43,234 nucleotides of DNA from positions 1-43,234 of the forward strand of contig JADGOG010000007.1 of the NCBI GenBank assembly GCA_017883065.1. Direction: 5' to 3'. A program made the position numbers and the translations under genes. This document shows positions 1 to 43,234 of the stretch, one piece after another; position 1 is the stretch's first letter, and each line of letters opens with the position of its first letter. Origin of the DNA: Acidimicrobiales bacterium (lineage in GTDB: Bacteria > Actinomycetota > Acidimicrobiia > Acidimicrobiales > RAAP-2). The notes beneath the pieces are model-generated. The model was not told where the DNA came from. It searched no databases and saw only the letters and a program-made list of their open reading frames with translations.

Positions 1-261
1 GGCGTGTTCCCCGCCCTGCACACCATCAACATCATGCACCTGAGCTCGCCGCACAGCGCCATCTTGTCGGCGGTGATCTTCAACGCCCTGATCATCGTGG
101 CGTTGATCCCCCTGGCCCTCCGGGGCGTCAGGTTCAGGGCCGCCGGTGCTGCCTCCGTGCTGCGCCGCAACCTGCTCATCTACGGGCTGGGCGGCTTCAT
201 CATCCCGTTCATCGGGATCAAGCTCATCGACATCATCCTCACTGCGTTGGGAGTCAAGTAA
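1..261 (+). CDS. kdpB: K+-transporting ATPase subunit B, C-terminal fragment (window starts inside gene)
   Basis: Tail [41 protein letters not shown]...[28 protein letters not shown] is characteristic of KdpB; followed by kdpC. Confidence 0.96.
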
Positions 262-1052
262 TGCGCCGTCAACTCATGACCGCCATCGGCATGATCATCG
301 TGATGACCCTGGTGCTCGGGTTGGGCTACGGACTGGCGCTCACCGGCATCGGCGAGGCGGCCTTCGGCCACCAGGCCAACGGATCCGTCGTCGAGAAGGG
401 TGGCAAGGTCGTCGGCTCCTCGCTCATCGGCCAGAGCTTCACCGACGCCAAGGGCAACCCGATCCCCAAGTACTTCCAGGCCCGCCCGTCCGACGCGGTG
501 ACCTCGTCGGCCACCGACAACATCACCGTCAGCGGTGCTTCGAACTACGGTCCGTCCAACCCCCTGCTGATCGGCTTCGTGCCCGGGGTGAACTCGGTGG
601 GCCTCGACGGGAGCCCGTCGAAGACCAACCCGTTCGCCACACCGGCCGACCCGTTCTGCGTGCCGGTCGACACCACCTCGGATGCCGCCCCGGTGGTCGC
701 CCCCTCCCCCGGCCAGAAGTACGCCAAGAACAGTGACGGCACCTACGTCTGCGACCCGAACACCGTCCCCCAGCGGGCCATCGCCTACCGGACCGAGTTC
801 GGGCTGCCGGCCAATGCCGAGGTTCCCGTGGACGCGGTCACCGCCTCGGGGTCGGGCCTCGACCCGGAGATCTCCGTCGCCAACGCAGACATCCAGGCCC
901 CCACGGTGGCCCGGGTCCGGGGACTGTCCCTGGCCACCGTGACGGGTCTGCTCAAGGCCAACACCACCGGGCGTAGCCTGGGCGTGCTCGGCGATCCCGG
1001 GGTGAACGTTCTGACCCTGAACGTGGCCTTGGACCACCTGGCCACGCGGTAG
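261..1052 (+). CDS. kdpC: K+-transporting ATPase subunit C
   Basis: N-terminal TM, then HQANGSVVEKGGKVVGSSLIGQSF and VTASGSGLDPEIS, KdpC hallmarks; TAATG overlap with kdpB. Confidence 0.96.
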   Translation: MRRQLMTAIGMIIVMTLVLGLGYGLALTGIGEAAFGHQANGSVVEKGGKVVGSSLIGQSFTDAKGNPIPKYFQARPSDAVTSSATDNITVSGASNYGPSNPLLIGFVPGVNSVGLDGSPSKTNPFATPADPFCVPVDTTSDAAPVVAPSPGQKYAKNSDGTYVCDPNTVPQRAIAYRTEFGLPANAEVPVDAVTASGSGLDPEISVANADIQAPTVARVRGLSLATVTGLLKANTTGRSLGVLGDPGVNVLTLNVALDHLATR

Positions 1053-1092
1053 ACAACGGAGCGGGACGCGGAGCGTCAGGAGGCCTCACCAG

Positions 1093-3762
1093 GTGGCACG
1101 GGGAAAGCTACGGCTGTATCTCGGCGCCGCTCCCGGCGTGGGCAAGACCTTCGCCATGCTCAACGAGGGGTGGCGCCGCAAGGAACGCGGCACCGATGTG
1201 GTGATCGGCTGGGTCCAGGACCACGGTCGGCCCCAGACCGACGCCCAGATCCGCGATCTCGAGGTCTTCCCCCGCATCACCGTCGACTACCGGGGACAGC
1301 CCTTCGAGGAGATGGACCTCGACGGGCTCCTGCAGCGCAAGCCCGAGCTGGTGCTGGTGGACGAGCTGGCCCACTCCAACGTCCCCGGATCCAAGCACGC
1401 CAAGCGGTGGCAGGACGTCGAGGAGCTCCTCGACGCCGGGATCAACGTCATCTCGACGGTCAACCTCCAGCACCTCGAGTCGTTGAACGACGTCGTCGAG
1501 AGGATCACCGACGTCGCCCAGAACGAGACGGTGCCCGATCCCTTCGTCCGGGCCGCCGATCAGCTGGAACTGGTCGACATGGCCCCCGAGGCCCTGCGCC
1601 GACGCCTCGCCCACGGGAACGTCTACCCCCCCGAGCGCATCGACACCGCCCTGGGCAACTACTTCCGCGCCGGCAACCTGACCGCATTGCGGGAGCTGGC
1701 CCTCTTGTGGGTGGCCGACCGGGTGGACGAGGAGCTCACCGACTACCGCGAACGGCACAACATCGCCGGGCCCTGGGAGACCAAGGAGCGGGTGGTGGTC
1801 TCCCTCACCGGATCGCGCGGCAGCAGCGTGCTGATCCGACGTGCGGCCCGCATGGCCATGCGCACCAAGGCCGAGCTGGTCGGTGTGCACGTGCGCACCG
1901 ACGACGGCCTCACCGGGTCCGGGTCCCAGGGGTTGCGCCAGAACCGCGCCCTCCTCGACGATCTCGGCGGTCGCTACGTCGAGGTGGTGGGTGCCGATGT
2001 GGCGCCCGCGCTCGTCCAGGTCGCCCAGGCCGAGAACGCCACCCAACTGGTCATGGGGGCCACCCACCGGAGCCGGCTCACCGAGTTCGTCCGGGGTTCG
2101 GTCATCAACTCGGTCATCCGGGCTGCCGGAGGTTCGCTCGACGTCCACGTCATCGCCACCGGCACCGCCCCGGAGACCGGTGCCGACGACGACACCGTGT
2201 CTCCCGGCGGCGACGCAGCCAGCCGACTTCCCAAGGCCGTCACGCGCCGCCGCAACCGGATCCTCTCGCCCTTGTCGGTGCGCCGACGGGCAGCTGCGTT
2301 GGCCATCGGCGTGGTCGGGTTCCCGCTCCTCACCGTGGTCCTCACCGATATCGGCAGCCATGCCGACCTGTCCACCGCCCTCAGCACCTACCTGGTCCTG
2401 GTGGTGGCGGTGGCTGCCACCGGTGGAGTGTGGCCGGCAGCCCTGGCGGCCATCGCCGGGTTCTTGCTCTCCAACTACTACTTTGCGCCGCCGGTGCACA
2501 CGTTCACCATCGGAGACGCCCGGGACATCCTGTCGCTGCTCATGTTCCTGGTCGTCGCCGGCGTGGTCAGCGTGCTGGTCGACCTGTCGGCCCGGATGAC
2601 CGCCACCGCCATCCAGGCCCGGGCCGATGCCCGGATGCTCGCCCGGGTGGCCGGTCGGATGGTGGCACCCGAGGGCAACCCGCTGCCCGCTCTCCTCGAA
2701 GAGCTGATGGTCGCCTTCCGGCTCGAGGCGGTGGCCGTCCTACGCTCCGACGGCGAACGTGTGCCCGTGGTCGCCTCCACCGGTGGCGACCGCTCACCCG
2801 TCGGACCGTGGTCGACCGTGGCCGGCGCCGGGAGCTCGCCGCCCACCGACCCCGACGACGCCACGGTGGTCCTCCCCCTCACCGACCGGGAGCTCCTGGC
2901 GCTCCGGGGTCCCGGGCTCACCGCCGAGGACCGTGACATCCTGGCCGCCTTCGCCGCCCAGCTGTCCACCGCACTCGAGAGCGACCGGCTCCACGCCGAG
3001 GCGGCCGAGGCCGAATCGCTGGCTCGGGCCAACCAGCTGCGCTCCGCGCTCCTGGCCGCGGTCAGCCACGATCTGCGCACGCCGCTGGCCTCCATCAAGG
3101 CGGCGTCGTCCAGCCTCCTGTCCGAGCAGCTGGCGTTCGGGCCCGACGAGACCCGCATCCTGCTCCAGACCATCGACGACGAGTCCGATCGGCTGAACAG
3201 CCTGGTCGAGAACCTGCTCGACATGAGCCGTCTCCAGACCGGTTCGATGGACGTGCTGCGACAGAGCACCGACATCGGCGAGCTGGTCGAAGCGGCCATC
3301 GACAGCCTGGGACCGAGGGGCGAGCAGGTCACCGTGGAGTCACCGGGGCCACTCCCCCGCATCCACACCGACCCGGTGCTCCTCGAACGGGCCCTCGCCA
3401 ATCTGATCGACAACTCCCTGCTCCATGCCGACGGCAAGGGTCTGCGGGTCGAGGCGGGCGCCGTGGCCGACCGGGTGGACATCCGGGTCATCGACCGGGG
3501 ACCGGGGATCCGGCCGGAGGACCGCGACCGTGTGTTCCGGCCCTTCCAGCGCCTGGGTGACTCCGAGAACGGCACCGGTGTCGGGCTCGGCCTGGCCGTG
3601 GCCCGGGGGTTCGTGGAGGCGGTCGGGGGCGAGCTCGACGTCGAGGACACCCCGGGTGGCGGTTGCACGATGGTGGTGCGCATCCCCCAGGACGTCGCTG
3701 CCCCACCGACGGCCGTCACACAGGCTGCCGTCACACAGGCTCCGGAAGAATCGGAGCCGTGA
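1093..3762 (+). CDS. kdpD: Sensor histidine kinase KdpD
   Basis: GTG start; LYLGAAPGVGKTFAMLNEG KdpD sensor domain, USP-like domain, DUF4118 TMs, H-box VSHDLRTPLASIKAA, N-box NLIDNSLLHA. Confidence 0.96.
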   Translation: MARGKLRLYLGAAPGVGKTFAMLNEGWRRKERGTDVVIGWVQDHGRPQTDAQIRDLEVFPRITVDYRGQPFEEMDLDGLLQRKPELVLVDELAHSNVPGSKHAKRWQDVEELLDAGINVISTVNLQHLESLNDVVERITDVAQNETVPDPFVRAADQLELVDMAPEALRRRLAHGNVYPPERIDTALGNYFRAGNLTALRELALLWVADRVDEELTDYRERHNIAGPWETKERVVVSLTGSRGSSVLIRRAARMAMRTKAELVGVHVRTDDGLTGSGSQGLRQNRALLDDLGGRYVEVVGADVAPALVQVAQAENATQLVMGATHRSRLTEFVRGSVINSVIRAAGGSLDVHVIATGTAPETGADDDTVSPGGDAASRLPKAVTRRRNRILSPLSVRRRAAALAIGVVGFPLLTVVLTDIGSHADLSTALSTYLVLVVAVAATGGVWPAALAAIAGFLLSNYYFAPPVHTFTIGDARDILSLLMFLVVAGVVSVLVDLSARMTATAIQARADARMLARVAGRMVAPEGNPLPALLEELMVAFRLEAVAVLRSDGERVPVVASTGGDRSPVGPWSTVAGAGSSPPTDPDDATVVLPLTDRELLALRGPGLTAEDRDILAAFAAQLSTALESDRLHAEAAEAESLARANQLRSALLAAVSHDLRTPLASIKAASSSLLSEQLAFGPDETRILLQTIDDESDRLNSLVENLLDMSRLQTGSMDVLRQSTDIGELVEAAIDSLGPRGEQVTVESPGPLPRIHTDPVLLERALANLIDNSLLHADGKGLRVEAGAVADRVDIRVIDRGPGIRPEDRDRVFRPFQRLGDSENGTGVGLGLAVARGFVEAVGGELDVEDTPGGGCTMVVRIPQDVAAPPTAVTQAAVTQAPEESEP

Positions 3763-4487
3763 CCCCGGCCGCCCCCGGCGTCCCGTCCGACCAGGCCGCA
3801 GCCGGCGAAGCCGGCACCAAGGTCCTGGTCTGCGACGACGATGCCTCGCTCCTTCGGGCCCTCTCGATCAGCCTCACCGCCCGCGGCTACGAGGTGATCG
3901 TGGCCCGCACCGGCGAGGAGGGGCTCGACCGGGCTGCGCACCGGCATCCTGACGTGATCCTCCTCGACCTCGGTCTCCCCGGGATCGACGGGGTCGAGGT
4001 GATCCGGGGCATCCGGGGGTGGAGCTCGGTCCCGATCATCGTGCTGTCCGCCCGTCACCAGAGCGTGAGCAAGGTCGAGGCGCTCGACGCCGGCGCCGAC
4101 GACTACGTCACCAAGCCGTTCGGGATGGACGAGCTCCTGGCCCGGCTCCGCGCCTCGCTCCGACGGACCACCGGCGCTGCCGAGGCACCCCGCGTCGTGG
4201 CCGAGGGCTTCACCGTGGACCTGGTCGAGAAGCGGGTCACCCGCGACGGCCAGGACGTCCACCTGACCCCCAAGGAGTGGGGCATCGTCGAGGTCCTGGT
4301 ACGGAATCCGGGTCGCCTGGTCTCCCAGCGTCAGCTGCTCCACGACGTCTGGGGGCCGGAGTACGAGACCGAGACGGAGTACCTGCGGGTACTCATGGGC
4401 CGGGTGCGCCGCAAACTCGAGGTCGACCACTCACGGCCCCGTCACTTCCGGACCGAACCCGGGATGGGCTACCGCTTCGAACCCTGA
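3759..4487 (+). CDS. kdpE: Response regulator KdpE (OmpR/PhoB type)
   Basis: KVLVCDDDASLLRAL receiver, ILLDLGLPGIDG, winged-helix HLTPKEWGIVEVLVRNPGRLVSQRQLLHDVWG; GTGA overlap with kdpD stop. Confidence 0.93.
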   Translation: MTPAAPGVPSDQAAAGEAGTKVLVCDDDASLLRALSISLTARGYEVIVARTGEEGLDRAAHRHPDVILLDLGLPGIDGVEVIRGIRGWSSVPIIVLSARHQSVSKVEALDAGADDYVTKPFGMDELLARLRASLRRTTGAAEAPRVVAEGFTVDLVEKRVTRDGQDVHLTPKEWGIVEVLVRNPGRLVSQRQLLHDVWGPEYETETEYLRVLMGRVRRKLEVDHSRPRHFRTEPGMGYRFEP

Positions 4488-4511
4488 TCGAAGGCACCCT
4501 AGGATCCCGGC

Positions 4512-5597
4512 ATGGACCACGGGACGGTCGCCATCTACGACCAACGGGGCCTGACCTGGGCCGCCACCCACGCCACCGCCGGACGGCGGGCGGAGGCGGC
4601 GTCCTTCGCCGACCGGGTGGCACCCGGCGCGCTCCGGCTGGACATGGGTTGTGGGGCCGGCCGCTACCTCCCCCACCTGGGGACCCCGGCGGTGGCACTC
4701 GACGCGTCGGCGGTCATGCTCGCCGCCTGTCGGGACACGGTTCCCGACGCCCTCTACATCCAAGCCGACGTCGAGCACCTTCCGTTCGCCCGCCATGCGG
4801 TGGGCGGAGCCTGGTCATGGATGACCCATCTTCATGTTCCCCGGGTCAGACTCCCCTTGGCGTTGTGGGATCTGCACCGGGCCCTGGCCGTGGGTGCCCC
4901 CTTCGCCATCCAGCTCCTCGAAGGCACCCACGAAGGTCACGACCTCCCCGGCGACGAGCTGGGAGGACGGTTCATGGCCGGATGGACACCGCCCCGACTG
5001 GTGGACGTGGTGACCGGGGCCGGCTTCGATATCGAGCCGGGCTCGGTGGTGGTGTCCGGGGACGAGCTCCGCCTCCGGGCCCGGCGGGCCAGGACCCTGG
5101 CCGACACGGTGCGCCCGGGTATGCGACTTCTGGTCTGCGGCGTCAATCCTTCCCTCTACTCGGCCGACGCCGGAGTCGGGTACGGACGACCGGGCAACCG
5201 GTTCTGGCCGGCGGCACTGGCCTCGGGCATCGTGACCCGGGACCGCGATCCCCTCGACGCGGTGACGCGCCACGGCGTGGGCATGACCGACTTCGTCAAG
5301 CGGGCCACCCGTACCGCCGCCGAGGTCACCCACGACGAGTACCGCCAGGGGTTCGCCCGGGTCGGACGCCTCGTCGAGTGGCTGGCTCCCGGAGCGGTGT
5401 GCTTCGTCGGGCTGTCCGGTTGGCGGTCGGCGGTCAACCCCAAGGCGGTGGCCGGGCTCCAGCCCGAATCCATCGGCGGCCGACCGGCCTACCTGATGCC
5501 GTCGACCAGCGGGCTCAACGCCCGGACGACGGTCGGCCAACTCGCCGAGCACCTGGCGGCCGCCGCGGCAGTGGCCGACGCCTCCGGGGCCGGGTAG
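4512..5597 (+). CDS. Fusion protein: class I SAM-dependent methyltransferase + mismatch-specific uracil/thymine DNA glycosylase (Mug/TDG-like)
   Basis: N-term LRLDMGCGAGRYLPHL...VALDASAVML (SAM motif); C-term LLVCGVNPSLYSADAGVGYGRPGNRFWPAAL and MPSTSGLNAR (Mug/TDG motifs) in one uninterrupted ORF. Confidence 0.88.
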   Translation: MDHGTVAIYDQRGLTWAATHATAGRRAEAASFADRVAPGALRLDMGCGAGRYLPHLGTPAVALDASAVMLAACRDTVPDALYIQADVEHLPFARHAVGGAWSWMTHLHVPRVRLPLALWDLHRALAVGAPFAIQLLEGTHEGHDLPGDELGGRFMAGWTPPRLVDVVTGAGFDIEPGSVVVSGDELRLRARRARTLADTVRPGMRLLVCGVNPSLYSADAGVGYGRPGNRFWPAALASGIVTRDRDPLDAVTRHGVGMTDFVKRATRTAAEVTHDEYRQGFARVGRLVEWLAPGAVCFVGLSGWRSAVNPKAVAGLQPESIGGRPAYLMPSTSGLNARTTVGQLAEHLAAAAAVADASGAG

Positions 5598-5627
5598 GCC
5601 ATCTTCTGATCACCGGGTCCCGCCGCG

Positions 5628-5927
5628 TCAGTCGAGTCCCTCCACGGGCACCGCGTGATCGACCACCGGGGGTGACTCGAAGAACGGACCGATCAGGCCT
5701 CGCCACCGGGTGAAGGCCTCCGACTGGCGGAACCCCTCGACGTGGTCCTCCAGGGATCCCCACTGGACCAGGAGGAGATAGCGGTCGGGCGTCTCCACTC
5801 CGCGGTGCAACGCCAGGGAGAGGAATCCGGGTGAAGCGGAGATGACCTTGCGGGCCTCCACGAAGGCTCGTTCGAACTCGTCGGACGTGCCAGGTCGGAT
5901 GGTGATGAGAGCGTGCTCGAGAACCAT
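5628..5927 (-). CDS. Antibiotic biosynthesis monooxygenase (ABM)-like domain protein
   Basis: MVLEHALITIRPGTSDEFERAFVEARKVISASPGFLSLALHRGVETPDRYLLLVQWGSLEDHVEGFRQSEAF. Confidence 0.85.
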   Translation of the reverse strand: MVLEHALITIRPGTSDEFERAFVEARKVISASPGFLSLALHRGVETPDRYLLLVQWGSLEDHVEGFRQSEAFTRWRGLIGPFFESPPVVDHAVPVEGLD

Positions 5928-6033
5928 GGTGACGACGCTACCGGGGATCCCCGGAGCCCTCGGTGAGCACCGACCCCGGAATAGGACGTCCACCGCCGCC
6001 GTTGAACCGGGCGCAATCACAAAGGAGCGCTTG

Positions 6034-6750
6034 GTGAAGGTCGAGATCTGGTCGGACGTGGTGTGTCCGTGGTGTTACATCGGCAAGCGTCTCTTCGAGG
6101 ACGCCCTGGCCCGGTTCGGCCACGCCGACCAGGTCGAGGTGGAGTGGCGGAGCTTCGAGCTCGATCCCCAGTCACCAGCGCATGTGGACATGCCCATGAG
6201 CCGCATCCTCGAGCGGAAGTACGGCATGACCAGGGAGCAGGCCGAGGCGGCCAACGATCGGATGACCGACCTGGCCGCCGGCGTTGGTCTCGAATACCAC
6301 CTCGACGAGGTCCAGGTCGGCAACACCTTCGATGCCCATCGGCTGATCCACCTGGCCTCCGCCCACGGCCTGGGCGACGCCATGAAGGAGCGGCTGTTGG
6401 CTGCCTACTTCACCGAGGGAAGGTCACCGAGCGACCATGACACGCTCACCGGGCTCGCGGTCGAGGTCGGTCTCGACCGAGGCGAGGTGGCCGCCACCCT
6501 GGCCGGCGACGGGTTCGCCACCGAGGTACGCCACGACGAGGCACGGGCCGCCTCACTCGGGGTGAGCGGCGTCCCGTTCTTCGTGATCGACGAGGCGTAC
6601 GGGGTGTCGGGAGCCCAGCCGGCCGGGGTGCTCCTCGGGGCGCTCGAGCGGGCCTGGTCCGGGTCCCACCCGGCCAGCGTGGTCAGGACCACGGGCGTAG
6701 ACACCGAGGACGGGGCGACGGCGTGCGCGGACGGCACCTGCGCCGTATGA
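6034..6750 (+). CDS. DsbA family oxidoreductase (FrnE-like)
   Basis: [25 protein letters not shown] (CPWC thioredoxin-fold) ... [24 protein letters not shown] aaaggag upstream of GTG. Confidence 0.93.
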
Positions 6751-6763
6751 GCCGGTCGGCTCA
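6748..6763. terminator. Candidate transcription terminator/dyad between convergent genes
   Basis: TGAGCCG-GT-CGGCTCA inverted repeat overlapping the FrnE-like stop codon; convergent gene follows at 6793. Confidence 0.4.
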
Positions 6764-6792
6764 CGGCCGGCACTGAGCCGAACCCCGGAATC

Positions 6793-7221
6793 TCAGTCCG
6801 GGAGCATCCCGTAGGCGCTGGCCGCGGTGAAGGTGGCCACCAGCCGGCGCTGGGCCACCATCGCCCGGCGGAACTCGGCCCAGTCGGGGTGTTCGCCCTG
6901 CGCCTGTCGGTACATGGCCACCAACGCCTCGACCACCTCGTCGTCCCCGGCGGCGGCCACCGCCGACAGGTCGACCGTCCCATCGAGGACCACGTACGCC
7001 CAGAAGTCGTCGCTGGTCACGTGGAGCGAGGCCTGGGGGTTGCGGCGGAGGTTCGCCGTCTTGGCCCGGGAGTCTGTCACCGAGATCCGCACCGTGTGAT
7101 CGGGTCCGGTCACGTACATGATGTTGGAGAGCTGGGGGCGCCCGTCGCCACGGGCGGTGACCAACACGCCGCGGCCGTGGTCACGGACGAAGGCAAAGGC
7201 GTCGTCGAGTGCAACTGCCAT
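6793..7221 (-). CDS. PPOX-class flavin/F420-dependent protein (pyridoxamine 5'-phosphate oxidase-like fold)
   Basis: GRGVLVTARGDGRPQLSNIMYVTGPDHTVRISVTDSRAKTANLRRNPQASLHV. Confidence 0.9.
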   Translation of the reverse strand: MAVALDDAFAFVRDHGRGVLVTARGDGRPQLSNIMYVTGPDHTVRISVTDSRAKTANLRRNPQASLHVTSDDFWAYVVLDGTVDLSAVAAAGDDEVVEALVAMYRQAQGEHPDWAEFRRAMVAQRRLVATFTAASAYGMLPD

Positions 7222-7282
7222 ACCCCCACCGTACCCACTTCCGCCCGGCGGCCGCCCGGGTCGCCCGGAGGTGCCCTGGTGC

Positions 7283-8782
7283 TCAGGACAGTTCGAACGA
7301 GCCGTCGTGGACCTGCACACGGGCCCCGATGAGCTCGTCGGTGACGCCGTGGGTGGCCAGCGAGCGGTCTTCGCTGACCGCCACGCACCGGCGTCCGTCG
7401 GCGGTGTCGCACAGCACCACCGTGCGTGCCGGCTCGGTGCCGTCGTAGGTCACCGTGTAGGTGGCCACCGTGGCCTCGCCCCGGTAGCCGTCGAGGGTCT
7501 CCACCATGGCGGCCGGCTCGACCACCCGGGTGGCCGACGCCGCATCCCCGGCGAAGTCACCCACCAACGGCGGCCGGCCGTCGGGTCGGTCCGACCAGAC
7601 GCCGATCCCCGGCTTGGTCAGGAGCCCGCTCACCGTGGTCACCGCGCCGAGCAGCCCGTCGCCTTCACGGATCGACCGCACCACCGCCGCCGTGGCCTGG
7701 AAGACGAAGTTGTTGAAGGGCCCGCCGGCGAAGGCCATCCCGCCGGTGACCGTCGGCGTCGAGGTGGTCTCCAGTCCCAGTGCCCGTTGCTGGACCCTGA
7801 CCGCGGCGGGGAAGCAGCTGTAGACCTCCACCACGTCGAGCTCCCCGAAGGACCGACCGAGGCGGCCCGAGGCGGCCCGACCGAGCACCTCCATGGCCGG
7901 CCACCGATGGGGATCGACCCGACGCAGGAGCGACACGGCATGGCTCGACTCGATGCCGACCAGGGGGAACACCCACCGGTCGACGGGGATCCCCGCTCGG
8001 ACCGCCACGTCGGCCGAGCAGAGCACCAAGGCGGCCGCCTGATTCACCGTCCACTGGGTGGAGTGCCACTTGTTGTAGGGGAAGGCCAGGGGTCGATTGG
8101 AGGCCGAGGGCGTGGCGATCTCGGTCGCCTCCATCGGCGTGGGGAACGCCGCTTCGGGATTGGAGCGGGCCACCAGATTGAACCGGGCCCACAGGTCGGC
8201 CACATCGGCACGGTGCTCGGCCACGGAGCGGCCCTCGGCCCAGCGGAGGGCGTTGTCGATCATGGCGTACTGCTGGACCGGGTCCCACAGCCGGTTGGCC
8301 ACCTCCACCGGCTCGAGCAGGACACCCTTGCGCCGGTGCACCACGTCGGGGAGCACTCCTCCCTGGTCGGTCTCCACCGCCTCACCTGTCGACCGGGTCC
8401 GGTCACGGGCCCATCGTTTGGCGTCGCCGCCCACCACCACCGCAACCTCGGAGCGGCCGGCGATGATGGCGGCCAGAGCGTCGTTCACCAACGTCTGTTG
8501 AGGGATGCCCAGCTCCACCAGATGGGTCCGGGCCGAGGTGGCGCCCACCGCGTCGGCGACCAGGCGGGCCGGATCGGTGTAGGCCCAACTTCCCTGGGGC
8601 ACGGCGATGCGGTCGACCTGGGTGAGGAGGGCCGGTCGACCGGTGTCGTCGCCCGCCGAGGTCACCGCCCGGATCATCAGCTCGGTGGCCTCGACGTCGG
8701 CCGATGCGGTGCCCACCCCGATCAGCACCGGGGTGCGGGGCCCGAGGGCGCCGAGCCCGGCGGGGAGGCCTGATTCGCTCAC
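7283..8782 (-). CDS. Thiolase-superfamily protein (acetyl-CoA acetyltransferase-like, atypical)
   Basis: TPVLIGVGTASADVEATELMIRAV...NDALAAIIAGRSEVAVVVGGDAKR...GRSFGELDVVEVYSCFPAAV; long C-terminal extension. Confidence 0.85.
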   Translation of the reverse strand: MSESGLPAGLGALGPRTPVLIGVGTASADVEATELMIRAVTSAGDDTGRPALLTQVDRIAVPQGSWAYTDPARLVADAVGATSARTHLVELGIPQQTLVNDALAAIIAGRSEVAVVVGGDAKRWARDRTRSTGEAVETDQGGVLPDVVHRRKGVLLEPVEVANRLWDPVQQYAMIDNALRWAEGRSVAEHRADVADLWARFNLVARSNPEAAFPTPMEATEIATPSASNRPLAFPYNKWHSTQWTVNQAAALVLCSADVAVRAGIPVDRWVFPLVGIESSHAVSLLRRVDPHRWPAMEVLGRAASGRLGRSFGELDVVEVYSCFPAAVRVQQRALGLETTSTPTVTGGMAFAGGPFNNFVFQATAAVVRSIREGDGLLGAVTTVSGLLTKPGIGVWSDRPDGRPPLVGDFAGDAASATRVVEPAAMVETLDGYRGEATVATYTVTYDGTEPARTVVLCDTADGRRCVAVSEDRSLATHGVTDELIGARVQVHDGSFELS

Positions 8783-9066
8783 CCGGACACCCGGTCGGTC
8801 CGGCGTTCACGCATCATCCGGCCCAGGTGGCGCCAGGTGACCGGGACCGCCCCGAGGTCCAGGGCCTGTTCCCTCGCCCGCTCGGGCACGTCGTAGTGGG
8901 CCTGGTGGGGTCGGCTCTCCTTGTGTTGGAACCACTCCCGCCTCATGCCCAGGTGGGCGGCGAACTCATGGAGCTCGTCATCGGTGTCGGCCACCAGGTG
9001 TGACCACCGGTCGTCGATCGGCCCCAGCCGGGCCGGTTGACGCCAGTCATCGAGGTAGACGGCCAT
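8779..9066 (-). CDS. DUF4031 domain-containing protein
   Basis: MAVYLDDWRQPARLGPIDDRWSHLVADTDDELHEFAAHLGMRREWFQHKESRPHQAHYDVPERAREQALDLGAV. Confidence 0.88.
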   Translation of the reverse strand: MAVYLDDWRQPARLGPIDDRWSHLVADTDDELHEFAAHLGMRREWFQHKESRPHQAHYDVPERAREQALDLGAVPVTWRHLGRMMRERRTDRVSG

Positions 9067-9087
9067 ACGGGTGCGGCGCCCTTCGCC

Positions 9088-9438
9088 TCAGACGACCCGG
9101 CCGGCGGCACCGTCGGCGGCGACCACCGCCAGTCCGCCCAGCTCCCACGCCAGCATTCCCCCGGCCACGTTGCGCACGTCGTAGCCCGCGCCGGCCAGTG
9201 CGCCGGCCACTGCCCCGGACCGTCCGCCGACCCGGCAGATGCAGACCACGGTCCGGTCGGTCGGGAGTTCGCCGGCCCGCTCCGAGACCTGCCCCATGGC
9301 CAGGTGGACCGCTTCGGGTGCATGGCCGGCGTTCCACTCCTCGTCCTCCCTCACGTCGAGCAGCATCGCCCCTCCGGCCACGAGGCGGCTGGCCTCGGCC
9401 GGTTCGATGTCGAGGACGGGGGTCGGTTCGGGGGTCAC
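9088..9438 (-). CDS. Rhodanese-like domain protein
   Basis: AMLLDVREDEEWNAGHAPEAVHLAMGQV...VVCICRVGGRSGAVAGALAGAGYDVRNVAGGMLAW; CRVGGRS active loop. Confidence 0.92.
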   Translation of the reverse strand: MTPEPTPVLDIEPAEASRLVAGGAMLLDVREDEEWNAGHAPEAVHLAMGQVSERAGELPTDRTVVCICRVGGRSGAVAGALAGAGYDVRNVAGGMLAWELGGLAVVAADGAAGRVV

Positions 9439-9484
9439 CGCATCACGGTACCGGAGGCCGGGCGGCCATCGGTCGACCAGCTGC

Positions 9485-9925
9485 TCAACCGGGGAGGTCC
9501 ATCAGCTCGATCCTCACTCCGTCGGGGTCGGTGCAGTAGACGAAGTCGAGCCGGGTGCTCCCCAGATCGAAGGTGGTCCTGGTGCCGCGGACGACGGTCC
9601 CTCCCAGCGACTCGATCAGCGAGGCGGTGGCCTCGACGTCGTCCACCCGGACCGAGAGATGGGTGAGGCCGAGCCGGTTCATCGGGCGCCGGTCCCGGTC
9701 ACCGGTGTACCCCGGGGAGATGAACGACAAGAGCTCGATGGTCACGCCGTCCCGGGTGAGCATCCGCGATTCGAGAGCCACGCCCTCGACCTCCATGAGG
9801 GCGGCGAACTCCTCCCCGACCTGGTGGGAGGCGACCTGCTCGAATCCGAGCCCCTCGCCGTAGAAGCGGAGGGAGCGCTCGAGGTCCGAGACGCAGATCC
9901 CCACGTGCGAGAACGACAGTGCCAT
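9485..9925 (-). CDS. VOC family protein (glyoxalase/bleomycin-resistance fold)
   Basis: MALSFSHVGICVSDLERSLRFYGEGLGFEQV...GLTHLSVRVDDVEATASLIESLGG...YCTDPDGVRIELMDLPG. Confidence 0.92.
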   Translation of the reverse strand: MALSFSHVGICVSDLERSLRFYGEGLGFEQVASHQVGEEFAALMEVEGVALESRMLTRDGVTIELLSFISPGYTGDRDRRPMNRLGLTHLSVRVDDVEATASLIESLGGTVVRGTRTTFDLGSTRLDFVYCTDPDGVRIELMDLPG

Positions 9926-10034
9926 CACAACCCCTCCCGGATGCGGCGTGGGACCTGGGCATCCCCGATGACCGACATGGTGGCACACCGGCGGCGATCA
10001 CGACCAGCGATCGCCGGCACCGGATCCGGGTGCC

Positions 10035-10062
10035 GTGGGCGGTGGGCGGTGGGCGGTGGGCG
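10035..10062. repeat. 4 x 7-bp perfect tandem repeat (GTGGGCG)
   Basis: gtgggcggtgggcggtgggcggtgggcg read directly. Confidence 0.95.
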
Positions 10063-10063
10063 C

Positions 10064-11149
10064 CTAGGTCACCACGGCCAGGTCCGCACCGCCGCCTCCG
10101 TCCTGGTCGGGCAGGTGGGCGCTCACGAAGGTGCCGACCGAGTCGTAGGTGCGGCGGCTGCCCTCCGCCCAAGGCATGAGGATGGGGAAGACGTGGAACA
10201 TCCCCGGCTCCTCGTGGGCCGCCGTCTCCACGCCGGCCGCCTCGAGTTTCTCGACGAAGGCCCTGATCGCGTCGCGGAACATCTCGTCGCCGCCGAACGA
10301 GACGAAGGTGGGAGGCCACCCGGTGACGTCCGTTTCGAGGGCGGACACCGCCCCTGACGCCGGGTCCCGCCCGTGCAGGTAGGCGGCCGTCGGGATGTTC
10401 CAGGGCAGGATGTCCCGGGTGGCGTTGTCGGAGACGGAGGGCTCGTCGAGCAGGAGGTCCAACTCGGGCGAGAACAGGATGACCCCGGCGACGGTCCGGT
10501 GGTGGATGCGGCGCATGGCGTAGAGCAACGAGGTGGCCAGACCACCGCCGCTCGAGTCGCCGGCAATGAACAGCTGGGCCGGGTCGACGCCCTGGGACAT
10601 CAGGGCCTCGAGGATCAAGACGGCGTCCTCCAGGGCGGCGGGGAACGGGAATTCGGGGGCCAGTCTCACGTCGGCCACGAAGATGGCACACCCGGTGCGC
10701 CGGCACAGCCATGCGACGAACAGCCCGTACATCCGGGGGGAGGTACCCACATAGCCCCCGCCGTGCAGGTAGAGGATGGTGCCTCGGGCCGGCCCGGGCC
10801 TCGGGTGGTACCAGATGCCGGGGACCCCGGCCACCTCGGACTCCTCCAGGGTCACCTCGAGCGACCGGACCAGTGGCGGGAGGATCACCCCGCACAGGTC
10901 GTCGAGCACCAGCTCCACCGAGCGGAACTCGTCGATGGGCAGGGAGGACGAGTAGCCCATGAACGAGCGGACGGTCTCGCGGGTGACGGCCACCGCCAGG
11001 TTGTGGGGCAGGTTCCCGTCCCCATGCCAAGGCTGTCGGAACGGCACCCGGGCCAACGCGGCACCCAGTTGACCGGCCAGACCGGCCAGGTCGGTGACGG
11101 CGATCGGCCACGAGGACCGGGCCACGCCGGGGCGGCGGCCCATCACCAT
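10064..11149 (-). CDS. Alpha/beta hydrolase (HSL/esterase family)
   Basis: GTILYLHGGGYVGTSP, LFIAGDSSGGGLATSLL nucleophile elbow, FGGDEMFRD, MFHVFPIL. Confidence 0.92.
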   Translation of the reverse strand: MVMGRRPGVARSSWPIAVTDLAGLAGQLGAALARVPFRQPWHGDGNLPHNLAVAVTRETVRSFMGYSSSLPIDEFRSVELVLDDLCGVILPPLVRSLEVTLEESEVAGVPGIWYHPRPGPARGTILYLHGGGYVGTSPRMYGLFVAWLCRRTGCAIFVADVRLAPEFPFPAALEDAVLILEALMSQGVDPAQLFIAGDSSGGGLATSLLYAMRRIHHRTVAGVILFSPELDLLLDEPSVSDNATRDILPWNIPTAAYLHGRDPASGAVSALETDVTGWPPTFVSFGGDEMFRDAIRAFVEKLEAAGVETAAHEEPGMFHVFPILMPWAEGSRRTYDSVGTFVSAHLPDQDGGGGADLAVVT

Positions 11150-11176
11150 CGCCGGATCACCCGGCGAGCGTATCGG

Positions 11177-12304
11177 TCAGACCGGCTCCGCGGCCAATGT
11201 GGCACCCAGGCTCAACAGGTGGTCGGTGGCTCCGCCCAGGGTCAGCTCGAAGTGCTTGGTCATCAGGAAGTACCGGTGGAGCGGATAGTCACGGTCGACA
11301 CCTACGCCGCCGTGGAGGTGGACCGCGGCGTGCACGACGCGCTGGCCACCGTCTGCCGCCCAGAACTTGGCGATGTCCACTTCCTTGTCGGCGGGCAGAC
11401 CCTCGCCGATGCGCCAGGCCGCCTGCCAGGCGGTGAGCCGGATGGCCTCGGTGTCCACGTAGGCGTCGGCTGCCCGCTGCCCGACCGCCTGGAAGGTGGC
11501 GATCGGCTTGCCGAACTGCTCGCGGGTCTTCGTGTACTCGGCCACCAGGGCCATGGCCGCGGCGGCGGCGCCGGCCTGGGCCAGGGCGATCGCCGCAGTC
11601 GACCGCTCCACCAGCCACTCGATGACGGCCGTCCCCTCCTCCACCGCCCCGAGCAGTGCGTCGGGACCGACCGCGGCCGCACTCAGGGTCAGCACCGCCT
11701 CGGGCTGGCCGGTGTTGGTCGGCTGGCGCTCACGGCTGACGCCCGGGGCTGACGTCTCGACGATGAACACGGCCACCGAGTCGGGCTCGACCCGTGCGGT
11801 GACGAGTACGGCGTCGGCGATCATCCCCGAGGGGACGCAGGCCTTGGCGCCTGACAGGACCCATCCGTCCCCGGAGCGCTCGGCCACCACCGAGGGTGCG
11901 CTCGGCGTGCCTCCCAGCTCGACCAGGGCGGTGGTCAGAACGGTGTCGCCGGCGACCACGCCCGGCAGCCACCGTTGGATCTGCGCCTCGCTCCCGAACT
12001 GCGCCACCGCCGGCGCAGCCGCCGCCAGCGTCTCGATGACCGGGACGTAGGCGGCACTCCGCCCGGCCGCCTCGACGATCAGGCCGGTCTCCACGAAGCC
12101 CAGGCCGGCGCCGCCGACCTCGTCGGGCAGGGCGATGCCGAGCAGACCGGCACCGGCCAGTTCCGACCAGAGCTTGCGGTCGAACCGGTCGCCCTCGGGC
12201 TCGGCCTCGAACTCCCTCAGGCGTTCGTGGGTGGAGAGATCGGTGAAGATCCGGGTGGCGAGCTCGCCGACGGCTTGCTGTTCTTCGCTGAAGGAAAAGT
12301 CCAT
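11177..12304 (-). CDS. Acyl-CoA dehydrogenase (ChsE1/FadE28-like subunit)
   Basis: MDFSFSEEQQAVGELATRIFTDLS...LAGAGLLGIALPDEVGGAGLGFVETGLIVEAAG...EYTKTREQFGKPIATFQAVGQRAADAYVDTEAIRL. Confidence 0.92.
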   Translation of the reverse strand: MDFSFSEEQQAVGELATRIFTDLSTHERLREFEAEPEGDRFDRKLWSELAGAGLLGIALPDEVGGAGLGFVETGLIVEAAGRSAAYVPVIETLAAAAPAVAQFGSEAQIQRWLPGVVAGDTVLTTALVELGGTPSAPSVVAERSGDGWVLSGAKACVPSGMIADAVLVTARVEPDSVAVFIVETSAPGVSRERQPTNTGQPEAVLTLSAAAVGPDALLGAVEEGTAVIEWLVERSTAAIALAQAGAAAAAMALVAEYTKTREQFGKPIATFQAVGQRAADAYVDTEAIRLTAWQAAWRIGEGLPADKEVDIAKFWAADGGQRVVHAAVHLHGGVGVDRDYPLHRYFLMTKHFELTLGGATDHLLSLGATLAAEPV

Positions 12305-12338
12305 GGGTATATCTCCTCGTTCGTCGTTCGTCGCCGGG

Positions 12339-13514
12339 CTAGCGGAGAGACCGGGGCAGGCCCAGTCCGAAGATGGCGATCAGGTCTCGTTGGATCTCGT
12401 TGGTGCCGCCACCGAACGTCAGGATGACCAGGCTGCGGGCGTGCATCTCGAGCCGTCCGGCCAGCACCGCCTCGGGACTCCCCCGGGTCAGGTAGCCGGC
12501 CTGTCCCACCACTTCGAGCAGGAGCTTGAACGCCTCCATGTAGAACTCGGTGCCGAAGACCTTGATCGACGAGGCGTCGGCCACGTCGAGGTGACCCTGG
12601 GTGGCCGTCCACGCCACCTTCCAGTTGATGAGCTTGAGGAACTCGAGCCTGGCGTAGACACGGGCCAGGTGGACCTGGACCCACTCCTGGTCGATGACCC
12701 GTCGACCGTCGGCCAGCTTGGTGTTCTGCGCCCAGGACCGGACGTCGGTGAGCGCCCGCTCGACGATGCCCGACGAGCACAGGGTGACCCGCTCGTGGTT
12801 GAGCTGGTTGGTGATCAGGCTCCACCCGTTGTTCTCGCCGCCCACCAGGTTGGCAGCAGGCACCCGAACATCCTCGTAGAAGGTGTAATTGATGTTGTGG
12901 TCGCCGAGCAGGTGCATCGGCACCACCTTGATGCCCGGTGTGTCCATGGGCACGATGAACATGGAGATGCCCTTGTGCTTGGAGACGTCGGGGTCGGTGC
13001 GGGTGGCCAACCAGATGTAGTCGGCGTCACCGGCCAGTGACGTGTAGATCTTCTGACCGTTGATCACGTACTCGTCCCCGTCACGCACCGCCCGGGTCTG
13101 GAGTGACGCCAGGTCGGTCCCCGACTCGGGTTCCGTGTAGCCAATGCAGAAGTGGATGTCGCCGGCCAGGATCTTGGGCAGGAAGAAGTCCTTCTGCTCC
13201 GGGGTGCCGAACTGCATGATGGTCGGGCCCACCGTGTTGATGGTCAGCATGGGCACCGGTGCGCCGGCCCGCATCGACTCGTCGAAGAAGATGAACTGCT
13301 CGATGGCCGAGCGGCCCTGGCCGCCGTACTCGGTGGGCCAGCCGATGCCCAACCAACCGTCCTCGGCCATCTGCTTGACCACCCGGCGCATGTTCGGGCC
13401 GATCCCGTGCCCGGCCGCCAACTGCGCCTCGACCTCGGGAGTCAGCAGATCGGCGTAGTACTCGCGCAGGCTGGTGCGAAGCGCCTCGTGCTCCTCGGTG
13501 TAGCCGATCTCCAT
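12339..13514 (-). CDS. Acyl-CoA dehydrogenase (ChsE2/FadE29-like subunit)
   Basis: MEIGYTEEHEALRTSLREYYADLLTPE...DGWLGIGWPTEYGGQGRSAIEQFIFFDE...HFCIGYTEPESGTDLASLQTRAVRDGDEYVINGQKIYTS...LVILTFGGGTNEIQRDLIA. Confidence 0.93.
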   Translation of the reverse strand: MEIGYTEEHEALRTSLREYYADLLTPEVEAQLAAGHGIGPNMRRVVKQMAEDGWLGIGWPTEYGGQGRSAIEQFIFFDESMRAGAPVPMLTINTVGPTIMQFGTPEQKDFFLPKILAGDIHFCIGYTEPESGTDLASLQTRAVRDGDEYVINGQKIYTSLAGDADYIWLATRTDPDVSKHKGISMFIVPMDTPGIKVVPMHLLGDHNINYTFYEDVRVPAANLVGGENNGWSLITNQLNHERVTLCSSGIVERALTDVRSWAQNTKLADGRRVIDQEWVQVHLARVYARLEFLKLINWKVAWTATQGHLDVADASSIKVFGTEFYMEAFKLLLEVVGQAGYLTRGSPEAVLAGRLEMHARSLVILTFGGGTNEIQRDLIAIFGLGLPRSLR

Positions 13515-13675
13515 TGGGTCCCTCCCGGTCGATGTCTGCTCGGTCACACTCCCCGGCGTCCACCCGTGGACTGGTGAGCTGCGAATTCGACGCCTTCGGA
13601 TCAGCGGTTCCGACCCGTGCCGGCCCGATCCCCCCTGGCGTGCGGCGTGACCGGCGACGGTGCCTGTCCACCCAC

Positions 13676-13689
13676 TAGAACACGTTACA
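13676..13689. promoter_or_regulatory. Candidate KstR-type (TetR family) operator
   Basis: TAGAACACGTTACA matches TnnAACnnGTTnnA exactly; in divergent intergenic region 13515-13949. Confidence 0.5.
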
Positions 13690-13949
13690 TTCACTCCCAT
13701 TCGGGCGCCACCGTCCCGATCGGGCAGCGGACGCACCCGACCATGTAGCCTGCCCGACGGTGCCGCTGCGCTCGTGGGCGCGGGAGCGCCGCTAGGGTTA
13801 CCACCCGGTAAGTTCACTCTCGGAACCTGTCGGCCCGGCTCGGACGAGCCCGGCGCAGGCCGACCAGCAGCACCGACACAACGTTTCACCGCCAAAGCGT
13901 CTCATCGACCCAGAGCGGCCCGTGGCCGCCGATCCCCGAGGAGTACCAC

Positions 13950-15158
13950 ATGCCCGAAGCCGTCATCGTCGCCACCGGCCGGACCCCGATCGGACGGGCC
14001 AACAAGGGTTCGCTCGTGGGCTGCCGTCCCGATGATCTCGCCGCCCTGGTGATCCGCGAGGTGCTGGCCAAGGTCCCCCAGCTCGACCCCCATTCCGTGG
14101 AGGACGTCATCATGGGCTCGGGTCAGCCCGGAGGTGAGGCGGGCTACAACGTCGGACGCGTGGCCGCTGTCCTGGCCGGCCTGTCCGACGTCCCCGGCGT
14201 GACGGTCAACCGGTACTGCTCGTCGTCGCTGCAGACGATCCGCATGGCGGCCCACGCCATCCGGGCCGGTGAGGGCGACGTGTTCGTCGCCGCCGGCGTG
14301 GAGACGGTCAGTCGCTACATGTACGGCGCCGCCGACACCGGTCCCCACAATCCTCTGTTCGCCGACGCCGAGGCCCGCACCGCCGAGCGCACCCCGGCCG
14401 CAGGTGCGCCGTGGACACCGCTCGAAGGAGCCTTTCCCGACGTCTACATCGCCATGGGCCAGACCGCCGAGAACGTCGCCGAATTCAAGAACGTGACCCG
14501 TGAGGCGCAAGACGAGTTCGCCGTACAGTCCCAGATGCGGGCCGTCGCCGCTCAGGAATCCGGGTTCTTCGACCGGGAGATCATCCCGGTGACCACGCCC
14601 GACGGTGACGTCATCACCAAGGACGACGGCCCTCGGCCCGGCACCACCCTCGAGGGTCTGGCCGGCCTCAAGCCGGTGTTCCGCGAGGGTGGCACCATCA
14701 CCGCCGGCAACGCCTGCCCCCTCAACGACGGTGCCGCCGCCGTCATCGTGATGAGCGACACCAAGGCACGCGAACTGGGCATCACCCCGCTGGCCCGTAT
14801 CGTGGCCAGTGGCGTCACCGGGCTGAATCCCGAGATCATGGGTCTCGGTCCGGTCGAGGCCATCCGCCAGGTGCTGGGGCGTGCAGGCATGACCATCGAC
14901 GACATCGACCTGGTCGAGATCAACGAGGCATTCGCCGCCCAGGTGGTGCCGTCGGCCAGGGAGCTCGGCATCAGCTACGACAAGCTGAACGTGAAGGGCG
15001 GGGCCATCGCCCTCGGCCACCCCTTCGGCCAGACCGGCGCCCGCATCATGACCACCCTGCTCAACGCCCTCGACGACACGGACAAGACCTTCGGTCTCGA
15101 GTCCATGTGCGTCGGTGGCGGTCAGGGCATGGCCATGATCGTCGAGCGGCTGTCCTAG
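13950..15158 (+). CDS. Acetyl-CoA C-acyltransferase (thiolase)
   Basis: [22 protein letters not shown]...[42 protein letters not shown]...[20 protein letters not shown]...[13 protein letters not shown]. Confidence 0.95.
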
Positions 15159-15204
15159 CCCCAGTCGGGCCGGCCCCTGGGCCTCTCGGCGGGCCGGGGG
15201 CGAC

Positions 15205-16212
15205 TCAGCGATCGAGCAGGGGGTCCTCGGGTCGGCGCACCGTGCGGCCCGACTGGCGGGCCAGGCGCCAGGCGATCCCCGACATGGCCTCCAGGGCGAT
15301 CCGGTTGCCCAGGTAGGCGGTGACCTCGGCGTGGTCGAACGGCGGCGCCAGTTCGACGATGTCCACGCCGGCCACCGGCAGCTCCATGGCGATCCGGCGC
15401 ACCGCATCGAGCAGCTGGCGTGGGCTGAGCCCCCCGGGCTCGGGCGTGCCGGTGGCCGGTGCCGAACCAGGGTCCACCACGTCGACGTCGACCGAGAGGA
15501 ACACCGCGTCGCACTCATCGGTGGCGATGGCGAAGGCCTCGGTGAGGCAGGTGTCGAGGCCCCGGCTCACCAGTTCGGACATCTCGTAGCTGCGCATGTG
15601 CTGCTCGGCCATCCAGTCGAGGGTCTCCCCCTCCGGCCAGTAGCCCCGCAGGCCGATCTGGAGAAACCGGTCCCCTCGGGCGGCACCGGACTCGATCAGC
15701 CGTCGCATCGGCGTCCCATGCCCCACCAACGAGCCGAACTGGGTGTCGGCGGTGTCGGCATGGGCGTCGAAGTGGATGACCGACACCCGACCCCAGCCCA
15801 CGTGGCGGGCCACTCCGGTGACGTCGGGCAGGGCGATGGTGTGGTCACCTCCGAGGATGATCGGCACCGCCCCCGAGGCGGCGATACGGGTCACCGCCTC
15901 CTCGAGGCGGGCCAGCGAGAGTTCGGTGTCACCCGAGGGCATCTCCACGTCGCCCACGTCCACCACTCCCAGTTCGACCAACGGGTCGACGCCCAGGGCC
16001 AGGCTCGGCCGCATCCCGTCGTGGGGCAGGTAGTCGGTGGTCCGGATGGCCAGCGGGCCGAACCGGGTTCCGGGACGGTGGCTGGTTCCCCCGTCGAAGG
16101 GCGCACCCACGATGACCGCCCGGGCGGCGGCGAAACTGGCCGGGTCGTCGAGATCGGCCGCCGGCACCCCGGCGAAGGTGGCATCGGGTCCGTACATGTT
16201 GCCCAGGCGCAT
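15205..16212 (-). CDS. Agmatinase/arginase family ureohydrolase
   Basis: PFDGGTSHRPGTRFGP, IILGGDHTIALPDV, HFDAHADTAD, FLSVDVDVVDPGSAPATGTPEPGG metal-binding motifs. Confidence 0.93.
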   Translation of the reverse strand: MRLGNMYGPDATFAGVPAADLDDPASFAAARAVIVGAPFDGGTSHRPGTRFGPLAIRTTDYLPHDGMRPSLALGVDPLVELGVVDVGDVEMPSGDTELSLARLEEAVTRIAASGAVPIILGGDHTIALPDVTGVARHVGWGRVSVIHFDAHADTADTQFGSLVGHGTPMRRLIESGAARGDRFLQIGLRGYWPEGETLDWMAEQHMRSYEMSELVSRGLDTCLTEAFAIATDECDAVFLSVDVDVVDPGSAPATGTPEPGGLSPRQLLDAVRRIAMELPVAGVDIVELAPPFDHAEVTAYLGNRIALEAMSGIAWRLARQSGRTVRRPEDPLLDR

Positions 16213-16220
16213 GATCGGGT

Positions 16221-16427
16221 TCAGCTCCCGGTCTCGTCGATGGCGGAGATGGCGTACTCGGGGCAGTTGGCGATGGCCAGGCGGGCCTTGTCCTCCAGAT
16301 CGGCAGGTACGGTCCCGTCGCCCACCACCGAGGCGAGCCCGTAGTCGTCGACCTCGAAGAGCTGGGGTGCCAATCCGTAGCAGCGGGCATGACCCTGGCA
16401 CTTGTCCGGGTCCACCCGGATCCTCAC
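16221..16427 (-). CDS. 3Fe-4S ferredoxin (P450-associated)
   Basis: GTG start; (V)RIRVDPDKCQGHARCYGLAPQLFEVDDYGLASVVGDG...ANCPEYAISAIDE; overlaps P450 stop (GTGA). Confidence 0.9.
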   Translation of the reverse strand: MRIRVDPDKCQGHARCYGLAPQLFEVDDYGLASVVGDGTVPADLEDKARLAIANCPEYAISAIDETGS

Positions 16428-17626
16428 GGGAACACCACCGGCAGTTGACGGGGGCCCCGAACCTGACCACCGGCCCAGGTGACCTCGGCCTCGTCGGCCA
16501 GGTGGAACTCGGGTATGCGACGCAACCACTCCTCGATGGCCATCTGGAGTTCCATCCGGGCCAGGTTGGACCCGGCGCACCGGTGGATCCCCGAGCCGAA
16601 GGCAACGTGGCGGTTGAGCTCCCGGTCGAGGATGATCCGGTCGGCCTGCTCGAACGCCTCCGGATCCCGGTTGGCCGCCGGGAAGTTCATCAGCACCTTG
16701 TCGCCGGCCTTCATCGGGCAGCCGTTGAACTCGGTGTCCTCGGTGACCACACGGGCCATGGTGACCGGCGAGTAGGCCCGCAGCAGTTCCTCCACGGCCA
16801 GCGGCATGGCACCGGGATCGGAGACCAGGCGCCGGCGGTCCTCGGGATGGGCGGCCAGGTGCCACAGGGAGGACCCGATGGCACTCCAGGTGGTGTCGAC
16901 ACCGGCAATGAGGACCAGGGCGGCGATGCCGAGGACCAGGCTCTCCTCGACGGGGGCGCCCTCGAACTCGGAGTGGAGCAGGTCGCTCAACAGGTCGTCA
17001 CCCGGATCGGTCTTCCGCTTCGCCACCTCCTCGATGAAGAAGCCGATCAGCCCCTCGACCCCGCGCACGCGCCGCACCGGGTCGTCGGCGAACTCGAGGA
17101 CGTCCCGGACCCAGCCGGTGAAGGTGTCGGACAGCGAGGCCGGCACGCCCAAGATATGGGCGATCACCCGGACCGGGATCTGCTGGGCGTAGTCGCGGGC
17201 GGCGTCGGCTTCGCCTTTGGCCTCGAAGCCGTCGATGAGGTCGGCGCACAGCGCCCGGGTCATCGCCTCGTACCCCTCCACCCGTCGGTGGGAGAACCAG
17301 GGCAGGAGCAGTCGTCGGGTCCAGGTGTGCAGCGGAGGGTCCGCGGTGATCGGTGGCAGGCCGTAGGCGAGGACCGGCTCGTCGGGCGCATCACCGGCAA
17401 ATGGGATCACCGAGATCTCCGTCGACGAGAAACGCTCGACGTCGTGGGCCAGGTCGACCACGTCTTGGTAGCGGGTGGGCAACCAGGTGCTGCCCCGCCG
17501 CTCGGTGTGGGCGATCGGACAGGTGCTGCGGAGCGCGTCCCAGATCCCGAAGGGGTCGTTGACGTACTCGGGGTCGAGGACGTCGAAATCGGTGTCCCAC
17601 TGGGTGACCGGCGCTGGGGTTGTCAT
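16424..17626 (-). CDS. Cytochrome P450
   Basis: I-helix LIAGVDTTWSAIGSSLWHLA, ExxR EELLRAYSP, heme loop HVAFGSGIHRCAGSNLARMEL. Confidence 0.96.
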   Translation of the reverse strand: MTTPAPVTQWDTDFDVLDPEYVNDPFGIWDALRSTCPIAHTERRGSTWLPTRYQDVVDLAHDVERFSSTEISVIPFAGDAPDEPVLAYGLPPITADPPLHTWTRRLLLPWFSHRRVEGYEAMTRALCADLIDGFEAKGEADAARDYAQQIPVRVIAHILGVPASLSDTFTGWVRDVLEFADDPVRRVRGVEGLIGFFIEEVAKRKTDPGDDLLSDLLHSEFEGAPVEESLVLGIAALVLIAGVDTTWSAIGSSLWHLAAHPEDRRRLVSDPGAMPLAVEELLRAYSPVTMARVVTEDTEFNGCPMKAGDKVLMNFPAANRDPEAFEQADRIILDRELNRHVAFGSGIHRCAGSNLARMELQMAIEEWLRRIPEFHLADEAEVTWAGGQVRGPRQLPVVFP

Positions 17627-17789
17627 GGTGCTCCTCGAACGAGGCAGGGACGATGATGCTGACAGAGGCCACGACGATTGTCGGCCTTCGCCCATCTTGG
17701 CACGCCACGGTCCTGATCGGACCGGCGGTCACTACCCACGGTGACGACCATCCTGGCGGCGATTCGGATCGCACGCCGGCGACCGGGTC

Positions 17790-18620
17790 TCAGACGGTGA
17801 GCCCTCCGTCGACCGAGAGCACGGCACCGGTGGTGTAGGAGGATTCGTCGGAGGCAATGAAGGCCACCGAGGCGGCGATCTCCGACGGGGTCGAGAATCC
17901 CATCGGAGTCATGATCTTGGACAGCTCCTTGAAGTCCGCCCCCTCGGGGAGCTCGAAGGTACCGATCAGCGGGGTGTCCACACCGCCCGGTGCCACCACG
18001 TTGACCCGCACCCCACGGGAGAGATACTCGGCGGCCAATGCCTTGGAGAACATGAGCAGTCCAGCCTTGGAGGCGCAGTAGGCCGCCGAGTAGGACTGAC
18101 CCATCAACGCGGTGTTCGACGCCACGTTGACAATGGATCCTCCGTGCTCCAGCAGGTAGGGCAGGGTGGCCCTGCACACCAGGAACGGGCCGGTGAGGTT
18201 GACGGCCAGGATCTTCTCCCACCGATCGAGGGGCATCTCCACCGTGTTGAAGAAGCCGCCGATGCCTGCCACGTTGCACACCACGGTCGGGGCGCCCAAC
18301 TCCTCCACCAGAGCCGTCACCGCTGCTGCCACCGACGACTCGGAGGTCACGTCGCATACGTAGCCCGCCGCCGTGCCTCCTTCTGCGTTGATCGCCTCCA
18401 CGGTGGCGGCCAGATTGTCCTCGGCCACGTCGAGGGCAGCCACCCGCGCCCCTTCCCGGGCGAGCCGCAGCGCGACCCCCTGGCCGATGCCCGACCCCGC
18501 CCCGGTGACCACGGCCACCTTGCCGTCGAACCGGCGGCCGGTGAACGAGCTGATGGCTGCGTCGGCGGCATCATGCTCGTCGCCCCCTTGGCCCAAGGTG
18601 ACCCGTTGGATAGGACTCAT
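17790..18620 (-). CDS. SDR family NAD(P)-dependent oxidoreductase
   Basis: KVAVVTGAGSGIGQGVALRLAREGARV, VCNVAGIGG, YSAAYCASKAGLLMFSKALAAEY. Confidence 0.94.
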   Translation of the reverse strand: MSPIQRVTLGQGGDEHDAADAAISSFTGRRFDGKVAVVTGAGSGIGQGVALRLAREGARVAALDVAEDNLAATVEAINAEGGTAAGYVCDVTSESSVAAAVTALVEELGAPTVVCNVAGIGGFFNTVEMPLDRWEKILAVNLTGPFLVCRATLPYLLEHGGSIVNVASNTALMGQSYSAAYCASKAGLLMFSKALAAEYLSRGVRVNVVAPGGVDTPLIGTFELPEGADFKELSKIMTPMGFSTPSEIAASVAFIASDESSYTTGAVLSVDGGLTV

Positions 18621-20251
18621 TGGTTGCTTCCTTCCTGTGGTGATGAGAACCGTTCGCGCAATTCGTGTTTCAGGATCTTCCCGGCCGGATTGCGTGGCAC
18701 CGTGTCGACCAATTCGAGCTGTTCGGGTATGGCCTGGACCCGGAGGCCCTCGGCCTTCAGGTAGTCGACCATGGCCTCGAACCCGAAGGTGGATCCCTCG
18801 GTCACCGAGACCACGGCACAGGCACGCTCCCCGGTCTTCGGGTCGGGCAGGCCGATGACGGCCACGTCGGCAACGGCTGGGTGGGCGTAGAGGAGGTCCT
18901 CGACCTCCTTGGCCGAGATGTTCTCACCGTGCCGGATGATCACGTCCTTGAGGCGGCCGGTGATGGTGACGTAGCCGTCCTCGTCGACGATGCCGAGATC
19001 GCCGGTGCGGAAGTAGCCGTCCTCGTCGAAGGCGTCGGCATCGAGGGACGGGTCGAGATAGCCCCGGATGACCTGGTGGCCCTTCAGCCGGATCTCCCCT
19101 TCTTCGCCGGGGCCGGCCCGTTTCCCGCCGAGGGTGACCACGATGAGATCCACGCCCGGCGTGGGGCGGCCCTCGGTGTCGGCCAACTTCGTGTCGGGAT
19201 CCTCGGTGGTGGCCATCACCACGATGGGTGCCTCGGTCAGCCCGTACCCAGAGATGATGCCAACCCCGCCGATCTCCGCCTTGAGGTCATGGTGGAGCTG
19301 GGGCGGCTTCGGCGCACCCCCTCCGGGATACGAACGCACATTGGGGAAGATCGGGCCGCCGCCCGCCGCCCGCTGGGCGGCCAGGTAGGCCATGTGGAAG
19401 GGCGTGCCCGATCCGGCCAGTGTGACGCCGTTCTCCGCCAGGAACGAGGGGGTCACCTTGGGGTCGAACGTCTCGGTAGTCAACAGCGTGCACCCGGTGA
19501 ACAGCGCGGCGATGAGCCACCCGATCCCACCGATGTGGGTGAAGGGGAAGATGAGCGCCGACACATCATCGGGCCGGATGTCCAGGCACTCGGCCATGGC
19601 CAACGCCGAGGCCATCACCGTCAGGTCGGTGTGCGGCGCACCTTTGGGATCGGCGGTAGTGCCCGAGGTGTAGAAGAGCCATCGGACCGGCGCGTCAACG
19701 GCGCGGTCCGGGGGCTCGTCGACGTCGGGAAGGACGGCCGGATCGCCGTCGGGGAGGTCGCGGTCGACCACCAGCACCGACAGTCCGTCTCGCCCGGCCG
19801 CGATCTCCCGTGCCATGGCCTCGAAGTCGAAGCCCCGGTAGACGGTCGGAACGATCAGGAGCGAGGCAGTGCTCTGAGCAGTGATGAACCCCACCTCACG
19901 CCCCCGGTAGATGGGGATCAGGGGATTCTGGCGGGCGCCCAGCCGGGCCAGCGCCCCCACCAGCACCAGCGACTCGTTCCAAGTGGGGAGCTCCCAGCTG
20001 ACCCCGGTGTCGCGGGTCACTCCGTGGTCGACGAACAGACCCGCGGCCGCCCGCAGACAGGCATCACGGTATGCGCCGAAGGTCAGCTCCTTGCCGGTGT
20101 CCTCATGGGCCAGCACCGCGTCGGGGGTGGCTGCTGCCCTCCGTTCGATGAGCTCCCACAGGGTCGACGCCCCCACCCAGCCACGGGCGGCGGTCCGCTG
20201 GCCCAGCTCGTCGATGAAGTCGGTGCCCTCAGCTCTGACAACAGCACTCAC
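18617..20251 (-). CDS. AMP-dependent acyl-CoA synthetase/ligase
   Basis: LFYTSGTTADPKGAPHTDLT, GYGLTEAPIV, GYFRTGDLGIVDEDGYVTITGRLKDVIIRHGENISAKEVEDLL, NPAGKILKHELRE. Confidence 0.94.
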   Translation of the reverse strand: MSAVVRAEGTDFIDELGQRTAARGWVGASTLWELIERRAAATPDAVLAHEDTGKELTFGAYRDACLRAAAGLFVDHGVTRDTGVSWELPTWNESLVLVGALARLGARQNPLIPIYRGREVGFITAQSTASLLIVPTVYRGFDFEAMAREIAAGRDGLSVLVVDRDLPDGDPAVLPDVDEPPDRAVDAPVRWLFYTSGTTADPKGAPHTDLTVMASALAMAECLDIRPDDVSALIFPFTHIGGIGWLIAALFTGCTLLTTETFDPKVTPSFLAENGVTLAGSGTPFHMAYLAAQRAAGGGPIFPNVRSYPGGGAPKPPQLHHDLKAEIGGVGIISGYGLTEAPIVVMATTEDPDTKLADTEGRPTPGVDLIVVTLGGKRAGPGEEGEIRLKGHQVIRGYLDPSLDADAFDEDGYFRTGDLGIVDEDGYVTITGRLKDVIIRHGENISAKEVEDLLYAHPAVADVAVIGLPDPKTGERACAVVSVTEGSTFGFEAMVDYLKAEGLRVQAIPEQLELVDTVPRNPAGKILKHELRERFSSPQEGSNQ

Positions 20252-21879
20252 GATGCCCTCACTCCGTTCGTCTGATGGATCGGTTCGGCCCCGGCTCGAG
20301 CTGCGACCGCGTCGGTGTCGGCGGCCAGATCGGCCAAGGACCTCTTGTCTATCTTCATCATCGAGGTGACCGGGAGGGTCTCCATGACGACCAGCCGGTC
20401 AGGGGCCTTGTAGTCGGCCAGCGCGGTGCGGACAAGACCCCGGAGGTCCTCGAGCAGCCGGTCGTGGTCGGCGTCGGCCGGCTCGGCCAGAGTGACGAAG
20501 GCCACCCCGATCTCCCCGAGGACCGGATCCGGTGCCCCCACCACGGCGACCTGGCCCACCTCGGGATGGCCGCTCAGTACCCCTTCCACCTCGGCCGGGT
20601 AGACGTTGTAGCCGCCCCGGATGTAGAGCTCGTTGGCCCGTCCCACCAGATGGAGGTTGTGGGCAGGGTCGAGGAACCCGAAGTCACCGGTAGTGAGCCA
20701 TCCGTCGTCCCCCAGTACCGAACGGGTGGTCGGCTCGTCCACGACCAGGCCGCCCGCCCCCGGCCCGGTGGGAGGTCCACCCCAGTAGCCGACCATCACC
20801 GCCGGGGACGAGAGGCGCACCCGTCCGACCTCGCCGGTGGCCACCTCCCGCCCGTCGTCGTCGGCCACGACCAGGGACACGCCGGGCACCGGTCGACCGA
20901 CCGTGGTGGCCACCACCTCGTCGGCGTCCCCGGGGACGGTGCCGGTCCCGAGGGATGCCTCGGTCGAGGTGTATCGGACGACCACGGGCACACCCAGCCG
21001 CTCCTGCATGGCCGCCACCAGTTCGGGCGGCACTCGGGAGGCTCCGGTGCCGGCGATCCGCAACGAGGACACGTCAGCCGCCTCCAGGTCGGGGTGCGCC
21101 ATCACCAATGCCCACTGGGTGGGCACCCCCTGGGCCACGGTGATCCGCTCGACCTCCATGATGTGGATGGTGTCGGCCGCCCGCCACGGCGTGGGCGTGA
21201 TCACCGTGGTGATTCCGTTGGCGATCTCGTCCCACATCCGGGTCATCGAGCCCACGTGGGCAAACGGAAGCGGGGACAGTCGTCGGTCGCCCGCTTCCGA
21301 CAGCACGTCGGTGCCGTCAGCCACCGCCCGCAACCGCTGATGATCGAAGATCGCCCCCTTGGGCAGCCCGGTGGTGCCGCTGGTCCACACCACCGCCACC
21401 GGATCTGACGTTTCCAGGCGCGGACGGTCGATCGGAGCGGGCCCCGATGTCGCCTCGCGGACGACCGATCGCTGGACGACCACGCCGGTCGGTCCGGCCG
21501 GCACCCTGGCACCCTCGTCGATCACCGTGAGCACCGGCCGGGTCCGGTCGAGGATCGATGCGACCTCGGTCGCTCCGAGGCGCGTGTTGATCCCCGAGGT
21601 GATGGCGCCAAGGCGCACCGCGGCGGCGAAGCAGACCATGTAGTCGATGGAGCTGGGGAGGAGCAGGCACACCACCGATCCCCGGGTGACCCCACGATCG
21701 GCGAAGAGTCCGGCCACCCCGTCAGCGGCGCGGTCCCACTCGGCGAAGGTCACCGTTCGCCGCGGGCTCTCCGCCGTCAGCGGTTCCACGTAGGCCTCGA
21801 CGTCGGCGTTGTCCCCGGCCGCGGCGCGCAGCACCTCGGTCACCGTCTCGAACTGCCCCACTATCTGACGCACCGTCAT
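20248..21879 (-). CDS. AMP-dependent acyl-CoA synthetase/ligase
   Basis: VVWTSGTTGLPKGAIFDHQ, YTSTEASLGTG, GWLTTGDFGFLDPAHNLHLVGRANELYIRGGYNVYPAEVE. Confidence 0.93.
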   Translation of the reverse strand: MTVRQIVGQFETVTEVLRAAAGDNADVEAYVEPLTAESPRRTVTFAEWDRAADGVAGLFADRGVTRGSVVCLLLPSSIDYMVCFAAAVRLGAITSGINTRLGATEVASILDRTRPVLTVIDEGARVPAGPTGVVVQRSVVREATSGPAPIDRPRLETSDPVAVVWTSGTTGLPKGAIFDHQRLRAVADGTDVLSEAGDRRLSPLPFAHVGSMTRMWDEIANGITTVITPTPWRAADTIHIMEVERITVAQGVPTQWALVMAHPDLEAADVSSLRIAGTGASRVPPELVAAMQERLGVPVVVRYTSTEASLGTGTVPGDADEVVATTVGRPVPGVSLVVADDDGREVATGEVGRVRLSSPAVMVGYWGGPPTGPGAGGLVVDEPTTRSVLGDDGWLTTGDFGFLDPAHNLHLVGRANELYIRGGYNVYPAEVEGVLSGHPEVGQVAVVGAPDPVLGEIGVAFVTLAEPADADHDRLLEDLRGLVRTALADYKAPDRLVVMETLPVTSMMKIDKRSLADLAADTDAVAARAGAEPIHQTNGVRAS

Positions 21880-21950
21880 ACCGGGGGCCGACTGTACTCG
21901 GGACCGGTCACCGACCGACGATGCCCCTCACCCGGCGAGGTTGGTGCACA

Positions 21951-23060
21951 TCACGAGAAGGTGAGGACACCTCGGGCCAGTTTGCCCGCCTCCATGTCCT
22001 CGACGATCTCGCGGAACCCTTCCACCGGGCGCTGCTCGGTGACCAGCTCATCGAGGAGGAGCGCTCCGGACAAGTAGAGCTCGACCATCAACGGGATGTC
22101 GTGGTGGGGACGGGACGAGCCGTAGCGGCAGCCGAGGAGGCCGCGGTCCACGTAGGCCAGGGCGTTGACGTCGACCGAAACCTCGGTTCCCTGAGGAGGG
22201 ATGCCGATGGCCAGGGCGTTGCCGCCCCAGTCGAGCACGTCCAGGGCGTTGCGCAACACGGCGGGATGGCCCACGCAGTCGAACGACCAGTTGACCCCTC
22301 CGGTCCAGCCGAGGGCGCCGGACACTCGATCCGGGCCGGGTGGCACCAGCTCGCGGATGGCGGCCACCGCGTCGGTGGCCGACGCGTCGACGAAGTGGGT
22401 GGCCCCGAACTGGCGTGCGAGGTTCTCCTTGGAGGCCAGCATGTCCACCGCGATGATCCGGCTCGCCCCGGCGATCCGGAGGCCTTGGATCACGTTCAGC
22501 CCGACCCCTCCGACGCCAAAGACGGCGGCGGTCTCGCCCGCCTGGACCTTGGCCCTGTTGAGCACCGACCCCACGCCGGTCAGGACGCCGCACCCGATGA
22601 GGCACGCCGAGGTCATGGGCACGTCTTTGGAGATCTTGACCGCCTGGACTTCCTTGATCACCGTCTGTTCGGTGAACACCGAGGTGCCGGCGAAATTGGA
22701 TGCCGGCTCGCCCTTGTAGGTGAACGGCTGCGAGACATTGCCCAGGGTCTTCACGCACCAGGTCGGATGTCCGGTGCTGCAGGCCCGACACGTTCCGCAG
22801 CTGGCCAGGGTGGCGATGACCACATGGTCCCCGGCCTTGACCGAGGTGACCTCGGAACCCACTGACTCGACCACACCGGCGCCTTCGTGCCCGAGGACCG
22901 AGGGCGCCTTCCACGGGATGGTCCCGTTGATCACCGACAGGTCGCTGTGGCAGACGCCCGCGGCGCCGATCTGGACGCGGACCTCGTTCGGCCCGGGGTC
23001 TCGGATACCCAGTTCATCGGTGACTTCTGCGTCGCCACCCGTATAGACGATGCCTCGCAT
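21951..23060 (-). CDS. Zn-dependent alcohol dehydrogenase (MDR superfamily)
   Basis: AAGVCHSDLSVINGTIPWKAPSVLGHEGAGVVESVG, CGTCRACSTGHPTWC structural Zn site, FGVGGVGLNVIQGLRIAGASRIIAVD. Confidence 0.94.
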   Translation of the reverse strand: MRGIVYTGGDAEVTDELGIRDPGPNEVRVQIGAAGVCHSDLSVINGTIPWKAPSVLGHEGAGVVESVGSEVTSVKAGDHVVIATLASCGTCRACSTGHPTWCVKTLGNVSQPFTYKGEPASNFAGTSVFTEQTVIKEVQAVKISKDVPMTSACLIGCGVLTGVGSVLNRAKVQAGETAAVFGVGGVGLNVIQGLRIAGASRIIAVDMLASKENLARQFGATHFVDASATDAVAAIRELVPPGPDRVSGALGWTGGVNWSFDCVGHPAVLRNALDVLDWGGNALAIGIPPQGTEVSVDVNALAYVDRGLLGCRYGSSRPHHDIPLMVELYLSGALLLDELVTEQRPVEGFREIVEDMEAGKLARGVLTFS

Positions 23061-23117
23061 GGCAACCCCTCCTTTTCTTGTCGATCTCAGTTGGTCTGCC
23101 GCGCCGCGTCGCGGTGG

Positions 23118-24800
23118 TCACTCTGCCGGGGCATAGCGCACACGGAGCTCCCGCTTGAGCACCTTGCCGCTGGCGTTGAGCGGGAGTGTGTCGACCACCT
23201 CGACCCGGCGGGGCGCCTTGTAGTTGGCCAGTCGCTCCCTTGCCCAGGCGATCAGCTCGTCCCCGTCACCAATCGGTTCCCCGTCGGCATTGGGTATCAC
23301 CAGGGCCAGGCCCACTTCACCCATCCTGCGGTCTGGCACGCCGATCACCGCCACCTGCCCGACGTCCGGGTGACGTCGGAGGACGGCTTCGATCTCTGCC
23401 GGGTACACGTTGAACCCGCCGCTCACGTACATGTCCTTCAACCGGTCGGTGATGGTGACGTTGCCCTCGACATCCATCACGCCCACGTCGCCGGTGTGCA
23501 ACCACGCCTCGGCGTCGACCGCCTCATCGGTGGCTTCGGCATCGTTGAAGTAGCCGCGCATCACGTTGTAGCCGCGGACGAGCACCTCACCGGCTTCGCC
23601 GCGAGGGAGTTCGGTGCCCTCCGGGCCGACGATCCGCACCTCGACGTCGGGAATGGCCCGTCCCGACGTCCCGGCGATGACCTCGGCCGAGTCCCCCCGA
23701 CGACACATGGTCACCGTGCCGGTGGCCTCGGTGAGGCCATAGGCGGTGAGCACGGTCTCGATACCCAGGTCCGACCAGAGCGAACGCACCAGGTCGACTG
23801 GCACCACGGCGGCGCCGGTGACCACCAGGCGCAGCGTCGTCAGATCGAACTCCTTGCGATCGGGGTGATCGAGGATCGACTGGAAGATGGTCGGCGGACC
23901 CGGCAGCACGGTGATGCGCTCGGCGTCGATCCGCTGCAATACCTTGTCCACGTCGAAGACCGGTTCTGGGACCATGGTGGCGCCCGACATCAGGCAGGCG
24001 AGGATGCCCGCCTTGTACCCGAAGGTGTGGAAGAAGGGGTTGACGATCAGGTACCGGTCGCCCTGCCGGAGACCGACCACCTCGGCCCAGGTGGCGAAGG
24101 TGCGAAGTGTCTGGCCGTGGGTGGTCATCGCACCCTTGGGCCGTCCGGTGGTGCCCGAGGTGAATACCAGGTCGGAGAGGTCCCCCGCGGTGATCGATGC
24201 GGTTCGGCCGGCCGCCACGTCGGCCGAGCACAATCTGCCTTCCTGCAAGAAGACCTCCCACTCGACGACCGGGTCACCCTTCGCCGTCGGCGGCCGGGAG
24301 ACGCCGTCTGCGGTCCGCAGCAGGACCACCCGTTCGAGTTCGGGCACCTTGTCCCCCGCTGCCGCGGCCTGGTCGAGCATGGCCGGGTAGTCCGTGCCGA
24401 GGAACCCCTCGACGGTGAGGAGCATCCGGGCGCCCGATTCGCGCAGGATGTAGGCGGCCTCTTCACCCTTGAACCGGGTGTTGAGGGGCACCAGCAGTGC
24501 GCCGGCGCCCACCGCTCCAAGAGCGGCAATCACCCACTCGGCGCAGTTGGGTGCCCAGATGGCCACCCGGTCGCCGCGATCGATGCCGTTGGCCACGATC
24601 GCCCGGGTGGCGGCCGCCACCTCGTCGGCCAGTTGGTCGAAGGTCAGCCGGGTGGTGGTCCCGCCGGGACCGTGGATGTCGACCAAGGCCTCCATCTCGC
24701 CGAAGCGGGCAGCCGCGTCCTCGACCAGGCCGGGAATGGTTCCCCACTGGAGATCCCCGCGGGGGTCCGTGATGTCTGACACGTCGTCAGGGTAGTGCAT
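23118..24800 (-). CDS. AMP-dependent fatty acyl-CoA synthetase/ligase
   Basis: LVFTSGTTGRPKGAMTTHGQ, AYGLTEATGTVTMCR, WLHTGDVGVMDVEGNVTITDRLKDMYVSGGFNVYPAEIE, NASGKVLKRELR; alternative ATG at 24875. Confidence 0.93.
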   Translation of the reverse strand: MHYPDDVSDITDPRGDLQWGTIPGLVEDAAARFGEMEALVDIHGPGGTTTRLTFDQLADEVAAATRAIVANGIDRGDRVAIWAPNCAEWVIAALGAVGAGALLVPLNTRFKGEEAAYILRESGARMLLTVEGFLGTDYPAMLDQAAAAGDKVPELERVVLLRTADGVSRPPTAKGDPVVEWEVFLQEGRLCSADVAAGRTASITAGDLSDLVFTSGTTGRPKGAMTTHGQTLRTFATWAEVVGLRQGDRYLIVNPFFHTFGYKAGILACLMSGATMVPEPVFDVDKVLQRIDAERITVLPGPPTIFQSILDHPDRKEFDLTTLRLVVTGAAVVPVDLVRSLWSDLGIETVLTAYGLTEATGTVTMCRRGDSAEVIAGTSGRAIPDVEVRIVGPEGTELPRGEAGEVLVRGYNVMRGYFNDAEATDEAVDAEAWLHTGDVGVMDVEGNVTITDRLKDMYVSGGFNVYPAEIEAVLRRHPDVGQVAVIGVPDRRMGEVGLALVIPNADGEPIGDGDELIAWARERLANYKAPRRVEVVDTLPLNASGKVLKRELRVRYAPAE

Positions 24801-24886
24801 CACTCCGGGGACTCGGCTGGGTGAGCGACTCGGGGCGCCCTCTGGTTGCCGACCAGCGGGGACGGGGTCATCCATGGCCGGAATGA

Positions 24887-24901
24887 GCGTACGCCGTACG
24901 C
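24887..24901. promoter_or_regulatory. Candidate operator: perfect 7-1-7 inverted repeat
   Basis: GCGTACG-C-CGTACGC immediately upstream of the acyl-CoA ligase gene (minus strand). Confidence 0.4.
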
Positions 24902-24988
24902 CAGTTCCCGAAACCGCCCCGGGGAAGACCGGGGCCGGGGCCGCCAGGGGCGCCCGACGGAGGCCGCCATGCTCCTCCACGTGGCCGT

Positions 24989-25834
24989 TCAGGGATGCTG
25001 GCTGCTGACCGACACGACCTCTCCGGTCATGAAGGTGGCGTACTCGCTGGCCAGAAAGGCGATCACGTTGGCCACCTCCCACACCTCGGCACCCCGGCCG
25101 AACACCTCCCGCCTGCTCAGTTCGGCCAACTCCTCGTCGGCCATGACCTTGTTGAGGAAGGGATGCACGGCCAGGCTGGGCGACACCGCGTTGATGCGCA
25201 CCCCGTGGGGGGCGGCCTCCACTGCGCTGCACCGGGTCAGGGCCATCACCCCGGCCTTGGCCGCCGCATAGTGCGACTGGCCGGCCTGGGCCCTCCACCC
25301 GAGCACCGACGCGTTGTTGACGATGACCCCTCCGCTACCCCGACTGTAGAAGTGGCGCAGGGCGGCCCGTGTGCAACGGAACGTCCCGGTCAGGGTGACG
25401 TCGAGGACCAGGGACCACTGGTCGTCGGTCATGTCCACCACGTCCACCTGCCCACCGAGGCCGGCGTTGTTGACGGCCACATCGAAGTGACCGTGGCGCT
25501 CCACAGCGCTGTCGTAGAGCTGTTGGACCTGGCCTTCGTCGGTCACGTTGCACGTGACGGCAAGGGGGCGGACACCCCTGGCCTCGGGCACCTCCGCCAG
25601 GGCGTCCGCCGCTTCCCCGAGTCGACGCTCGTGCGCATCGGAGACCACCACGGTGGCCCCCTCTTCGATGCACCGCTTGGCTGTGGCGAATCCGATACCG
25701 GTCCCCGCCGCCGCCGTAATGACCACGACCTTGTCGGTCAACAGCCCATGGCCACCAGGAGGCTCGGGGGGTCGTGGAACCCGGGCCAACGGGGTGGTCG
25801 GCTCCGCACCGGCAGATCTGTCGGCATCGGTCAT
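24989..25834 (-). CDS. SDR family oxidoreductase, IpdF-like (Rv3559c-like)
   Basis: LTDKVVVITAAAGTGIGFATAKRCIEEGATVVVSDAHERRLGE...VIVNNASVLGWRAQAGQSHYAAAKAGVMALTRCSAVEAAPHGVRINAVSPSLA...TGEVVSVSSQHP. Confidence 0.9.
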   Translation of the reverse strand: MTDADRSAGAEPTTPLARVPRPPEPPGGHGLLTDKVVVITAAAGTGIGFATAKRCIEEGATVVVSDAHERRLGEAADALAEVPEARGVRPLAVTCNVTDEGQVQQLYDSAVERHGHFDVAVNNAGLGGQVDVVDMTDDQWSLVLDVTLTGTFRCTRAALRHFYSRGSGGVIVNNASVLGWRAQAGQSHYAAAKAGVMALTRCSAVEAAPHGVRINAVSPSLAVHPFLNKVMADEELAELSRREVFGRGAEVWEVANVIAFLASEYATFMTGEVVSVSSQHP

Positions 25835-27021
25835 CAGGCTGTCCCCTTGGGTTCGGGCGGCAGGCCGAGGACCCGCTCGCCGATGATGTTCTTCTGGATC
25901 TCGTTGGACCCGCCGTAGATCGTCTCGGACCGGCTGAACAGGAAGGTCCTCTGGAACTCGTCCAATTCGTAGGGGAACCCATCGGCCACCAGTCCTGTCA
26001 GCCCGAGGACGTCCATGGCCAGCTCGCCCAGGTCCCGGTGCCAGGTCGCCCAGTACAGCTTGATGATCGATGCCTCCGGCGGGGCCACCGGTCCGTCGTA
26101 GCCGGAGAGGCTGCGCAGCGTGTTGAAGCGGAGGATCTGCAGCTCACCGAACGAACGGGCCAGGCGCTGGCGGATCACCGGGTCGGCGGCGGTGCCATTG
26201 GCCCGGGCCGCCGCCATCAGATGGTCGAGCTCCCGCCGGAACGAGAGCTGATGCCCGAGGAGGCCCACGCCGCGCTCGAAGGCCAGGGTGGCCAGGGCCA
26301 CTCGCCACCCGTCGCCCACTGCGCCGATTACGTTGTCGGCAGCGGTCCGGGCGCCGTCGAAGAACACCTCATTGAACTCGGACGTGCGGGTGAGCTGGGT
26401 GATCGGCCGGACGTCCACACCGGGCTGGTCCATCGGCACCAGGAGGTAGGACAGTCCCTTGTGTCGCACCGATCCGGGCTCGGTTCGACACACCACGAAG
26501 CACCAGTCGGCCTGGTGGGCGAGCGACGTCCACACCTTCTGTCCGGTCACCACCCATTCGTCCCCCTCGAGCACCGCCTTGGTCTGCACATTGGCCAGAT
26601 CGCTTCCGGCATTCGGTTCGGAGTAGCCCTGGCACCAGAGCTCGGTACCGGCCACGATCGGAGGCAGGAAGCGCGACTTCTGCTCGGTGGTGCCGTACTG
26701 GATGATGGTGGGACCGATCAGTCCCTCTCCCAGTATGCTGGCCCGGCCCGGCGCCTTGGCCTTCACGTACTCCTCGTTGAAGATGACCTGGTGGGCGATG
26801 GAGGCGCCCCGGCCCCCGTGTTCGACCGGCCAACCGAGGCAGGTCCAGCCGTCGGCGGCCAGCACCTGCTCCCAGGCCAACCGGGTCTCGAACCCGTACG
26901 TCTCGTCACCCGACCCGCCACGCCCCCCGAGAGCGGCGAACTCCCCGACCACATGGTCGGTCAGCCAGGCGCGGATCTCCCTGCGGAACGTCTCGTCCTC
27001 GGGTTGGTCTCGCAGGTCCAT
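25834..27021 (-). CDS. Acyl-CoA dehydrogenase, FadE30-like (Rv3560c-like)
   Basis: ELWCQGYSEPNAGSDLANVQTKAVLEGDEWVVTGQKVWTSLAHQADWCFVV...SEFNEVFFDGARTAADNVIGAVGDGWRVALATLAFERGV...ETIYGGSNEIQKNIIGERVLGLPPEPKG; ATGA overlap with the IpdF-like gene. Confidence 0.9.
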   Translation of the reverse strand: MDLRDQPEDETFRREIRAWLTDHVVGEFAALGGRGGSGDETYGFETRLAWEQVLAADGWTCLGWPVEHGGRGASIAHQVIFNEEYVKAKAPGRASILGEGLIGPTIIQYGTTEQKSRFLPPIVAGTELWCQGYSEPNAGSDLANVQTKAVLEGDEWVVTGQKVWTSLAHQADWCFVVCRTEPGSVRHKGLSYLLVPMDQPGVDVRPITQLTRTSEFNEVFFDGARTAADNVIGAVGDGWRVALATLAFERGVGLLGHQLSFRRELDHLMAAARANGTAADPVIRQRLARSFGELQILRFNTLRSLSGYDGPVAPPEASIIKLYWATWHRDLGELAMDVLGLTGLVADGFPYELDEFQRTFLFSRSETIYGGSNEIQKNIIGERVLGLPPEPKGTA

Positions 27022-27193
27022 GGTGGCAGGGGTTCCTGAATCGTCGGTGCAGCGGACGGCTCCTGCTCGAGGCGGGCGCCGGGAGGACCGGGTCGCCGGG
27101 GCGGGTCCAACGAAATCTGACGCGACGTTAGCAAACCGGATTCGGGGTCCCCGGGAACAGGACCACCCACCGCGACGTTCTCTACAGTGATCG

Positions 27194-27253
27194 TTCAGGT
27201 GCCTCGTCAGGCGCCGCGCCACGCGAGAGACCTGAATCACGACCACGTGGTCG
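27194..27253 (+). promoter_or_regulatory. Structured 5' leader/palindromic region upstream of msrB
   Basis: TTCAGGT(27194-27200)...ACCTGAA(27230-27236) inverted repeat, followed by perfect 14-bp palindrome CGACCACGTGGTCG (27240-27253). Confidence 0.4.
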
Positions 27254-27293
27254 AAGGGGCCGAGCGGCTCCGAGGCCACAAGGAGAGATACCC

Positions 27294-27719
27294 ATGACCG
27301 AGAACATACGAACCGACTCCGGCGACCGGGTGGAGCTGAGCGACGAGGAGTGGAAGGCCAAGCTCTCCCCCGAGCGCTACGCGGTACTCCGCCAGAAGGG
27401 GACCGAGCCGGCATGGTCCGGCGAACTGCTCCACGTCGAGGGCAGCGGGATGTTCACCTGTGCCGGCTGTGGGGCGGCCCTGTTCCCGAGCGGCACCAAG
27501 TTCGAGTCCGGTTCCGGATGGCCCAGCTTCTACCGGGCCCTCGACGACGGAGTCATCGAGGAGCATGTCGACAAGAGCTTCGGGATGCGCCGGACGGAGA
27601 TCACCTGCGCCCGCTGCGGCGGGCACCTTGGACACGTGTTCCCCGATGGTCCGGCACCCACCGGCCAGCGCTACTGCGTGAACTCGCTGTCCATCGAGTA
27701 CGAGGCCGACCCGGCCTGA
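27294..27719 (+). CDS. msrB: Peptide-methionine (R)-S-oxide reductase MsrB
   Basis: MFTCAGCGAALFPSGTKFESGSGWPSFYRAL...EITCARCGGHLGHVFPDGPAPTGQRYCVNSLSIEY; CxxC x2 and catalytic RYCVNS. Confidence 0.97.
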   Translation: MTENIRTDSGDRVELSDEEWKAKLSPERYAVLRQKGTEPAWSGELLHVEGSGMFTCAGCGAALFPSGTKFESGSGWPSFYRALDDGVIEEHVDKSFGMRRTEITCARCGGHLGHVFPDGPAPTGQRYCVNSLSIEYEADPA

Positions 27720-27970
27720 GGGCAGGTCAGCCGATCCTCGAGTAGCTCGAACAGGTCGACGAGGGCGCCGGCTTCGGCGACGTAGCCGACGCCGACCAGA
27801 CGACGGTCGGCGTCGGCCAGCGCCTGGCAGGCTGCGAACACCTCGCCCTTGGTGAGCCGCACCGAGGCGGCGAGATCCACCGGGGACGGGTAGGGGCCGA
27901 CATCCGGGCGCTCCGGCCGGGAGCTCCCCTGCTGGGGCGAGAGGGTCCCCCGCTCCGATGTGGCATTCAG
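27671..27970 (-). CDS. Hypothetical small protein, possibly HTH-like
   Basis: ORF ...VGPYPSPVDLAASVRLTKGEVFAACQALADADRRLVGVGYVAEAGALVDLFELLEDRL; coding-like composition, but overlaps the msrB 3' end and the start is uncertain. Confidence 0.35.
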   Translation of the reverse strand: MNATSERGTLSPQQGSSRPERPDVGPYPSPVDLAASVRLTKGEVFAACQALADADRRLVGVGYVAEAGALVDLFELLEDRLTCPQAGSASYSMDSEFTQ

Positions 27971-28019
27971 GACCGGCACCGGGTGCGCTCCTCGCAGGGC
28001 CCCGGGCCGATGACGGTGC

Positions 28020-28454
28020 TCACGCGGTTGCACCCAGCGTGTCGGCCTCCTCCGCGGTGCTCCCTGACTCGACGGTGTCGTCGGGCGTGTGCCGTTCGAT
28101 GCGCTGGACGTCGACGGTGGCGAACCGGAGGCTGGCGCCGACCTCGTCGGCCACGATCTCCACCTTGAAGCGCCGGTCGCCGTCCTCGGTCTCCCAACTG
28201 CGCTGCTCGAGTCGACCCGATACCACCACCCGCATGCCCTTGGTCAGGCTGAGGGCGATGTTCTCGGCCAGGTCACGCCACGTGACCACGTCGAAGAAGG
28301 AGGTCGCTTCCTCCCACTCGTTGGTCTCCCGGTTCTGCCAGCGGCGATTGACCGCGACACCCAACGTGGTGGTGGCCTGCCCGTCGCGGGTGTAGCGGAT
28401 CTCCGGATCGCGGGTCAGATTCCCCACGACGGTGGTAGTGGTTGTCGTGCTCAT
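28020..28454 (-). CDS. ssb: Single-stranded DNA-binding protein (short paralogue)
   Basis: TVVGNLTRDPEIRYTRDGQATTTLGVAVNRRWQNRETNEWEEATSFFDVVTWRDLAENIALSLTKGMRVVVSGRLEQRSWETEDGDRRFKVEIVADEVGASLRFA. Confidence 0.94.
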   Translation of the reverse strand: MSTTTTTTVVGNLTRDPEIRYTRDGQATTTLGVAVNRRWQNRETNEWEEATSFFDVVTWRDLAENIALSLTKGMRVVVSGRLEQRSWETEDGDRRFKVEIVADEVGASLRFATVDVQRIERHTPDDTVESGSTAEEADTLGATA

Positions 28455-28744
28455 GGTGGTTCCCTTTCTCTGGTGCACCGAGGTGCGTCGCCGACCGCCC
28501 CTTCCACGAGGCAGGGTCGGAGCCACCCGGCTCGGGTGACAGCCCCACAGTGGAAAGCGCACCTTGCCCGAGCAGACTCGCCCAGCTGGCCGGACACCTT
28601 GCTGGCCGCCGCCGCTACCACCATCACCGCCGTAGCCCCCGCAATCGCTGCACCGCATCGGGGAGCACCGCTCGACCGACCGGGACTCCCCCTGCACAGT
28701 GCCGGGCGGTCCCGATCGACGGTTGCCCTGGCCTGGTGCGGGCA

Positions 28745-28921
28745 GTGCGACACCGCGGAATTGGGGTCCGCCCTAGACTGAGCGGGGGCGTTCGTGCAGA
28801 CGCCACACAGATCCGCAACCGGCCGCCTGGGCCAACAACGACCGCCCAGGCCGCCTCGAGTGCAGGCCTCGCCATCGGCAGCCTTCGACGAGAAAGCAGG
28901 AACCTTCCATGGACCATCTGA
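28745..28921 (+). other. Possible mini-ORF or relic ending in an encapsulin cargo-loading-peptide-like sequence (GLAIGSLRRES)
   Basis: Frame reads ...RNRPPGPTTTAQAASSAGLAIGSLRRESRNLPWTI*; peptide LAIGSLRR at 28868-28891; stop lies 13 nt inside encapsulin ORF; no strong RBS or start. Confidence 0.35.
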
Positions 28922-29715
28922 TGAGAGAGCTGGCCCCGATCTCGGACGCCGCCTGGGAGCAGATCCAGGAGGAGGCGACCCGGTCCCTCAAGCACTTCTT
29001 GGCTGGCCGCCGTCTGGTCGACTTCACCGGCCCTCTCGGGTGGGACTACTCGGCGGTGGATGTCGGCCGGGTCGACACGCTCAGCCACGGAGCGCTCGGA
29101 GAGGTCGAGGTGGCCCGCCGTCGGGTGGTGCCCCTTCTGGAACTCCGGTCATCGTTCACGCTCGATCGGACCGAGCTGGCCGCAGCCGAGCGCGGAGCCA
29201 CCGATCTCGACCTCGACCCGGTGATCGCCGCCGGACGTGCTGCCGCGCTCGCCGAGGACCACCTGGTGTTCCACGGCTACGAGGAGAGCGGGCTCCCCGG
29301 CATCGTGACCGCCTCTCCGCATGCCAAGGTGGCCATCAGCGACGACTACTCCAACTATCCCCAGCACGTGGCCGCCGCGGTGGCAGCACTTCGGGCAGCC
29401 GACGTGGCCGGGCCGTACGCCATCGCCCTCGGAGCGCGCTGCTACACCGGTGTGACCGAGACCACCGAGCACGGCGGGTATCCGGTGTTCGAACACCTCC
29501 GCCAGATCCTCGGGGGACCGGTGGCATGGGCGCCGGCGGTGGACGGTGCCGTCGTGCTCAGCCAGCGGGGCAGTGACTTCGAGCTGACCATCGGCGAGGA
29601 CTTCGCCATCGGCTACCGCACGTCCGACGCCACCTCGGTCACCCTGTACCTCGAGGAGAGCGCGTCGTTCCGGATCAACACGCCCGAAGCCGCCGTCCAC
29701 CTGGCCTATCTCTAG
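28909..29715 (+). CDS. Family 1 encapsulin nanocompartment shell protein (linocin M18/HK97 fold)
   Basis: MDHLMRELAPISDAAWEQIQEEATRSLKHFLAGRRLVDFTGPLGWDYSAVDVGRVD...VPLLELRSSFTLDRTEL...LVVF-like EDHLVFHGYEESGLPGI...VVLSQRGSDFELTIGEDFAIGY...ASFRINTPEAAVHLAYL. Confidence 0.96.
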   Translation: MDHLMRELAPISDAAWEQIQEEATRSLKHFLAGRRLVDFTGPLGWDYSAVDVGRVDTLSHGALGEVEVARRRVVPLLELRSSFTLDRTELAAAERGATDLDLDPVIAAGRAAALAEDHLVFHGYEESGLPGIVTASPHAKVAISDDYSNYPQHVAAAVAALRAADVAGPYAIALGARCYTGVTETTEHGGYPVFEHLRQILGGPVAWAPAVDGAVVLSQRGSDFELTIGEDFAIGYRTSDATSVTLYLEESASFRINTPEAAVHLAYL

Positions 29716-29740
29716 CGATTGCCGACCGGTCGCCCGACGC

Positions 29741-30856
29741 TCACGTCGGCGGAGCCGGCTGGACCTCGACGTCCTTTCGCCGTGCACCGGCGGGGAGGTG
29801 GAGGACCTGGTGCCCGATGTCGGTGAGCACCACGTACACCAGAGCGATGCCGACGAGCCCGAAAGTGGCGATGACCACCAGGTTGGTTCCGATGCCCACG
29901 CCGCCGAAGTAGACGATGCCGCGAGCGGCCGAGGTCCCCGCCCCAGACGGCAGCCACGGACCGACCACCCGCCAGAAGGTGGGGAGCAGCGGCCACGCGT
30001 AGGCACCGCCGGCACTCGGGTTCCCGATCACCACGAAGATGAGGATGCTGATCCCGATCCCGATTGTGCCGGCTACCACCTGGAGCCCCATGGAGAATGC
30101 CCCGGCCCCGAACACCAGCAGGGTTCCGAGCATCCAGAGTCCGAGCACATGGGACGGCAGGGCGTGGAGCCACGGCCCGGCGATGAGCGCCCCGGCCAGA
30201 CCGGTGAACACCGCATAGATGGCGATGGCGGCCAGTCGGACCGTGGCCCGGTTCACGTTGGCCGGCCGTGAACCCGCACTCACTCCGAGGATGGCGGCCA
30301 CCAGGTATCCCCCGACGATCCAACCGATGACCAGGTAGAAGGACGAGAGGCTGTTCTGATCACCGGGAAGTGGCGGACGGATGTCGACCACATCGAGGGC
30401 CCGGTGTTCGGAAGCCTCGACGCGGTCCATCACCAGGGTCATGGCCGTCGAGGCCGACACTCCGCTGGCGCTGGCTTCGAGAAGTCGGTCGGTGGTGGCG
30501 TGGGCGTCCACCACCAGCACGCCGTAGACCGTGCGATCGAGGAGCTTCCTCGTCCCTGCGGCCGTCGAGTCGACGGCCACCGCCTGCAGCGGCATGCCGT
30601 CGATGGCATTCAATCCGGCCACCACCTTGGCCTCGATCGCCGCCGGAGCCACCACGGCCAGGGGCAGCCGGTGCGGGGTCGGATGGTGGAAGGCCCCGAT
30701 GTAGGAGGCGATGAACCCGAGCTGCAGGAGCGCCACCCCGACCACCAGCACCGTGGCCCGCATGGTGACGGCGTCCCTGAACTCGGCAGCCAGGCCCCGG
30801 GGGTGGAGCCGGAGAGGCTCGTCTCCAGCGGTGGGAGGCCCTGGCGCTTCGATCAC
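29741..30856 (-). CDS. Multi-pass membrane protein, DUF3533/YhgE-Pip/ABC-2-like
   Basis: One N-terminal TM (VLVVGVALLQLGFIASYIGAFHHP), extracytoplasmic domain, then several C-terminal TMs; GTG start inferred. Confidence 0.75.
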   Translation of the reverse strand: MIEAPGPPTAGDEPLRLHPRGLAAEFRDAVTMRATVLVVGVALLQLGFIASYIGAFHHPTPHRLPLAVVAPAAIEAKVVAGLNAIDGMPLQAVAVDSTAAGTRKLLDRTVYGVLVVDAHATTDRLLEASASGVSASTAMTLVMDRVEASEHRALDVVDIRPPLPGDQNSLSSFYLVIGWIVGGYLVAAILGVSAGSRPANVNRATVRLAAIAIYAVFTGLAGALIAGPWLHALPSHVLGLWMLGTLLVFGAGAFSMGLQVVAGTIGIGISILIFVVIGNPSAGGAYAWPLLPTFWRVVGPWLPSGAGTSAARGIVYFGGVGIGTNLVVIATFGLVGIALVYVVLTDIGHQVLHLPAGARRKDVEVQPAPPT

Positions 30857-30930
30857 GATGCATGCTCCCTTGGCGCCGGCTGCATCCGCGCGCCGGACGG
30901 CGCGGACCCCGATGGCGGTAGAAATCCCGA

Positions 30931-30944
30931 TGACCGGTTGGTCA
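30931..30944. promoter_or_regulatory. Candidate TetR-type operator
   Basis: TGACC-GGTT-GGTCA inverted repeat in divergent intergenic region 30857-31065. Confidence 0.4.
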
Positions 30945-31065
30945 CGGATACTGTGCACCTCACCGACCACTCCACCCCGACACCGTACCGACCCGGTCGG
31001 CCGCGGCACTCGGATCGACCTTCGTCCGGTGTCAGCGGCAGCGACCGGTCCACAGGAAGGACCTG

Positions 31066-32271
31066 ATGAGCGAACCGACCAGCGGGCCACTCGAGGGCAT
31101 ACGGGTGATCGACCTCACCTCGGTGGTGATGGGACCCCTGGCCACGCAGATCTTCGGGGACCTCGGGGCCGACGTGATCACCATCGAGAACCCTCGGGGG
31201 ACCCTCAGCCGGGTGATGACCGACGGGCCCCATCCCCAGCTCTCCGGCATCGCCCTCAACTTGCTCCGGAACAAGCGCAACGTGGTCCTCGACCTCAAGA
31301 CCGACGCCGGTCGCGACACGCTCCTCCAGATCGTGTCCACCGCCGAGGTCCTGGTCACCAACTTGAGGCCGGCCACGCTGGCGAGGCTCGGCCTCACCTA
31401 CCCCGACATCGCCGCTGTCCGGCCCGACATCGTCTACTGCCAGGCCCAGGGTTACCCGAGCGACTCCCCTTCCGCCGACGCCCCGGCCTATGACGACATC
31501 ATCCAGGCCGGCACCGGATTACCCGACACCTTCCGGCGGATGACCGGTGAGCCCCAGTTCGTGCCCACCTTGATCGCCGACAAGGTGAGCGGCCTGACCA
31601 TCGCCTATGCGGTCATGGCGGCACTCCTCCACCGGGCCCGGACCGGCGAAGGACAGCGGGTGGAGGTGCCCATGGTCGACGTGATGACCGCCTTCACCCT
31701 GGTCGAGCACGCCGCTGCCGCCACCGCCCGACCACCCCAGGGACCCCCCGGCTATGAGCGGATCCTCAACCCGGAACGACGACCGCAACGGACCAGCGAC
31801 GGGTGGATCAGCGTGCTGCCCTACACCCGTGGCAACTACGAGGATGTGTTCGCCGCCGGTGGCCGGCACGATCTGGTCGACGACGAACGGATCCACACTC
31901 CACGGGCGCGCATCGAGCACGCCAATTCCCTCTATCGCGACGTCGCCGACATCTTGACCCAGCGCACAACCGCCGAGTGGATGGCCTTCTGCCGGGGCTC
32001 GGACATCCCCGTTTCGGGCGTGCCCACCCTCGACGAGCTCATCGACGACCTGCCCGAGGACGTCCATCCGGTGGTCGGCGCCTACAAGGTGCTGCCCCAA
32101 CCGGTCCGGTTCTCCCGGGCGACCGGCCCGACCGTGCACCGCCCGGCCGCTCTGAGCGGGGAGCACACCGACGAGGTGCTTGCCGAGGTGAGGGACTCGA
32201 TCTCCACGGGCCGAGCCGACCCGGGAACCCCGGCCACGAGCGGGGCCGACCCGCACCACGAGGCCCGGTGA
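31066..32271 (+). CDS. CaiB/BaiF family CoA-transferase (class III)
   Basis: GPLEGIRVIDLTSVVMGPLATQIFGDLGADVITIENPRGTLSR...NKRNVVLDLKTDAGRDTLLQIVSTAEVLVTNLRPATLARLGLTY...YDDIIQAGTG. Confidence 0.95.
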   Translation: MSEPTSGPLEGIRVIDLTSVVMGPLATQIFGDLGADVITIENPRGTLSRVMTDGPHPQLSGIALNLLRNKRNVVLDLKTDAGRDTLLQIVSTAEVLVTNLRPATLARLGLTYPDIAAVRPDIVYCQAQGYPSDSPSADAPAYDDIIQAGTGLPDTFRRMTGEPQFVPTLIADKVSGLTIAYAVMAALLHRARTGEGQRVEVPMVDVMTAFTLVEHAAAATARPPQGPPGYERILNPERRPQRTSDGWISVLPYTRGNYEDVFAAGGRHDLVDDERIHTPRARIEHANSLYRDVADILTQRTTAEWMAFCRGSDIPVSGVPTLDELIDDLPEDVHPVVGAYKVLPQPVRFSRATGPTVHRPAALSGEHTDEVLAEVRDSISTGRADPGTPATSGADPHHEAR

Positions 32272-33032
32272 ACCGGTCGTTCGGTGAGGTCACCGCCACG
32301 GTGGTCGGCGAGCACGTGGCCGAAGTCGAGCTGCACCGGCCGCCGGCCAATTACTTCGACGTCGCCCTCCTCGAGGGCATCGTCGAGTCCATCCGGTGGG
32401 CCGACCTGCAGGCGTGCCGGGCGGTCGTGCTCTGCTCGGAGGGTCGCCACTTCTGTGCAGGACTCGACTTCGGTGCGGTGGCGACCCCGCAACCCGACGC
32501 CCTCCGCCTCCTCTACCAGCAGGCTGTGGACTTGATCTCGCTGCCGCTGCCCGTCGTGGTCGCCGTCCAGGGGGCGGCCATCGGTGGCGGGCTCGGGCTG
32601 GCCATGGCCGGGGACTTCCGGGTGGGCTCCCCGGACAGCCGCTTCGCAGCCAACTTCGCCCGACTCGGATTCCACCAGGGATTCGGCCTGTCGGTCACCC
32701 TGCCCCGGGCGATCGGCCACCAACGGGCGCTGGAGTTGCTGACCACCGGACGTCGCGTCAATGGCGACGAGGCGCTGCGGATCGGCCTGTGCGACCGCCT
32801 GGCCGAGGACCCGCGGGCCGAAGCCCACCGTCTGGCCGGCGAGCTCGCCGGCTCCGCCCCCCTGGCCGTCCGATCGATCCGGGCGACCCTGCGGGCCGGC
32901 CTGGCCGGCCAGTTCGCCGAGGCCATCGAGCACGAGCGCAGCGAGCAGGTGCGGCTGATGGGCACCGAGGACTTCGGTGAGGGCATCGGGGCCTCCCTGG
33001 ACCGCCGCACCCCGCGTTTCACCGGTCGCTGA
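32268..33032 (+). CDS. Enoyl-CoA hydratase/isomerase family protein
   Basis: GTGA overlap start; VVLCSEGRHFCAGLDFGAV, VVAVQGAAIGGGLGLAMAGDFRVGSPDSRFAANFARLGFHQGFGLSVTLPRAIG. Confidence 0.93.
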   Translation: MNRSFGEVTATVVGEHVAEVELHRPPANYFDVALLEGIVESIRWADLQACRAVVLCSEGRHFCAGLDFGAVATPQPDALRLLYQQAVDLISLPLPVVVAVQGAAIGGGLGLAMAGDFRVGSPDSRFAANFARLGFHQGFGLSVTLPRAIGHQRALELLTTGRRVNGDEALRIGLCDRLAEDPRAEAHRLAGELAGSAPLAVRSIRATLRAGLAGQFAEAIEHERSEQVRLMGTEDFGEGIGASLDRRTPRFTGR

Positions 33033-33062
33033 TCTGACCGGGATCGGGCTCGGATCGTCGCG

Positions 33063-33680
33063 TCAGCCGCCGGCCAGGTCGCCGGCCAGCTCGGTGCGGG
33101 TGGCCTCGCTCAGCGGCGTTCCGGGCACCCCGTCGGGGTACCCGGGATGGTCGACTACCAGCACCACCGGCCCGGCGGCGAACGCACGCACCTGATCCTC
33201 GGTGAAGTGGAACCGGATGTAGTGGACCGCCGAGGTCGTCTCGGGGCGGGTCAGGTTGGCCTGGTGCTCCTCGTCGGGCGTCGAGCGGACCTCCTCGGTG
33301 GTCGGCCCGCTGCCGATGCGGAGAGCGCAGGAGGCCTCGATGCCCACCAGCCTAGGCAGCCAGGTACGGAGCTGCTCCTCGGTGGTGAGCTCGAGAAAGA
33401 GCGTGGCCGACAGCTCCCGCTCGGCCGGGAGCAACCGGTTGTAGACGTCGAGCTCGTGCTGGATCTGCTCGTCGGTGAGCATCTTCTCCGCCCGGGCCAT
33501 CTCCTGGACCTGGAAGCGCATGGTCAGGCGGCTCTCAAAGGTCAGGGTGACCACCGGTCCCACGCTGACCCGGCGCAGCTTCTTGGTGGCGATCACCCGG
33601 GCGCGGAACTCGTTGCGCTCTCGTTCGTAGGCCCGCTGGTCGGCGATGTCGTCGAGGGTGAGTGGTCGGGGGGCGGTCAT
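33063..33680 (-). CDS. DUF3501 family protein
   Basis: [92 protein letters not shown]. Confidence 0.88.
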
Positions 33681-35026
33681 CGGGCCTGCTCCTCGGGGAT
33701 CCCGTAGGCCCGGGCCATCAGCTGCATGGGGTGCACCGGTCGGGTGCCGGTCTCCTGCTCGATGGATCCGTTGGCCAGGTGGCAGTCGCCGCAGACCACC
33801 TCGTTGCCGGCTGCCTCCACCTCCCGTTTCAACGGACCGGCCACCTTGCGGGCAAGGTCGTAGTTCTCGGCGCGGTACCCCCAGGTGCCGTCGATGCCCG
33901 AGCAGCGCTGGACCAGGGTCGCCTTCACCCCGGCCACCTTCAACAGGTCCCGGCTCTTCAGGCCGATCTGCTGGGCCTGCAGATGGCAGGCCACGTGGTA
34001 GGTCACCTGGTCGGGGACCTCTCCCGACTCCCGGCCGGGGAACTCGGTGTCCAACGAGGTGCCCTCGTCCTTGTGCAGGCGAACCAGGTACTCGGCAGGA
34101 TCGGCGGTGTGGGCGGACACCAGGACGGCGTCGTCGGCCAGTGGCGTGTGGGCCAGATAGATCGGGTAGTCGTTGCGGACCACGTAGGCGCAGGTGGGTT
34201 GGGCCACGATGACCTCCTTGCCCGCCCGCACCTCGTCGGCCAGCGCGGCCACATTGCGGGTGGCCGCCTTGGTGAACTCCTTCACGTTGCCCTGGTGGAG
34301 CCAGGGTGCGCCGCAGCACCGGGTCCCCTCGGGGAGCGAGCAGGCCACCTTGTTGCGCTCGAAGACCTGCACCAGGTCGCGCCCGATGGCGGGCTCCATG
34401 TACTCCACGAAGCAGGTCGGAAACACCGACACCTCACCCTGGGGCTCGATCGCGGCGAACGCCCTCGATCCGGTGTCCGCCGCGATGGTGCGGCGCTTGA
34501 ACCAGGTGGTGAACCGCTGGCGTGCATAGGGAGGGAGCATCCGCTCGGAGGCCATCCCCACCGTCTTCTCCATCACCTTGCGGGCCAGGGAGCCAGGTCG
34601 ACCGGTCACGGCGTTGACCAGCGGTGCGGTGGCCGAGGAGACCTTGCCCACCAGGTCGGTGCGGGCGAGGAACTGGTCGGTGAGCCGCTCCTTGACCGGC
34701 ACCCCCTGGTCGTGGCGGACGGCGTGGGCCCGCATCATCAGTCGAGGGAAGTCGAGCTCCCACTCGTGCGGGGGCACATAGGGGCACTTGATGTAACAGA
34801 GCTTGCACTGGTAGCACTCGTCGACCACCTGGTCCTGCTCGGCCGGCGTCATCCCGGCGACGTCTCCGTCGCGCCCATCGATGGCGTCGAACAGGGTCGG
34901 GAACGACGGACAGAGGTTGAAGCAGAGGCGGCACCCGTGGCACAGGTCGTAGACCCGTTCGAGCTCCACCCTCAGATCGGGCTCGTCGAAGTATTTCGGA
35001 TGGGTGGGGTCGTAGGTGGTGGTCAT
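33677..35026 (-). CDS. HdrB/GlpC-like iron-sulfur (heterodisulfide reductase-related) protein
   Basis: [15 protein letters not shown] and [16 protein letters not shown] 4Fe-4S motifs; [36 protein letters not shown]. Confidence 0.93.
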
Positions 35027-35115
35027 GGAAGTGAACCTCCCTGGAGGTCGGGCCGGGCCCTGTCGCCGCCACCGGGTCGAACGCATCCGGTCAGGTGGCG
35101 GCGTGGTGGGACGGT

Positions 35116-35143
35116 CCGGCCCCGAGATCCATCTCGGGGCCGG
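35116..35143. terminator. Strong stem-loop between rubrerythrin and Fe-S protein genes
   Basis: CCGGCCCCGAGAT-CC-ATCTCGGGGCCGG, perfect 13-bp inverted repeat. Confidence 0.6.
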
Positions 35144-35184
35144 CTGCACTCGTCAACAGGTGCGCTGTCGCACCGGGTGGTCGG

Positions 35185-35604
35185 TCAGGAGACCGAGGCC
35201 AGCCCTTCGCTGAAGCGACCGGCGTGGCTCTTCTCCGCCCGGGCAAGCGTCTCGAACCATTCGGCGATCTCGTCGAATCCCTCGTCGCGTGCGGTGCGGG
35301 CAAATCCGGGGTACATCTCGGAGTACTCGTAGGTCTCGCCCTCGACGGCGGACTTCAGATTGTCCTCGGTCGGGCCCACTGGTACGCCGGTGACCGGATC
35401 GCCGACCTCGCGCAGGAAGTCGAAGTGTCCGAATGCGTGACCGGTCTCGCCTTCCGCAACCGAGCGGAACAAAGCGGCGACGTCGGGATAGCCCTCCACA
35501 TCGGCCTTCTGGGCGAAGTACAGGTACCGGCGGTTGGCCTGGCTCTCGCCGGCGAACGCCTCTTTGAGGTTCTCCTCGGTCTTGGTGTCCTTTAGTGCTG
35601 GCAC
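35185..35604 (-). CDS. Rubrerythrin-family protein (no C-terminal rubredoxin domain)
   Basis: GTG start after gaaagga; (V)[63 protein letters not shown]...[21 protein letters not shown]-type di-iron motifs. Confidence 0.93.
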
Positions 35605-35680
35605 GGTGTTCCTTTCGTGGGTCTGCTGGATGATGGTGCTGATCGATGAGTGCCGCGGGTGCGGTGGAGGCGGTCGGGGC

Positions 35681-36154
35681 TCATGGCCGAGACCGTTGAG
35701 TCTGGCGCCGGCCCGACGTCTGCTCGGGGGCGGCGGCCGACCGGCAGTCGGGGCAGAGCCCCCGGAAGACGATCTCCGCCGAGCCCACCTCGAAGCCGAG
35801 CTCGGCGCCCTCGGGGACACGCAACTGGGGGAAGTCCGCGACCAGGTCCCGCACACTGCCGCAACGGCGGCAGACCAGATGGTGATGGAGGTCGTCGGTG
35901 TTGGGATCGAAGCGGGTCATGCCGGTGCCGACGTCGAGTGAGACGATCTCCCCCAACTCGGCCAGGTCGTAGAGGGTCTGGTACACCGTCTTGAGCGAGA
36001 TGGTCTCCATCTCCGCGCTGACCAACGCGTGGACCGTCTCGGCGGAGGGATGGGTGACATCGCCCTGCAGCACACGGAACACGCACTGCCGCTGCGCGGT
36101 CACCTTGCGGCCGGTCGAGCGGAACAGTTCGGTCAACTCCTCGGGGGACTTCAT
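35681..36154 (-). CDS. Fur/PerR family transcriptional regulator
   Basis: RKVTAQRQCVFRVLQGDVTHPSAETVHALVSAEMETISLKTVYQTLYDLAELGEIVSLDVGTGMTRFDPNTDDLHHHLVCRRCGSVRDL. Confidence 0.94.
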   Translation of the reverse strand: MKSPEELTELFRSTGRKVTAQRQCVFRVLQGDVTHPSAETVHALVSAEMETISLKTVYQTLYDLAELGEIVSLDVGTGMTRFDPNTDDLHHHLVCRRCGSVRDLVADFPQLRVPEGAELGFEVGSAEIVFRGLCPDCRSAAAPEQTSGRRQTQRSRP

Positions 36155-36175
36155 CAGGATCCACGATATCACCAG

Positions 36176-36197
36176 TGATTGTTCTTCAACAATCATT
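36176..36197. promoter_or_regulatory. Candidate Fur/PerR-family operator
   Basis: TGATTGTT-CTTC-AACAATCA plus overlapping ACAAT-C-ATTGT, about 20 bp upstream of the fur-like start codon; AT-rich island in high-GC DNA. Confidence 0.65.
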
Positions 36198-36205
36198 GTA
36201 GATAC

Positions 36206-36270
36206 GGAGGCGACGGGTACCTGGTGCCCGCGGAGGAGCGGAGGAGCGGAGGCGACGGGTGCCCGGTGTC
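36206..36270. repeat. Imperfect 23-bp direct repeat in fur/glpD intergenic region
   Basis: GGAGGCGACGGGTACCTGGTGCC (36206-36228) and GGAGGCGACGGGTGCCCGGTGTC (36248-36270). Confidence 0.8.
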
Positions 36271-36328
36271 GTGGCCACGACCGTCCGGACGAGGCGGGAG
36301 CGACCCCCACCTGTGGCAGGCTTTGACC

Positions 36329-38104
36329 ATGTCCGGTCCCGCCCCCGATCACGAGCCGACCGGTTGCCGGTTCGACCGGACCGAGGCGCTCTCCCGCCTG
36401 GCCGACCAGCAGTTCGACGTACTGGTCATCGGCGGCGGGATCACCGGGGCGGGCGTGGCCCTCGACGCGGCCAGTCGGGGGCTCAGGACCGCCCTGGTGG
36501 AGAAGGACGACTTCGCATCGGGAACGTCGTCCAAGTCGTCCAAGCTCGTCCACGGAGGGCTCCGTTACCTCCAGCAACGGGAGTACCGGCTGGTCTACGA
36601 GAACCTGGCCGAACGCCAGCGCCTCTTGGACAACGCCCCTCACCTGGTCTCCCCACTCCCCTTCCTCATCCCCCTGTTCGGCAAGGAGGGCGTGGTCAAC
36701 GCCGGTGTGGCCCGTGTCTACCGCACCGCACTGTGGCTGTACGACCTCACCGGTGGCGTCCGCATCGGACGGCGACACGAGAAGATGTCGCGGGCCCAGG
36801 CTCTGGCCCACATGCCCAACCTCCGTGCCGATCGCCTGGCCGCCGGCTTCCTCTACTGGGACGCCCGGACCGACGACGCCCGGTTGACGCTTGCGGTGAT
36901 CCGAACCGCGGTGGTCGACCACGGGGCGGTGGCCGCCAACCACACGCCGGTGACCTCCCTCACCACCGGTCCCGACGGGAGGGTCGACGGCGCCCGCGTC
37001 ACGCCCGTCAGCGGTACCCCGTTCGAGATCAAGGCAACCGTGGTGGTCAATGCCGCCGGCGTGTGGTCCGACGAGGTGCGCGCCTTGGACGAGCAGCACA
37101 ACCCGCGCTCCATCCGGCCGGCCAAAGGCATCCACATCACCGTGTCCGAAGCTGCGTTCCCCTGTGACATCGCCGCGGTCATCCCGGTGCGCGAGGACCA
37201 CCGGTCGATCTTCGTGGTGTCGTGGGGCGACCAGGTCTACCTCGGCACCACCGACACCGAGTGGGACGGCCCTCTCGACGATCCGAGCTGCCTCCCCGAG
37301 GACGTCGACTACATCCTCGCCGCCGCCAACGCCGTCACCACCTCGCCGATCGGACGGTCGGACATCACCGGCATCTGGACCGGGCTGCGTCCGCTGCTGG
37401 CTCCGGTCGAGGGGAAGCACAAGCCCAGCGAGCGCACGGCCGACCTCTCCCGACGCCACACCGTTCGGACCTCGGAACGCGGCATGGTGACCGTGACCGG
37501 CGGCAAGCTCACCACCTACCGGAAGATGGCCGAGGACACCGTCGACGCGGTGGTCCGGGTACTCGGACGGAAGCCGAGGTCGATCCCGTGCGTGACCAAG
37601 GACCTGCGCCTGCGGGGCGCCGGCGGCGGGGTACACGCCGCCGCCCTGGCCGGAGGGGCCCGGCCGGAGGGGACCCCGGCCGGCTCCGATGACCCGGCGG
37701 CGATCGCCGCCCACCTGGCCGGTCGGTTCGGGTCCGAGACCCCATCTGTGCTCGCCCTCGTCGGCGAGCAGCCCGGGTTGCTCGACCCGCTGGTCGACGG
37801 CCTCCACTACCTGCGGGTGGAGGCGCTGTACGCAGTCCGGGCGGAGATGGCCTGCTCGGTCGAGGACGTGCTCGACCGTCGCACCCGGGCCTCCCTCCGC
37901 GATGCCCGGGCCGCGGCGCGGGCCGCGTCGGACGTCGCCACCCTCATCGGCCGGGAGCTCGGATGGGACCAGGAGCGGATCGTCCGGGAGGCGACCGAGT
38001 ACGCCGAGTCACTTCTGGCCGAACTGGCCAGGGCCGGACTCGGACCGGACGCCTCGGGCCAGCCTGGTGTCACTTCGGCATCCCGCGGATCGGAGGCCGG
38101 GTGA
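36329..38104 (+). CDS. glpD: Glycerol-3-phosphate dehydrogenase (FAD-dependent)
   Basis: FDVLVIGGGITGAGVALDAASRGLRTALVEKDDFASGTSSKSSKLVHGGLRYLQQREYRLVYENLAERQRLLDNAPHLV. Confidence 0.96.
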   Translation: MSGPAPDHEPTGCRFDRTEALSRLADQQFDVLVIGGGITGAGVALDAASRGLRTALVEKDDFASGTSSKSSKLVHGGLRYLQQREYRLVYENLAERQRLLDNAPHLVSPLPFLIPLFGKEGVVNAGVARVYRTALWLYDLTGGVRIGRRHEKMSRAQALAHMPNLRADRLAAGFLYWDARTDDARLTLAVIRTAVVDHGAVAANHTPVTSLTTGPDGRVDGARVTPVSGTPFEIKATVVVNAAGVWSDEVRALDEQHNPRSIRPAKGIHITVSEAAFPCDIAAVIPVREDHRSIFVVSWGDQVYLGTTDTEWDGPLDDPSCLPEDVDYILAAANAVTTSPIGRSDITGIWTGLRPLLAPVEGKHKPSERTADLSRRHTVRTSERGMVTVTGGKLTTYRKMAEDTVDAVVRVLGRKPRSIPCVTKDLRLRGAGGGVHAAALAGGARPEGTPAGSDDPAAIAAHLAGRFGSETPSVLALVGEQPGLLDPLVDGLHYLRVEALYAVRAEMACSVEDVLDRRTRASLRDARAAARAASDVATLIGRELGWDQERIVREATEYAESLLAELARAGLGPDASGQPGVTSASRGSEAG

Positions 38105-39621
38105 CCGTCCCCACTCCGGTGACCCCTATCGACGCGGCATCCGGCGACGTCGTCGATCACCTGGCCGGCACCTTCGTGGCGGTGGACACCGAACTGGCCC
38201 GCCGACTCTCCGAGGTGTGCGCAGAGGTGTCCGATCTCGACGCCATACGTGCCGAAGCCGGGAGGGACTGGTGGCCGCTGGCCATCGGGTGGGCCACACG
38301 CGGCGAGGTGCCGGCCCGGCCGGCCGTGGTCGCCCGACCCACCAGTACCGATCAGGTCGCCGCCGTGCTGTCCCTGTGCAACCAGGCCCGGGTGCCGGTG
38401 ACCCCCGCAGGCGGACGCAGCGGGGTGTGTGGTGCCTCGATCCCACTGTTCGGCGGCGTGGCCCTCGACCTGTGCGGCCTGGCCGGATTCGGGGAGGTGG
38501 ATCCGGAGTCGTTGGTGGCCGACCTGCGCGCCGGCACGTTCGGGCCCGAGGTGGAGGCGGGCCTGCGCGACGGGTACGGTCTGACCCTCGGACACTGGCC
38601 CCAGTCGATGGATCTGTCCACGGTGGGCGGCTGGCTCGCGTGCCGGGGGGCGGGCCAGTACTCCAACCGGTACGGGAAGATCGAGGACATGGTCATCGGC
38701 CTCGAGGTGGTCCTGGCCGACGGGCAGGTAGTCCGCACCGGGGGGCACGCCCCCCGATCGGCCACCGGCCCGGACCTCACCCAGCTCTTCGTGGGGAGCG
38801 AGGGCACCCTCGGAGTGATCACCGAGGGCCGCTTCCGCGTCCACCCGGTGCCCGAGGGCGAGGGCCGGCGGGCCTTCGGCTTCGCTACCTTCGGCGACGG
38901 GCTCGACGCATGTCGCCGGATCCTGCGTCGGGGCGCCACACCCGCCGTCCTCCGCCTCTACGACCAGACCGAGTCGGCCCGCTCCTTCGACCTGACCGAC
39001 ACCTGTGCCCTCGTCGTGCTGGACGAGGCGGATCCTGCCCTGGTGGAGGCCACCTTGGCGGTGGTCGACTCGGAGTGCGGCGACGCCGATCCGCTCGATG
39101 CCGGCCTGGTGGAGCGGTGGCTCGACCACCGCAACGACGTGTCCGCCCTCGCCCCACTGTGGCGGGCGGGCATCGTCGTGGACACCGTGGAGGTCTCCGC
39201 CCGCTGGAGCGTGCTCCCCGACCTCTACCGGGCGGTGCTCGACACCCTGGCCGGTGTGGAGGGCACCCTGGTGGCCTCGTCCCACCAGTCCCACGCCTAC
39301 ACCGACGGGGCGTGCCTCTACTTCACCTTCGCCGGTCGGCCGCCTGGCGACCTCGACGGCTCGGATCCCGCCCACCACGAATGGGTGGCCTCCTACTACC
39401 GCAGGGCGTGGGACGAGGTCACCCGGGCGACCCGGACCGCCGGCGGTGCCATCAGCCACCATCACGGCATCGGCATCAACCGGGCCCGCTTCCTGCCCGA
39501 GGCTCTCGGCGCCGGGTTCGGGGTGCTGTCGTCGGTGAAGCACGCCCTCGACCCCAATGGCATCCTCAACCCGGGCAAGCTCGGCTTGGCCAGCTCCTTC
39601 GGCGAAGTGCCCTGGCCATGA
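38101..39621 (+). CDS. FAD-binding oxidase/alkyldihydroxyacetonephosphate synthase (AGPS)-like protein
   Basis: RPTSTDQVAAVLSLCNQARVPVTPAGGRSGVCGASIP...TVGGWLACRGAGQYSNRYGKIEDMVIGLEVVLADG...VGSEGTLGVITEG...GGAISHHHGIG...DPNGILNPGKLG; GTGA overlap. Confidence 0.92.
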   Translation: MTVPTPVTPIDAASGDVVDHLAGTFVAVDTELARRLSEVCAEVSDLDAIRAEAGRDWWPLAIGWATRGEVPARPAVVARPTSTDQVAAVLSLCNQARVPVTPAGGRSGVCGASIPLFGGVALDLCGLAGFGEVDPESLVADLRAGTFGPEVEAGLRDGYGLTLGHWPQSMDLSTVGGWLACRGAGQYSNRYGKIEDMVIGLEVVLADGQVVRTGGHAPRSATGPDLTQLFVGSEGTLGVITEGRFRVHPVPEGEGRRAFGFATFGDGLDACRRILRRGATPAVLRLYDQTESARSFDLTDTCALVVLDEADPALVEATLAVVDSECGDADPLDAGLVERWLDHRNDVSALAPLWRAGIVVDTVEVSARWSVLPDLYRAVLDTLAGVEGTLVASSHQSHAYTDGACLYFTFAGRPPGDLDGSDPAHHEWVASYYRRAWDEVTRATRTAGGAISHHHGIGINRARFLPEALGAGFGVLSSVKHALDPNGILNPGKLGLASSFGEVPWP

Positions 39622-41087
39622 GCATCCTGGTGGTGGACGTGGGGACCTCGGGGGTCCGTGGAGCGGTGGTGCGCCCCGACGGTGCCGTCGAGCACGTCCA
39701 CCATGTCCCGGTGCTGCCCGACAGCCCGTTCCCCGGTCTGGTCGAATTCGATGCCACGGTCATGGCCGCCGCCGTGGTCGAGGTGGCCACGGCCAGCCTG
39801 GCCGACGGGGGGCCGGTCGAGGCGGTGGGGATCGCCAATCAGCGGGCCTCGACCATTCTGTGGGACCGGTCCACCGGCGTCCCGGTGGCGCCGGCGCTCG
39901 GATGGCAGGACCTACGCACGGTGGGGACCTGCCTGGAGTTGCAGGCCCAGGGGATCCGGGTGGCCCCCAATGCGTCGGCCACCAAGCTGGCCGCCCTCCT
40001 CGACATGGCCGACCCCGACCGCTCCCGCTCCGAACGCGGTGAGCTGGCCTTCGGCACCATCGACACCTGGGTGGCCTGGACGCTGTCGGGTGGGACCCTC
40101 CACTGCACCGATGCCTCGAATGCCGGGGTGACCGGGCTCATCCACGGTGACGGTTCCGGCTGGAGCCCCGCCGTGCTCGCCGCGCTGCGGATCCCTGAGG
40201 CGGTCCTGCCCACCATCGTCGACTCCACCGGGGCGGTGGGTCGGGCCGAGATCCTCGACGGTGCGCCGGTGATCGCCGGCATGGCCGGTGACCAGCAGGC
40301 ATCGCTCATCGGCCAAGGTTGCACACGGGCCGGGCTGGCCAAGGCCACCTTTGGCACCGGGGGGATGCTCGACCAGTGCACGGGGACGCAGCGACCGGCC
40401 CAGGCCACCCGGGGCCCGGCGGGCACCATCCCGATCATCGCCTGGCAACGGGCCGGCATGATCACCTGGGGCGTCGAGGCGATCATGCTGTCCGCCGGCA
40501 CCTGCGTCGAGTGGCTGCGTGACGACCTGGCCATCATCGACTCTGCCGAACACTCCGCCCTGGTGGCCTCCCAGTGCGGCGACACCGGCGACGTCTGGTT
40601 CGTCCCCGCCCTGCTCGGCCTGGGCACGCCGGTGTGGGACTTCGGGGCCCGGGGCACCTTCGTCGGCATCACTCGAGGCTCGGGGCGGCCCGAACTGGTG
40701 CGGGCGGTCCTCGAAGGGGTGGCCCATCGCGGCGCCGATCTCCTCGAGGCGGCCACCGCCGACTCGGGACTACCGATCCCCTCCCTGCGGGTCGACGGCG
40801 GCATGTCGGCCAACCCGGTGTTCGTCCAGGCCCTGGCCGATGCGTGCGGCTGCCCGATCGAGGTCGCCCCGGTACTGGAGGCCACCACCCTCGGCGCCGC
40901 CTACCTGGCCGGGATGGCCGTGGGGACGTGGTCCGACGAAGACCAGGTGGCCGCGGCGTGGACACCTCGCCAGGTCGTGGAGCCAGGCATCGACGACCAG
41001 CAACGCACAGAGGGCCGGTCCCGGTGGCTGCGGGCCCGTTCCAGGGCCGAGGCCACCATCCCCGAGCTGTCCGCCCTTGACTTCTGA
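39618..41087 (+). CDS. FGGY-family carbohydrate kinase (glycerol kinase-like)
   Basis: ILVVDVGTSGVRGAVVRPDG, GIANQRASTILWDRSTGVPVAPALGWQDLRT, GMAGDQQASLIGQGC, LRVDGGMSANPVFVQALADACG; ATGA overlap. Confidence 0.93.
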   Translation: MSILVVDVGTSGVRGAVVRPDGAVEHVHHVPVLPDSPFPGLVEFDATVMAAAVVEVATASLADGGPVEAVGIANQRASTILWDRSTGVPVAPALGWQDLRTVGTCLELQAQGIRVAPNASATKLAALLDMADPDRSRSERGELAFGTIDTWVAWTLSGGTLHCTDASNAGVTGLIHGDGSGWSPAVLAALRIPEAVLPTIVDSTGAVGRAEILDGAPVIAGMAGDQQASLIGQGCTRAGLAKATFGTGGMLDQCTGTQRPAQATRGPAGTIPIIAWQRAGMITWGVEAIMLSAGTCVEWLRDDLAIIDSAEHSALVASQCGDTGDVWFVPALLGLGTPVWDFGARGTFVGITRGSGRPELVRAVLEGVAHRGADLLEAATADSGLPIPSLRVDGGMSANPVFVQALADACGCPIEVAPVLEATTLGAAYLAGMAVGTWSDEDQVAAAWTPRQVVEPGIDDQQRTEGRSRWLRARSRAEATIPELSALDF

Positions 41088-41116
41088 CCCGGTGACCTTG
41101 ACTTCTGACCCGGTGA
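41075..41116. repeat. Perfect 21-bp tandem duplication spanning the kinase stop codon
   Basis: ccttgacttctgacccggtga x2, head-to-tail. Confidence 0.95.
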
Positions 41117-41240
41117 CCATCGCATCCTCGGGGCGATCCATCATTGAAATCGTGCCTCTGGAACGCCTAGAGTGGGAAGGTTGCCACGCTGGGCGACGAC
41201 GCCGGAGAGTCGGGCGAGTGCACGGAATGCAGGGATGCGC

Positions 41241-42233
41241 ATGAGCACGGACATCGGGACAGTCGGAGCCGAGTCACCGTTTCCCGCCGGGCAGGTCCCA
41301 CCCTCCCTCGACGAGGCGGTGGCCACCGCCCGGAACCTCCATTCCGCCCTCTCCGGGGTCCTGCTCGGAACGCCCCGGGCGGTCACCTTCGCCGTCGTGG
41401 CCGCACTGTCGGGCAACCACCTGCTCATCGAGGACGTGCCCGGCGTAGGCAAGACCGTCCTGGCCCGTGCGCTGGCCACCGCGCTCGGCGTCGAGCTGTC
41501 CAGGGTCCAGGGCCAGCCCGACCTGCTGCCCTCCGACGTGACCGGGGTGACCGTCTTCGCTCCCGACACCGCCACCTGGGACTTCCGACCCGGGCCCATC
41601 TTCGGGCACGTCGTCCTGGTGGACGAGATCAACCGCACCCCTCCCCGCACCCAGTCGGCGCTGCTCGAAGCCATGGAAGAGCAGCAGGTCTCGGTGGACG
41701 GCGACTCGTGGCCGCTCCCGCAACCGCACCTGGTGATCGGCACCCAAAACCCCATCGGGCAGCTCGGCACCTACCCCCTGGTCGAGAGCCAGCTGGACCG
41801 GTTCGGGCTCTCCATGTCCATCGGCTACCCCGATGCCGAGGTCGAGACCCGGCTGGTCCTGCACAACGGCGGGCGCTATGCCCTCGACACGCTGGTGCCG
41901 ATCTGTGATCCGACTCAGTGGGAACGGGCCATCAACGCCACCGCCCGAACCCAGGTGGTCACCGCGGTGGCCGAGTACGCGGTCTCCCTGGTGCGAGCCA
42001 CCCGGACCGCCGGCACCGTCCGGCTGGGCGCCAGTCCCCGGGCAGCCATCTCCCTGATCCGGAGTGCACAGGCCTACGCCGTCCTGTGCGGTCGGGCCTA
42101 CGTGACCCCCCAGGACGTGCAGGCCGTCGCCGTGGCCTGTCTCTCCCACCGGTTGGTGGCCGAGGGAGGCGGCGGTGACGGTCCCGCCCTGGTCGGCCGG
42201 ATCATCGCCGAATCACCCGTTCCGCCGACGTGA
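41241..42233 (+). CDS. MoxR family AAA+ ATPase
   Basis: HLLIEDVPGVGKTVLARALA Walker A, VVLVDEINRTPPRTQSALLEAMEEQQV, GTQNPIGQLGTYPLVESQLDRF; in-frame ATG also at 41235. Confidence 0.95.
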   Translation: MSTDIGTVGAESPFPAGQVPPSLDEAVATARNLHSALSGVLLGTPRAVTFAVVAALSGNHLLIEDVPGVGKTVLARALATALGVELSRVQGQPDLLPSDVTGVTVFAPDTATWDFRPGPIFGHVVLVDEINRTPPRTQSALLEAMEEQQVSVDGDSWPLPQPHLVIGTQNPIGQLGTYPLVESQLDRFGLSMSIGYPDAEVETRLVLHNGGRYALDTLVPICDPTQWERAINATARTQVVTAVAEYAVSLVRATRTAGTVRLGASPRAAISLIRSAQAYAVLCGRAYVTPQDVQAVAVACLSHRLVAEGGGGDGPALVGRIIAESPVPPT

Positions 42234-43234
42234 CCACCGGCGCCACCGGGCGTGGCTCCACCGGTTGGCGCACGGTCAACGCCGCCGTGGCCGGTGCGGC
42301 GGGAGGTGCAGGTGGCGTGGTGGTGGTCCGGGCCGTCGCCGGCCCCGGCCAGGTGAGGATCGGGGTGTTCGTCGGAACGGTGGCCATGCTGGCCGCCATC
42401 GTGGCGTCGTGGGTGCTCTCGTCCCCCCAACGCCGCTCGGCTCGGGTCCGGTTGCCCGGAGGCCGACCACTCCGGGCCCGCGTTCACCCGGTGGCCTGGT
42501 TCGGCCCGGTGGTGGGGAGCGTCGTGGGCATGCTGGTCTTCGCCGGGGTGGCCCACTCCAGCGGGTCCGGGTGGGTCCAGGCCATCGGGGCGCTGTTGGC
42601 GGCCGTCCTCCTCACCGGGCTGATCCTGCCGGCGGTCCCGGCCCGCCTGGCCGCGGTCCGCTGCAGCGCGTCGCCGTCGGATGCCGAGGCGGGCCGACCG
42701 TTCGAGATCACCCTGATCGCCAACGGTCCACTCCGGGTCAGGCCCCGCTTCCCGACCGGGCCGGTGGCCCGGGCCGAGGGATCGGCGCACGGCCAGCGGT
42801 CGGTGGAGATCACCCTCACCCCCGATCGTCGGGCCGTCTTGCACGCCGTGGCCGTCGAGGTCGCCTCGTGCGCGCCGTTCGGCATCCTGTGGTGGGCCAA
42901 AGAGATCGAGGTGGCCCTGACCCGCCCCCTGCACGTCGCACCACGTGCCGGGGAGCCCGGAGCCACCGGGGCACTCCTGGACGAGGCGCACGGGGACGCG
43001 TCCCTCCGGGTCCCGGCCGAGTCCGGTGAGCCCCGAGGCATCCGGCCCTACCAGCCGGGCGATGCCCGCCGTGCGGTCCACTGGCCGGCCAGCGCCCACA
43101 CCGCGTCCCTCATGGTGCGTGAGAAGGAGCGCCAGATCGACGACCCGGTGGTCGTGGAGGTGGTGCTGCCGCCCGACCCGCTCGAGGCCGAGGCGGTGAC
43201 CGAGCGGGTGATGGCCACGGTCGGGCGCCATCTC
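42230..43234 (+). CDS. DUF58 domain-containing protein (partial, runs off window)
   Basis: GTGA overlap with moxR; open to window end: two N-terminal TM segments, ...RGIRPYQPGDARRAVHWPASAHTASLMVREKER (DUF58 motif); absent from the supplied ORF track. Confidence 0.92.
   Translation, partial: MTTGATGRGSTGWRTVNAAVAGAAGGAGGVVVVRAVAGPGQVRIGVFVGTVAMLAAIVASWVLSSPQRRSARVRLPGGRPLRARVHPVAWFGPVVGSVVGMLVFAGVAHSSGSGWVQAIGALLAAVLLTGLILPAVPARLAAVRCSASPSDAEAGRPFEITLIANGPLRVRPRFPTGPVARAEGSAHGQRSVEITLTPDRRAVLHAVAVEVASCAPFGILWWAKEIEVALTRPLHVAPRAGEPGATGALLDEAHGDASLRVPAESGEPRGIRPYQPGDARRAVHWPASAHTASLMVREKERQIDDPVVVEVVLPPDPLEAEAVTERVMATVGRHL

Follow-up and report, generated by a model that had tools for sequence, protein, structure and literature searches.

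A sequence resembling a cargo-loading peptide, directly upstream of the encapsulin gene in the window (the whole 43,234-nucleotide stretch of an Acidimicrobiales genome, G000, that was analysed), is very probably a decaying 3′ remnant of a cargo gene that a deletion removed. A first-pass annotation had offered this reading alongside a targeting-peptide mini-protein and coincidence, and orthologous loci bear it out: they encode an intact cargo that ends in this peptide, placed equally far from the shell. That cargo is a nitrobindin-like protein instead of the DyP, ferritin or hemerythrin that had been guessed. The fossil itself is genuine, and its main interest lies in the cargo class to which it points and in the turnover of cargos across the genus. 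The features of the locus are listed in Table 1.

Table 1. Features of the encapsulin locus in the window
Feature	Position	Strand	Basis or remark
msrB, syntenic neighbour	27294..27719	+	PF01641, TIGR00357
ssb, divergent upstream neighbour	28020..28454	-	PF00436, E = 1.8e-32
Promoter-like -10 element TAGACT (context CCTA[CG]ACTG)	28774..28779	+	Conserved, 135 nt before shell start
Probable relic, 3′ end (last ~33 codons) of deleted nitrobindin-like cargo gene	28805..28908	+	tblastn, blastn
Cargo-loading-peptide codons GLAIGSLRR	28865..28891	+	Inside relic
Intact shell gene (family 1 encapsulin, 268 aa)	28909..29715	+	PF04454, NF041155

A tag-bearing frame beside a conserved shell gene

The peptide GLAIGSLRRES is encoded at 28865–28897 on the forward strand, just 5′ of the encapsulin gene, in a frame that translates as ...TQIRNRPPGPTTTAQAASSAGLAIGSLRRESRNLPWTI* and stops at 28919–28921. 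Direct reading agrees with the sequence and frame given in the first-pass annotation, including the stop 13 nt inside the shell ORF. Its remarks on the surroundings also hold: Pfam and NCBIfam profile searches of the frame upstream of the shell returned no domain, and the gene beyond, on the opposite strand, is ssb. The window locus encodes no C-terminally tagged cargo protein, only the relic of ~33 codons.

The window peptide, GLAIGSLR, conforms to the core of cargo-loading peptides, L-x-I-G-x-L-[RK]. It retains the three hydrophobic residues and the basic residue (L, I, L and R) with which the targeting peptide binds the shell in Klebsiella (PMC10960027). Scored against 29 distinct natural variants taken from related loci, it reaches 22.9 bits, a mid-range value below which 11 of the 29 fall. 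A degenerate DNA pattern for the peptide has 19 matches in the window genome, counting both strands, from which the probability of a chance match on the same strand in the 50 nt that precede the shell start is ~1.5e-4 (50 × 19 / 6.2e6).

The shell matches the curated family models PF04454 (E = 2.3e-88) and NF041155 (318.5 bits; cutoff 100), and is the only encapsulin in the assembly (3.09 Mb, 235 contigs, 94.9% complete). Its pairwise dN/dS against relatives is ~0.2, a value indicating that the shell is under purifying selection and is still selected. Private residues differ little in number between the window shell (22) and that of genome G073 (17). Judged by position, not structure, the published peptide-binding residues R34 and D38 (PMC10960027) are kept in the window shell and D231 is invariant. 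Downstream of the shell, 29741–30865 on the reverse strand encodes a membrane protein that weakly resembles YhgE/Pip (E = 4.7e-6, under the model cutoff); in G073 an enoyl-CoA-hydratase-like gene takes its place.

Orthologous loci carry an intact cargo gene

The shell is present in 32 of the 151 genomes of the family that we searched. The first-pass annotation had suggested that close relatives be searched for a complete cargo gene with this peptide at its end, and four genomes of the genus (G073, G042, G067 and G076) have one: a gene of ~235 codons lies directly 5′ of the shell, as it does in the close outgroups G116 and G018. The cargos in these six genomes end in PPTPNPLA, a linker and SLGIG[SND]LR or a closely similar peptide, the general form being PPTPNPLA...SLGIGSLR.ESR; the junction with the shell start is an ATGA overlap in most of the loci. 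Most other members of the family that have a shell encode an EncFtn bearing a tag of this type. The window shell pairs with that of G073 in the tree (support 91/79), and the gene order in G073, ssb(-), cargo(+), shell(+), is that of the window plus the cargo. The layout around ssb is orthologous at L003 and at L005 (G050); in G050 msrB adjoins ssb and the shell, and ssb lies 5′ of the shell as it lies 5′ of the cargo in G073. The G050 locus has neither cargo nor tag beside the shell. Besides the window shell, those at L005 (G050) and L023/L143 (G074) have no recognisable cargo gene directly upstream.

The 43 nt before the shell start align without gaps to the 3′ end of the intact cargo gene of G042 at 35 of 43 positions, a match reached by none of 200,000 shuffles; the same comparison with G050 gives only 17/43. 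Matches found by blastn to L003, L004, L006 and L008 continue through the peptide codons and the shell start. When the G073 cargo was searched across the window by tblastn, the best match fell at 28805–28900 (54.5% identity, E = 0.003), aligning window TQIRNRPPGPTTTAQA-ASSAGLAIGSLRRESR with G073 cargo TLIRVGPPTPNPLAQADAGDESLGIGNLRTESR, which makes a modest case for homology of the linker part. The view that a GC-rich intergenic stretch merely happens to look like a cargo-loading peptide could appeal to the looseness of the tag pattern, which matches the window genome at 18 other places. Coincidence does not, however, account for the position and register of the peptide, the nucleotide identity to orthologous cargo ends or the linker homology, and the orthologous loci with intact cargo ends exclude it for all practical purposes.

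Extent of the deletion

On the upstream side, window 28400–28570 aligns with the ssb-proximal region of G073 (75%). Alignment to the G073 cargo end and shell resumes at 28868, within the tag, and covers 28868–29000. Nothing between 28570 and 28868 is significantly alignable with G073, and remnants of the cargo body sought at 28571–28804 gave an alignment no better than shuffles. The conserved CCTA[CG]ACTG element, which we infer to be a promoter, lies 112 nt before the cargo start and 813 nt before the shell in G073; in G050 it precedes the shell by 95 nt. Compared with the 813 nt of G073, the distance from the element to the shell ATG in the window is thus 678 bp shorter.

We propose that the ancestral operon consisted of a promoter, a gene for a nitrobindin-like β-barrel cargo with a C-terminal cargo-loading peptide, and the encapsulin shell gene. 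A net deletion of ~680 bp took most of the cargo leader and the first ~200 codons, and the last ~33 cargo codons stayed behind in what is probably now an untranslated leader of the shell transcript, with the promoter that once served the cargo probably driving the shell. Because the tag codons lie directly against the shell ribosome-binding region, that region is a possible reason for which the DNA was kept. In a second alignment register, the relic and the intact G073 copy each match G042 at 34 of 43 nt. That the relic is no further from G042 than the intact copy is would fit a recent deletion, but also constraint on the DNA, which the shell ribosome-binding region may exert. A deletion shared with G050 is not favoured, as the G050 shell does not join that of G000 in the tree and G050 is tagless. 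Given the draft state of the assembly, there is a small chance that the cargo has been relocated into a gap or that the locus is misassembled.

The lost cargo as a probable nitrobindin-like protein

An intact cargo of the relatives matches PF08768, the THAP4-like heme-binding β-barrel family, with E = 2.7e-18, and two others do so with 1.9e-21 and 1.2e-17. The AlphaFold2 model of an intact cargo (pLDDT 81.9) has 3ia8 as its top PDB match in Foldseek (E = 7.2e-8, TM by target 0.80), and all 12 matches under E = 0.001 are nitrobindin/THAP4 proteins, including Arabidopsis nitrobindin, or Rv2717c and Rv0813 of M. tuberculosis. Family assignment and predicted fold together indicate that the cargo is a nitrobindin-like β-barrel, and probably a heme-binding one. 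His194, located in the last strand and invariant in 15 homologues, is a candidate proximal heme ligand.

Untagged homologues of the cargo in G070, G076, G067, G082 and G085 stop shortly past the NPLA motif, and G067 and G076 each contain one tagged and one untagged nitrobindin-like copy. Untagged close homologues are found at L035, L037, L038, L039, L045 and L046. The resolution of a tree of nitrobindin-like proteins was too low to support a single origin of the tagged forms. Among the best 80 shells in GTDB genomes, tagged nitrobindin-like cargo occurs in seven Acidimicrobiaceae MAGs from a single clade and also in an Actinomycetales MAG (L145). In the latter, the tagged cargo (L145:4269-4961) adjoins a more distant shell (51% identity), possibly through independent recruitment or transfer.

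Whether the retained tag is translated

The first-pass annotation had also considered a mini-protein of ~58–61 aa, starting at a GTG at 28745 or 28736. By keeping the tag, such a product could occupy or regulate the cargo-binding sites of the shell. The frame is indeed open upstream, and the L, I, L and R of its core match shell-binding peptides (PMC10960027). The peptide itself also shows no visible decay; with these residues kept the tag core is still good. Both proposed GTG starts, however, precede the conserved -10 element, and past this element, between 28775 and 28900, the frame offers no ATG, GTG or TTG as a start, only CTG and ATC codons. The codon-position GC of the frame, 0.67/0.69/0.66 over a short stretch with few codons, does not have the gene-like pattern of the neighbouring genes (~0.7/0.5/0.88). 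No relative has a stand-alone tag peptide; each has either a full tagged cargo or no tag. Were it translated, the relic frame would give a peptide ending in LAIGSLRRESRNLPWTI, with 9 or 10 further residues after LAIGSLRR, so that its end is not at the tag, although a short tail is also present in some intact cargos. These observations make such a mini-protein very improbable.

The shell start itself has changed: relatives with the overlap begin ATGAAC and the window shell begins ATGGAC, and with ATGG in place of ATGA the overlapping TGA stop of the cargo is gone. The missing start, the codon composition and the lost stop speak for a relic that is not translated, as far as so short a stretch allows. 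We likewise give very little credence to the idea that, after loss of the nitrobindin-like cargo, the retained tag yields a short translated peptide, able to block the cargo sites of the shell or to tune the loading of an EncFtn encoded in trans.

Other candidate cargos in the window genome

We found no close homologue of the cargo elsewhere in the G000 assembly (94.9% complete); the nitrobindin that remains there is a 39%-identical, untagged paralogue. A DyP cargo was also sought and is absent from the window genome. A scan of G000 and G050 with the tag pattern yielded 37 matches, and inspection of 30 loci revealed no convincing C-terminal tag; two short G000 matches near a stop (L060 and L074) lie in frames not recognised as proteins. 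The pattern misses diverged tags, among them the tail of the G000 EncFtn, and is so loose that an order-wide scan with it was uninformative.

The G000 EncFtn is encoded by a solitary gene (C79:6910-7263, L082) away from any shell and beside an AlkB-like gene, named from its sequence by eye. Its sister copy in G073 (L084) adjoins the same AlkB-like gene, in trans to the only shell of G073. We found no solitary EncFtn in the other 12 genus members, and a search of the G050 assembly returned neither an EncFtn nor a nitrobindin-like match. It is conceivable, and a tentative suggestion at most, that this EncFtn (G000:C79:6910-7263) is the present cargo of the shell, which would then not be empty; this would complement the relic reading and not replace it. 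The distribution is consistent with such a role: G000 and G073 each combine a single shell with a lone EncFtn at a distance, the cargo in the remainder of the family is usually EncFtn, and the G073 copy ends in a perfect tag, SLGIGDLRV. The G000 tail, by contrast, is the diverged RLDIGRIDE, which scores 7.5 bits, under every natural tag collected, and has Asp in place of the basic residue. We regard the trans-encoded EncFtn, its tag weakened, as a weakly supported candidate for the present cargo.

Comparison with known encapsulin and nitrobindin systems

The window locus resembles the family 1 encapsulin operons surveyed by Andreas and Giessen (2021; PMC8346489) in shell family, tag motif, gene order and overlap. 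It differs from them in having no cargo body, and its relatives differ in having a nitrobindin-like cargo. Among the cargo classes that the survey names are DyP, ferritin-like families, IMEF, hemerythrin, bacterioferritin and NIR-HAO; the nitrobindin-like cargo belongs to none of these. In the open-access literature, to which our search was confined, we found no joint mention of encapsulin with nitrobindin, nor of THAP4 in the encapsulin papers listed, and we could not find the nitrobindin-like barrel described there as a family 1 cargo class.

The EncFtn encapsulins offer a second point of reference: within this bacterial family the cargo is usually EncFtn, which is also common among the surveyed shells and has a tag of the same type. 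Its fold and chemistry are unlike those of the nitrobindin-like cargo, and in G000 and G073 its gene lies away from the shell. With tagged and untagged nitrobindin-like homologues, shells that no longer have a cargo in cis (G000 and G050) and EncFtn in trans, the genus shows a turnover of cargos that allows one to ask how shells persist and switch cargo.

Nitrobindin/THAP4 proteins (PF08768) share their sequence family and predicted fold with the cargo of the relatives, which differs from them in its additional C-terminal linker and cargo-loading peptide. Characterised nitrobindins are heme proteins that scavenge NO and peroxynitrite (PMC10094804), whereas heme binding by the cargo is a prediction. 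Should the cargo prove both to be loaded and to bind heme, a role for encapsulins in nitrosative-stress chemistry would be likely.
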